DNA of 64,000 nt from Rugalucina vietnamica (lineage: Eukaryota > Mollusca > Bivalvia > Lucinida > Lucinidae). The notes below the pieces were generated by a model that did not search any database, was not told where the DNA came from, and saw nothing but the letters and a program-made list of their open reading frames with translations. This document shows, piece after piece, positions 1 to 64,000 of the stretch; the first letter of the stretch is position 1; each line of letters begins with the position of its first letter. The stretch covers positions 2,148,006-2,212,005 of the forward strand of contig OZ024877.1 in NCBI GenBank assembly GCA_964017185.1. Reading direction: 5' to 3'. The translations under genes were made by a program, and so were the position numbers.

Positions 1-70
1 CGCGTCATAGTTGCTAAATCACATGACAAAATATAGCTGGAAATCCAACTGTCAATGCATGGTATGATTT

Positions 71-298
71 GAGCCATCGCGCAAGAAAAAAAAAAATTTG
101 GTTTCCGACCAGTGTGACACAACCTGACCTTTATTGTCACAAAATCAAGCTAGTAGCTTGAATTTTATGTTTACATAAAAGAGGAATACGACTACCCATG
201 AAGTGAAAACAAAAGCGCTGATCAGCTGTGCAGTTACTGCACAGCTGATCTGTGTCTTTGTTTTCGAATATGCTGATTGTTGGTTTTATGGTGCAGCT
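71..298 (-). mobile_element. R3 hairpin MITE, copy 1
   Basis: This is a short non-coding element with imperfect terminal inverted repeats (GAGCC..GAAAA...TTGGTTT at the left, ATTGTTGGTTTTATGGTGC at the right) and a central hairpin around 218-252 (GATCAGCTGTGCAGTTACTGCACAGCTGATC-type palindrome). It matches in reverse the copies at 10658, 41309 and 55930. The poly-A run at 88-98 is a local expansion. Confidence 0.6.
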
Positions 299-729
299 TT
301 TCTAATTTGCTTCTAAATATGGATTTCACTAACTTAGAAAATGACACAATTAACGACCCATAATGAAATACACCGTTATTGAAAATATTGTGCATGATCC
401 CAAAAAAACTTCAAATTAAGTCTACCCAGACTGTAATTGCACATAGGAATCAAACATGCTTTTCATGCATTAACGCTTGGCCGCTTGCCGATGCTCGAGG
501 GAAATGTTTAAAATCCGAGGCATTCAAACTGTTTCCAAGAGCTCGATAAACGAAAATGCATGTTTGATCGTTATTCTTGCACCAAAAAACCGAGCATTTT
601 CTTGAGTATCTGCTATATTGTTTACGGAACACAGTGACGTCACGTCGCAAGAATACCCCTCCTCAGTTTCCTGCAATTTCCGGTTGAATATCTTTTAATG
701 GTTACGAAAATAAAATGAAACTTTGTCTG
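299..729. other. No gene seen
   Basis: No conserved exon, RNA gene or recognised repeat is visible. The stretch is AT-rich. A short minus-strand open frame at 450-650 has no recognisable domain. Confidence 0.5.
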
Positions 730-732
730 TTA

Positions 733-1371
733 AACAGCAGTCACACATTAGCGTATAAGCCAAACGCGCGCCGGGCGTGTTGACAAAAATGTAAAAGGAG
801 CACGTCGGAGACACGTTAGAAGCACGTTACACGCGCGTTTTGTACGCTTGGCGTACGCTTGGTGCACGTTGATATACGTCGCTGTAAGTCGCTGCGCGCT
901 CCAGGCGCGTTTGGGTACAAAAAAACTTTTAAACATGCTAAGCTGAATTTTCTGGAAGCTCAGGGTGTCCCGGGCGCGTGTCTTATACGTTTCGAATAAG
1001 TTCCACGCGCGTTACAGACGCGTTGAATACGCTTCGAACGCGTTCGGCGCACGTTTGAGGCACGTCAGTGTACGCTGCATGTGCGTTCCGATTTTATGAG
1101 ATATTGCTGTAGTACTGTGCCCCAAGCGTGTGTGAGACGCGCGTTGAACGTTTGTTGCGCGCCTGTAGCGCGTGCATAGCGTGTTTGGGACGTAACACAA
1201 ACGTACTCCAAAACTTTGAGATTTTTTATACGTCCGGCACACGCCTCAGTCACGCGCTACTGTGTGACTGCTAAAGCGATTAATTTTTATACGTCCAAAA
1301 TTTTCAGCGTGTTGAAATTTTTCATACGCCCGGCGCGCGTTTGTGTTATACGCTACAGTATGACTGCTGTT
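733..1371. mobile_element. TIR element with CG-motif arrays (element 1)
   Basis: The two ends are inverted copies over about 48 bp (AACAGCAGTCACACATTAGC at the left; the right end reads the same inverted with a few changes), flanked by TTA on both sides (730-732 and 1372-1374). The interior is packed with ACGCGCGTT/TACGC-type motifs in both orientations and has no coding capacity. A TTA target duplication fits the PIF/Harbinger superfamily, but no transposase is present, so the class is inferred. Open frames here are by-products of the motif array. An internal TIR-like end lies near 1252-1276. Confidence 0.75.
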
Positions 1372-1510
1372 TTATCAAAATGACAACCACCGAAATTTTT
1401 TTTATGTTGTTCACGACCCGAACCAGAAAATATGTCGTGTGTTTGCTGAATTTTCGTTCGTTTCGCTGTTCGGTAACGATAAGACCTGAAAAATATAAAT
1501 TAAAAATTAT

Positions 1511-2845
1511 CTAATACACGGCTAACAAACCTTTAAATGCGTAACCGCGGTTAAGAAAAGAAATCCGATTCACGTCCTTCCGGTTTCGCAACAGATGACC
1601 AACAAAAGGTAAACAAACTTTTGCAGCTCGTGTTTCCGAGTAAAATATTTTGATTCGAAGACAGATATTATAATTCTCTCAATGCTATTTTATTAGTTGG
1701 ACATTGCTATATTTGGACCCCAAAGGATTTCCAGAAACTTTTCTTGATAATCATGATTTTTATTCCCTACCCCAAAACACATGTTGGGATTGCATTGTAC
1801 ACGATGAAAATGTGGGTCAGTCGCAGGGATATTTTTAGATTTCCGCTCATTACGTCCATATTATTGGAAAGCAATACAGCGTGCTGATGATTTTAACATT
1901 GTGTGAGGTCTGTTGACAGTTTTGTTGCCTCTGGCCACTGCATTCTATACATATGTGGTTAAAAGCTGTGTCAACATTTCGGTTACGAATTTAATCATTA
2001 GAATGATAGCAATATAATCATTATAAAACGCATGTATTAAAGTTTTTGTTTTTGTTAATAGTTTTACGCTGAAGTTTTAATTGTCACATTCTCTCGTCCT
2101 CTCTTAATAGGTGCTAACTCAAATTGGTGTGTTTGTGATATTTGCAGTGAAAATGTTTGATATAAAATAATACAAACTGTCTATACAATAGTTCACATGC
2201 ATGATATTCCTGTTCATGAAGACGATTTTACAGCATTCTTTATACTTTAATTTATTTTTTCCTGGTTTTATGTCATTCAAAACGCTTTACAGGGAAAATA
2301 AATACCATAACTTGAACCAGTAGAGGTTTTCAAACGTATCATGAAATATATCCTTCATATTTTAATGATTAAATGCGTAGCCATCTTTTCCTTCCCTTCA
2401 AATCGGTAATGCCGGGCATTAACACAACGAAATACTGGCACAGACATCATTTGCAATTTAGTTAATATATATTTGTAAATTTGTCGTGGAACAAATCACT
2501 AATATTTGATATTTACCAGCAAATTGTCCAATTTTTTAATTGTATTTCGCCGACTTTGGTCGTATTGTAACACCAGGTTCGAAGAAGGGAATAAATAACT
2601 CACAGACCATCAAATTATTTTGCGAGCTACTTTGGTGCTGACTTACACTACTAAATAAGTGACAAAATAGCATTCATACATAATCGATATATTTCTGTAC
2701 TAAAATATAATCATCAGTCGATCGTAGTAGTGTATGTTTTGTTTACCTTTTTGGGGTCTTCATATGCGGAACCGGAAGGGCATGAATCGGATTTTCTTTC
2801 TTAACCGGCGGTTACGCATTTAAAGGTTTGTTAGCCGTGTAATAG
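1511..2845. mobile_element. Fold-back element, 1.3 kb
   Basis: The left 110 bp (ACACGGCTAACAAACCTTTA and onward) recurs inverted at 2735-2845 with a few mismatches, including a shared block related to GCGTAACCGCGGTTAAG. The interior is AT-rich and non-coding. AAT lies on both sides of the ACACGGC ends, a possible 3-bp target duplication. Confidence 0.65.
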
Positions 2846-2998
2846 CTATATCTCTGTAAACAAATGCACGGGGTGCGTGTTCTCCGCAACTTTTTTTCGG
2901 ATGGTCGATCAAGCCAGATATATTGGTAAGTCTAGGGCCAAGCAGCCAGGTTCATGCAATTACATTAAGACGGATATGTTTGGTGGTTCAGCAAGCGC

Positions 2999-3000
<2 letters not shown>

Positions 3001-3047
<47 letters not shown>

Positions 3048-3050
3048 AGA
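3001..3050. repeat. (GA)n microsatellite
   Basis: About 20 consecutive GA units are followed by GGGAGA interruptions. Confidence 0.95.
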
Positions 3051-3154
3051 TCCGTTGTACGTACTACTCGAAGTTATAAATATGAATTACATTTCTGACT
3101 TTTCAAATTGTTAAGAAGAAAAAGGTAATACATGTACCAAATCGAAGAGTAGGA

Positions 3155-3305
3155 AAGGCGTGTTCCATCTGGGGCTATTCTGTTTGCTTGGAGGAATTTT
3201 ATCGAAAAACAAAAATCAAAATCACCCCTGATGTCCCTAATAATGAAAGTGGACTGACCCAAATGAAAATGATGGAAAATCCATTCGTCAAATATGGGTT
3301 AAATA
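3155..3305. repeat. Dispersed repeat shared with 18.0 kb
   Basis: The stretch from TTCCATCTGGGGCTATTC to AAATATGGGTTAAAT closely matches 18020-18182 (about 150 bp, same orientation). No coding potential or terminal repeats were recognised. Confidence 0.6.
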
Positions 3306-3399
3306 CCAACCAATTTACCAGGCGGAAAAAAAATGGACAATGCAAGACATCATAAAACAATAACAGAACACACGAACATACGTGTATATATGATGCAGG

Positions 3400-3615
3400 A
3401 CCAGACCCGAGGTTATAAAACTTTTTTCAAGCTCAGCTCAGCTGAGCATGCAATCTCAACTGCTCATAAATGTTGAAGTAGTCAAAATTAGTGGAAAATT
3501 CAGGTTCAATACTCAATAGCTAGTAATTTATCCTGCTCATAAATGTTAAAATGCCAACAACAGTTTGATATTTATTAGCAGGATAAATTTGAGTCTCAGC
3601 TGATGGTCTTGGGCA
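3400..3615. mobile_element. Partial palindromic element (relative of the 60.4 kb copy)
   Basis: It starts with CCGAGGTTATAAAACTTTTT and contains CAGCTCAGCTGAGC, GTGGAAAATTCAGGTTCA and TTTATCCTGCTCATAA blocks that also occur in the complete copy at 60445-60749. The second terminus is not present. Confidence 0.6.
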
Positions 3616-3935
3616 AAACACATTAACGCAACTATTCTCAACTGTTAGTCAAGCAAATTATAGAGGAATTCGCTGTGCGCTAATCTTAGTTATCAATAAC
3701 TAATTACTTATTCAAGAAACTATAAAATCCATATGATGTCGACCAAATGCAAATTCATTGACAATCCTTATTTTTAAGGTATGGTCAAATAAATCTATCC
3801 CCCTGAACTACAGTTTAATAAAGCAAACAACACAGATACCGAAGCCCCCTTTTTAGTCTTACATCTTTCTTTTGCAAATGGATTTGTTTCTTCTAAAATT
3901 TATGATTAACGCGATGACTGATTTTGATATAGTAA

Positions 3936-6145
3936 GGTACAAGTAGGCAAAGACCAGGAAAAGGCGCAATGAGCAAAAGATTCCCACTCTAAAAGCCCGA
4001 GGTGGGAAAAAAAACAAACTAACAATCAGGTACCTATACCATGAAAACATTTCGTAAGCCGAATGAGCAGCTATTTTTCCAATAGGTGGCCACACAGTTA
4101 CCTTAACTTAACTAAAAATATGAAAACATACATAAGGCGCCAACATCACAAAAATATTAAACACCAAGACATAAAACATAAAGAACCACCACAGAAGTAT
4201 CGACTTGGAACGATCAGTAACAAAAAGTTACTGGCGGGCTTAAATCGATTTTACACGGCCGTAACCTCACCCTCAGCTTCTGCAGTGGTTCATAACATTT
4301 AGTTAGTTCTTCTTCGGTCCTCGTGGTGAATCTCTAACTAGTCAATGAATCATCAAGAACAAACAAAAAAAATCATGATAAACATCCTGATGAATCAAAA
4401 ACCAGGACTCGCAGATTCAGTAAGCTGCCCGACGATGGAGATCCCTGGGCGCCGAATAACTTACTAACTCCGGAGCAAAAGAAAAACATCAGTTGGACCC
4501 CGGTGGGCCAAGCAACAGACAAGAAGCTCCGGCCCCAACCAACTAAAATGAATAGCTTTAAGTCGGGGCCATCATAGAGTCAGACGCCCGACCCACCGGC
4601 GTGCAATTAAAGAAGGCAGCGTAGTTATCAACCATGATTGGGTTAAAAACTAAGCATGCAGACTGTCGCATAACATTCAAATTATAACCTATACGTCTGT
4701 AACGTGTTATGATTTTTCCAAACTGAAAAGAAAAATCATTACTTCCTATAAGTTTCTTGAATTTGTAAACCAAGTCACCATAAAATTCTGGTTCCGAAAG
4801 GCCCTCATTTAAAAGCGTCTTTAACTTTAAACTTTCCGTTTTTGGATGGTGCCATTCCTCGCCGTGCTTCGTATGGTGTATAAATTTCGCAACTTATTAG
4901 GCTTGCTAGAGTCTGCAGTCATGTTGCGGACTTCAATGCACGAAATAAATGTTTAACAGCCAAACTTCTCCAACAGGCTATCCGTATCATAAACTTCGAA
5001 AAACATTTTTTCTAAATTTTATCGCAGACACTATGAATTTATTTCCAAATTTAATGTTGGGCTCAAGACCCTTTTACGTGAGGGCCTTTCGGGACCAGTA
5101 TTTCATGGTGACTTGGTTTTCAAATGTAAGAAACTTATAGGAAGGACGGATTTTTCTTTTCAATTTTCAATTCAGAAAAATCGTTACATGTTACAGATGT
5201 ATAGGATATATTATGCGACAGTCTGCATGCTTAGTTTTTAACCCAATCATGGTTGATAATTATGCTGCCTTCTTTAATTGCACGTCGGGCGTCAGACTCT
5301 ATTATGGCCCCGACATAAAGCTATTCATTTTAGTTGGTTGGGGCCGGAGCTTCTTGTCTCTTGTTTGGCCCACCGGGGCTCAACTGGTGTTTTTCTTTTG
5401 CTCCGGAGTTAGTAAGTTATTGCGCGCCCAGGGATCTCCATCGTCGGGCAGCTGTGTGTCCTCGTTATTGATTCATCATGGAGTTTATCATGATTTATTT
5501 GTTTGTCCATAATGATTCATTGACTAGTTAGAGATTCGCCACGAGGACCGAACAACTAACTCAATGTTGTGAACCACTGCAGAAGCTGAGGGTGGGGTTA
5601 GGTACCTGTAAAAGCGGTTTAAGCCCCCCAGTAATTTTAATACTGATCGTTCCAAGGCGATACTTCTGTGCTGTTTCTTATTGTTTTATGTCTTGGTGTT
5701 TAAAGTATTTAACCTTTTGGCGCCTTATGTATGTTATCATATTTTAGATAAGTTAGGGTAACTGAGTGGCCACCTATAGGGAAAATAGCTGCTCAGTAAC
5801 CAGTTACTTTGTGTTACTGATCGTTCCAAGGCGATACTTCTGTGGTGGCCAGTAACTTTGTGTTACTGATCGTTCCAAGGCGATACTTCTGTGGTCGTTC
5901 TTTTTGTTTTATGTCTTGGTGTTTAAAATTTTTTCGCTGTTGGCGCCTTAAGTATGTTTTCATATTTTTAGTTAAGTTTAGGTAACTGAGTGACCACCTA
6001 TTGGGAAAATAGCTGCTCATTCGGCTTACGGTATGTTTTCATGGTTAAAGTACCTGGTTGTTAGTTTGTTTTTTTCCCACCTCGGTTTTTGGAGTGGGAA
6101 TCTTTTTCTGATTGCGCCTTTTCCTGATCTTTGCCTACTTGTACC
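3936..6145. mobile_element. T1 family, long fold-back copy (2.2 kb)
   Basis: The left arm starts GGTACAAGTAGGCAAAGACC and runs to about 4825. The same sequence returns inverted from about 5065 to 6145, ending CTTTGCCTACTTGTACC. The two arms meet across about 240 bp of single-copy sequence. Shared landmarks in both arms include TAGGTGGCCAC, GGAACGATCAGTAA, CTTCTGCAGTGGTTCA, CCCGACGATGGAGATCCC and CATGATTGGGTTAAAAACTA. No transposase frame is visible, so this is a non-autonomous fold-back element. The right arm has a local duplication near 5793-5900. Confidence 0.8.
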
Positions 6146-6149
6146 TGTC

Positions 6150-6470
6150 CATTCGGCTTACGATATGTTTTCATGGTATAAGTACCTGATTGTAAATTTG
6201 GTTTTTTCCCACCTCGGTATTTGGAGTGGGAATCTTTTTTCTGATTGATCCTTTTCCTGATTGTTGCCTACTTGTACCTTTTCATCTTTTTAGTTGAGTG
6301 GCCGCCTGTTGGGAAATAATTGCTCACTCGGCTTACAATATGTTTTCTTAGTACAAGTATCTAATTGTCAATTTATTTTTTTTTTCCCAATTCGGTTTTA
6401 AGAATGGAAATTTCTTTCTGATTGCGCCTTTTTTCTGATCATTGCCTACTTGTACCTTTTTCTGTACAAA
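6150..6470 (-). mobile_element. T1 terminal fragments (two, inverted)
   Basis: Two further T1 ends lie in the reverse orientation directly after the long copy (about 6150-6285 and 6290-6465). Each finishes with the TTGCCTACTTGTACCTTTT end. Confidence 0.75.
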
Positions 6471-7024
6471 ATCGCTATCATTTGTGTTCCTTTCATTTAA
6501 AAGGTTAGTTACCATATTTTTAAATGAAAGGTGGGCTCGAGATGACCGTAAAGTTAAGAAACTGTTAAGTTGTCACCGCAACTTGAGGTCCGTTTCAGTT
6601 TATTCACCATCATCTCTGAGAGATACTTAAGTCGATTTTAAGCTTAAGATGGCATTGATTTACCAACCCCGGAAGTAATCAGAAGTACATGCCGTAATAA
6701 AACGTGAGACACACCGCCGTTCAGACGTGAGTGTGTCATTAAACACGTTCATCTTGCAAATCTCAATTCCAAACTTCGACAAAAATCGTTATTATCATAA
6801 AAAAAGGTTTTCTTTTTGCACAATATATTGCAATACTTGTTGTATTACACGGAAGTATTGATAAAAGTGTGTTAAACCAAGATACAGGCCACGTGTCGTT
6901 GACCGGTCAATGATGTATTTGGGATTTTTTATCATTTTAAGTGTACACAATTAGTGCAACATTATCACAAACGGTTGCTATTAATATTTGGACCGTCTGA
7001 AAGTGTGGGTGAGTGTATATCAAG

Positions 7025-7133
7025 ATGTCTACTATGATGTCTACCAAGGATTATGACGAGTGTGAGAAATTGTACTGTGGAACATGGTCATTAGAATGGG
7101 AAGAAAACGTGGACGAATTTTTAAACATTTCTG
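7025..7133 (+). CDS. Copy A exon 1
   Basis: It encodes 36 residues plus one base (phase 1) and ends TCTG before GTGAGT. It contains Y-D-E-C-E-K-L-Y-C-G-T-W, the family's N-terminal signature. ATG choices are 7025, 7034 and 7037. Confidence 0.75.
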
Positions 7134-10100
7134 GTGAGTTTGCTTTGACCACAGCGGTACTTATATTGTGCTCAAATGTTCTCTGGTGTCATCTTCGTGT
7201 AGTTTTTTGTATTTTATGTGCGGATTAATATATTTAGTTAACCTGTTCATAGTTTCTTGCTAAATCAAAATGGGGAAACAACTGAAAATATAACAGAAGA
7301 GGAGATTTTACCATTCATCCAAAAAATAAAAATTCAAAATCCATACAGAATCTCCTCCACTATCAAGAAGAAGAAGAAGAAGAAGAAGAAGAAACTATGG
7401 ACTCCTTCCTGATCAACATTTTCGTACACTGTATTTAATATACATGTACTCGTGTGTTCCTTGTATTTTGAAGGTATGCCTGAGCAAATGGCGTCCTTCT
7501 TTCGTGATGAGAAGCTATTTAGCATAAAGAGAGATGGTACCACTTTTGTTGAGACTATGAAGATAGATGGAGTCGACACAGAAATAAGACTACCACCATT
7601 CGACAACGAAATTGAATGGAAAGACAAGGACCAAGACCCAATATTCCATGTCAAGGTACAAGAATGCGTTTCTTTGAAAATGTCAACAATGTACGACTAT
7701 GTATACTGAAAAAAAAAAATAAAATTCCAGAATATATGCAAAGAGATATGCGTTAAGCCTAAAATCACAAGGTTTTGGAATTAATGTACATGTAAATCTA
7801 TATTTGAGCCGCGTCATGACAAAAACCAACAATTTGCGGTGGCCGCGAAGCTGATCAGCGCCTTAGTTTTCGCTACTCTGAAAGTACAATCCTTCTTTTT
7901 CTTAAATCCAAAATTTTAAGCTTCTAGCTTTCTTCTGTGGCTGTAAAAAGGTACAAGTAGGCAAAGATCAGGAAAAGGCGCAATCAGAAAAAGATTCCCA
8001 CTCCAAAAACCGAGGTGGGAAAAAACCAAACTAACAATCAGGTACTTATACCATGAAACATATCGTAAGCCGAATGAGCAGCTATTTTCCCAATAGGTGG
8101 CCACTCAGTTACCTTAACTTAACTAAAAATAAGAAAACATACATAAGGCGCCAACAGCACAAAAAATTTTAAACACCAAGACATAAAACAAAAAGAACCA
8201 CTACAGAAGTATCGACTTGGAACGATCAGTAACACAAAGTTACTGGCGGGCTTAAACCGGTTTTACAGGTACCTAACCTCACCCTCAGCTTCTGTAGTGG
8301 TTCAGTGATAAACAAGAAATAAGAAATCATATTAAGAAAATACTAAACATAGATACCAACGTTTAACATGAATAACGGAAAGCAGAGTGAGCAGCTATTG
8401 AAGGTATTAGGTGGTCACAGTGCTAGCTTGGACAAAACAAGTAAATGCAGAGGGCTAAGTGAACAGCCATTATATTCGGGTGGTCACAAAGCCATGCAAC
8501 ATGAAACTCGTAATTGGAATAACTTTGATAAGTGTGAACCAGAACAGCAGTACCGCCTTGGTACGGTCAGTTATAAAATAACTGGGGGGCTTAAACCGGT
8601 TTTACAGGTACCTAACCTCACCCTCAGCTTCTGCAGTGGTTCACAACATTTAGTTAGTTCTTCGGTCCTCGTGGTGAATCTCTAACTAGTCAATGAATCA
8701 TCAAGAACAAACAAATAAATCATGATAAACATCCTGATGAATCAAAAACCAGGACTCACAGATTGAGTAAAGCCCGATTTGTGTTGGACCTGTTCGAAAA
8801 AAGGAACAAGTAGGCAAAGATCAGGAAAAGGCTCAATCAGAAAATTGGTGGTTTTCTCATGGGGTGGCTCATTTATCACTGTATTTATCACTTGAATATC
8901 AGCCTTTTCACGCGAAGGAACATTTTTGAGATGGTCCATCACAAGAAAGCGTTCCAAGGCGATACTTCTGTTGTGGTTGCAAGAAAACGCTGCAGATATA
9001 AAAAGGAAATGTTTCCTGAAACGCCGTTAAGGGAAGAAGTATACCTCTTAGGCCCATCTAGTTGGTTTTTGTTAGAGCATACTTTAGGACTGTGTGTATT
9101 CGGTAATTTTCAAAGCTCTTTACATGTCAAAATGTATAACTAAAACATATCAAAACGTAAAAGCAGGCAATGATCAGGACTGAAATGGGACAATCAGAAA
9201 GAAACTCCCGCTGCATAAACGGAGGTGGGAAAAGACTAAAGTAATAATACATGTAGGGTCCCGGTTGTTCAAAACTTCGTTAGACTAACATCATCGTTAA
9301 GACCTTATCCCGTTCTTGAAGTAAAAATGCCAACTGCAAAGCAAAGGATTCTCACATTTTTCAACAAAAATAAATGTGTATTTGTAATGTAATGTTACCA
9401 TTTGAAATTTTAACGAATCTTTAACTAACGATGTCGTTAATTTTGAAAAACTGGGCACAGGTACTTATACTAAGAAAACATATCGTTAGCCGAGTGAGCA
9501 GCTGTTTCCCAATAGGCGGCCACTCAGTCACCCAAACTTAACTAAATACGAAAACATGCATAAGGTGCAAACAGCACACAAATTCGACGCCAAAGCAAAA
9601 AGCAATTAGAAACACTACAGAAGTAACGCCGTGGAACGATCAGTAAAATTACTGGGGGGCTTAAATTAGTTTTGCATGGCCATAACCTCACCGTTAGCTT
9701 CTGCAGTGGTACACAACATATAGTTAGTTGTTCGGTCCTCGTGGTGAATCTCTAACTAGCCAATGAATCATCAAGGAAAAAAATCATCATAACCACCATG
9801 ATGAAACAAAAACGAGGAGTCACAGATACAATAAGCTGAAAATGAAATGTAGCAGTAATGGGCCTTCTAGAAGAATGCTGAAAAATACTCGTATCGAACT
9901 TTGATTGATCGATTGTTGTTTTACTAAGACTGCAATCTGGTTTGGCTACGGTATACATGTTACTGCGTTTTACCTTTCAAAGAATGTTCCCTCTTCTATT
10001 ATTGCATTTTGCTTATTTATTACTTTTTGAGTATTTCCCACTTGAGTTTCAATTTATGTTGTTTGGTATCCAGTTAATTTTACAGTTGATTTCAGGTATT

Positions 10101-10209
10101 GGCATCTTTCAAGGACGGTGCTTGGTATACGAAATTTACGCCTTTAAAAGAGGACGGTTTTAAACCTCAAATAATCAAGTCTTGTGTAGAAGGAGATAAA
10201 TTTAATTTG
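7025..10209 (+). CDS. FABP-like lipid-binding protein, copy A (exons 1-3, terminal exon uncertain)
   Basis: Three exons read in frame: 7025-7133, 7474-7655 and 10096-10209, with GT donors and AG acceptors and intron phases 1 and 0, as in the intracellular lipid-binding protein family. Exon 1 carries the C-G-T-W motif at the barrel entry, exon 2 the E-I-E-W-K-D-K turn, exon 3 S-F-K-D-G-A-W. Proteins of this family carry fatty acids or retinoids in the cytosol within a ten-strand beta barrel. The start region holds a 12-nt duplication, giving ATGTCTACT then ATGATGTCTACC; the second ATG (7037) aligns with copy B. A clear fourth exon is missing; the best candidate is at 10561-10602. Intron 2 is full of R3 and T1 elements. 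It may be a functional gene with a divergent end or a truncated copy. Confidence 0.7.
7355..7396. repeat. (AAG)n microsatellite in copy A intron 1
   Basis: About nine AAG/GAA units lie about 80 bp before the exon 2 acceptor. Confidence 0.9.
7474..7655 (+). CDS. Copy A exon 2
   Basis: It starts GT-ATG-CCT after TTTTGAAG and ends GTC-AAG before GTACAA. It is 182 nt (2 + 60 codons) and encodes M-P-E-Q-M-A-S-F-F through I-F-H-V-K. It aligns along its whole length with exon 2 of copy B. Confidence 0.8.
7803..8876 (+). mobile_element. R3 MITE split by T1 insertions
   Basis: The left half of an R3 MITE (TGAGCCGCGTCATGACAAAA, 7803-7945) stops at GGCTGTAAAAA where a T1 copy begins. The right half (GTGTTGGACCTGTTCGAAAA ... 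TTTTCTCATGGGGTGGCTCA) resumes at about 8770-8876 and is itself cut by a 44-bp T1 end (8802-8845). The R3 element therefore pre-dates the T1 pieces. Confidence 0.65.
7948..8765 (+). mobile_element. T1 copies (two partial, same strand)
   Basis: The first runs from GGTACAAGTAGGCAAAGATC (7950) to the CTTCTGTAGTGGTTC block (about 8305). The second, from about 8480 to 8765, covers CCGCCTTGGTACGGTCAG to GACTCACAGATTGAG. Confidence 0.8.
9158..9835 (+). mobile_element. T1 copy carrying a nested MITE
   Basis: The T1 landmarks are in order (AGCAGGCAATGATCAGGA ... AATAAGCTGA) but are interrupted at 9256-9458 by an unrelated element. Confidence 0.7.
9256..9458. mobile_element. Nested MITE with CCCGGTTGTTCAAAA-type TIR
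   Basis: The left end GGTCCCGGTTGTTCAAAACT is matched inverted at the right end (TTTTGAAAAACTGGGCAC), and AACATCATCGTTAA is mirrored by TTAACTAACGATGTCG. About 200 bp, non-coding. The target duplication is unclear. Confidence 0.65.
10096..10209 (+). CDS. Copy A exon 3
   Basis: It starts after TTGATTTCAG and ends AAT-TTG before GTAAGA. It is 114 nt, 38 codons, phase 0 at both ends, with S-F-K-D-G-A-W and I-K-S-C-V-E-G-D. It aligns with exon 3 of copies B, D and E. Confidence 0.8.
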
Positions 10210-10560
10210 GTAAGAACTAGAACACACCCCGATAGTTTTAGGTATATATCATGTAATTTACTTTTGCTTTAGAATTTTCAAGCGTAAAATTAAAATATTC
10301 ATTTTAAATTTGGGAACCAAATTCTGCTCTATCCGTTATAAACAATAAATAAAGTTTAAACCAAATTATGAATAATTATGAAGCAAGAAAACGATTATTA
10401 CATATACTATATGGTTACCGTAGCAACATAGTGTTGTTAAGCGTAGTACTTTTTAGTATGCATCTTTTACATTTTATTGCAGCTGTGATAAAAAATAACC
10501 GCTCACAGTTGCGAATAATAATTAGTGTTTTCTTTTTTCTTTTAAAAATAAATTAAATAG

Positions 10561-10602
10561 GAAGAAATATTTTTACAAATACGTTTCACTATTTATGTGT
10601 AG
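10561..10602 (+). CDS. Candidate short exon 4 of copy A
   Basis: After a pyrimidine-rich stretch and TTAAATAG, a phase-0 frame reads E-E-I-F-L-Q-I-R-F-T-I-Y-V and stops. E-x-x-x-L-Q recalls the exon 4 start of copy C, but the V-P-G-I and R-x-F part is absent and the exon is six codons short. Either it is eroded or it is a coincidence. Confidence 0.25.
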   Translation, partial: EEIFLQIRFTIYV

Positions 10603-10657
10603 CTATGAGAATTGAAATTATTGAACAAACGTTTCATCGTGGTTTTTAATCATTAAT

Positions 10658-10891
10658 GAGCCGCCTCATGAGAAAACCAGCAATCTGCGTATGCGAAACC
10701 AAAGGCACAGATCAGCTTCGCGGTAACCGCGAAGCTGATCAGCGCCTTTGTTTTCGCTACTCGGATAGTACAATTCCTCCTCTACTTTACACCAACATTT
10801 CAAGCCTCTAGCCATCTTCTGTGCTTGTACAGGCTGGTTTGTGTCAGACCTGTTCGAAAACCACATTGTTGGTTTTCCCACGAGGCGGCGC
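10658..10891 (+). mobile_element. R3 hairpin MITE, copy at 10.7 kb
   Basis: The terminal repeats are inverted (GAGCCGCCTCATGAGAAAAC and GTTGGTTTTCCCACGAGGCG). The centre is a near-perfect palindrome (CAGCTTCGCGGTAACCGCGAAGCTG) flanked by inverted GCGAAA/TTTTCGC blocks. The reverse-strand open frame here is an artefact of the hairpin. Confidence 0.75.
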
Positions 10892-10894
10892 ATT

Positions 10895-11845
10895 TCTTTC
10901 TTCCAGGAACAGTCCTTATTGGATGTACCAGGGGCCGTTACCATGAAACGACGATACAAGAGACTTTAGTGTAGTCAAGACTTAAAACGACAGATAAACT
11001 AGTCATTAATGAACAGCGTTACTAGCCAAGAAATTGTACATGCTATGCATAAGTTTACGGCAAACAATATTAAGAGTTTTTTTTGTAACCTTGCCTCTAC
11101 TGAGTGGAAGTTTGTCCAATGAGGCATACGTATGATAGAACCTAGTGGTCATGAGGGGGCTTATTAATGGAAAGTTTATATTTTTATTATGTTAAACTAC
11201 AAATTTAAAAGGCAATCAGGAGCTTCAAGGAAACGCAGTAATAAAAAGACAAAAGTTATCGCACATTCCTTCTACTTTCTAGATCCTGCAGACGCAAATA
11301 CGTTATTCGATCGGCATTGCCACCAATGTAGAATATCTCATGTTGGCGTGTGTGAAACGCAAATACCAATTCCGTATTCGTTCTAATTAGCGCACAGTGC
11401 GCTTAACTTTTCAAATTAATTTAAAGTAAAGGTAACGAAATACCGTTCTGATAAGCGCACAATAGGAAAGAAAACAACATATACATATAATGAATAAACT
11501 GCTGAAATAACACTGTAAAATACCATTGACGATGTCATGTAAGTTTTCCAATCTATCCAAAATAGTGATTGATCGTCTAAGGTTATTAGTACGGTATTTA
11601 TGTGTAAAACTGGTATAAAATACCAATATATTGCGCGAGCAGTGTGCGCTTATGCACATGCTTTTCGGAAACGACCGGGGTGTGCGCTTATTGGAGCATG
11701 TGCGCTAATTAGAACGAATATGGCATGTTATTTTCTCGTGTGTGTGAAGCTAAATATGCCTAAACCTAGTTGTCGCCTGTAAAATTGGACACTCGTAATT
11801 ATTTATTTTTGCCTAACACGGTTGTTTTGTCCATCTTCATTATAA
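10895..11845. other. No gene seen
   Basis: Short open frames at 11189-11386 and 11411-11659 show no family pattern. The text alternates GCGCACA / TGCGCTTA phrases on both strands near 11390-11710 (for example TAATTAGCGCACAGTGCGCT), which may be an unrecognised small inverted element. Confidence 0.4.
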
Positions 11846-11849
11846 AAAC

Positions 11850-12038
11850 TTGCCCATGCAATAAACAGATATATTTTTAGCTTCAAAAATTGAAAATTAT
11901 GATATTTTTTGCCCCAAAACATAGATTGTGGGTACTCGTCAGAACCGTCTCGGCAGGTATACCCCTGCATACCCTAGTTTTGCTATGTGAAAGTGGGGTA
12001 TAAGGGGTTATTCATTACACGGACCTTTTTCCTGATGT
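11850..12038 (-). mobile_element. R2 family copy (palindrome half lost)
   Basis: It matches other R2 copies: TTTGCCCCAAAACATAGATT, GTGGGTACTCGTCAGAACCG, then directly CAGGTATACCCCTGCA and AAAGTGGGGTATAAGG. The second half of the central GAACCGCC/GGCGGTTC palindrome is missing. Confidence 0.6.
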
Positions 12039-12173
12039 TCTTATTGTAAGCTCAAGTAATATTATCTTTGGTTTTGGTTTATGCTAGTCAGAGTAACTAC
12101 CTTTCTTGGAAATAGCTATTCAGCTTGCTCTGCAAACCTTTTAGTAAAATATTTTTTTGTGGTGTCCTGTATC

Positions 12174-13715
12174 AAGGTAAAAGTAGTAGGCAATGATCAG
12201 GAAAAGGCGCAATCAGAAAGAAATACCCACTTCAAAAGACGAGGTGGGAAACACCTTTAATAAACAATAAACAATCAGGAACTTACACTATGAAAACATA
12301 TCATAAGACGAGTGAGCGGCTATTTTCCAAGGAGGCGGCCACTCAGTTACCTAAACTTAATTAAAAATATGAAAAAATGTACATAAAGTGCAATCAGCAC
12401 AAAGATTCAACGCTTAAATATACAACACCATCCACTACAGACGTATCGCCTTGGAACGATCAGCTATGTACAATTACTGGACCAGGCCCGTTTAAACTAG
12501 TTTTATAGGCTTACCTCACACTCAGCTTCTGCAGCGGTTCAGTTAGATTGTTGTTCGATCCTTGATAAACCAAAACCGAGGACTCACAGATTCAATAAGC
12601 TGCCCGGCGATGGAGAGCCTGGGCGCCAAACAACATCACTGAAACTCTGGTGCAAAAGTAAAAACACCAGGTAAACCCCGGTGGGTCAAGCAACGGACAA
12701 GAACCTCTGGGCCCAACCAACTAAAATAAATAGCTTTAAGTCGGGGTCATCATACAGTCTGACACCAGACGCACCGGCGTGTCATTAAAGAAGGGAGCAT
12801 AGTTATCAACCATGATTGGGTTAAAAACTAAGCATACAAACTGTCGCATAACATTTTGAGTTATATCCGATACGTTTGTTACGTATAATAATTGTTTCTA
12901 AACTGAAAACAAAAATCATTCCTTCCTATTAGTTTTACATTTGTAAATCAAGTCACCATAAAATCCTGGTTCCGAAAGGCCATCACGTGAAAGCGCCTTT
13001 TACAAGGCGATACTACTGTTTAGGTTCTAATTGTTTTATGTTTTGGAGTCGAACCGATTTCTCAGGCGCCTAACATCACCCTCATTTTCTGCAGTGATTC
13101 ACAACATGTAGTTAGTTGTTTGGTCCTCGTGGTGAATCTTTAAATAGTCAATGAATCATCAAGGACAAACAAATAAATCATGATAACCACCCTGATGCAT
13201 CGAAAACGAGGACTCAACAGATTCAGTAAGCTACCCGACGATGGAGAACCCTGGGCGCCGAATAACTTACTGAAATCCGGAGCAAACGAAAATCACCAGT
13301 TGAACCCCAGTGGGCCAAGCAACAGACCAGAAGCTCCGGCCCAACAAAACTTCAACGCGCGAAACAGCCAAAACTTTCGAAAAAATTGTAGGTACCTAAT
13401 TGTTAGTTTGATTTTTTCCCACCTCGGGTTTTAGGAGTGGGAATCTTTTGCTGATTGCGCCTTTTCCTGATCTTTGCCTACTTGTACCTTTTTCTAGATT
13501 TTATCACAGACACTAAATCTAATGTCGGTCTAATACGCTTTTACACGAGGGTCTTTCGACACCAGAATGTTATGGTAACTTGGTTTACAAATTCAAGAAA
13601 CTTATGGGAAGAATTTTTTTTTTTCTTTTCAGTTCAGAAAAATTATCACACGTTACAGACGTATAGATTATAACTTAAATGTTATGCGACAGTCTGCATG
13701 CTGAATTTAAACAAT
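12174..13715. mobile_element. T1 copy, rearranged mosaic
   Basis: The forward arm runs 12174-13010, followed by a second forward segment (13005-13345) and two inverted segments (13390-13495 ending TGCCTACTTGTACC; 13500-13700). The segment junctions point to repeated insertion and deletion. The open frames at 13180-13434 and 13455-13673 are T1 sequence. Confidence 0.7.
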
Positions 13716-13719
13716 TTGT

Positions 13720-14210
13720 CTGTATAGCTTGATTCCAAATCTAATATAAACATTATCCAGGAGATAGGTTAAGGTGTCGCATACATTCTGACATGACCAA
13801 AGTGTATATCGAATTTGGTCAGAGGGAGTGAAAATCGTTTTAGCCGGGTAATAAATATTTTATTGTATCGATCCTCGGCTTTGCAATATTCATATTCAAT
13901 AACAAGATATCGGTGCATACATTTCGAAATTAGGACAACTAAAATAGTTACAATTTTGTGTTGCTCAACATAATAAAATGCGGGATCACTCACGCTGTTA
14001 ACTTATCATGACATTTGATATTAGTACCTGTCACTTAAGCCATAAAACAAAAACGCTGAATTAGTTTTCTGTGCAATAAGCTAACCAATGCGTATGTCAG
14101 TTTTATGGTTTAAATATACATATACTTTAAAATGACCATCACCTCCGAATAACTCCACCTTTTGTCTGCCTTCCACTTTAAATTGACAATACATTGAGTT
14201 ATCATTGAGC
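13720..14210. other. No gene seen
   Basis: This is unique-looking AT-rich sequence between T1 and element 2, with no exon pattern on either strand. Confidence 0.4.
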
Positions 14211-14212
14211 AT

Positions 14213-15441
14213 ACACTCCCGCCCGCGTATTTGTACTCCATTTACGCGTATTACGCGAGTATTACGTGAGTATTACGTGCGTAAGGCCAATTACGCGCAT
14301 TTACGCGTAACATGCGCATATTTACGCGTAACATATCTCATTAATATTCATAAGCAGAGATAAATGCGTCGATACGCGTAAGGTTCAGTCATTACGCGTA
14401 TGAAGTATCGCCCAATCAGACTGGCAATACGTTTACGCGTATTTACACGTATCATACGCGTAACGACAAGGAGTATAAAAGCTAAAGTACCTAACGGTTG
14501 ATTTTATTATTCAATCAAAAATAAACAATGTGCAAGTTTTATGGATTTTATTGATGTATCGTAATCGTGAAAATGGCGTGACTTTATTCTAGTTATTGTC
14601 AAATTGTTTTATGTTAACATGGGGTTTAAAGTTTACAGATTCAAGAAGCATAGTACTTACCCAATAACTGTCATCATGTCAACATTCAGCCTTCAACTGG
14701 AGTGAAAATTCATGCGTGACTAAGTGACTTTCACCTGTAGGTAACCATGTTCAGTTCTGTTCATTTTTTTTTTCATTGTCGTTTAGTTCCCCCTCCATTT
14801 TTAGAGGCCCCACCGTACGGTATACGGCATGTTAGATTTTCGCTTGTTTTCCTACCACGTCTCTTTCTTATTTATTGATATTCAATTATTATTTAACAGA
14901 ACTCGAATGTTTTCTTCTTCAAAATGAAAACCACAAGCAAATATAACAGAAACTTGGTGTTCGTTCAGCTACCGATCTGGGGATGAAGCTTTAAAAATAT
15001 TTCTCACGGATGTTATTTCGTACTCATGAATTGTTCGAGCCCTTAATACTACAGGCCTTAGTTTGAACAAGATAAGATATTGTTTTGGTCTAAAGCAAAG
15101 TCCGGAATTTTGGTTTAACCATAAAATTTCAAGATTGTTGGCTCATTCATTACGCGTATATTACGCGTATTTTTTTACGTAAGACTGTTTTAATCTCGAT
15201 TGGTTAGAACAATACGTATACATACTTCAAATACGCGTAATGACTTGCTTTACTAATTCACCGCTCATTGGTTAAAGTCATTACGCGTAATGTATGCGCA
15301 TTACGCGTATCATACGGGTAAGAAAAATTGAATTTTGACTGGCTATTGACACATACGCGTATAAAATAGGCGCGTATTACGCGAGTATTACTCGCGTTTG
15401 TTACGCGCATTCAATGAGTACAATTACGCGGGCGGGAGTGT
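14213..15441. mobile_element. TIR element with TACGCGTA arrays (element 2)
   Basis: The ends are inverted repeats: ACACTCCCGCCCGCGTATTT at the left, the same with one mismatch over about 26 bp at the right. Within about 250 bp of each end lies a dense array of ACGCGTA and relatives (about a dozen ACGCGT cores in all); the central 650 bp lacks them and is non-coding. The array could serve as transposase binding sites. It ends 172 bp before the start codon of copy B. No target duplication was identified. Confidence 0.75.
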
Positions 15442-15612
15442 AACTTCAGTTTAAACATAGTCCACAGACAACGACAGTTTCCTTTTTTATTTGACAGTAA
15501 CCTTTTCTAAACGCCCGTCGCAGTATTAGGTCATCGGATTTCAGTCGACATATTTGCGTTTTCATTCTGCAGTCGGGTCATTTGAGGACTGTCTGTCGCA
15601 GTAAATTTCAAG

Positions 15613-15709
15613 ATGTCTACCACGAATTACGATGAATGTGAAAAATTGTTCTGTGGGTCGTGGAAAATATCAAAGGATGAAAATATGGAAAAGTTTCTGG
15701 CAGCTTCGG
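15613..15709 (+). CDS. Copy B exon 1
   Basis: 32 codons plus one base (phase 1), ending GCTTCGG before GTGAGT. It contains N-Y-D-E-C-E-K-L-F-C-G-S-W. Confidence 0.85.
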
Positions 15710-18363
15710 GTGAGTTTGATAAAACTTAAAAGAGAATTTTCTTCAAACGGAATTCATGGACTTCGATCATGAACTTGAGAGATTGTATTGTCTGGGAGAA
15801 TATGATTCGGTAATCTAATACTTTGTAGCAAAACATGGTCAGGACAGCAGCAACTTTTGGCTGGTATCGAGTGCATTTCCTTTAAACGACAGATGCGTAA
15901 CTTAGAACCACAAGCACATTGACTCAATTAGATTATAAATTATTCAGAGTGTTCAAAACACTTACGTTTAGAAGCATACTTCTAAGCAATGTTTAAATTA
16001 TTTGACCCCATTTAGGAATGTCTTTGATTTAGACTTCTCGTGTAAATTTTCGAAATTACAGAACAATAGTCTGGCTTTCGTCGCCGGTTTTAAAAGGGCT
16101 ACCGATGAGGGTTCATAACCCGAAATTGCACAATATAGTCCATACTATCTCCCTTTGAATATTTTACTGCTTCCAAAGGATCAACCCTTTATATATTTTT
16201 CTCTGGACAGAAACAGACAAATCAAGTTGTCAAGTAAATCAGAGCAAAATAGAAAGTTCATGACCCGTAAGGTTGCCATTAGACTGGCTTCAAGCAAAGA
16301 AACATTGTGTGAATTATATACATTGTATTCTATTGTTTATGGGTGAACAGACGAAACCTTTTGTTCATCATGATTACAAGTTCTCATTTTGTGTTATTTT
16401 GTCACCAGCATGGCGTTCAAAGTATATAATATGTTTTAGGTATGAACGAACAGATGAAAACTTTTATTCGTCATGAAAACGAGTTCACCATAACAAGAGT
16501 AGGAAATACATTCGTTGATAAAGCTGTAGTTGATGGAGTCGCTTTTGAGATGAAACTGCCAATCAACGAAGAGGTAGAGTGGAAAGAACAAGAGGAAAAT
16601 CCCATCTTTCATGTAAAGGTAAGCCCCTCTAATATAAAAATAGCTTATCATCCTTATGATGTTTGTTGTGTTGTGTATATACAAGTACGAAACCCAATCT
16701 TTCATACATGTATAATGGTTAATAATGGCTGGCCGAGGTGAGTCGTTAGAGATGAAACTGCCAATCAATGAGAGAGAATTGACTAGAGAAAGGAAAGATT
16801 TGCACGTACATGGATACATGTATGTATGTCTTCTCTCCTTCCCCTATCTTGACGGAGAGTTGTCTTTGTTTTTTTATTTACCTGTCATATATTCAATGTA
16901 TATTTATAACCTTCTCAACCATAAAAAACATCGTTTAAACAATGTGTTAACATAAAAATTTACAAGCCCATAAATCAAAGAAAATGTAAGTGTATCTTGG
17001 ACTTATTTGACCTATTTTAACACTGACGTAGTAGATATTGAGAATACTGGAAAAAAATGCATTGTCTTTCCTTGATGGACGTTACTGAAACGCTACGTTT
17101 TGGACATTCATCAGTTAAAAAAGCTCATATCCATTAACACCATATTCAAAAATATCCGTCATATTCAAATAAAATAATTAGTCCAGTGGGGTTATAGTCT
17201 TATGAATTTAGACACTGACACGCTTTATTTTACCTTGCAGACAATCGCAACGTATAAAGATGGCGTCTGGTCCCAATCAACGACACCGATGAACGAGGGT
17301 GGCGGCAAAACACAGTCCATGAAATCCTATATTGACGGAGGCGACCTCGTGGCGGTAAATATCATAATAGTTGTATAAGTAAACTGGTGTAAATATGTTA
17401 ATTCTTCGAAGAACTTAGGTTATAATTTTCAATTGATTCTAAAAATGTACAAGTAGGCAATGATCAGGAAATGGCGCAATCAGAAATAAATTCCCACTCA
17501 ACAAACCGAGGGGTTAGAAAAACTTAAATGACACTTAGGAAATTATACCAAGAAAACATATCTTATGCCAAGTGAGCAGCTATTCCCCAATAGGCGGCCA
17601 CTCAGTTACCCGAACTTAACAAAAAATATGAAAACGTACGTAAGGCTCAAACAGCACAAAAATTCTACTCCAAAACACAAAATAAATAGAACCACAACAT
17701 AAGTATCGCCTCGGAACGATCAGTAATATAAAATTGTTTTATTTTCAAACGTTCTATATGAATTATAACATCATATATAACAGTTTCAAACATGTGAATT
17801 TGATGAAAATTTGGATAAAATTTAATCGAAATTATACGTTGAAAATGTTCACATTTTTAGGCAAAAACATTTATACACTACCATTGTCTTTGACAGACGT
17901 AGGTCTGTCCGTAGCGAAAATGTCGTGAAATTCCAAACAACAGCTGTTCTGATTAACTCAATTAAGCCTGGTGTCCCTTTTGTGGGACATAGGCAAACAG
18001 TATAGCCCCAGATGTGACGCCGCAGAACGCGGCGTCCCATCTGAGGCTATTCTATTTGCTTATAGGAATTTCATCGAAAAAAATTGAATAAAAATTAAAA
18101 ATCACTCCTGACGCCCCTAAAATGAAAGTGGACTCCAATTGACAATGGTGGGAGGATCCATTCGTCAAATATGGGTTAAATTGGACGTTCGTGACTTCCT
18201 TATCTGAACTAAAACTTCGCTGGGCGCACCTGTCAGCGTGTTCTGAATATCGGTTTATTCACCATTTAGTACTATATAGTATCTAGTCTTATTTTATTTT
18301 CAGGAGTTTTCATTGCCCGATGTCCCTGGGATAACAGCAAAGCGAACCTTTAAGAGAGTCTAG
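15613..18363 (+). CDS. FABP-like lipid-binding protein, copy B (intact, 149 aa)
   Basis: Four exons join in frame: 15613-15709, 16440-16618, 17241-17354 and 18304-18363, a 450-nt coding sequence ending TAG. All boundaries are GT/AG and intron phases are 1, 0, 0, as in the FABP/CRABP family, cytosolic carriers of fatty acids and similar ligands. The product is slightly longer than the usual 132 aa. Visible marks are F-C-G-S-W near residue 13, E-V-E-W-K-E in the middle, Y-K-D-G-V-W in exon 3, and P-G-I-T-A-K-R-T-F at the end. In vertebrate FABPs the last motif is R-x-Y and binds the ligand carboxylate; here it is R-x-F. The start ATG is the first in the exon and aligns with copies D and E. Candidate polyadenylation hexamers lie at 18452 (ATTAAA) and 18793 (AATAAA). 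It is the only copy here without a lesion. Confidence 0.85.
16440..16618 (+). CDS. Copy B exon 2
   Basis: It starts after TATGTTTTAG with GT-ATG-AAC and ends GTA-AAG before GTAAGC, 179 nt. It encodes the beta-strand region with F-T-I-T-R-V-G-N-T-F and E-V-E-W-K-E-Q-E-E-N-P. Confidence 0.85.
17241..17354 (+). CDS. Copy B exon 3
   Basis: 114 nt, phase 0, after TACCTTGCAG and before GTAAAT. It encodes T-I-A-T-Y-K-D-G-V-W-S-Q through Y-I-D-G-G-D-L-V-A. Confidence 0.85.
17447..17735 (+). mobile_element. T1 copy in copy B intron 3
   Basis: It runs from GTACAAGTAGGCAATGATCA to GGAACGATCAGTAATATAAA and begins about 90 bp after the exon 3 donor. Confidence 0.8.
18020..18182. repeat. Dispersed repeat shared with 3.2 kb
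   Basis: It matches 3155-3305 from CATCTGAGGCTATTCTATTT to CAAATATGGGTTAAAT, within copy B intron 3. Confidence 0.6.
18304..18363 (+). CDS. Copy B exon 4
   Basis: It starts after TTTATTTTCAG and encodes 19 residues plus TAG: E-F-S-L-P-D-V-P-G-I-T-A-K-R-T-F-K-R-V, the barrel's last strand. Confidence 0.85.
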   Translation, partial: EFSLPDVPGITAKRTFKRV

Positions 18364-18950
18364 TCAAGGGAAAGTTAGTTCGGTTATGAAAATGAGACGA
18401 CCCAGTTTTCTAGGTCAGGAGAGAGTGACATAAATGTCAAAACCTTGACAAATTAAAAACATTTGCATCAACAACTGACTGATATATTAATGGCCCTGAA
18501 TCAATGATAAAGCTTAATATTTTACTTCGAAGGACTTTCTAATAGAGTGTAATTCAGTTTTAATACATGCAGTTTTTGAAACATGAGATAAACGGCAAAG
18601 CACAATAGCACGAGACATCTGAGCATTGAGGCGACTCCAAGAAAATTTACTGATCGATCGTGTCCGATATAAGAAAGATCGGATACTTTATGCGCTAAAC
18701 AGTTCTCGTAAATGTCAGTCACATGTCGCCACTCCTTTGCCACTCCTTTCTCCTAATACTAAACATTTTATGTTATGTTATACATAAACGATAATAAATT
18801 GGATTTAATCGTGTATTCTTGTGTTGCTTCCAGAAAATTCATATAAAAATGAGCAATCTACGGAGTTCGAAAATTTAAAATAGAAAACTCAAATACTTAT
18901 ATTTGTAACCCATGTACCGGAAGAAAAAGACACACCACATAACACAAAAA
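18364..18950. other. 3' flank of copy B, no other gene
   Basis: This is AT-rich sequence probably holding the 3' untranslated region of copy B. The minus-strand frame at 18522-18743 has no family signature. Confidence 0.4.
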
Positions 18951-19325
18951 GGTACAAGTAGGCAAAGATCAGGAAAAGGCGCAATCAGAAAAAGATTCCC
19001 ACTCCAAAACCTGAGATGGGAAAAAAACTAAATTAACAATCAGGTGCTTATACCATGAAAAAATATCCTAAGCCGAATGAGCAGCTCAGTTACCTAAACT
19101 TAACGAAAAATATGAAAACATACATAAGGCGTCAACAGCACAAAAAATTTAAACACCAAGACCTAAAACGAAAGAACCACCACAGAAATATCGCATTGGA
19201 ACGATCAGTAATATAAAAATACTGGCGGGCTTAAATCGATTTTACAGGTACCTAACCTCACCCTCAGCCTCTGCAGTGGTTCATAACATTTAGTTAGTTC
19301 TTCGGTCCTCGCGGAGAATCTCCAT
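18951..19325 (+). mobile_element. T1 copy
   Basis: It runs from GGTACAAGTAGGCAAAGATC to TTCGGTCCTCGCGGAGAATC, truncated after the CTCTGCAGTGGTTCA block. Confidence 0.8.
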
Positions 19326-19599
19326 CAATACATATATTACGGGCAAGAAAATGACCACTTTCACAGCAAGGTAGCAATCCGACTAGCGTCAACCATGTCA
19401 ACGCAAACAACTATATCGAGCACAGCATAAAAGTAGAAGAAAAACTATACATTAGACAATGCATAGACAAACAGATAAAACAAATTGATATTGATACCGG
19501 GGCACCTGTGTCGACTATCTACAGAATGACAACATGCAAGATATTTACCTTTAGCTGGTCAAAACGAAGCCAAATAAACTTATATTTAGTTATGTTCGG

Positions 19600-20127
19600 G
19601 TAACTGAGTAGCCACCGTTTGGGAAATAGCTGGGAATTTACCTTTTGGGTAATTCCCTTTTGCATCATGTTGACAGGTCTATAGGGTCACTGATAAGGCT
19701 TAAATAGCCGAAACCGCAGTATGGTCCGTCCCCTTTCTCATTTATATATTCACTGTTTAATCTCAGTTTTATTTGCTATTACTGCGGCTGGTGTTTGCCG
19801 TGTGGCGACCCTAAAAAGTCTCCTCGTACATTATTCGCAGTACAGATTATATTTTCCTTTTGGTCCTTTGAGATCAGATCTAGGGTATTCTGAGAAATCA
19901 GAAAAGTATTATCGGTTAAGATTCATTTTCTAACCAATGTTTAATATATTTGGCCTCATTTGGATTATACTAGTCCTTGTATCGACTACCCTGTTGAAAG
20001 ATGCAAAATTGCAGTTATTCTCTTTGGCATCATGTTGCCAAATCTATAGAGTCACTGAAATGACTCAAATAGGCGAAACAGCGGTATGGCCCATCCCCTT
20101 TCTCATTAATATTTGCACTGCTCTTAA
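19600..20127 (+). repeat. Copy of the 376-bp repeat, interrupted by element 4
   Basis: It contains GGGTCACTGATAAGGCTTAA, GCCGAAACCGCAGTATGGTC, TTGCCGTGTGGCGACCCTAA and CTTTTGGTCCTTTGAGATCA, in the order seen in the tandem copies at 59105-59856. It stops at GCTCTTAA where element 4 starts and resumes AAGGATCTCAG after it. Confidence 0.7.
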
Positions 20128-20729
20128 TGCCTAGGTCACAGTAGTACTTACGTACGCTGCGGACGCTGCCGATAGGGCTTCCGTATTTATCCGTCCTATC
20201 CTTAACTATTCGTATTTTATCCGTAATGCCCGTACCTGTACGTGTATTTTTCACAGGGCCCGGAAGATCCACAGCCAGGCTTTGATAATTGTAAAAAAAA
20301 AGCAGGCACGGATGAAAAATCCGTAATGATAGGTATTAGTATTTGAATCTGTCCGTATCTATTCGGTATCGAAACCGTATCTGTTCCGTAACCGCGGATC
20401 GATACTGTTTCGTTTGGTTACTGTCTTTGTCGGCGTACAGTTATGTGATGAAAACTTTCATAATCACCGTAAACCGCTTACTCACTGAATCGCCCGTGCG
20501 TCCAAAGTTCACAAATATGCATGTGCTTTCAATGCGTACCTTTCGTGAGTATGAAAAAAATGGATTGCTCAGAAGAAGGAGATTTTGCATTCATGTTACT
20601 AGCTGAAGAGGCTGCAATACCCAAGAAAAATAGGAGAACAAATGTATAAACACACAAACACATAGACAATCACAGAAATGTTACTAATATTAAAGTATTA
20701 TGAGAAGTGATTTCCGTTGTTTTACGACT

Positions 20730-21005
20730 ATCACTCAATCGATCAATCACTCGTTGGATCAGTCAAGTGATCAAATCAATCGATCATTTAATCACTCGAT
20801 CGATCGCGATCGATCGATCAATCACTTGATAGAACAATCTACCGATCGATCATTCAATCACTTAATCGATCAATCACCAGATCGATCAATTAATCACTCG
20901 ATGATCAATCAATTGATCAATCTATCGATCATCGATTAATCACTCGATCGATCACCCGAGAGATCGATCGCGATCGAGCAATTTACCGGCCGATTGATCG
21001 ATCAA
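20730..21005. repeat. GATCGATCA-rich degenerate array
   Basis: Interspersed ATCGATCA, ATCAATCA and ATCACTCG units cover about 270 bp inside element 4. The open frame at 20700-20939 is this repeat translated. Confidence 0.9.
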
Positions 21006-21057
21006 ACAAACATGTTATGTTCCTTAATTTCTTCACCTGCAGATACGGATGTTTCGT

Positions 21058-21145
21058 CCGTATCGAATTTTTATTTATTTATTTTTTTTATTTATTTATT
21101 TATTTATTTATTTTTTTTTTTATTATTTTTTTTTTTTTTTTTCAA
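21058..21145. repeat. (TTTA)n and poly-T tract
   Basis: TTTATTTA units grade into poly-T inside element 4. Confidence 0.9.
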
Positions 21146-21633
21146 AATTTGGGCGCGGATTCTACGGACCCTTTGGATACAACACGTTCAGCTACGGTCA
21201 TATACTGATAAGGTACGAATTGTAACGGATAGATCGGATAGATACGAAAGACTTGTCCGCAGCGTCCGTCGCATCCGTATATGCTAGTGTGACTGTACTT
21301 TGACAATTAACAGCGGTTGCTCACATCACATTGCACTGTTTTATACACAAGAGAGCGTAACAAATGTGTATCTGAAGGTGTTTGTCCGTATCCAAACGTA
21401 ACAGATGGTATCGAAAGGTATGTAGACAAGTATCTTTACGTATGCATCCGAATATATCCGTAACTATCCCGTATGTATTCGTATTTATAGGTGATTATAA
21501 AACGAAAATTCATTAAGAACAGTTAGACCCGCCCATAGATTTCTGCGGATTGCTACGTATAGTATACGCAACTATCCGCAGCGTACGTAAGTGCTAGTGT
21601 GACCTAGGCATAAAGGATCTCAGCTTTATTTTT

Positions 21634-22735
21634 TAGCTCACCTGAGCCGAAGGCTCACAAGGTGAGCTTATAGGATGGCCATGCTCCGGCGTCCGTCCGT
21701 CGTCCGTCGGCGTCCGTCGTCGTCCGTCGTCGTCCGTCCACAATTTCAAAGATCTTCTCCTCTGAAACCACTGGGCCAATCAAAGCCAAACTGCATGTGG
21801 AGCATCCTTAGCAAGGGGGAACGAAAGTTTATATAAATGATCCAGGTCACATGACCAAGATGGCCGCCATGCCCATATATGGTAAAAACCATAAAAAATC
21901 TTCTTCTCTGGAACCGGTGGACCGATTTCAACAAAACTTGGTATGTAGCATCAGGAAATGGAAAAAAGTGAAAACATTGAATTTTTCAGGAAGTTTTGTA
22001 GCCTGTGACCTGAAAGTTGGTAGATACAGACAACATGTTAAGCTAATGAAGTGATGTGAGTATTAAAGGTCATTTACAAATTAAATGTTAAACTTAATTT
22101 TCTCAGTAACCGCTCAACCAATCAAAGCCAAATTTTATATGTAGTATCCTTAGGATAGGGGAATAGAAGTTAATATAAATAGTCAAGGTCAAATGACCAA
22201 GATGGCCGCCATGGCTATAAATAGCAAAAACCTTTAAAAATTTTCTTCTCCAGAACAAGAAGGCCTATGATTTTGAAACCTGGCATGAAGTATCAGGGGG
22301 AAGAGTTCTACAAAGTTTATATAAATCATGACCCTGGGATGACCCTGACCTATTTTACGGCAAGGCCAACATAGGTCGCTCATGCATTTGAATGGGGAAA
22401 ATTGTCAAAATGTCATTTGATGGGAAATACTTTATGGAAATGGGCAAATGGACTGAATATTTATTATTCTGAAAAAAGAGGACCCCAGGGGCAGGTCAAA
22501 TTAAATGTTAAACTTAATTTTCTCAGTAACCGCTCAACAAATCAAAGCCAAATTTTTTATGTAGTATCCTTAAGATGGGGGAATGAAAGTTAATATAAAT
22601 AGTCAAGGTCACATGACCAAGATGGCCACCATGGCTATAAATAGCAAAAACTGTTATAAATCTTCTTCTTCAGAACCAAAAGGCCTTTCATTTTGAAACT
22701 TGGCATGAAGCATCAATGAATACAGCTCGGCGAGG
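21634..22735 (+). repeat. Head/core/tail repeat beginning AGCTCACCTGAGCC
   Basis: It begins with a stem-forming head (AGCTCACCTGAGCCGAAGGC ... GGTGAGCTTATAGG), then a CGTCCGTCGTCC microsatellite (21690-21738), then core units with AACCGCTCAACCAATCAAAG and ATGACCAAGATGGCCGCCAT. Two core units start at about 22077 and 22497, a 420-bp period. Copies of this style are, to my knowledge, common in bivalve genomes. Non-coding. Confidence 0.7.
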
Positions 22736-22872
22736 CGGTTCTAACATGTACCCACAATCTATGTTTTGAGCAAAAATAAGAAAAAATCCAAAATTTTTCA
22801 GCTGAATTTTTTTTATTTTTAAAGCTCAAAAAACTGTTTTGTTATTACATGGACAAGTTTTCGTAATGATAT
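22722..22872 (+). mobile_element. R2 family partial copy
   Basis: It contains CTCGGCGAGGCGGTTCTAAC, ACCCACAATCTATGTTTTGA and TTACATGGACAAGTTTTCGT, the right half of the R2 consensus. Confidence 0.6.
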
Positions 22873-23116
22873 CAAAAGTTTGTAATTCAGTATATACCTC
22901 GATCCCCTCTCCAACTTTTATATTAAGTTGTACATTGAGATTATGAGTGATTCGTCCTTTTGCGCTATAAGAAGTCGCTATAAGAATAAATATCTACACA
23001 CCATGTATGGTCAAATCTTAGAACTGTATAAATAGTATTTTCTTTTCTCAACTTAACGAGTCTGGATACCGATAAAAATACAACTGCACTGAGCTAAAAA
23101 AAACAAGAGTTATGTA

Positions 23117-24130
23117 GTAATTACCCGCTGAGCGACAGGTGGGTATGATATTTTCCTGACCTGTCCTGCCAAAAGCATGTACCGAGAGCCCGAAGCGGGT
23201 AATTAACTTACCTTATGACCCCACATAGTGAAATTTTAGTTTTTAAGATCTACACAACGATAACGAACACCGGTAAAGTGACTTTTCTCGCGGTGTAACT
23301 ATTGACCGAACGCTGCACGTGCAAAACGAGGAGGCTTGTTAACTGTACCGCGTCGCTATAGTCAAAAATAGATCACAATGGAGTATCTTCCCTTGTGCAT
23401 TTAAAACATTTTGAAACCTACTTTTTTATTTTGTATTGACCGTTTCTTTTTCAAATGTCTAATCAACAATAGAAATCTTTTATTGAAACAGTTAACAAAC
23501 TGGGAGAGCAAATATAAATTACCTTTTCTTTTATATGCTAAAACGTAATACCATTTCGTAATGATTTTCAGATAAGTATATATAGCGTGTGTAGGTTTGT
23601 AATTGTAAGGTTTGAAACCGATGGACCTAACTTTTTAAAATCCCCATAGAAAGTTAGGGGACCAGTGTACAAATGCCCAACTGTATTTAAGGGATACAGC
23701 TGGTCGTTTATCATAAACATAATCGCAATGCAAAAATGTGTGAAATTGGTTTCTGGATCATTGTTCTTGCACTTTAACAACAATAATCCACTAACAATAA
23801 TATGAGAACCAGAAACCAATTCCAACTCAAGAAGACTCTCAGCTTAGTGTACCGCAATTGATATTCATGTGCACTGGTCATGTTGATGACGTAGCTTTTT
23901 GCAAGGAAGTAAAATCAGTTACGTTGGTGAAGTCTGCATCAGAATGGATACCCACGCTTTAGTGGATTTTTATTCATCAGCTGTCAGAAGGTAGGAAAGT
24001 CACTTTCACCACCGATCTGGAAGTAAGGAAAGTACTTTCCATACCTCCAGGCAGGTGTGAAAGTATTTTCTCTACCCCCATAACTGCCCTAGACACCGCG
24101 CATGCGGTAAGGTATGGAAAATATTTCCCC
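23117..24130. mobile_element. 1-kb repeat, inverted relative to 42.5-43.6 kb; collapsed palindrome end
   Basis: Several blocks recur inverted at 42555-43566: the AATTACCCGC end, GCAAAACGAGGAGGCTTG, GTTTGAAACCGATGGACC, GTATTTAAGGGATACAGCTG and AAAGTGACTTTC-type pairs. At this copy the terminal palindrome keeps one arm and has lost about 60 bp of the other. The frame at 23568-23825 is part of the repeat. Confidence 0.65.
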
Positions 24131-24198
24131 ATGATAAACATTGCAGTCATAAGGTAACGTTCTTTGCCAGGTGGACGTTTATATACGCTACATATATA

Positions 24199-25236
24199 CT
24201 CATCAAAAGAAGTTTTGCACCAGTTAATATTTTTCTCATTTTAAAATAGTATCTAGTGTAGATATTTTTCAAATAAACTTTTAAAACTTAATACCATCTT
24301 AAAGTTCTGGACTTCCTGAATAACAACTCAACATTTTTTCTTAAAAAGATTAAATAAAATGTGCAAAAATGCATGTTTTTGAAAACACCATGATTTGGGA
24401 TGCAGTAAAATGCCCACATCTTTATTTCTGGGTTTCCAAACTCGAATTCGTTTCACATCCTCATTCGAGATACTGAAAGCAGTCATTTAATGCAAAAAAC
24501 TAAAAATTGAATTTTTTTGACAAAAACACTATTTTTGACCAAAAATAACGATTTTTGAGATTTTGTTTAAATTGTAAGATACTGCTTGGTAACTCATCTC
24601 TCCAATAAAATGGGTTGTTTTTCTTTCAAACACAGCATGCAGCACCCATTAATGTTTAACTGGAGGTACTGGTTTTCAATATCCATCCAAATTCAGAATT
24701 TTTAAAAAGCGGCATATCAAAAAAGTACTCATGCATCATCTTTGACATGAGATTGCCTTTAGCAGAAAGAACACAGGCGGCAGGTGTTGGTGTCAGAACA
24801 TCTCATAGTGATCCAAAATTGAAATGAATTTCGATTTGACTCATTTTTTCCAATATTTATCATTTTTTCTCAAAAATTACAATTTTGTCAAAAAATGATT
24901 TTTTTACTTAAATTTTGAGATTTTTTAAATTCTTTTTAGGCTTAATCATTAGCTTTGGAGCTCTTGTGTGTAAATTTGGAAACAAAAATGTGTTCTTAAT
25001 GCTGTGGCATTTTTTTGTGGATTTTTTTTCGATTTTCTAATATTCAGCATTTACAGAAAATGGGAATTTACGGTTTTTTCTAAAATCGTTTCCGCAACGA
25101 TTTTTGGTCTTATCTCACACATTATCAAACTCTTTCAGACTGTGCAAATTCAAAAAGCTAGGTTATAAATTTGTTAGTTAAAATGTCACTTAAAAATATG
25201 AAAAAACCTAAATGGTGCAAAACTTCTTTTGATGAG
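24199..25236. mobile_element. TIR element flanked by TA (CTCATCAAAAGAAG ends)
   Basis: The ends CTCATCAAAAGAAGTTTTGC and its inverse at 25213-25236 match perfectly over about 23 bp and are flanked by TA on both sides, as in Tc1/mariner elements. The 1-kb interior is AT-rich, with paralogous AAAATTTTTGAC-type strings, and has no transposase frame. Confidence 0.7.
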
Positions 25237-25396
25237 TATTATGTTGCATTTTATATAACAGAAGAAAAATGCATATTTCATCAATAGAATAGGCAAGAAG
25301 AATAAAAGATGAAAATGAATCGAAACTGCTTGCTTTGTTCTTTTTGATTTGAAAAGTATTTTAAATGCAACATATTTTTAAATTCTACTACTAATA

Positions 25397-26452
25397 GGCC
25401 TCTTCGCCACTTGTATAAAAAGGGACATAGCAATTTACATTCAAGTGTAGCTTATAAAACGCTTGTTACTATAACATACGGGACTATATCCCAGCAGGCA
25501 CCTGACGTCTGTTTGACGTCAGATATTGGTTATATTTTGGTCGCGACGTCATATAACCAATTTCCAACGTCTATCAGACGTCATTTCCTGACGTCTTTTG
25601 GACGTCTGGATTGGACGTTGTTTTGACGTCAAACTAGTTCGTCAGTTAGACGTCGTAATCAAGACGTGATTTAGACCTTGGCGTGTTTTTCATATATGTC
25701 GACAGAGTTAGCTGCCCTTAAACTGACATAATTTCTTACACATATTATGTAATAATATCAAATTCAAATAATAATTTCTACCTTGCCACTTAAAAGTCAT
25801 ATCTGAGTCTCGTATGGGAAATCCCATATTTCGCCCTCATGCTTAATTAATGTAGAAAAAATAATTACTTATTAATCAAAATAAAGTCTTTCACTAAATT
25901 ATCGAACTTTCAATTAATATGAAAATAAAATTTGTATATTTAAATATTTATTTCACCATTTTAAATAATCATTTGTTCAGAATAATCTTATTTCTTACAC
26001 TAATGTCTTATTGGTTTTAGCACCATAAAGCAATAAAATAAAATTTTGCTTAAATAAGATGTACCAACATCAGGCTGAATTAATATCTTTAACATTTTGT
26101 ATGTCCCGAAAAACTCTATCAAAGGAGTGAAAGGGACTATCAAAAGTGCATCACTGCCCTTCTGAATGCACTGTTATTCAAAAATGCGAAAAAATATACA
26201 CCTTTAACTATTGATATGACATAAATTCAAACGTCGTTTTTAGAACGTCAGATTGACGTCAGCTTTCAGACGTTAAACCGACGTTGGCTTTAGCACGTCA
26301 GATTGACGTCTGTTTTTGACGTCAAACAAACTTTCAAAATCAACCTAACTCCAACGTCATTATGACGTCGGAGTCTGACGTCAATCTGACGTCAAACTGA
26401 CGTCAAATGTCTGCTGGGATTATTGCGATATACGGCAAGTGGCGGTTTAGGC
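25397..26452. mobile_element. Short TIR element hosting element 3
   Basis: AGGCCTCTTCGCCACTTGTA at the left and CAAGTGGCGGTTTAGGCCTT at the right form imperfect inverted ends of a small (about 120 bp) element into which element 3 appears to be inserted. Confidence 0.45.
25488..26420. mobile_element. TIR element with GACGTC arrays (element 3)
   Basis: The ends are ATCCCAGCAGGCACCTGACG and the inverse of ATCCCAGCAGACATTTGACG, flanked by TAT on both sides. The outer 150-200 bp of each end are filled with GACGTC/TGACGTCA motifs; the AT-rich centre (25680-26210) has none. Non-coding. The superfamily is not settled. Confidence 0.75.
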
Positions 26453-26689
26453 CTTGTATTTCATCTTATATTAATTAGAATTTAATAATTATAGTATCAA
26501 CAAATGGGCAATGTTTGTAGTCTAAACAACCACACTTCATATGCTTTGAATGTTTATTTTTGAAACGTATTTTATGTGGTTTGATTATACGCCGGGATAT
26601 ACATTTTTGTAAGGGTTGGGTGTGGGAAAATGCTTATAGCAGCTTAAAAAGCATGGCAAGACATTTTCTTATTTTGTCTTTCTAAAAAC

Positions 26690-27060
26690 GTACAAGTAGG
26701 CAATGATCAGGAAATGACGCAATCAGAAATTCACACTCCATAAACCGAGGGGTGGGAAAAAATAAAATGACACTAAGGTACTTATGCCAAGAAAACAAGT
26801 AAGCCGAGTGAGCAGCTATTCCCCAATAGGCGGTCAATCAGTTACCTGAACTGAACTACAATATGAAAACGTACATAAGGCTCAAACAGCACAAAAACAA
26901 CTTCAAAACACAAAACAATTAGAACCACAACAGAAGAATCGCTTTGGAACGAGCAGTAATATAACATTACTTGGGGGGGGGGGCTTTAACCGGTTTTACA
27001 GGTCCCTAGTATACCTCACCCTCATCTTTTGCAGTGGTTCGCAACATTTAGCTAGTTGTT
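26690..27060 (+). mobile_element. T1 copy
   Basis: It runs from CGTACAAGTAGGCAATGATC to CAACATTTAGCTAGTTG, with a local G9 run at 26972-26982. Confidence 0.8.
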
Positions 27061-28829
27061 TTTGGATAAGTACTAGACTTATATGTTCAAAAAATGTAAA
27101 AAGTATTTTCTGCAAAAAAATTGTAGTTTTGCCCTAGAATGTATATATTCATTTTTACCTTTATTTTGTTGTTTTTTTTTTTTTTTTTTTGTTTTTTTTT
27201 TTTTTTTACTTAGTAAGTATTTTGTGAATACATTTAGTATACAAAGTCAAACACATTCCGTGACATATTTCAGATCTATTCCGTGAAAAATGAAATTGAA
27301 AATGTTTCGAGAAGTCGATTTTTCTCATGTTTTAGAATCGATAACTTTTAAAGAAGCATGTATACTATGCTGTCTACGGGGTTAAAGGTAACGCCACACA
27401 GCTAGCTAACCATCATCGTTATTACAAATTAGATGTGTAGAAAAACGGTAAAATACTGAAAAGGACACAAAAATAAACTTAAGAAGAAATGCACAAAAAA
27501 GACCCAAAATACAAATTTTACTGTTTGCTCAGGTTGGGAAATTCTGAATTAATGAATGCTTATATGCTTAAAACTAATGTTATAAAGCAAAAAACTTGTT
27601 TTAGTAAAAATACAGAACTTTGAGAGCAAGGCCGAAACGTTACAGGTACGAATCAGAAATCACTGGAAATTTTGACAACAGTTTTGACGGGAAAAAGAAT
27701 GTTCTGCAATTAACCTAGCAGTCACACATTAGGTTTAATAAAGAAAACATTTAGGAATAATTTGCAATACATGACATACACCGTGAGAGGACACAGACGA
27801 TGAAATTTGACAAAAACGACCAAGCTTTGTTTCGATTTCCTGCTTCAAATGGCTACCGGAAAGTGAGGTCAAGAAAGACCGCAATACTTAACAATGAAAC
27901 GCAACAAACCGCAATGGATAAGAATTTCAGCCAGACACGGAACACCTCTCATGACGTATATCATAAACTAAGTTTACCTTTCAAAAGTAGACTTCAAAAG
28001 CAGACAAAATCACAAAACACTTTTTACAAAGTAAATATTTTTGGGTTCTGTTTACAGTTCCATCACAGATACCCCCAAAATGTTTTGCTTTTCTAGTAGC
28101 TTTCCATCTATATTTCAAGATTTATTAAGGACTTATGTATGGTCACTGTATATACATGTTTGAAGATTTACCTGTATAAAAAGTATTGTTTATTTTTGTC
28201 AACAATGTAACATTCTTTAGCATGCTTTATCATGTGGCTGTTGAATATGTTGCAAATACATGGATTTGTGTATACATGATTGTGATATGAGTGGACAGCT
28301 CAGAGCAAGTGAGTCATTTTTCAGTTACTTCCGGGTTGAAACTGTGGGACCCATTTTTCTTAGCTTTTTGAAAAAAAAATAAGCCAGATTTTTCGATGTA
28401 GTCATTGACTTCAATCATATAAGAACCTGAAACAAAAGGATATGTCATCTTTCAGCAAACAATAAGCGCACAAGAGCTGCCCAAAGTTACCCACTTTCAG
28501 AATTTTCCAGAAAAACATGTTTATACTAACCTTTCCCAGAGAAATACATTTCCATGACCCCAAAATAATCCTTAATACATTTCCAATTTTACACCAAGCT
28601 ATTTAAAATTTTAAAATAATAACTATATTGAGTCATTCCTAGTATTTGTGACGTCAATTAGCAATAAGTGCACGTCCATCATTTGATTGACAGATTCAAG
28701 ACAACAGTAGATTAAATTTTCTGTTTTATATACCCCACTTACTCATGTCAATATTGATAAATTCTTAAAATTATAGATTTATTCATGAACAAAATTAGTA
28801 TCCAGACGCCTTAACACGACAATTAAAAA
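27061..28829. other. No gene supported
   Basis: It holds a T-rich stretch (27165-27207) and otherwise unique AT-rich DNA. The 98-codon plus-strand frame at 27800-28096 is basic and low-complexity with no recognised domain or splice context; I do not call it. Confidence 0.4.
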
Positions 28830-29010
28830 GTTAAAAGTAAGCAATGATCATCAAGACCTGATATTAGAACCGAAGTTAAACTTGGCCCTGAAACATCTGG
28901 TGTAAGACAAAAAAAGAACTGACAAATAGGTACTGTTACAAAAGAACAAAATAAAAATCCAAGGGAGCAGATAGTTCCTTTAAGGTTGTTCTTCAGTTAA
29001 CTGAAAGATG
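28830..29010 (+). mobile_element. Divergent T1 copy
   Basis: It is recognisable by AGTAAGCAATGATCATCAAG, CAAATAGGTACTGTTAC and GGGAGCAGATAGTTCC in T1 order, but with many changes. Confidence 0.5.
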
Positions 29011-29060
29011 TATATACATGTATCACAGGCGCTTGGAGTTATTACCATAAATCATTGGAA

Positions 29061-29382
29061 GGTACAAGTAGGCAAAGATCAGGAAAAAGGCGCAATCAGA
29101 AAAAGATTCCCACTCCAAAAACCGAGGTGGGAAAAAACCAAACTAACAATAAGGTACTTATACCATGAAACATATCGTAAGCCGTATGAGCAGCTATTTT
29201 CCCAATAGGTGGCCACTCAGTTACCTTAACTTAACTAAAACTATGAAAACACACATAAGGCGCCAACAGCACAAAACATCTTTAAACACCAAGACATAAA
29301 ACAATAAGAACCACCACAGAAGTATCGCCTTGGAACGATCAGTAACACGAAGTTGCTGGCGGGCTTAAACCGGTTTTACATT
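29061..29382 (+). mobile_element. T1 copy
   Basis: It runs from GGTACAAGTAGGCAAAGATC to CTTAAACCGGTTTTACA and is close to the copies at 7950 and 56403. Confidence 0.8.
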
Positions 29383-29556
29383 TAGGAATATGTCCTAAAA
29401 TGACTGTGTCTACATGGCAATATCGTATTGCCATGTAGACACTCATTTGATGCATATTTTTTATGATTTATGGCCATAACTTCAAGCGCCTGTGCATGTA
29501 TCGACTAAATTGATAAACTAACTTGATAAATTAACTTGATAAATTCACTGTTTCGG

Positions 29557-29670
29557 ACAAAAGCGACGTACGCCAAGGGTGTGTAGTCTCAAGAAACGAC
29601 ACCACTAAACAAGAGCGGTGGGAAGAAGCAGTTCAAGAAGGCATACATTCAGGGCGATAAAATGGTTGTG
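29557..29670 (+). pseudogene. Copy C exon 3 with nonsense codon
   Basis: Its 114 nt match exon 3 of the siblings. There is a TAG at the conserved Trp codon, and GG replaces the AG acceptor. The donor GTAAGT is intact. Confidence 0.75.
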
Positions 29671-30105
29671 GTAAGTGGTTATACAGCGTTTGTGTGATGT
29701 TTGCCATTCGATAAAATTAAAAAAAATTGCGGCTTACAAAAACACGTCGAATATGACCCCATCTGCTTTGGAAAGTATTTTTATTAAATAGAAACTTTTT
29801 AATATTTATTAAATCAGGGCATACGAGCATAATAGAATTGTACATGCGTAAAAAGTGGCATGACAAAAAATTGATGTGCAGCTACATTTTGATCGGTATC
29901 ATTTTTGTTTTTATAGAATCATATTTGAAAAATTCTTCAGATTGGAAAGGGCTGATCATTTTTCTTTTCATGCCATGTGTTGAGATTTTGTGATGCCAGT
30001 GTATCCTCATTTTTGATTTTGAATTTAATTGGACCAATTTCTGGTTTTTCTATCCTTAATTTCTGGTTTTTCTATCCTTATTTCTATGCTTATTTACTTT
30101 TACAG

Positions 30106-30165
30106 GAGTTTATGTTACAAGATGTTCCAGGAATAACATGCAAACGCATCTTCGAAAGGGCTTAA
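30106..30165 (+). pseudogene. Copy C exon 4
   Basis: An open 20-codon terminal exon after TTTTACAG. The end R-I-F-E-R-A is the closest in the window to the vertebrate R-x-Y-E-K end. Confidence 0.75.
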
Positions 30166-30287
30166 TCCTTCTATGAGCTGTAGAACTACCCTGTCATACA
30201 TTGAATGATATCTTTACGCGTTCACTTACGAAATCATGATGGAAATATAAGCAATATAGTATTACGTCTGTTGAAATTAATTGAAAA

Positions 30288-30855
30288 GGTACAAGTAGGC
30301 AATGATCAGAAAATGGCGCAATCATAAAGAAAATCCCACTACAAATCTCGAGGTGGGAAAAAACTAAATAGACAATTAAGTACTTGTACTAAGAAAACAT
30401 AATGTAAGCCGTGTAAGCAGCTGTTTTCCAATAGGTGGTCATTGAGTTACCAAAACCTAACTAAAATATATGAAAACGCACTTAAGGTGCAGACAGCACA
30501 AAATAAAACACAAAGAATTAAAACAATTAGAACCATAATAGAAGTATCGCCTTGGAACGATTAGTAATATAAAATTACTGGCGGGCTCAAACTAAAAACT
30601 AGTCTTACATGGCCATACCCTCAGCTTCTGAAGTGGTTCACAACATATAGTAAGTTGTTCGGTCCTCGAGGGGAATCTCTAACTAGTCAGTGAATCATCA
30701 AGGAAAAGCAAAATAAATCATGAAAGACACCGTGATGAATCAGAAACGGGGACTCACAGCATCAGTAAGCTGCCCGACGATAGAGATCACTGGGCGCCCA
30801 CTAACTTTGAAAATCCGAAGCAAAAGAGAAAGTCTCCAGACAATCTTATTTCTGA
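30288..30855 (+). mobile_element. T1 copy downstream of copy C
   Basis: It runs from GGTACAAGTAGGCAATGATC to CCACTAACTTTGAAAATCCG and includes the CCCGACGATAGAGATCAC block. Confidence 0.75.
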
Positions 30856-30859
30856 ACCG

Positions 30860-32750
30860 GAGCAGAAAAACAGGAGTGATTGTATTTATCTGGAATTAGT
30901 TCAAGGGTAGGGTTGCCATGATGAAAGTGAATGAAAAAGGTAAAACGCCACAATGTCGTTGTCCAATCAAAGTTCATATAATATACTTATCCGCAAAAGA
31001 AACGCGAAAATTTTAAAACCCTATTTTCTCGAAAATAATCATTTTGATGTAGTTTAAGTGATATGGCGAATGAGTATTTACAGTAAGTAACAATCGACCA
31101 AAATTAGAGTTTTGTAGCATGTTTCATTATGACGTTGCAATGATGTTTGTGTACGAGCTTGTGTATTACAAAATTGCATCTAAAACATTCATGATTAATG
31201 CAATTTGAAAACAGATTATGAAGTAGTGACCGGATGTCTAAACTAAAGAAATCGTACAAGAAGATTAGAAAAATATCACTTATCAACGCTCCCAGTGGTT
31301 ACATTTATCTGTTGACGTCAGCCTATTGTTTTATAATCGTTATTATTACCCAACCCCCTGTATAAAAATAAATTGAATAGTTTTGACTATCTGCACAAAA
31401 CAGTGCTGAATTGGCACGCGATGTACGAAATGCATGTAATGCGACAAATGTGACGTTACCAGCCGGTCCATAGTTTTGACTATACCATGCTAGTGACGTC
31501 ACCCATGCAAATGTAATGACTAGCAAAGTGTTTGAAAAGGTCATAACGTGAGGCATTGTCAAGCATCTTGGGGCTTATCGGTGTGTGGTTTCATGAATAC
31601 ATAGAAAATGTTAACTGTTTGCTGGCTTATATTCTTTATAAGAAGACACAAATGTTTAATACTGTCCAATGCAAATGAATATATTTGTGTATAAGATGAG
31701 ACCAATGATGATAAGTTTCTTTTCTCATCAAAAATTAATGTGACGTCATAATAAGGTTAATGCGTTAAAGGTCACTAGGTGCAGAATCATACTTAGTAAA
31801 ATTTTAGATCCCGGAGGGCTAACTGAATTTAGATTTCTTCCATTAAGAATAACTTCTAATGCATGACACACTGTTCATTATGATCCCTGGAACGTAAATA
31901 TGAATGGTCCTCAAAAATATATATTTATATGGGCTTTGTATAAAGCATAGTTTCCATGGCAACCCATAATGCGATTTATGGTAATGGGAAAGTATCTACA
32001 TGTATAAAATCTATAACATCTCTAATTATAGGTCATGCTGCTACTGACCTTTTATACCTGAACTTAGTTTAAATGTACAGGATAGAGCCATTTAACCAAT
32101 GGTTACGTATGTCAGTAACTTTATTTGCATATTCATGAATATTTAAAAAAACTATTTAAGATAAGGAGATTTTTTTTTTAAACAAATTAGGGCCGTTAAG
32201 CTGAAAACCATTATCGTGGCATATTGTCATAGCATTGCTGAAAAAATATGAAGAATTCTCCCATGGATGTATCATTAAATAATTTCATTTGAGTATTCAT
32301 GAAAACAGGTTAGAAACTTTAACGAAAGGGAAGGGGGGAAATATTCGTGGAAAACAAAGCGGAAAAAGGGGTTATACTTATTTTAAAGCACGTTTTCAAC
32401 TGTATTGTCCTAGAGTATTGAATGAACTATTGCTAAGACAATGTCGTGTAAATATATCAGGATTTCTACCTTGTAATGTTTCTAAGCCACTGTTGGTTAT
32501 AGAGAAACATATAGTCAAACGGTCAAACATGCATCAGCCATTTGCTGTCGAATATATGCATTTTGTTTGTTCTGTAGTTAAAAGCCCCATTTAACGATTA
32601 TGTAGTCACGCATGGACAGAGCATTATATATATGCCATGACGTCCTGTTTTGGGGTAAAAGTCCCATAAAACTGAGGCACCATCCCGTCATGACCATAGC
32701 TGCTGACTCAGACGTTAAGCATCAATTCAAACAAACAAACAAATGAATAA
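30860..32750. other. No gene supported
   Basis: This is AT-rich, apparently single-copy sequence. The 101-codon frame at 32289-32594 has no recognisable motif or splice context, and several minus-strand frames are similarly featureless. Confidence 0.4.
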
Positions 32751-32754
32751 ACTA

Positions 32755-32948
32755 AGGTGGTCACATGTTTCCAAACTGCTAATGACCTTACAGAGCTGAA
32801 AATTGTGTCAAATGATTGTTAAAGCAATACACTAATGAAATGTAGTTTGGGTTAATATTATCTGTTAAAATCTGTTAGATAATATTATAAATTGATGGAA
32901 GCTCACGAAAAAAAAAATATGGAGTCTTCCTACAATTGCATATTTTCC

Positions 32949-32983
<35 letters not shown>

Positions 32984-33660
32984 AAAAATAGCAGAAAAGT
33001 GATTGCTAAGACTAAGTACTAATGAATGATTATGGTCTTGTTTATAGTAACTTATCTGATGTTAACCTTATTATATTTGAAGGAAAACCTTATAAATTGG
33101 AGAACAGTCACGAAACATATAAATTTTGTGGTATGCTTTCAGAATCTCTTGGAACTTAACTACAAAGAGAGCTGAAAATTGTGTTATGATCGTTTAGAAA
33201 ATGCACTAGTCTACTGCTATCTAGAATAAGTTTAATTTACGCCTTATCTTCTGAGAAATGATTGAACACCTTACAAATTGGAGCAAAAATACACAAGAGT
33301 TAAGGGGGTATACTAACAAAATCTCAGTTGCTGATAGCCATGGAGAGTTTAAAATGGTATCATGATTGCTAAATAAAAATCACTAGTCATATGTTGTCTA
33401 GTTTTAGCTTAATATCAATTCTGTTTCTAAAAATGAATACAGCAAAGACCTTATAAATCAGAACATATTTGCGAAAACCCTAAGGGGCTATACTTACAAA
33501 ATCTCTTTTAACGCAGTTGGTAATGCCCTAGAGAGCTTAAAATGGCATCAAATGATTGCTACAACAATGCCATGATGATGATCGGTTTGATTTTTGACAT
33601 ATCCAACTTAAGATATAATTACTTTAATGAAAGCTAGCTAGACTCTACCAACTGGGATTA
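32755..33660 (+). repeat. Degenerate tandem repeat, about 200-bp units
   Basis: Phrases such as GACCTTACAGAGCTGAAAAT, TGTCAAATGATTGTTA, CCTTATAAATTGGAG and ACTTACAAAATCTC recur four to five times with heavy divergence. A poly-T run is at 32949-32982. Confidence 0.5.
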
Positions 33661-34275
33661 AGGCAGCTTGAAAAGAAAACTATATTAGGAGCACTTTTAT
33701 CATCTTAAATTATAAATATTACATTCCTCTATCTCTTTGAAGCACTTCAAAAGCCCTGTAAATCTGGATAATTAAAAGTACAAAGTGAGGTAAATCAGTG
33801 CTTGTTATAGTTTATTTTACTGTAATTGACCCATTTCAAGGCTTTTGTCAACTGTATTGTAACAAACATATCAGATGAAGCCTAAGGTATGTTTCCATGT
33901 TAAAAATTCAACCTAAATTTATGCATAGACCCAGCTACAGTTCTAGCTGTAGTTTTGCGGAGAGATGAGACTACTTCTTCAACAATGATGGTGAAAAAAA
34001 TCAAATTTCATATCTTCCGATTCTGGTATACTTTTAGTATGTTTATTATACAGGTCTAAGGGTATGGAAAATCAGAAAAGGATTTGTGTTGCAATTTGTT
34101 TTGGGTCCTCCGACCATTTTACTGGGCTATAAGCCCTGTCACAAATTTAAGATTAGAAAATAACAAGCGCCATATGAATGTGTCTTAACGCTTTTGAAAA
34201 GTTACATGTTCTATTCCTGACTTCCAATGCTCGTGTTCTCGAGTAATGAATTGTTTGGAACTATCGGGATATAGA

Positions 34276-34766
34276 AAGGTACAAGTAGAAAGAAATACCC
34301 AGTCCAAAAACCGAGGCGGGGAAAAACCAAATTGACAATAAGGTACTTTGTACTTATACTTAGAGAACATATCATCAGCAGAGTGAGCAGATATTTCCCA
34401 ATATGCGGCCACTCAGTTACCCGAACTTAAACTAAAACTATGAAAACGTACATAAGGTTCAAACAGTACAAAAAATCGACTCAAAAACATAAAACAATAA
34501 GAACCACAACAGAAGAACTCCCGTGATAACAATTTTGTTCGTTTCTAATACACACTTCACAAACGGGCAAAAATAGGCGATGATTAGGAAATGGTGCAAT
34601 CAGAAAGAAATTCTCACTTCGAAAAACACTTAATTGACAATCAGGCACTTATACAAAGAAAGCATATCGAAAGCCGAGTAAGCAGGTATTTCCGAATAGG
34701 CGGCTACGCAATTACCTAAACATAACTAAAGTATAAAAGTATAAAAACATACATAAGTAGCAAACC

Positions 34767-34807
<41 letters not shown>

Positions 34808-35140
34808 ACGCCAAAACATAATGCAATTAGAACCACTACAGAAGTATAGCGTTTTACGATCAGTAATATAGAATTATTTTGGGCCTAAACTAGTTTTACA
34901 GGCGTCTAACGTCGCCTTCAGCTACTGCAGTGGTACACAGCATTTAGATAGCTGTTCGGTTCTCATGGCGAATCTCTTAACTAGTCAATGAATCATCAAG
35001 GAAAAATAAAAAAAAAATCACGATAACCACCATGGTGAATCAAAAATGAGGACTCACAGATGAAATAAGATCATTGTGCGCAAAACAACTTCACTGAAAA
35101 TATGGATCAAAAGAAACACACCAACTGAACACACTAGTTG
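34276..35140 (+). mobile_element. Two adjacent T1 copies
   Basis: The first (34276-34515) has GGTACAAGTAGAAAGAAATA and lacks the GGCAAAGATCAGG segment. The second (34560-35140) starts GGGCAAAAATAGGCGATGAT and contains a 34-bp poly-A tract at 34770-34804. Confidence 0.7.
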
Positions 35141-35612
35141 AACAAAACCGCATAAACAAACATTTGACCAGCTGATGATTGGTGTAAAAAGGTACAAGAA
35201 GGCAATGATCGGTGTACAAAAAGGCAAAAAAAAACTGTTATTTCATTTTCAGTCAGCCGTTTAGTATAGTTGATTTCCGCTATGCATGCTAAATTTGTGG
35301 TATATCTTCGAACACTTCTTTTGCTATTTATGATTCAATGTGCTTTGCATATGACTGAGCCACTGGGGAAACCGAAGGCGAGTTTGCTGATAATTTCCTG
35401 GTAGTGTTTTACTTTGGTATTTATCATGTCTACTAAAATATCACGCATGGAAAAGTTTCAAAATTCAAAAGACGAGGTTGTGCTGTGAGGTGAAGTACAA
35501 TTGTTCAAGGCCGCGATAAGGTGTCAACTCACAAGTAATTAAATATGCAGCCTCGGTAAAAACAACTTGGCAACTCAGTCCGTATGTTGAAGCGAGTTTA
35601 ATCACAGCCACA

Positions 35613-35710
35613 ATGTCGTCTGAAGACTACGACCAAGCAGAAAAATTGTTCTGTGGAACTTGGAAAAATTTCGCAAATGAAAATCTGGAAGCATTTTATT
35701 ACCGCCGCGG
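35613..35710 (+). pseudogene. Copy D exon 1, +1 shift
   Basis: It encodes M-S-S-E-D-Y-D-Q-A-E-K-L-F-C-G-T-W. The run GCATTTTATTACC has one T more than the siblings' frame allows. The donor is GTATGT. Confidence 0.7.
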
Positions 35711-36061
35711 GTATGTGTTTTAATATGCGTTGACATCTGATACACAATCTAAGATGCAAATAAATTTACAATGAAAATGATGAAAATTCTTACAAATATT
35801 TGAGTGTCATTGTCGCGAATAGTCTCTTTAAGTACTACATACTAAATGAGATAGTCATTGTAATTTAGCCCTGTTTTGGACAGACGCCTTATAATACAAG
35901 TTGGATTGAGTTGACTATGCCCATGCTTATTGGACGCTCTGCAAACTTCAACCAGGACACGGTCTCATGCAGACGAAAAGAACAGTCAAACGAATATTAT
36001 TTTGCGGGATAACTAATTTGAAAATGTCTTATCGGGTGTCCTGAAGATGTTACGGAGGTAA

Positions 36062-36243
36062 AAGGTAGGCAATAATCAGGAAATTGCACAATCAATGAGA
36101 AATTCAAACTCCAAAAATTGAGGTGGGGAAAAATAAATTAACAATTAGGTACTTATAGTCCTAAGAAAACATATCGTAAGCCGAATGAGCAGCAATTTAC
36201 CAATAGGCGGCCACTCAGTTACCCAAACTTAACTAAAAATATG
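36062..36243 (+). mobile_element. T1 fragment before copy D exon 2
   Basis: It runs from AGGTAGGCAATAATCAGGAA to ACTTAACTAAAAATATG and stops 32 bp before the exon 2 ATG, replacing the usual acceptor neighbourhood. Confidence 0.75.
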
Positions 36244-36275
36244 TTACGAAACCAATATTTGCTTATCTTGTAAAA

Positions 36276-36455
36276 ATGTCTGATACCTTGAAGCAGTATA
36301 TTCTGCAAGAACATCGAACTATAAGTACAGTGAGGGATGGAGATACTTTCCATTACAAGACGCATATAGGTGACGTTGACGTCGACTTTACAGAGAAGAT
36401 TGGCCAACAAGCAGAATGGGAAGAAAAGGAAAAGAACCCAGTTATGCATATTAGA
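36276..36455 (+). pseudogene. Copy D exon 2, acceptor absent
   Basis: 60 open codons run from M-S-D-T-L-K-Q to V-M-H-I-R, aligned end to end with copy A exon 2. The donor GTGAGT is sound; the upstream acceptor is missing. Confidence 0.75.
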
Positions 36456-36529
36456 GTGAGTACTAACGTTTGTTGGTAACCAAATGTTGGAACCCTAATA
36501 TTGAAATTTTGCTATCAAAACAAATATAG

Positions 36530-37475
36530 GTTAAACCCACCGGGGTTCACCTGGTATTTTCCTTTTGCTCCGGAGTGAGTAAGTTATTGGGCGCCCAGGA
36601 ATCACCATCGTTGGGCAGCTTGCCCAATATGTGAGTCCTCGTTTTTGATTCATTATGGAGTTTATTATGATTTATTTGTTTGTCCATGATGATTCATTGA
36701 CTAGTTAGAGATTCATCACGAGAACCGAACAACTAACTAAATGTTGTGAACCACTGCAGAAGCTGAGGGTGAGGTAAGGTACCTGTAAAACCGGTTTAAG
36801 CCCGCCAGTAATTTTATATGACTGATCGTTCCAAGGCGATACTTCTGTGCTGGTTCTTATTGTTTTATGTCTTGGTGTTTAAAATTTTTTGTACTGTTGG
36901 CGCCATATTTATGTTATCATATTTTAGTTAAGTTTAGGTAACTGAGTGGCCACCTATTGGGAAAATAGCTGCTCATTCGGCTTAAGATATGTTTTCATGG
37001 TATAAGTACCTGATTGTTAATTTAGTTTTTTCCCACCTCGGTTTTTGGAGTGAGAATCTTTTTCTGAATGCACCCTTTCCTGGTCGTTGCCTACTTGTAT
37101 CTTTTTATTTTCAAACATTTTCGGTTCTTCAGTACATCTTATAACCAAGTAGGTTTAAAAAATAGCTGCTAATTCAACTTCTCTAATTTTATATTACCGA
37201 TCGCTCCAAGGCGATACTTCTGTTGTGGTTCTTGATGTTTTATGTCTTGGTATTTGATTTTTGTGCTGTTTGCACCTTTTGTATGTTCATATTTTAGTAA
37301 AGTTTGGGTAACTTAGTAGCCACCTATTGGGGAATAGCTGCTCACTCGGGTTGCGATATGTTTTCTGAGTATATGTCAATTGTCAATTAAGTTTTTTCCC
37401 ACCTCGGTTTTTGGAGTGGGAATTTCTTTTTGATTGCGTTTTTTTTCTGATCATTGCCTACTTGTACTTTTTCAT
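36530..37475 (-). mobile_element. Two inverted T1 copies in copy D intron 2
   Basis: The first covers 36535-37105 and ends TTGCCTACTTGTATC. The second covers 37190-37472 and ends CATTGCCTACTTGTAC. Confidence 0.8.
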
Positions 37476-37609
37476 TCAACTTACAGTATGGTCACTTCGT
37501 ATCACTCACTATATACATTGTAAGTTTGATTGTGCCCCATCTGGGTCAAACTTTCAAATTCTCTTATCCCTGTGACATTGCTCTTATACAAATTATTCTG
37601 TTTTTGTAG

Positions 37610-37723
37610 ACAATTCCTACTTTCAAAGATGGCGTCTGGGTGCAAGATTGTACACCGGTAGAGCCTGGTGATGGTAAAAGATACCTTGTCACACTGACAA
37701 GACACGACGAAGAGTTGTACTGG
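37610..37723 (+). pseudogene. Copy D exon 3
   Basis: 114 nt open after TTTTTGTAG, T-I-P-T-F-K-D-G-V-W-V-Q to E-E-L-Y-W, donor GTAAGA. The exon itself is undamaged. Confidence 0.8.
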
Positions 37724-37746
37724 GTAAGAATCGTTTTGATTTGACT

Positions 37747-38055
37747 CATCAGGAAAACATGTCTGTGACATGTATACCCCCTTGAACACCACTTTTATAA
37801 AACAAAACTGGGATATGGGGGGAAGTGACATGTATACCAGCCTTGAACACCACTTTTATAAAACAAAACTGGGATATGGGGGGAAGTGACATGTATACCA
37901 GCCTTGAACACCACTTTTATAAAGCAAAACTGGGGTATGGAGGGGTATACCTATTTTTCTTATTTTTCGTAATGTGTACACACAATCAATGTTTTGAGCA
38001 AAAATACGAAAAAATACAACTTTAAATATCTCTGGATGGGCATGTTTTCATTCGA
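37747..38055 (+). mobile_element. R2 family copy with three 60-bp tandem units
   Basis: The left part of the R2 consensus (GACATGTATACC ... ACTTTTATAAAACAAAACTG) is repeated at 37767, 37827 and 37888. It then runs into ATCAATGTTTTGAGCAAAAA and GGGCATGTTTTC. The palindromic core is absent. Confidence 0.65.
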
Positions 38056-38333
38056 CAGTGTTTTTATTTGACTGGATTTGAAAAAGAACGAAATACTGGA
38101 CACCTTTCGTAAACAAGGTAGTATTTGCATTCGTTCTTTTAAAAGCTAAGGTCATGCCGGGACGTTGCCTCCATTTTATGGGACTTTTACCCAAAATTAG
38201 GATGTCATGACATCCAAAATGTGCTTCAAATAAAGCTTCAAAGGTTTACATGTGTGGATGGTTTGACTTGAAACCACTTTTTCTGGGCAGGCTCAGACCT
38301 GAGCGGTCGACCAGTTATCAGATGGTCAGTCTG

Positions 38334-38690
38334 TAACCGGTCGATCGAGTGGCTCGGTAGCTCAGTGGTAGTGCTCGCACGGTAAGCGAGAGACCCTGGG
38401 GTCGAGACCCGGTCGGGCCACGTTCTTTTTCCGCCCCTGTGACATTTGGTGGCCAGTGTGGGGGGAGAATGACACAGGGTATAGGTATATAGCACACTTG
38501 TACTGCCTTGCGGTACAAGCCGGCTTTTACAGCGACGTGGTAGAGTGTTCGCTTAGCACGCGAGAGAACCTGGTTCGATCCCCGTCAGGGAAGAAAGAAT
38601 TTTTCTTCGCCTGTTACATTTACAACATAACATCACAGGGGCGAGCACTCTACCACTGAGCTACCGAGCCACTCGATCGACCGGTTACAA
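38334..38690. mobile_element. tRNA-derived inverted pair (SINE-like)
   Basis: GTAACCGGTCGATCGAGTGG followed by the tRNA-like CTCGGTAGCTCAGTGGTAGT (38334-38386) returns inverted at 38637-38686. The first tRNA-like unit (38351-38420) has a pairing acceptor stem and T arm but a shortened D arm and C before the anticodon-like GGT. A second unit (about 38530-38590, CGCTTAGCACGCGAG, GGTTCGATCCCCGTC) resembles tRNA-Ala with anticodon AGC. Neither looks like a functional tRNA gene. Confidence 0.55.
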
Positions 38691-38760
38691 GTCAATAGTG
38701 TATATAAGCTTTGCCTGGATGCACAAGCAGCTCATATATTTGTTTATGTCCCAATGGGCG

Positions 38761-41045
38761 CACCCTGTATACCGTTGATGCAACTGAATTTGTTACGGTA
38801 CAGATTGATGCAACATTTTTTCGAGGGTAGGGGGAAATGGAGAGCGGTAAGATGATGATCATGTCAGTTTTATAGGCATTACGTGCTTTTAATGCGAGGA
38901 TGTCTGGGTCGTGACTTTGTGGGAAAACAAAGTAAGGATGCCTTCAGTTTTTGCCATAAGTAGTTTGTAACAAAAGCTTACCTTGTGTCAGAAATTATAA
39001 ATTTCTTTGAAGGAATATGCCACCAGAAACACGAAAATTGATTATGTTTGCTAATTATTCGAATCCTTCATCATCGTATGTAAATATCAAAGTTTCGGTA
39101 TATACCGGAATCATTCCTTGTTTCATACCACCAAAACACAATCATGAACTCAAGCAAACTTTCGCACAAGATGGTGTTAACACACCTAGGTTGGATCGTT
39201 TGGATAGCAACGTACGTCAAAGAGTTCATTGCCTTGATGCAACGTACGTCCAATGTGTTCTTTTTAAAAATGATGCTACATACGGCGGATCTTTGGGCCA
39301 AAAATGATATTTCTTACGGCGGACATTTTTGCAGAATGGGAAATCCTGTGACCGTTAAAGCTTGAGTGAGCGGGGCTAAGTGATTTTTACATATTTTTGC
39401 TGGCTTTTTACTTCAAACGTCCCAATCATTCAACATTTTTAGTCATGTCGGACAGAGCCAACGCTTCCTAGTTGTTTGTCGGCACTGTGGGGACTTAAGT
39501 GCTTTCTCAAGCAAACTACACGGTGAAGGTAGGTATCAAATCCAGAACCTCTCACTCTGGTGCCCTATTCTACCATTACGCCATCGCGCTCCCCACTTCC
39601 AAAAAAAAAAAACGAACTTATTAGATTTTCCATCAAATGGTTGTCTGTTAGCCCTTATAAGTCTTATAATGCAGCATGACTGTTTTCGTCAGAAAAGTAA
39701 TCATAAGCTTGAAACGGTTTACACATATACGCAGACGCTAGGGCTAACAGACAACCCGATGCACGACATGTTAAAATGTCGAAAATGTTGTAACTTCAAA
39801 AATATTCACCGCAAAATTTTGAGATTTATTCCGTAGAAGACTAGTCTAGCATATAGGTCCACATTTTGAGCCACCAACCACTAGGGTTAGGGTAAAGGTG
39901 AGCCCCCCCCCCCCCACCCCTGCGCCATGCTCCCTGAAAGAAAAATGACCGTCTCCTCAGCTCCCTAAAATGTTTTTCCTCAGCTCCCTGCTCCCTGCTC
40001 CCGAAAACCCCCAAAAGTTATTCTTTCTCACCAAATTCCTTAAAATAAATGACCCTTCTCCCCAAATCTCTGAAAATAAAAAGCCCTTCTCCCTGAATCC
40101 CCAAAACCCTTGGGAGGGCCTCAAAGGTCTGGGCATGCGGACATTTTCGACAAATGTAATTTTCGACGAAATGTCGCGGATGCCAGACAACCATTTCATA
40201 GAAAAAAAAACAACAATGAGTTGTTTTTGGAAGTTGAGAGCGTGGGTAAAGGGCACCGAGGCGACAGGAGTTTGTAGTATGCTCGCTAAAGACACTTATT
40301 TTCTCGGAACACTGATTAACAACCCGGACGCGGTGGCTCTGTCCAACATGTCTAAAAATTGTTGATTTGGACGTTTGAAGCCATCGTCAAATCAAACAAC
40401 ATGTTTTTAAAGCCCGTGGGGCGTGTATGTAAGGAATACATGCAAAAATTGCCTAGACCCGCTCACTCAAGCAGATTTTCCATTCTGCGAAATTGTCCGC
40501 CGTAAGAAATATCATTTTTTGCCCTAAAATCCGCCGTACGTAGCCTCATTCTTTAACAACACATCTTAGACGTAGCTTGCATCAAGGCAATGAACACATT
40601 GACGTACGTTGTTTCCCAAACGTTCCAATCTAGGTGTGTTAACACCGTGTTGTGCAAAAGTCGGCTTGAGTTCATGATTGTCTTTTGGTGGTATGAAAAA
40701 AGGATTGATTCCGGTACATACAGAAACTTTGACATTGACAAACGATGATGAAGAATTCGAGCAATTAGCAAACGTAATCGATTTTCGTGTCTCTGGTGGC
40801 ATATTTCTCCAATAAAATGTATATTTTCTGTCACAAGATAAGGTTTTTTAACGAACTACGTATGGCAAAAAATGACGGCATTCTTACTGTGGTTTCCCTA
40901 AAATTCACGACTCGACATCGCACATTAATGCATGTAAAATTTAAATAATCGTCAACTTACCGTTTTACATTCCTCACTAACCTCGTGAAATGTTGCATCA
41001 ATCTGTGCCGTAACATATTCAGTTGCATCAACGGTATACAGGGTG
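38761..41045. mobile_element. Long fold-back element in copy D intron 3
   Basis: CACCCTGTATACCGTTGATG at the left edge is mirrored at 41026-41045, and homology continues inward for about 600 bp on each side (to about 39390 and from about 40420). Parallel open frames at 39017-39307 (+) and 40566-40802 (-) are the same sequence in the two arms. The centre holds SINE pieces, a C-run (39904-39917) and CT-rich repeats (39950-40110). No transposase was identified. Confidence 0.75.
39420..39598 (-). mobile_element. tRNA-derived SINE (minus strand)
   Basis: On the minus strand it begins with a tRNA-like head (GGGGAGCGCGATGGCGTAAT, box B-like GGTTCTGGATTTGATACC) and continues into a body containing GACATGACTAAAAATGTTGA. 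A second copy is at 44790-44985, and a body fragment lies inverted at 40285-40385. Confidence 0.6.
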
Positions 41046-41152
41046 GGGCGGGGGTCCCAACGGTATTTAGATAATTGTGAAACCACTTCGACCCGGGTTT
41101 TGATCAATGTTTACATTCATTTATATGAACATTCATTTGTTCTACTTTTTAG

Positions 41153-41212
41153 GATCTAAGTTTACCAGATGACCCACGTATGACAGCCAGGCGACACTGG
41201 AAGAAATGTTGA
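41153..41212 (+). pseudogene. Copy D exon 4
   Basis: 20 codons after CTACTTTTTAG ending TGA. It has R-R-H-W in place of R-x-Y. A polyadenylation hexamer AATAAA follows at 41235-41240. Confidence 0.8.
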
Positions 41213-41308
41213 AAGACTGTGTAATATTATATTGAATAAAGCAAGTGGTGAAACTATTCAACTAGGTCCGTCACGACGCGTTTGTTGATGAATGGTGTAA
41301 TGTAATAA

Positions 41309-41545
41309 TGAGTCACTGCATAAGAAAACCAATACAATGTTTGGGCGAAAACAAAAGCGCAGATCAGCTTCGCGGTAACCGCGAAGCTGATCAGCGTCTT
41401 TGTTTTCGCTGCACGGATAGTACAATCATTCTGCATATTAAATCCGAAATTTCAAGCTTCTAGCCTGCTACTGTGACTGTATAGGCTGGTTTGTATCAGA
41501 CCTGGTCAAAACCCAAATTGTTGGTTTTCTCATGCACAGGCTCAT
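41309..41545 (+). mobile_element. R3 hairpin MITE in the 3' flank of copy D
   Basis: TGAGTCACTGCATAAGAAAA to TTTTCTCATGCACAGGCTCA, with the same CAGCTTCGCGGTAACCGCGA hairpin as at 10.7 kb. Confidence 0.75.
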
Positions 41546-41702
41546 ATATCTCAAGTGTGGCTTACTGAAGATTTCTTGTAATAATGTTCCACGTACCTGC
41601 AAACAACACATTTTAACTATTTAAAACATACATGTTCAATGCCAATAAAGCTTATGTCTTTTGCATGTTTGTTTTGTATAAACTAACCCGAATTTAAAAC
41701 CT

Positions 41703-41779
41703 AGTGAGTGAGTGAGTGAGTGAGTGAGTGAGTCAGTCAGTCAGTCAGTCAGTAAGTAAGTAAGTAAGTTATAAGTTAA

Positions 41780-41852
<73 letters not shown>

Positions 41853-41932
41853 ATGTAAGTAAGTTAGTAAGTAAGGCAGGCAGGCAGGCAGGCAGGCAGG
41901 TAGGCAGGTAGGTAGGTAGGTAAGTAGGTAAA

Positions 41933-42009
<77 letters not shown>

Positions 42010-42087
42010 AAGTAAGGCAGGCAGGCAGGCAGGCAGGTAGGTAGGCAGGTAGGTAGGTAGGTAGGTAAGTAGGTAAGTAAGTAAGTA

Positions 42088-42150
<63 letters not shown>

Positions 42151-42216
42151 AAGGCAGGCAGGCAGGTAGGTAGGCAGGTAGGTAGGCAGGTAGGTAGGTA
42201 GGTAGGTAAGTAGGTA

Positions 42217-42278
<62 letters not shown>

Positions 42279-42322
42279 ACAGGCAGTCAGGCAGGCAGGC
42301 AGGCAGGTAAGTAGGTAAGTAA
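41703..42322. repeat. Compound tetranucleotide microsatellite with higher-order blocks
   Basis: GTGA, GTCA and GTAA runs lead into about four rounds of (GTTA)n then (GGCA)n then (GGTA)n/(GTAA)n. All units differ from each other by one base. Confidence 0.95.
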
Positions 42323-42554
42323 TAACGTTCTTTATATGACGGTGACCCACTTGGGTATCTTACCAATCTTCTTTGGGACCCTCTATAACAAGTTAATACC
42401 CTCTATAAGTTAATAAGTTTACGACAAGATAAAATAATGGACGAAATCAATGTTAAGAATTACAATTATAAACGTTTACCTTATGAATACAATCAATGTT
42501 AATGTAACTTCTGGGAAGTTATTTTCGATACTGACTTGTCACGTGCGATGTTAG

Positions 42555-43566
42555 GGCAATTACCCAGATGGTGAAAGTTCTTTCACACCTGTCTGGGGGT
42601 AAGGAAAGTGACTTTCCTTACCTCCAGACAGGTGGTGAAAGTGACTTTCACCTGTAGACAGGTGGTGAAAGCTCTTTGCACATCAACTTCAATGTTATCA
42701 TGCCTCTTGTAAAGCGTGGCCATGCCATTCAGGCTCATACTTCAGTCCCAATATCATAAGAGCAAACGATTTTTCATTTTCTTGTCTGAGAAGTCAGGGA
42801 GGCATCAACAAGTACAATATACGTAAAGAATATCGTTTAAATATCGAGCGCTGGGCATTGATCGGACTGGGCAGTTACGGAGAGCTGACATAATTAAAAA
42901 CGACCAGCTGTATCCCTTAAATACAGCTGGGCGTTTTGTACGCTGGTCTCCTAACTGACCGAGTGGATTTGGGTAAGTTAGGTCCTTCGGTTTGAAACCT
43001 TGCAGTTCAGCCAGACACACACACAATATATACATATACGAAAATCATTACGAAGTGGTATACTGTTTTTGCATATAAAAGAAGAGATAATTTATATTTG
43101 CTCGCACAGTCTATTATAATAACTGTTACAATGAAAGATAATGCTTATTGCTGATTTGAAAATTTGAGAACGAAATGCTTAAAACTACAAAATAAAATTT
43201 TGCTTCAAAATATTTTAAATGCAAAAGGGAAAATACTTCATTCTGATCTATTTTTTGACAATAGCAATGCGACACCGTTGACGAGCTTCCTCGTTTTGCA
43301 CGTACAGTTTTCGGTCAAAAGATACACCGCGAGAAAAGGCACTTTACCTGTGTTCATTATCGTTGTGTATGTATTACAAACTAAAATTTCACTCAGTCTG
43401 GTCATAAGGTAAGTTAATTACCCGCTTCGCGACAGGTGGGCATGATATTTTCCTGACCTGTCCCGCCAAAAGAATGCACCTCGAGCCCTTCGGGCTCTCG
43501 GTGCATGCTTTTGGCTGGACAGGTCAGGTAAATATCATACCCACCTGTCGCTCAGCGGGTAATTAC
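42555..43566. mobile_element. 1-kb repeat with 150-bp terminal palindrome
   Basis: This is the inverse of the 23.1-24.1 kb repeat. The right end (43416-43564) is an almost perfect palindrome: AATTACCCGCTTCGCGACAG ... centre GAGCCCTTCGGGCTC ... CTGTCGCTCAGCGGGTAATT. The left part has nested CAGGTGGTGAAAGTGACTTTC motifs. Non-coding. Confidence 0.7.
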
Positions 43567-43577
43567 TACTTAAGTTT

Positions 43578-43805
43578 GATAATTGCAGAGGCATGTTTAC
43601 GAAGAGACACCAATCATATTTACCAATCATATTTACATTATACAAACAAAAATCATGAATAAAAGACATACAATTTAAGAGATGGATGAATGCATAAAAA
43701 TGCATTACATCAGGAAAACATGTCCAGGCAGGGTGACCTAATTGGGTATCTTACAAATCTTCTTTGGGACCCTCTATAACAAGTTAATACCCTCTATAAC
43801 AAGTT
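43578..43805 (+). repeat. Segment duplicated at 45262-45415
   Basis: ATTGCAGAGGCATGTTTACG through GGAAAACATGTCCAGGC occurs at both places. The following GGGTATCTTACAAATCTTCT block also occurs at 42352-42415. Confidence 0.65.
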
Positions 43806-44351
43806 ATTATTAGAGAGGTTGAGAAAATGAACTTGTAACTTGTACGTGTACGTGTAGAACAGTTTTATCCCCAAACTTCGTCATTTATTACAAGTTCAAA
43901 ATACTCCCTACACGTTGAGAATCAGTTAGGCTGTGAATGAAATATATTTGCGACTTGTAAGTTTTCTTTATATGTTTCCATCGATAGGTCAGGTAGGTAC
44001 ACGCAGAAACGAAGTTCGATGAAGCGTTGCCAAATCGTTTTGCACGTGCAGCCGAAGTATATCTGACCAAAGGCGAATCGACGTACATGTGACCATATAT
44101 GTATGTAGGTATGTACTTTCTGACGTTTGTGGTAACGCAATTTAATTTGTTTATAGGGTATTTAGCCGCGTTTTAGTTTCCGACCAGGTCCGAGATAAAC
44201 CAGGCTGTACAGTCACAAAAGTTGACTGGAGGCTGTAAATTTTGGATGAAGAAGTTGATTGGTTTGTTGATTTGGGGTTTTACGGTTTACTCAACAGTTA
44301 AGGTCATATAGAGACGGGACCTCGGTTTAAAGTATCGTTCGAAAGACTGGA

Positions 44352-44423
44352 TAAGCCCAGAATCGAACGCACTATCCCTGGTTTACAAAGCCGGTAGCTT
44401 AACTACCAGGTCACGAAGGCTTC
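44352..44423 (-). repeat. tRNA-like sequence (tRNA-Thr-like)
   Basis: On the minus strand it reads like a tRNA: AGCCTTCGTGACCTGGTAGT, an anticodon-like CTTTGTAAACC and a T arm GTTCGATTCTGGGCT. The acceptor ends pair (AGCC/GGGCT), but the stem and D arm are irregular. A tRNA-derived SINE head is more likely than a gene. Confidence 0.4.
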
Positions 44424-44424
44424 T

Positions 44425-44483
44425 TTTATTTTTTTATTTTTTTTTTATTTTTTTATTTATTTTTTTATTTTTTTTTATTTTTT

Positions 44484-44522
<39 letters not shown>
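44425..44522. repeat. Poly-T / (TTTTA) tract
   Basis: T-runs broken by single A, nearly 100 bp, directly following the tRNA-like unit. Confidence 0.9.
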
Positions 44523-44523
<1 letters not shown>

Positions 44524-44789
44524 ATTTCTTATTTTTGGATGCAAAATTGTAACGCGAGGAAACTCGGTCGTGCTTTTACAACAGACTGGCCCTGCTGTGT
44601 GGTTGGAATTTGACTTTGAAAATGAATTGGCTGAAAGAAAAGACGGTTCCCGTTATTCTTCGGAGCTCGAAGTGGGTTAAGGCGTTGCTAAAAAAAAAAA
44701 CATTGAAAACCGTGTGAAATGTGTAATGTGTGTTGGATAACTTATTTCGTACTTCAAAAATACACACAGTTTGTTTGACCTGGGTTTGG

Positions 44790-44985
44790 TTTGCTTGATT
44801 GAGGCTTTACGTCCCGGTCAACAATTTTTCAGTCATGTTGGGACGGAGCCACCGCTTCCTGGCTTGTTAACCAGTGGTTTGGGAAGCTATCAGTGTTTTG
44901 CTCAATATATGGCGCTGGTGGGGTTCGAACTAAGGACCTCTCGCTCCGGAGTATGACACTCTACCACTGAGCCATCGCGCTCCCC
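44790..44985 (-). mobile_element. tRNA-derived SINE (minus strand), second copy
   Basis: The minus-strand head GGGGAGCGCGATGGCTCAGT is followed by a box B-like TTAGTTCGAACCCCACC, then a body with CCGTCCCAACATGACTGAAA-type sequence shared with 39420-39598. Confidence 0.6.
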
Positions 44986-45396
44986 TTGTTTGAGCTTTAA
45001 CCTTTGACCTTGAACTTTTCATCATGTTCATTAATTGTAGATGAGGAACCTGTTTCAAAAATAATATACATGTATAAACAATAAAAAATTCAGCTGTATA
45101 TACACGTACACGTTCGATTTTCTCAAACGATTTTACACTCAAAACGATCGTGTACGGGTAAATAAAGCTACAAGTACACGTACACGTTACAAGTTTATTT
45201 TCTCAATCTCTCTATTATGTTTGTTTACGACAACGTAAAATAATAGACGAAATCAATGTTAAGAATTGATAATTGCAGAGGCATGTTTACGAAGAGACAC
45301 CAATTATATTTACATTTTCCAAACAAAAATCATGAACAAAAACTTTACAAAAGACATACAATTTAAGAGATGGATGAATGCATAAAAATGCATTAC

Positions 45397-45690
45397 ATCA
45401 GGAAAACATGTCCAGGCTGTGTATACCTCTTTAAACCCCACTTTTATATAGTAAAACTGAGGTATCCAGGGGTAAACCTATTTTTCGTATTTTTGCTCCA
45501 AAACATAGATTGTGGGTACTCATTAGAACCGCCTCGCCGAGGCGGTTCTTACGTGTATTCACAATCAATGTTTTGAGCAAAAATAAGAAAAATATCAAAA
45601 CTTTTCCGACAAAATTTTCAATTTTTACAGCTGAAAATAATCTCTGTATATTCCATGGGCAAGTTTTCGGTCGAGAACAAAAAATAAAAT
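45397..45690 (+). mobile_element. R2 family copy
   Basis: It contains CATCAGGAAAACATGTCC, TATACCTCTTTAAACCCCAC, the core AACCGCCTCGCCGAGGCGGT and TCCATGGGCAAGTTTTCGG. Confidence 0.75.
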
Positions 45691-45884
45691 TTCAGGTTTC
45701 TTCAATGTTTCTGTGCGATAAAGATGTCGCTTTGATGGGCCCGATTGTATTTTCTTAACATGTTTATAAGCATATCGAAACCGACCTAAAATAGGTAAAG
45801 TATTCGATGAATACTCCTCTCCGATGATTTTGCCATTATTGTGAAAATTTAATATGTACGCAGATGCTCAACGCTTTTTACTGC

Positions 45885-46150
45885 ACATCAGTATACCATG
45901 TCCGTGCAATGAATACCCCCTCAAACCCCCTCTTTTATATAGTAAACTGGGGCATGTAGGGGTATACCTATTTTCTCTAGTTTTGGTCCAAAACATAGAA
46001 TGTGGATACTCGGCGAGGCGGTTCTATCTATGTTTTGAGCAAAAGTATTGAAAATATCATTTTTTTTTTTCTGGTGAAATTTTCAATTTCTATGGCTGAA
46101 AAAAATCTCTGTATATTGCATGGGAAAGTTTTCGTAATTAAAAAAAAAAA
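45885..46150 (+). mobile_element. R2 family copy, core partly deleted
   Basis: AATACCCCCTCAAACCCCCT to TGCATGGGAAAGTTTTCGTA. Only one arm of the GGCGGTTC palindrome remains. Confidence 0.65.
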
Positions 46151-46349
46151 AAACGCACATTGACATAAACCATCAGAAATGTGTCAAGGAAATGTACTGT
46201 TAAAATGTATTTTACAAACGTTAGTACTGGTAAATTTGCATAAAAATATAAACGCATACCTGTTTTGTCACTTTTATGGCGCAAAATTCATCACAGCAGA
46301 GTTCACTCACCTTTCATTTAATGTTGTTTATTATTGTCATGTTTTACCA

Positions 46350-46635
46350 TAACGAAAACATGCCCATGGAATATATAGAGATTTTTTTCAGTAGCAAAAA
46401 TTGAAAATTTCATCAGAAATTTTTTGATATTTTTCTTATTTTTGCTCAAAACATAGATTGTGGGTACACGTTAGAACCGCCTCGCCGAGGCGGTTCTAAC
46501 GAGTACCCACAATCTATGTTTTGGAGCAAAAATAAGTAAAATAGGTATATCCCTGCAAACCCCAGTTTTGCTATTTAAAAGTGGGGTATAAGGGGGTATA
46601 TATTACACGGACATGTTTTCCTGATGCTTTGTTTA
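46350..46635 (-). mobile_element. R2 family copy, complete
   Basis: AACATGCCCATGGAATATAT to CGGACATGTTTTCCTGAT, with the full palindrome TTAGAACCGCCTCGCCGAGG continuing to GCGGTTCTAAC. Confidence 0.75.
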
Positions 46636-46828
46636 CTTTTTACTGAAAGGTTCAGAGTGAAGAGTATCGACCTTGACCTGTTTTCAAGAGATACCCCACC
46701 ACTAGCTGTATGCAAAACTAACTTACTATAGTTGGAATCTCATCTTTTCAAATTTTGAATATTAAAGGAATAAGCATTACTTGAAAACTTCATTGGTCAA
46801 CGGGCATAGGCCCTAATTGATTGACAAA

Positions 46829-46922
46829 ATGTCTTCCTCTGACTACGACGAAGCTGAAAGACTTTTCTGTGGGACGTGGGAAAATATTGGAAACGAAATG
46901 GACGAGTTTATGACGGCTGCCG
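46829..46922 (+). pseudogene. Copy E exon 1
   Basis: 31 codons plus one base, M-S-S-S-D-Y-D-E-A-E-R-L-F-C-G-T-W, donor GTAACA. Undamaged. Confidence 0.8.
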
Positions 46923-46984
46923 GTAACAATTTATTCTTGCTTTTTTTTTCTTTTCTTTATTTTGTTGTCCAAATCTATTTGTTT

Positions 46985-47112
46985 AATTTGTTAATTTGCA
47001 GTTTTTTTTGTGTTTTTTTTTTTTTTTTTTTTTGTTTTTTTTTTTTTTTTTTGTTTTTTTTTTTTTTGTTTTTTTTTTTTTTTTTTTTTTTTTTTTGGGG
47101 GGGGGGTGGATG
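46985..47112. repeat. Poly-T then poly-G tract in copy E intron 1
   Basis: About 90 bases of T broken by single G are followed by GGGGGGGGGG and TGGGGGGTGGG. The long open frame through exon 1 continues into this low-complexity tract. Confidence 0.9.
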
Positions 47113-47480
47113 GGGGGTGGGCGGTCTAGCTGGGTTTGAGGCTAAACGAATTTGGTTAAGTTATTTTAACTTAATTGTTATTGTCATGCGTAGACTCACC
47201 GATACACCCTGATCTCCAGATATCAGATAGATTGATTAAGAACGTTGTTACAATAAATGTGCATCGTTTTAAGATTTCGATGTTTACGGATAAAATATAA
47301 TGGTTTGATCCTTTTGAAGCAGTAAAACGCTCAAAGGGAGATAGTAGGGCTATATTGCGCATTTACGGGTAATGAACCCTCATCAGTAGCCCTTTTTTCG
47401 CCACATGCTTTCTCGACCTTTGTCAATATGTAACCGAAGTGGAGAGGAAATAATCATAAGATTTCTTTAATGTGTTACAG

Positions 47481-47498
47481 CATTGCCTAACGATTTCA
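47481..47498 (+). pseudogene. Copy E exon 2, 5' part
   Basis: 18 nt after GTGTTACAG coding (in phase with exon 1) A-L-P-N-D-F, ending in the left TTCA of the target duplication. Confidence 0.75.
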
Positions 47499-47958
47499 GG
47501 TTGCATTTCACCATTAGGTTTTCCATAGGTGACAATGTTAACGTTTCGTCACCTAGCTCGAAAACTAGACATACGAAATTCACAAGACTGGTCTCATTTT
47601 AAACGTCCATCATAGCCCATTAATTTAAATGAAAACAATCAGCATGTTTACCTACTCAATTCAAAACTAGGTCCCGTTAAACGGAAGCACCCTCAGAAAC
47701 CATGCTTTCTAATGCGGGTGGGTCTTCAGAGGGGTTCATGGAGAAAAATCCGTCCCGTTCCCATCCGATACCGGGATTTATCGACTAAAACATGGCATTC
47801 GAAACGGCGCATATTTCAACTTTTAAAACAAACACTTCACAGCGGAAATCAATCAACGATTATTGACAGGTGACGTCATTTTTGTCTCTAATACAAAGTA
47901 AATGCTCTCCCCGAAAAAGGCGGGGCAAGTACTTATGAATATTTAGTAGTATGTACCC
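47499..47958. repeat. Left terminal direct repeat
   Basis: It starts GGTTGCATTTCACCATTAGG and ends AGTAGTATGTACCC. It is identical to 49276-49735 on reading. Confidence 0.9.
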
Positions 47959-49275
47959 TAAATTGATTCCTTAATTTTCTGTATTCTATCAAAAGAACGT
48001 ATTTTGTGCAAACTTAAGATACGTGTAGCATTTATGCAAAGTTTGAGTGAGATCGGTTAACTGGTTTTCCGATTATGGCCAATTAAGCATGCCCACCCAC
48101 CTCATTTTTACCAAGTGGCTTGAATTTGCGATTTTGAGAAGTAATGATAAGAAAATCGACCTTAATTTGTATTGTATTGCATTTATGCATCATTTTATTC
48201 TTCAAAATGTTGCATGAATATGTATACAAAACAAAACATCAGATAAAATGTTCAAAAAATTCATGTGCACAATAATTAGCATACATTTTCTAGGTATACC
48301 CCCAATTTATCAAAGAAAATTGGAAATACGAATTTTCCATAGCAACCATGCGTTATTGCACGTAAAACGATCCACATAACTGTCTAAATGCGTAAAACAC
48401 ACATGTTTCCTTGTAAAACAGCACACACAATCCTTACAATACAAATCATTTACTCGCAAGCATGCTCACCGACCTCATTTTAACATATTTGTTCTAATTT
48501 GCGATTTTGAGAAATAGTGATGAGTAAATCTAACCTTATTTGCATTGTATTATATTTGTGTATCATTTTATTCTTCAGATTATTACACGAATATTTAGAG
48601 AATGCAAAATATCAGATGAAATGTTCCAGCCACGTATTTGTGGTATTACAGACATACTTTTTCTAGGTATACCCCCATTTTACTGTGGAAAATTGTAAAA
48701 CTACGAATTTTCCATAGCAACCATGCATTATAAGGGGTAAAATGAGCCACGTGACTGTGAAAGTGTGCAAAACTCACATTAATCGAAGTAAAACAGCGAA
48801 CCCAAGCTTTACGAGACAAATTATGTACTGGCAATATGACATTTTATGTATAAGTAAGCCACGAATATGCCTGTTCTCAATAGATGCTTGATTCTGCTTG
48901 AAGCCGAGTTTCGACATCAAATTAATTTCTACGTCACCAAGTCGCATTTTGTTACAGCCACATGACACTGCACTTGTTCCAGGAAAGCTTAGCTGTTACA
49001 TAGTATTAACACCAAGAGCCACTTTGCCATTTCTTTATCCCCATCCCCAAACTCAACGGGAAAGACTGCAAAAACACGAAACGAGTGCTTGAATCCCATT
49101 ACAAAAATGACACTAAAATCAGTGAATTTTTCGTTTCCTCCTTAACTCTGTGTATGGATTTCACTCAGAAGAGAGTGTGTTCCAGAAAAGAAGAGATACA
49201 TACCGGCTGTAGTCAGTAATTTTCGCAAGATAGAGGAAAAGCCAAGCAATAGTCTGTCTCGTCAATCCCCCTTTA

Positions 49276-49735
49276 GGTTGCATTTCACCATTAGGTTTTC
49301 CATAGGTGACAATGTTAACGTTTCGTCACCTAGCTCGAAAACTAGACATACGAAATTCACAAGACTGGTCTCATTTTAAACGTCCATCATAGCCCATTAA
49401 TTTAAATGAAAACAATCAGCATGTTTACCTACTCAATTCAAAACTAGGTCCCGTTAAACGGAAGCACCCTCAGAAACCATGCTTTCTAATGCGGGTGGGT
49501 CTTCAGAGGGGTTCATGGAGAAAAATCCGTCCCGTTCCCATCCGATACCGGGATTTATCGACTAAAACATGGCATTCGAAACGGCGCATATTTCAACTTT
49601 TAAAACAAACACTTCACAGCGGAAATCAATCAACGATTATTGACAGGTGACGTCATTTTTGTCTCTAATACAAAGTAAATGCTCTCCCCGAAAAAGGCGG
49701 GGCAAGTACTTATGAATATTTAGTAGTATGTACCC
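49276..49735. repeat. Right terminal direct repeat
   Basis: Same sequence as 47499-47958, 1777 bp further on. Confidence 0.9.
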
Positions 49736-49739
49736 TTCA

Positions 49740-49894
49740 AGGCACAGATTCTGAATGAGAAGATAATCACTCTGACAAGAGAGGGCAACTCTCTTCTATG
49801 GAGGACTGGCGGGGTAGATAAAGAGTTTGTTATGAAGATAAATGAGACAACAGAATGGAAAGAAAAGGAAGAGGACCCAGTGTTCTTTCTTAAG
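49740..49894 (+). pseudogene. Copy E exon 2, 3' part
   Basis: It continues K-A-Q-I-L-N-E-K through E-W-K-E-K-E-E-D-P-V-F-F-L-K and ends before GTAATG. Confidence 0.8.
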
Positions 49895-50245
49895 GTAATG
49901 AAAAGGTAATGAAAACTTGCTCGTCTCAATTAGATAATTTTGGTTAGCGTCCTTAACAGAAAATCTCAAACTCTTGATTCACTGGTCTGAATCGACCGCC
50001 ATGTACCGTCCATTTCATGCTTTTTTAATTCAAATTACTTCTTTAAAAGTTTTGTGTTATTAGATTTTAAAATTATTTGCGATTGAATAGGTAGTAGTTT
50101 TATCATTCGAATTATTTTCTAGGTAACTGTTTAAACATTCAAATTATATTCTACGTAACTATTTCATCATTCAAATTATTTTCTAGGTAAGTTTTATCAT
50201 TTAAATTATTTTCTAGATAACTGACCTATAATTCGATTTTTCTAG

Positions 50246-50362
50246 GTAACAGTTTTATCATTCAAAGACGGTGTGTGGACAATGGAATTCACCCCTATGA
50301 AGCCAAATGGTGGAAAGAGACACATACTTGCCGTAACAGTACAGGACGGGCAAATGATATAC
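50246..50362 (+). pseudogene. Copy E exon 3
   Basis: 39 codons after TTTTTCTAG, V-T-V-L-S-F-K-D-G-V-W, ending Q-M-I-Y before GTAAGA. One codon longer than the sibling exons, at its 5' end. Confidence 0.8.
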
Positions 50363-50401
50363 GTAAGATCAATCACGAAAGGAGTTGGTAAAAAAAACAA
50401 A

Positions 50402-50437
50402 GTACAAGTAGGCAAAGATCAGGAAAAGGCGCAATCC
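50402..50437 (+). mobile_element. T1 terminal fragment
   Basis: GTACAAGTAGGCAAAGATCA followed by GGAAAAGGCGCAATCC, 36 bp only. Confidence 0.7.
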
Positions 50438-50439
50438 AT

Positions 50440-51890
50440 GGGGTACTTTTCTCGTACTAGCACTTCTACAGGTATTGGCCAATAAATTGTATAAAACATA
50501 TAGGGAAAAAATATTTAACACTTCGTAACTTTCTTATTTCTTATGATATTTTTATATCACGAACGGCGTTAGAAAGTATAATTCTTTATCTTTACCATAG
50601 TTTTTAAATTTTTGACGTAGCGCTATTGTAAAATGGTCTGTTTGGGGACGGCCGTCTTGTTGTACGCAATTTAATTAAATATATAGCAAAATTTCCGTAA
50701 AACGCGGTTAAATACGCCTAGGTACATGACTTCAGCAACAATTTTAAGCTATAATTTTACATAAATGTTAGGCGTCACAAACGGTCCAATGTAGTAGAAA
50801 TATTATATTTTAATCTGGTGTATTTTTTATTTTTGTAGCTCAACGATAAATTGGTCTGTTTGAGCAAGGACCAAAAAACAATAAATATTATTTTCTATCT
50901 TGAATTTCCGTGAGTATCCGTAAAATGCACCGATAAGACCCGACTTAATTCCAGGTATTAATGCCGTGGGCGAAGATTATCGCTCTAATATGAAAATAAA
51001 ATATATTTGATGACTGATTGTGTAATAAAGAATTTAATATGAATAAATTAATAGGCTTAATTTTAGAGAGTGATATTTTGCGGAAATAAAACATTAAACT
51101 TTACCATAATTTTTTTCTCCTTTTTCGGCAGTAGATGCCGAATTGAAAACACAGATGTCAATTCGCTCATGATTGCATAATGTCAATTAGTAATGACACT
51201 GTGTTAAATTCTCAATCAAGTTCTACTCATCTAATTTATCATTTTATTTTTATGAGAATCTTTTTTATAATTATTTCATGAGGTATTTGTATTTTTCTTT
51301 TGAAGCTGTAATACGCAACATGTTGTGTGCTCTACATGTATATCTGTCATTCAAAGTCAATCCAAACAAAATAGCAGCTTTTATTAGCTTTAATTAAAAA
51401 ACATAAACATCAAACATAAACGTTTAAAGCGATCATCGCATGAACAGTTGAATCCCGACATCAATTAAAGAAATCAAATTACATGTAAACAATTTAACTT
51501 AAGTATTTCACACATACTCGAGATATAATTGAGCAAATCACTCATTTACCGAAAGCGATGACACTGTGCCATAACACATTATGCATGCTTTATTTAACCA
51601 ACGTGAAGAATTCAAAGATATTTAAAAAAAATTTTTTAATATCTTTCTCAAAGCATTTTGACACGAAACAAAAAACATTTAATCATTATACATGTATCGT
51701 AGTAGATAAGACTCCTACATTTATCAACCTAAATATGTGTAATTACGGATTTGTGAAATGCGCATTCATTCATTCATTCATTCATTCATTTATTCATTTC
51801 TTTCTATCTGTCTTTCTTTCTTATAATGTGATATAATGTGATATTTCCTTGACGACAAAGAAATAATTTGAGATATTTCTCAATGAAAAT
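50440..51890. other. Copy E intron 3, no exon seen
   Basis: AT-rich, apparently single-copy. A short (ATTC)n run is at 51764-51800. No conserved frame on either strand. Confidence 0.4.
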
Positions 51891-51894
51891 GAAA

Positions 51895-52048
51895 ATGGCA
51901 AGTTTCCGCTTTGTTTTCGCTTCATAGATAGTACATCCCACTTCTTAAATACGAAATTTCAAACTTCTAGCCTGCTTCTATGGCTGTACAGACCGGTTTG
52001 TGCCTGACCTGGTCGGAAACCAAACTTGTTTTCTCATGCGAAGGCTCA
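51895..52048 (+). mobile_element. R3 MITE, right half
   Basis: CGCTTTGTTTTCGCTTCATA to GTTTTCTCATGCGAAGGCTC. The hairpin and left terminus are missing. Confidence 0.6.
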
Positions 52049-52149
52049 TTTGGTTTTTTATTCTTGTACATGCGATTGTTAGAAAATAAACCGTTTGCAT
52101 TATTGAGGCATGTCAGGTTTACACCGCATGGTGCTTTAACAAAACAAAA

Positions 52150-52346
52150 ACATTACGAAAACTTGCCCATGCAATATCATATACAGAGATTTTTTAAGTC
52201 GTTCAGCCGAGGCGGTTCTAACGAGTACCCACAATCTATGTTTTGGAGCAAAAATAAGAAAAATAGGTATACCCCTGCAAACCCCAGTTTTACTATATAA
52301 AAGTGGGGTTTAAGGGGGTATATATTGCACGGACATGTTAACCTGA
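52150..52346 (-). mobile_element. R2 family copy, half core
   Basis: AACTTGCCCATGCAATATCA, then GCCGAGGCGGTTCTAACGAG, ACCCCTGCAAACCCCAGTTT and CACGGACATGTTAACCTGAT. Confidence 0.7.
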
Positions 52347-53689
52347 TGTGTAGTTTAATAAAACATTAAATTTCGTTTTAAGAATCTAGATCTCTGTATG
52401 CAGACTTGGCTAAGAGTAGCCTGTCTGATATGCAGAATCAGTTTTGTCTGTCAAAACAGTTTTCCTATGACGTTGCCAAATTATCATGTGAGAATGTTTT
52501 TATAAGAAGCGTGACTTTAATACCTTGCGGCGACAGACTAAATACGCTGGATGTCAGGTGTAATCCCCATGATGATCGTTTTAACTACCTTATAATCAGC
52601 AAAGCGTGAAAACCTACCTTCTGGTCGGCATTTCTGACCATGTCAGACAAAGACCAGATTGGTTATCATTAAAACTGTATCAAGGTTGAACTGCATACTT
52701 GGATAAGAATAACCGGTCTTATGGAAAATGGTGTTTCAGCGCTGTGCAGGTCATCACCGCCTATACACCGCCAATCTTTTCCTGGGCGAAGCCAGTACTA
52801 TAGGAGGTTGTTTTGTGTTTTGTTTTTTTTTTTTTTTTGTCCCGGGAGCACCCGAAGGCTCAACCAGGAAAATGATTTTTTTTTTTTTTTTTTTGAGAAG
52901 CCCGCCCGGTTAAGTATAGGTGTGAAGAACTTAATTCGATATATCTTTCATGATATATAGACTGTGAATATCTAAGTTTTTTACCCAGCGAAAATGTAAA
53001 TTCTAAATTAATTTATTTGGCGCGAATTACATTTAATTTCTATATAAAAAAACTTATACATTTAATGTTTTATATGTGTCTTTCACATTCGGATCCTGAT
53101 AGCCTTCTAACTTTATTTTTGAAAATATGATTACTATTGTGCAAATATTTTCAAAAGGGGAAAACACGTTTATTCTCCATATAAGGTTACAAACAACTAA
53201 TTGGAGTCTATTAAAATAATATATGCAGCTTCTTAAATCATCTTGAAAATGCAAAGGCGTGTCCGCGTCTGCAAGACGAATGCTTTTGTTTACGATGGGT
53301 CTCTGTTATAATTATCCTATATAAAATCATCCAAAGTGACATGGGGGTAGCAGATGAATACCCCCGGTCCCTGCGTCATGCATTTAGTCTTTTAACATGT
53401 CAACTGCTCTTAATTAAAATAAAGTTTTCACGCAGAGAAAGCTGCAGAGAAAGCTTTTAAAATAAAGCGATGAAATCTTTAATCCCTACAACAACTGTCC
53501 CCAGGCAACACTGACATTACCTGGACAGATTAGCCGAATGATAATCGAATATCGCCGGCCAATATCGGATATTATCGGAAAGTCTCCGTAAATTTACCTG
53601 AGCGCTAGTAAAATCGATTGCTTGCTTATGTGCCTATATTGAAACTAGAATTTGTTTTCTATGTGAAAACTGATGTCTCCCCCCCCTTT

Positions 53690-55056
53690 CTACGTGCATG
53701 TCCAAAATATGCAAGCAAGTGTTATAGGTCTTGTGCATCACATATCTTGTCATTCTGTTTTATAAGTGTACCAAGTTTCATTGAAATATCTCTTACGGTT
53801 TTCAAGTTATAGAGGGGGTACGAAAGTGTTTGGAAAATAATCAAAGGGAAATAACTCCAAAGATATGAAAGCAAGAGTAATGATTCTTGTGCATCATGCT
53901 TTATAAGTGTACCATGTTTCATTGAAAAATCTCTAATGGTTTTTGAGTTATAGAGCAGACACGAAATTGAATGAAAAATAATCAAAGGGAAATAACTCCA
54001 AAGATATGCAAGCAAGAGTTATGGTTCTTTAGCATGACACATCATCTCATCGTGCTTTATAAGTGTACAGTTTCATTGAAATATTTCTTATGGTTTTCAA
54101 GTTATAGAGTGGACATGAAATTGTATGGAAAAATAATCAAAGGCAAATAACTCCAAAGATATGAAAGCAAGAGTTATAATTCTTGTGCATGACACATCGT
54201 CTCATCATGCTTTATAAGTGTACCAAGTTTCACTGAAATTTCTCTTACGGTTTTCAAGTTATAGGGTGGACACGAAATTGTATGGAAAATAATCAAAGGG
54301 AAATTACTCCAAAGATATGCAAGCAAGAGTTATGGTTCTTTAGCGTGACACGTAATCTCATCGTGCTTTATAAGTGTACCAACTTTCATTGAAATAACTC
54401 TTTCGATTTTCGAGTTATAAAGCGGACACGAAATTGTATCGAAAATAATCAAAGGGAAATAACTCCAAAAATACTCAAGCCATAGTTATGGTTCTTGTGC
54501 ATGACACATTGTCTGATCATGCTCAATAAGTGTACCAAGTTTTATTGAAAAATCTTAAACGGTTTTCAAGTTATACAGCAGACACGAAATTGTATCGAAA
54601 ATAATCAAAGGGAAATAACTCCAAAAATACTCAAGCCAGAGTTATGGTTCTTCTGCATGACACATCGTCTTATCAAGGTCTACAAGTGTACCAAGTTTCA
54701 GTGAAAAATCTTTAACGGTTTTCAAGTTATACAGCGGACACGAAATTGTATCGAAAATAATCAAAGGGAAATAACTCCAAAAATACTCAAGCCAAAGTTA
54801 TGGATCTTGTGCATGACACATCGTCTCATCAAGGTCTACAAGTGTACCAAGTTTCAGTGAAAAATCTTTAACGGTTTTCAAGTTATACAGCGGACACAAA
54901 ATTGTATCGAAAATAATCAAAGGGAAATAACTCCAAAAATACTCAAGCTAGAGTTATGGTTCTTGTGCATGACACATCATCTCGTTGTGGTTTACAAGTG
55001 TACCAAGTTTCATTGAAAAATCTTTAACGGTTTTCAAGTTATAGAGCGGACACGAT
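53690..55056 (+). repeat. 156-bp tandem array with GACA tail
   Basis: The block ATCAAAGGGAAATAACTCCA begins at 53840, 53981, 54136, 54292, 54448, 54604, 54760 and 54916; the last six steps are 156 bp. The array ends in (GACA)n/(GACG)n at 55064-55098 and a hairpin tail CTCCCGACCCTGTCGGGGGG (55124-55149). Non-coding. Confidence 0.9.
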
Positions 55057-55060
55057 TTGT

Positions 55061-55092
<32 letters not shown>

Positions 55093-55174
55093 GACGGACA
55101 GACGCACGGGGAAAAACAATATGTCTCCCGACCCTGTCGGGGGGAGACATAATACGACTATTGTCCCGGTTGAG

Positions 55175-55736
55175 AGAAAGAATCCCACTCCAAAAACCAA
55201 GGTGGGAAAAAACCAAACTAACAATCAGGTACTTATACCATGAAAACATTTCGTAAGCCGAATGAACAGCTATTTTCCCAATAGGTGGCCACTCAGTTAC
55301 CTTAACTTAACTAAAAAATATGTAAACATACATAAGGCGCCAACAGTACAAAAATATTTTAAACAACAAGACATAAAACAAAAAGAACCACCACAGAAGT
55401 ATCGACTTGGAACGATCAGTAACACAAAGTTACTGGCGGGTTTAAATCGATTTTACACGGCCGTAACCTCACCCTCAGCTTCTGCAGTGGTTCATAACAT
55501 TTAGTTAGTTCTTCGGTCCTCGTGGTGAATCTCTAACTAGTAAATGAATCATCAAGAACAAACAAATAAATCATGATAAACATCCTGATGAATCAAAAAC
55601 CAGGACTCACAGATTCAGTAAGCTGCCCGACGATGGAGATCCCTGGGCGCCAAATAACTTACTAACTCCGGAGCTAAAGAAAAACATCAGTTGGACCCCG
55701 GTGGGCCAAGCAACAGACAAGAAGCTCCGGCCCCTA
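55175..55736 (+). mobile_element. T1 copy in copy E intron 3
   Basis: It starts mid-terminus at GAGAAAGAATCCCACTCC and runs to GACAAGAAGCTCCGGCCCC. Confidence 0.8.
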
Positions 55737-55929
55737 TTGTGTTTCCAAGCGTTACGCGTTCTCAAAACCGACAAGATCACTTAGTGTTAAAAGACTTCGA
55801 GAATTGAAGAAAGCATGTGCCTTTTCGCAAAGAAAATAGAGGCGTTGCGAAGTTTTTCGCAAAGGGTTTTTAAAAAATCTTTACATATGAACGTGTTATG
55901 GTCCTTGTGTTGTTTTGTGAATATAAAAG

Positions 55930-56149
55930 AACCACTGCACGAGAAAACCAATAATTTAGGTTTCCGGTGAGGCCCGACACAAACACGCATGTACAGTTAC
56001 ATAAAACGGCTAGTAGCTTGAAAGTTTGGAAATTGGTAGAAGAGGAATTGCACTATCCGTGTAGCGAAAACAAAGGCGCAGTTACTGCATTCTGATCTGC
56101 GTCTATGTTTTCGCATATGCAGATTGTTGGTAATCTTATGCTGTGGGGT
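55930..56149 (-). mobile_element. R3 MITE just before copy E exon 4
   Basis: ACCACTGCACGAGAAAACCA to GATTGTTGGTAATCTTATGC, in the orientation of the first copy at 71-298. It ends about 95 bp before the exon 4 acceptor. Confidence 0.65.
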
Positions 56150-56244
56150 CAAATGATAAGACGTAAGCGACTGAAATGACATGTTGGATGCATACATATA
56201 ATGAGTCTTAAACCTTTCATTTTATTCATTTGTTTTATTTTCAG

Positions 56245-56307
56245 GAAATAACGTTGCCTGGTTACCCTGGTGTCCATGGGAAAAGGATGTTTAGAAGATG
56301 CAGCTAG
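56245..56307 (+). pseudogene. Copy E exon 4
   Basis: 20 residues plus TAG after TTTATTTTCAG. R-M-F takes the place of R-x-Y. Confidence 0.8.
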
Positions 56308-56402
56308 AGGATTCAGCATGGTGTCGTTTTAATTTACCATGAGGACAGAACAACTTCATAAATGTCGTGAACCACTGCAGAAGCTGACGGCGAGCTAATG
56401 AG

Positions 56403-56757
56403 GTAAAAATAGGCAAAGATCAGGAAAAGGCGCAATCAGAAAAAGATTCCCACTCCAAAAACCGAGGTGGGAAAAAACCAAACTGACAATCAGGTACTTA
56501 TACCGTGAAACATATCGTAAGCCGAATGAGCAGCTATTTTCCCAATAGGTGGCCACTCAGTTACCTCAACTTAACTAAAAATATGAAAACACACATAAGG
56601 CGCCAACAGCACAAAATCTTTTTTTAAACACCAAGACATAAAACAAAAAGAACCACCACAGAAGTATCGACTTGGAACGATCAGTAACACAAAGTCGCTG
56701 GCGGGCTTAAACCGGTTTTACAGGTACCTAACCTCACCCTCAGCTTCTGCAGTGGTA
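56403..56757 (+). mobile_element. T1 copy downstream of copy E
   Basis: AAAAATAGGCAAAGATCAGG to CAGCTTCTGCAGTGGTAAAC, starting 96 bp after the stop codon. Confidence 0.8.
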
Positions 56758-57045
56758 AACTAGTAAACTAGTTTAAATTAAGCTTTTAACCGAAATTCAA
56801 ATTCTGTGCTTTCCTTGTGCGCATGTATCATGACATTCCTAACGTACATGTATGCCATTAAGGAATATGAAGAAAAAATGTTTTTTTTGTACAAACTTCA
56901 AGTTTAATAGTCAATAAAAACAAATAAATTCAAACAATAATACATTTGAAAATTTCAACAATAATTAATTTAAACAGTAATAAATTTAGATTTTCCCATT
57001 GTTCGAGTAATCGAACATTGTTCGAATAAATCGAATTTGAAATCC

Positions 57046-57630
57046 CCAATGCATCACGCAAACATGTATGTGAAAGATATACCCCTTATACCCTACTTTT
57101 ATATAGTAAAACTGGGGTGTACAGGGGTATACCTTTTTCCTTATTTCTGATAAAAAAAAGTGTAGGTACTCGTTCGAACCGCCTCGGCGAAGCGGTTCTA
57201 ACTTATACCCACAGATAATATTTTGAGCACAAATATTAAAAATATCAAAATGTTTCTAATTAAATTTTTATTTTTTTTTTTACAGCTTAAGAAAAATATT
57301 TACATAGCATGGGCGTGATTTTGTAATGGTCATTTTTATTGGCAAGCTAGCTCATTACGAAAACATGCCCATGCAATATACAGAGATTTTTAAAGTTCTA
57401 AAAAATGAAAATTTTCAGAAGAAAATTTATGATTTTTCTTATTTTTGCTCAAAACATTGATTGTGGGTACACGTTAGAACCGTCTCGGCGAGGCGGTTCT
57501 AACGAGTACCCACAATCTATGTTTCGGAGTAAAAATAAGAAAAAAAGGCATACCCCTGCAAACCCCAGTTTTACTACATAAAATTGGGGTTCGAGGGGGT
57601 ATACTGTTTATGGATATGTTTTTCTGATTT
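57046..57630. mobile_element. Two R2 copies, opposite orientation
   Basis: Copy one (about 57065-57320) has the core GAACCGCCTCGGCGAAGCGG; copy two (57358-57625) has GAACCGTCTCGGCGAGGCGG. They face each other across about 40 bp. Confidence 0.7.
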
Positions 57631-57824
57631 GTTTCTTAGCTGAGTGATATATATCAGTCAACACTTGCCCATTATGGTAATACCACAAGAATATTTAGTC
57701 AGCTGAGATTGAAATTTTGTTCTAACTTCAAACTGTTTGCATTTCAACATTTGTACTAAAGCAAATGATTATAACAGTATTTGAATATAATTTGTATTGG
57801 TTCCGGTAATTATAATAAGAGCTG

Positions 57825-58586
57825 TCGCAGGACAGCGTAGCTCGCCTGACTTGTGCTTTGCCACTAAATCTATTAAATCTATGACCAAAGACATTGACCT
57901 CAATGTCACTCAGGTGGGTCGTGATGGTACAGCATAAAACTTCAGACCAATATCTACCAACATGCTAAGTTCAACTTGATCCATCTACATATTTGATATA
58001 GACTTATAACCTAAAATCTAAGTCTGTGACCTTGACCACAGGTGAGTCAAGATGCTACAGCATAATAAAAGAATAATATCTAACAGCAAAGTATCAACTA
58101 GATCCATCCATCTGTTCCAGCAATATACAGTTCATAACTTTAAGCAAAAGCTTTAACATACAATTTCAAAGTCTGTGACCTTGAACTCAAGGTCACCCAG
58201 GTGGGTCATGATGGTACAGCATAAAACTTCAGACCAATATCTACCAACATGCAAAGTATCAACTTGATCCATCTACATATCCAAGAGATATAGACTTATA
58301 AAAACTTTAACCAAAACTCTAACAGAAAATTTCTACTAAAGGTCACCCAGGTGGGTCATGATGGTACAGCATAAAACTTCAGACCAATATCTTCCAAAAT
58401 GCAAAGTATCAACTTGATCCATCCACAACTTCAAGAGATATAGACTCATAAAAACGTTAACCAAAAACTTTAACATTTTGAGCAACGCCGACGCAGACGC
58501 TAACGCTAACGCTAACGCCGACGCCGACGCCGACGCTGGGGTGACTGCAATAGCTCTTCCTGTACTTTCGTACAGGCGAGCTAAAA
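57825..58586 (+). repeat. Head/core/tail repeat (GAGCTGTCGCAGGACAGC head)
   Basis: A hairpin head is followed by about four divergent units of 130-160 bp marked TGATGGTACAGCATAAAACT, then a (GACGCC/GCTAAC) hexamer-like run (58487-58540) and a hairpin tail CTGTACTTTCGTACAGGCGA. The minus-strand frame at 58336-58608 is made of this repeat (the alanine-serine run is the hexamer). Confidence 0.7.
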
Positions 58587-59104
58587 ATTGTGAGTAATTT
58601 AAGTTCAATGCTACTTGAATTTAAGTGCACTCACATTATGCTCAGCAGATCCCTAAGGTTTGGTCAGAGACGAGTACAATCGTCCTTTTGACTCTTCATT
58701 TTTGATTTCCTCATGAACAAGTAGAATCAACCTCATGAGCAAACATCAACTGACAAAGGACAAGCCAATAACAGTTGCAGCTTAATCCTTACATTTCGTT
58801 TTTAACGCAAAGACGTGTAAATGGCATTTTAAAGAAATAGAAAATATCACATTTTATGATAACCATGAGCAAAATGCACATAAGTACAAATAAAATCCCA
58901 TTTAAACATCAACGAAAACATTCCTTCTTCCAAGTCGCAGTAAGTTTGATGCAATATCCATCCTTGACAAGCACAAAGTCTAACATCGAATAAAAGTCAG
59001 CTTTAACGATGCTTTATTACATGTACCAGATGATATAACGCAGTCAGGATAAGCTAACAAAATGGTAGCACAATTTTCTGTCTAAGCAAAATTACCATCA
59101 AACT

Positions 59105-59874
59105 CAGTTCTGTTTTTATTTGCTAGTACTTCAGCTGGTGTTGTGCCGTGTGGCGGCCCTAAAATGTCTCCCCGTACATCATCCATAGTGCAGATTATAT
59201 TTTCCTTTTGGTCCTTTGAGATCAGCGAGGGTATACTGAGAAATTAGAAATTCATTACCGGGTTAGAATCATTTTCTAACCGACGTTTTATACATTTGAC
59301 TCTTTTTGGATAATGCTAGTCCTTGTATCGACTATCCTGTTGAAAGTTGCAAAATTACAGTATTTCCCTTTGGCCCCATTTTACCAAATCTAAAGGGTCA
59401 CTGAAGAGGCTTAAATAGCCGAAACCATGGTATGGCCCATCTCTTCTCTCATTTATATGCTCACTGCTCTTAAAGGATCTCAGTTCTATTTTTATTTGCT
59501 AGTACTGCAGCTGGTGTTGTGCCGTGTGGCGGCCCTCAAAAGTCTCCCCGTACATCATCCATAGTGCAGATTATATTTTCCTTTTGGTCCTTTGAGATCA
59601 GCGAGGGTATACCGAGAAATTAGAAATTCATTACCGGTTTAGAATCATTTTCTAACCGACGTTTTATACATTTGACTCTTTTTAGATAATGCTAGTCCTT
59701 GTATCGACTATCCTGTTGAAAGTTGCAAAATTACAGTATTTCCCTTTGGCCCCATTTCGCCAAATCTAAAGGGTCACTGAAGAGGCTTAAATAGCCGAAA
59801 CCATGGTATGGCCCATCCCTTCTCTCATTTATATGCTCACTGCTCTTAAAGGATCTCAGTTCTATTTTTATCCA
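59105..59874 (+). repeat. 376-bp tandem duplication
   Basis: Two units (59105-59480 and 59481-59856) plus 18 bp of a third, differing at only a few positions. Related copies are at 19600-20127 and 61275-61390. Confidence 0.9.
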
Positions 59875-60444
59875 TATTAATGAACCACCGCAAGTGCTCT
59901 AAGAAAAAATAAAAACAACAATAAATCACAACTGATTAGCAACGATCACAGATTCACTTAAATTACGTCAATTACAAATATAAAATCACACAAAAACGAT
60001 TTGCCGATTGTCATAGATAGAAAAGAAAAAGTGATGAAGAGAACAGACATAAACTTATTAACACAAACATTATACAAAGTACACTTTTTGTGAACATTTT
60101 GTAAAGTTTCAGTAACTTTTTTCTAGTCATGAAGAAGGCACATGTAACGTTCTACTTCTACCTTTTAATCTAGAATTAAAGACTAGAGAGTACTGATTCG
60201 TACTTCCACTGATATTAAAATAAATATTTATATAATTAAATGATATATCACAAGCTTTTCCATTAGAAAGAGAGGAGACTTATAAAATTCTAATTCATTC
60301 AACGTTTCACAGAGTATATACACATTTTCTTCCTGTTGCCTATTTCCGATGTTATTTGCATCATCGAGAAAAGGGAGATTAAACTGCGAGCTTATCTGCA
60401 GATGAGAAAGGCTTCTAGTGCATCTCAATGTCCTGTAAACTCCT

Positions 60445-60749
60445 GGCCCCGAGATTATAAAACTTTTTTCATGCTCAGCTCAGCTGAGACTAAAATTTAT
60501 CCTGCTCATAGATGTTAAAATGCCAACATTGTTGGCATTTTAACATTTATGAGCAGGATAAATTATGAGTTGTTGAGTACTGAACCTGAATTTTCCACTA
60601 ATTTCAACTATTGAAATAGTTGAAATTAGTGGAAAATTTCAACTAGTTTATCATTAAGAGCACACTTGCATGATTAATAACAATTTTGGTTAAATCAAAT
60701 AGTGGAATGAGATGCCAGCACGTAAAAAAAGTTTTATAACCTCGGGGCC
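60445..60749. mobile_element. Palindromic MITE next to the TRPC stop codon
   Basis: The ends GGCCCCGAGATTATAAAACT and the inverse of GGCCCCGAGGTTATAAAACT pair nearly perfectly. Inside are two hairpins (GTTAAAATGCCAACATTGTT... at about 60513-60543, and CACTAATTTCAACTATTGAA... at about 60595-60640). It ends 12 bp beyond the minus-strand stop codon. Confidence 0.75.
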
Positions 60750-60761
60750 TGGTCCCCTATT

Positions 60762-61252
60762 TTAGAATTTCTGATGATCTTCATCCACAATAATGCACTC
60801 TTCGCCATCGGAATGTCTACCACCGTCAATACCATCAACTTGCACTTGTTCAGGGGACATAACCGTATCATCACCATTCAGGGAATCCCCAGCTCCGCCT
60901 ACTAAACTATCTTGTCTACTATCAGAGTCCATATATCCTCTTCGACCAAAGCAATTATCATCAGAGGCACTGCTTAGCGTCCGCGCGTGCGCCTTTGAAC
61001 TTTGAGTTTGATCAGTTATGAGTTGACTTTCTGTTTTCCGCCTCTCCAAGGCTATTATCTTATCTTTCGCTGATTTCAACGTCGGTTTGGCTGACCCTGG
61101 ACCGTACACGTCCTCTCTTAAGGCCAGCATCTGACTGTTAACTTTGTTGAGTGCTGTGGCTACGTCTGCCATCTGAGACTCCCGACTTTTCATCACGTTT
61201 AACATCTCGTACCTGAAGCTGGATATGTCTTGTTTGATCTCTTCGAAGTCAT
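60762..61252 (-). CDS. TRPC-type cation channel, C-terminal exon (partial)
   Basis: On the minus strand an acceptor TTTGTTTTTCAG at 61253 opens a terminal exon in phase 1 that reads D-F-E-E-I-K-Q-D-I-S-S-F-R-Y-E-M-L and stops at TAA (60762-60764). E-I-K-Q-D-I-S-S-L-R-Y-E-L is a hallmark of canonical TRP (TRPC) channels, non-selective cation channels opened downstream of phospholipase C; it lies in the cytosolic C-terminus beside the coiled-coil assembly region. After it comes a helical stretch with heptad-like spacing (M-A-D-V-A-T-A-L-N-K-V-N-S-Q-M-L-A-L), then an acidic, Ser-rich disordered tail. No PDZ-type end is evident. The transmembrane and ankyrin exons are not visible up to 64 kb and must lie further right. 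Confidence 0.8.
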
Positions 61253-61274
61253 CTGAAAAACAAACATGCAAATG

Positions 61275-61390
61275 TTGCCGAATTTAGAGGGTCACTGATG
61301 ACGCTAAAGTAACCGAAATCGCGGTATGGTCTTCTCTCTTCCTCATCGATATGCTCTTAAAGGATCTTAGTTTCAATTTTATTTGTCACT
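61275..61390 (+). repeat. Fragment of the 376-bp repeat in the TRPC intron
   Basis: AATTTAGAGGGTCACTGATG, AACCGAAATCGCGGTATGGT and CTCTTAAAGGATCTTAGTTT follow the order of the 59.1 kb repeat. Confidence 0.65.
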
Positions 61391-61494
61391 ATTAGAACAC
61401 CACCTTGCACACGACGTTTGTACTTTAGGTTTTAATTACAGGGACATGTCATTGAAATGTAGACTCTTCTTATTGATGGAAATAGTGATTAAAC

Positions 61495-61772
61495 ATCAGG
61501 AAAACATGTCCGTGCAATGTATACCCCCTTAATCCCCACTTTTATATAGCAAATCTGGGGTTTGCAGGGGTATACCTATTTTTCTTATTTCTGCTTCAAA
61601 ACATAGATTGTGGGTACTCGTTAGAACCGCCTCGCCGAAGCGGTTCTAACGTGTACCTACAATCTATGTTTTGAGCAAAAATAAGAAAAATATCAAAATT
61701 TTTCAGCTGAAATTTTTCAATTTTTGAAGCTCAGAAAATCTCTGTTTATTGCATGGGCAAGTTTTCATGATG
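61495..61772 (+). mobile_element. R2 family copy, complete
   Basis: CATCAGGAAAACATGTCC through the palindrome GAACCGCCTCGCCGAAGCGG to TTGCATGGGCAAGTTTTCAT. Confidence 0.75.
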
Positions 61773-61774
61773 AT

Positions 61775-62740
61775 AGAAAAGAAATGAGATCTACGTTTCC
61801 CTTTCGGTGTCTTTAAGTGATGTTCTGCCGTATGTACATGTATGTCTTAATATACTGTAGTTCAGGTAACTACATGTGTAAATAAACTTTAGAGAAAACT
61901 CTGCTCACTTTGATGGCGAATAGCTGCAGATGTATCATTGCTTGTTCGTGTTTTTGAATGTTTCAGTCTTGATTAAACGGGGGAATGTGACCCTGGCTGC
62001 GCCTTAACCTGGTCATTGCCGACTTGTAACTTTTTGTAGACAAACGAGATGTTTAAAATAGCTCTCGGAATATAGGTTCAATAAATATGAACATATGCTT
62101 TTTATAACAAGTATTCTATTTAGTCCGACAGAGAAATAGTATTTGTTCTGTGAACCTGGATTTTGCGACATCCACATGACGCCACTTTGTCAACACATGG
62201 CTATCTACAGAGAAAAAAATAATAAAATGCATACCTTCTGTAACTTCTGCCTCTCTCTGTATATCAAATATGTATCGCTGTATAATACGCTGCATAACTT
62301 TCTGAAAATAAATGTAAAAGGTATCACTGTACAGGTGCGTTCACTTATTAATATACCCCTGCGATATTCAGAAATAAATAGACAACTTTTCTTGTTTTTG
62401 AACAATCGTCACTGGCAAGAAATAGACAACTGGATGAATTTGTTCATATAATATGTTAAGTATGTCTATAAATTTTGACTCTGTATATAAAACTTCCAGA
62501 TCGTGTGATGTTTAAATGCCTAAATTGATTACATAACATATGGAGCCAAATTTTTAACAAAAATTTCGCTGATATTCGAGTTTTAAAGATTCTACAAGGA
62601 ACCATGGTTAATGGTGTGTTATTTTGTTTGTAAATTATGAAAGAATAGCCATTTTTGTACTACGGCTGAAAATTTGGTGTCTTTAGAGGGTTACATCCTG
62701 ATTTTCATTTATTGTACATTTAAGAATTTCATGATAAAGC
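61775..62740. other. Presumed TRPC intron, no exon seen
   Basis: AT-rich on both strands. The frame at 62143-62451 has no TRPC or other recognisable pattern. Confidence 0.4.
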
Positions 62741-62745
62741 GGTTG

Positions 62746-63481
62746 TTACAATATAAAACTAAGCATGTCAGTGTTATTTTGCAAGAAAACAAATATTCTG
62801 CTAGGGCGGTTATTTGACCAAAGCTTGCTAAGTGGGTTCTTTCATAAGGTAAGCATGTCTTAAAGCACTATGGAGTCACCCATGACTTTTTATTCTGCCA
62901 AAACGGGGGTTGGCATTTCATCGTACATTTCATGATTGTTTCCTACGCACCGAGGGGCTAAGTGGGCTAAATTATATTGTTAGACAATGACTCACGTCTC
63001 CTCTTCGTGAGTTTCTTAACCTCTTCTATAGCGATCAAGTCACGGAAATTAACATGTCATAATGGTATTTATGCAAAGCAAATGTTTTTTTTGTTTTTTT
63101 TTTTTTTGCATTCATCCCTATTATTGATATAAAAGGAACGTCTGTCTTTGAATGTCCTGGTGATTTCCTTGATTTTATGCCTAAACAAGAGGATTTAAAT
63201 ATCATGAATATAAACAGTGAGAGATAGCCTAAGTATGAAAATTTCTCTGTGACAGTCCCAAACCCCTATGGTATTCTGTGCCGAGAAACAAACAATGAAT
63301 TGTGTGATGAAATGTCAACCCAACATTGGGCAGAATACAAAGCCATATGTGACTCCACAGTGCCTTAAAGCATGCTTACCTCATAAAGGAACCCACTAGC
63401 AAGTTTTATTCGTAAAACCGTCCTGGTAGAATATTAGTTGTCTTGCAAAATAACACTGACATGCTTAGTTTTATATTGTAA
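62746..63481. mobile_element. Fold-back element, 200-bp arms
   Basis: The left end TTACAATATAAAACTAAGCA is mirrored at 63462-63481. Homology continues about 200 bp inward (AAAGCACTATGGAGTCACCC against its inverse GTGACTCCACAGTGCCTTAA). The centre holds a T-rich tract (63085-63107). Non-coding. Confidence 0.75.
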
Positions 63482-63485
63482 GAAA

Positions 63486-64000
63486 AGTACAAGTAGGCAA
63501 AGATCAGGAAAAGGCGCAATCAGAAAAAGACTCCCACTCCAAAAACCAAGGTGGGAAAAAACAAACTAACAATCAGGTACTTATACCATGAAAACATTTC
63601 GTAAGCCGAATGAGCAGCTATTTTCCCAATAGGTGGCCACTCAGTTACCTTAACTTAACTAAAAATATGCAAACATACATAAGGCGCCAACAGCACAAAA
63701 ATATTTTAAACACCAAGACATAAAACAAAAAGAACCACCACAGAAGTATCGACTTGGAACGATCAGTAACACAAAGTTACTGGCGGGTTTAAATCGATTT
63801 TACACGGCCGTAACCTCACCCTCAGCTTCTGCAGTGGTTCATAACATTTAGTTAGTTCTTCGGTCCTCGTGGTGAATCTCTAACTAGTAAAATGAATCAT
63901 CAAGAACAAACAAATAAATCATGATAAACATCCTGATGAATCAAAAACCAGGACTCACAGATTCAGTAAGCTGCCCGACGATGGAGATCCCTGGGCGCCA
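63486..64000 (+). mobile_element. T1 copy, cut by the window end
   Basis: AGTACAAGTAGGCAAAGATC to GGAGATCCCTGGGCGCCA, nearly identical to the copy at 55175-55736. Confidence 0.85.

Follow-up and report, generated by a model that had tools for sequence, protein, structure and literature searches.

A probable KolobokP-type transposon lacking genes of its own within a coding exon of a bivalve FABP gene

The FABP-E gene and its interrupted exon

The stretch of DNA analysed here (hereafter the window) spans 64,000 nucleotides of the Rugalucina vietnamica genome (assembly GCA_964017185.1, contig OZ024877.1) and carries a cluster of FABP gene copies, A to E. FABP-E lies on the + strand and comprises exon 1 (46829..46922, phase 1 at its end), exon 2 in two portions upstream (47481..47498) and downstream (49740..49894) of an insert, exon 3 (50246..50362), and exon 4 with the stop codon (56245..56307; EITLPGYPGVHGKRMFRRCS before the stop), which was recognised by its likeness to exon 4 of copies A, B, and C. 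Once the insert and one copy of the flanking TTCA are removed, exon 2 becomes an open frame of 173 nt with acceptor AG and donor GT that aligns with copies A and B through the insertion point, and the description of the joined exon as sound in the first-pass annotation is borne out. The four exons then encode an open protein of 148 aa with sound splice dinucleotides, which aligns over its full length with copies A and B at 38% and 41% identity, respectively. A profile of the E, A, and B proteins places FABP-E in the FABP/CRABP group, matching CRABP2 and FABP chains in the PDB (best E 1.4e-6); the FABP-E protein alone has no Pfam match, its exons 1-3 alone have no PDB match, and a single one of the three proteins reaches Lipocalin_7, only at E 0.031.

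The insert occupies 47499..49735 on the + strand and measures 2,237 bp. It consists of a left long terminal direct repeat (LTDR; 47499..47958), an internal region (INT; 47959..49275), and a right LTDR (49276..49735), flanked by the target site duplication TTCA at 47495..47498 and 49736..49739. Each LTDR is 460 bp long, starts with GG, and ends with CC, and the two differ at none of their 460 positions when compared base by base. The 2.24-kb element, its exact 4-bp duplication, and its identical direct ends had all been claimed at first reading, and each is confirmed. The INT (1,317 bp, starting with TAAA and ending with TTTA) contains a direct duplication at 48085..48834, the two parts of which (48085-48459 and 48458-48834) are 75% identical. 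The orientation of the element is that of the FABP gene if the transposase strand of L059, an autonomous element discussed below, is counted as sense. At the tips of each LTDR, inverted repeats agree at 6/8 and 9/15 positions, and about 0.5% of other offsets are equally good.

The longest stop-to-stop ORF that lies fully within the INT is 73 aa. Five ORFs overlapping the element were scanned, and none had a match above the cut-off; the one weak match, to PF23740 (E 0.012), scores 16.1 bits where 27 are required. Neither the ORF list nor the profile scan revealed a transposase or His-Me nuclease of the transposon group KolobokP, and the FABP-E copy can therefore be at most a non-autonomous member of that group. 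No known RNA family reaches its gathering score in the element, and three matches fall below threshold.

If the insert is retained in the mRNA, the first in-frame stop (47600..47602, + strand) halts translation at 71 aa, with 34 C-terminal residues derived from the element. The sense strand of the FABP-E element was scanned for AATAAA and ATTAAA and contains neither, so that termination of the transcript at such a signal within the element is not expected. By eye, the left junction CAG|GTTGCA resembles a splice donor; removal of the insert by splicing was considered and dropped on the same by-eye, unscored reading, as the nearest AG past the insert would break the frame. The simplest outcome is thus the truncated 71-aa product, and FABP-E is presumably now a null gene. 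Loss of a gene in an FABP cluster would be an ordinary kind of event. The first-pass annotation had weighed whether all relatives might hold the same 2.24 kb; among the copies in the window, exon 2 is unsplit in A, B, and D. Copy C has an in-frame stop in exon 3 (29557-29685) and may be a pseudogene.

Copies, solo repeats, and arrays in the same genome

A search of the window's own 1.09-Gb assembly, in which 33 of 337 candidates were scored, found 31 full-length places besides the FABP-E copy, two of them with a common LTDR, and three additional partial copies; the other scored copies are 94-95% identical. Twenty loci were read; they represent 19 insertions, as two of them lie in the same array and overlap. 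These loci are among the top-scoring ones and are biased toward young or similar copies (33/337 here; 40/471 scored in the LTDR search), and they diverge from one another by up to 5.9%. The element ends are GG..CC in all 20. Of the 19 insertions, 18 have an exact 4-bp duplication at these same ends, with a sequence that differs between sites; among them is L008, where a surrounding GATA repeat makes the length of the duplication ambiguous. The sole exception (L003) has no 4-bp duplication. Because copies occur throughout the same genome with such duplications at constant ends, the insert in FABP-E is not a chance structure.

The first 20 bases of the LTDR occur 549 times genome-wide (228 + 321; up to two mismatches), and INT-LTDR junctions occur 153 times (37 + 116; up to three mismatches over 29 bases), with reversed and junction controls both yielding 0. 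Approximately 396 LTDR starts, a difference between two counts with unequal mismatch limits, have no recognisable INT end directly before them. These comprise left ends, solo LTDRs, or decayed copies, among which solos were not separately counted. The solo LTDRs that were read have GG..CC ends, with 4-bp duplications at four of four independent places.

Head-to-tail arrays are located on C9, C2, C1, C6, and C3. The C9 array has two units with a common LTDR and TGGA/TGGA on its outer sides, and the C2 array has five LTDRs. The largest (C3:9453885-9554101) spans 100 kb and has 54 exact INT-LTDR junctions, mostly 1,782 bp apart; a 3,564-bp gap represents two units with an inexact middle LTDR start, and three 3,102-bp steps, which are INT-INT units, are spaced 17,358 bp apart in a short higher-order pattern. 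This array of about 100 kb has the features of a transposon becoming a satellite. The order LTDR-INT-INT-LTDR, with directly abutting INTs, was read twice (L070 and L071): the INT end CTCCCTTTA is joined to the INT start TAAATTG as CTCCCTTTAAATTG, with 2 bp lost. In a search limited to this junction form, nine occurrences were found at three loci (C1, C3, and C6). The loss would fit repair via the TA common to TTTA and TAAA. Taken as a family, these copies are non-autonomous, KolobokP-type, and apparently recently active.

Likeness to KolobokP and rival origins

KolobokP elements are composite-like DNA transposons, abundant in bivalves, of which 228 families have been described (Kojima and Bao, 2022; PMC9587614). 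The published account gives them LTDRs of 450 or 660 bp, 5'-RR..YY-3' ends, and 3-5-bp duplications at sites for which they have no strong preference, and places short inverted repeats (11-18 bp, perfect or imperfect) at the LTDR tips (PMC9587614). They occur as solo LTDRs, as (LTDR-INT)n-LTDR multimers with flanking duplications, and with INT-INT junctions from LTDR loss; autonomous members encode a DDD/E transposase and a His-Me nuclease in the internal region (PMC9587614). Non-autonomous families of the Pacific oyster measure 1,738-3,261 bp, and KolobokP-4N1_CorFlu, also non-autonomous, measures 2,637 bp with 473-bp LTDRs (PMC9587614).

The FABP-E element shares with these descriptions its LTDR-INT-LTDR build, a size within the oyster range, and LTDRs of roughly 450 bp, and its family shares GG..CC (RR..YY) ends, varied 4-bp duplications, and the lack of own genes (PMC9587614). 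Solo LTDRs, multimers, and INT-INT junctions are likewise common to both (PMC9587614), the two-unit C9 array with TGGA on both sides being the only array in which flanking duplications were read. Two of the differences count against this assignment. The LTDRs of the FABP-E element have weak inverted repeats at their tips, and the INT-INT loss is 2 bp, whereas the published values are 3-4 bp for INT-INT junctions and 1-5 bp for excisions (PMC9587614). An array of about 100 kb does not figure in the available parts of the published description (PMC9587614). Kolobok sensu stricto differs in its TTAA-specific duplication, in contrast to TTCA in FABP-E and varied sequences elsewhere.

Genes suited to moving such an element are also present in the genome. 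A search with the His-Me finger nuclease profile PF05551 (49 of 49 candidates scored) gave 40 matches, 39 of them above the cut-off, and 0 of 14 control genomes were positive. Several matches form arrays: seven at exact 4,231-bp steps (C12:28967055-28992698), eight at 4,606-bp steps except one of 3,953 bp (C2:67351640-67383471), and a longer run at about 4,980-bp steps, some of them odd (C4:68181198-68231791). These arrays are likely autonomous KolobokP multimers; what was read is one C12 unit, one C4 unit, and a site elsewhere on C2 with the same 4,606-bp step. All five PF05551 loci fetched contain a long ORF matching the Pfam Mutator-like transposase (PF20700; E 2.4e-35 or better).

One autonomous element, L059, connects these genes with the family of the FABP-E element. 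Its 460-bp LTDR is present in two copies one mismatch apart, with tips GGTGGCACTACTATA and GGTTGCACTACTATA that form an inverted repeat of 14/15 at independently fixed bounds; the scan behind this figure also turns up pairs of 12-14 by chance at most loci. Over about 50 bp, the 3' end of this LTDR aligns with positions 403-453 of the LTDR in FABP-E, the two agreeing in placement and orientation. The score is 43, whereas the highest of 300 shuffles is 30; the region was picked after a BLAST match at E 8e-4. Against the whole locus, the best of 60 shuffles scores 35, and the match recurs at the second LTDR of L059. The outer flanks of L059 have no 4-bp duplication (TTTA and TGCA). Among the 12 autonomous loci compared, seven of which are stretches of about 1.9-2 kb with LTDR presence unproven, the other 11 gave no LTDR score above their own shuffles. 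That only one of 12 loci shares LTDR sequence, over some 50 bp and without an outer duplication, also counts against a KolobokP origin. L060 has 461-bp ends, an inverted repeat of 12/15 at its bounds, and TTTA and TAAA flanks like the INT ends of the FABP-E element; chance pairs of the same quality occur elsewhere, and the likeness is only suggestive.

Resting on anatomy, domains, and the L059 link within the genome, with KolobokP compared by published description rather than by sequence, the FABP-E element is very probably a non-autonomous KolobokP-type DNA transposon inserted as a monomer. The observed anatomy, duplication, family, same-genome KolobokP-type genes, and one element with the same LTDR end would be accommodated by the following course of events. 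A non-autonomous member would have moved as an LTDR-INT-LTDR monomer into exon 2 of FABP-E, with the DDD/E transposase supplied in trans and a 4-bp staggered cut at the target giving rise to TTCA/TTCA. We infer that the KolobokP-type proteins of this genome moved the copy and that it arrived in one step; judged from their sequences, these proteins are candidate enzymes for the family.

An origin as an LTR retrotransposon would fit the absence of any difference within the LTDR pair in 15 of 20 copies although the lineages differ, the private states found in both ends, and the varied 4-bp duplications. However, the ends are GG..CC and not TG..CA, and in either orientation of the FABP-E element no primer-binding site (no TGG start after either end) and no polypurine tract is seen by eye. 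INT-INT junctions from which the entire LTDR is gone occur at three loci, and an LTDR end is common to the transposase-bearing L059. Two retroelement groups deserve comparison. The bivalve TRIMs known as biv-TRIM resemble the FABP-E element in being short and non-coding, with direct terminal repeats, solos, and tandem copies, but have repeats of 202-218 bp, an inner domain of 77-80 bp, and a 7-bp polypurine tract, whereas the FABP-E element is 2.2 kb long, has GG..CC ends, and is linked to a DNA transposase (PMC6934838). Troyka elements share LTR-like ends other than TG..CA, but these are CG..CG with 3-bp duplications, in contrast to GG..CC with 4 bp (PMC12440569). LTR retrotransposons, TRIMs, and Troyka were dropped on the strength of the end sequence, the by-eye lack of a primer-binding site, the INT-INT junctions, and the link to a transposase element. 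The FABP-E element is probably not an LTR retrotransposon, and we regard that origin as very improbable.

Arrival in two steps, in which a solo LTDR entered the exon and subsequently took up an LTDR-INT circle by recombination, would account for the identical ends without insertion of a monomer. Entry of a circle into a solo LTDR is one published model (PMC9587614), many of the 549 LTDR starts have no preceding INT (against 153 INT-LTDR junctions), and the nearest LTDR found is a solo. Nothing at the FABP-E locus points to it directly, and the full sibling L053 makes a monomer source possible; we consider this route improbable. An assembly artefact, whether a false duplication of one 460-bp repeat, which the first-pass annotation had raised, or a chimera, is barely credible. 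The ends are identical, and the evidence comes from a single assembly, but the 2.24-kb structure recurs at many sites across the genome with other flanks and duplications, and the exon frame is exactly restored.

Age, homogenisation of the ends, and neighbouring repeats

In the whole-element search, the closest of 19 copies differed by 5.2%, as if the FABP-E copy lacked close kin, a result overturned by the LTDR search. The nearest kin found is a solo LTDR on C12 with one substitution in 460, and the nearest full copy is L053 on C10, which has the duplication TCAT. A nested insert of 1.4 kb in L053 (1858-3266) has CAGGGCGCCC..GGGCGCCCTG ends and an apparent TATTTAG duplication. The LTDRs of L053 differ at 10 of 430 positions, in contrast to 0 of 460 in the FABP-E copy, which suggests that the FABP-E insertion is the younger; at the age of L053, the probability of no differences would be 2e-5, assuming no conversion between LTDRs. 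A relative-rate count over 2,213 sites gives 16 changes in the FABP-E copy only and 18 in L053 only, and by this count alone the FABP-E copy is not demonstrably younger. Apart from the insert, the rest of FABP-E is open.

The first-pass annotation had taken the identical ends as a sign of a recent event. The youth of the insertion is indeed likely on these grounds, yet the ends of KolobokP are not rebuilt by reverse transcription, and identity consequently dates the last homogenisation and not strictly the insertion. Among the sampled LTDRs, the closest relative of an LTDR is its own partner in 11 of 20 copies, with seven ties and two cases in which it is not (L007 and L053). Of the states that only a single sampled copy possesses, 19 are present in both of its LTDRs and 15 in just one of them, nine of these 15 in L053. 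This pattern likewise counts against a simple KolobokP reading, because private states in both LTDRs mean that plain cut-and-paste is insufficient by itself. Unequal exchange, nuclease-driven conversion, or a circle with one LTDR would yield them. Tentatively, and at somewhat unfavourable odds, KolobokP might be copied replicatively from a one-LTDR circle (LTDR-INT), with both LTDRs stemming from one template and arrays arising by the same route. If so, LTR-like concerted ends could arise from DNA alone, and a transposon would have a path toward becoming a satellite, as in the 100-kb C3 array.

Relative to the literature, the FABP-E insertion represents a known type of element in clean form and nothing unheard of: a composite-like DNA transposon that cleanly breaks a coding exon, in a genome that also has genes of a sort expected to mobilise it. 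With its 549 LTDR starts, solos, arrays, INT-INT scars, and one candidate autonomous relative, the family is good material for studying end likeness and array formation in KolobokP. Where KolobokP abounds, it is unsafe to equate identical direct ends with an LTR retrotransposon, and hence with a clock.

The right flank of the insertion (49740-50420) occurs only once in the assembly, and consequently no empty allele is at hand there for the presence/absence polymorphism between individuals that the first-pass annotation had considered plausible. From about 50436 onward, within intron 3 of FABP-E, another dispersed repeat starts; when 40 of 544 candidates were scored, 39 further long matches emerged, which are 92-97% identical. 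Farther along, 53892-55103 holds a 156-bp tandem repeat of 7.5 copies followed by (GACA)n, which we take to resemble bivalve Helentron-type elements. Elsewhere in the window, a SECIS_1 match on the - strand (4516-4583; 37.9 bits, above the Rfam cut-off) possibly marks a selenoprotein gene, and an Rfam tRNA match at 38351-38420 (35.5 bits), not called by ARAGORN, is perhaps the head of a SINE.
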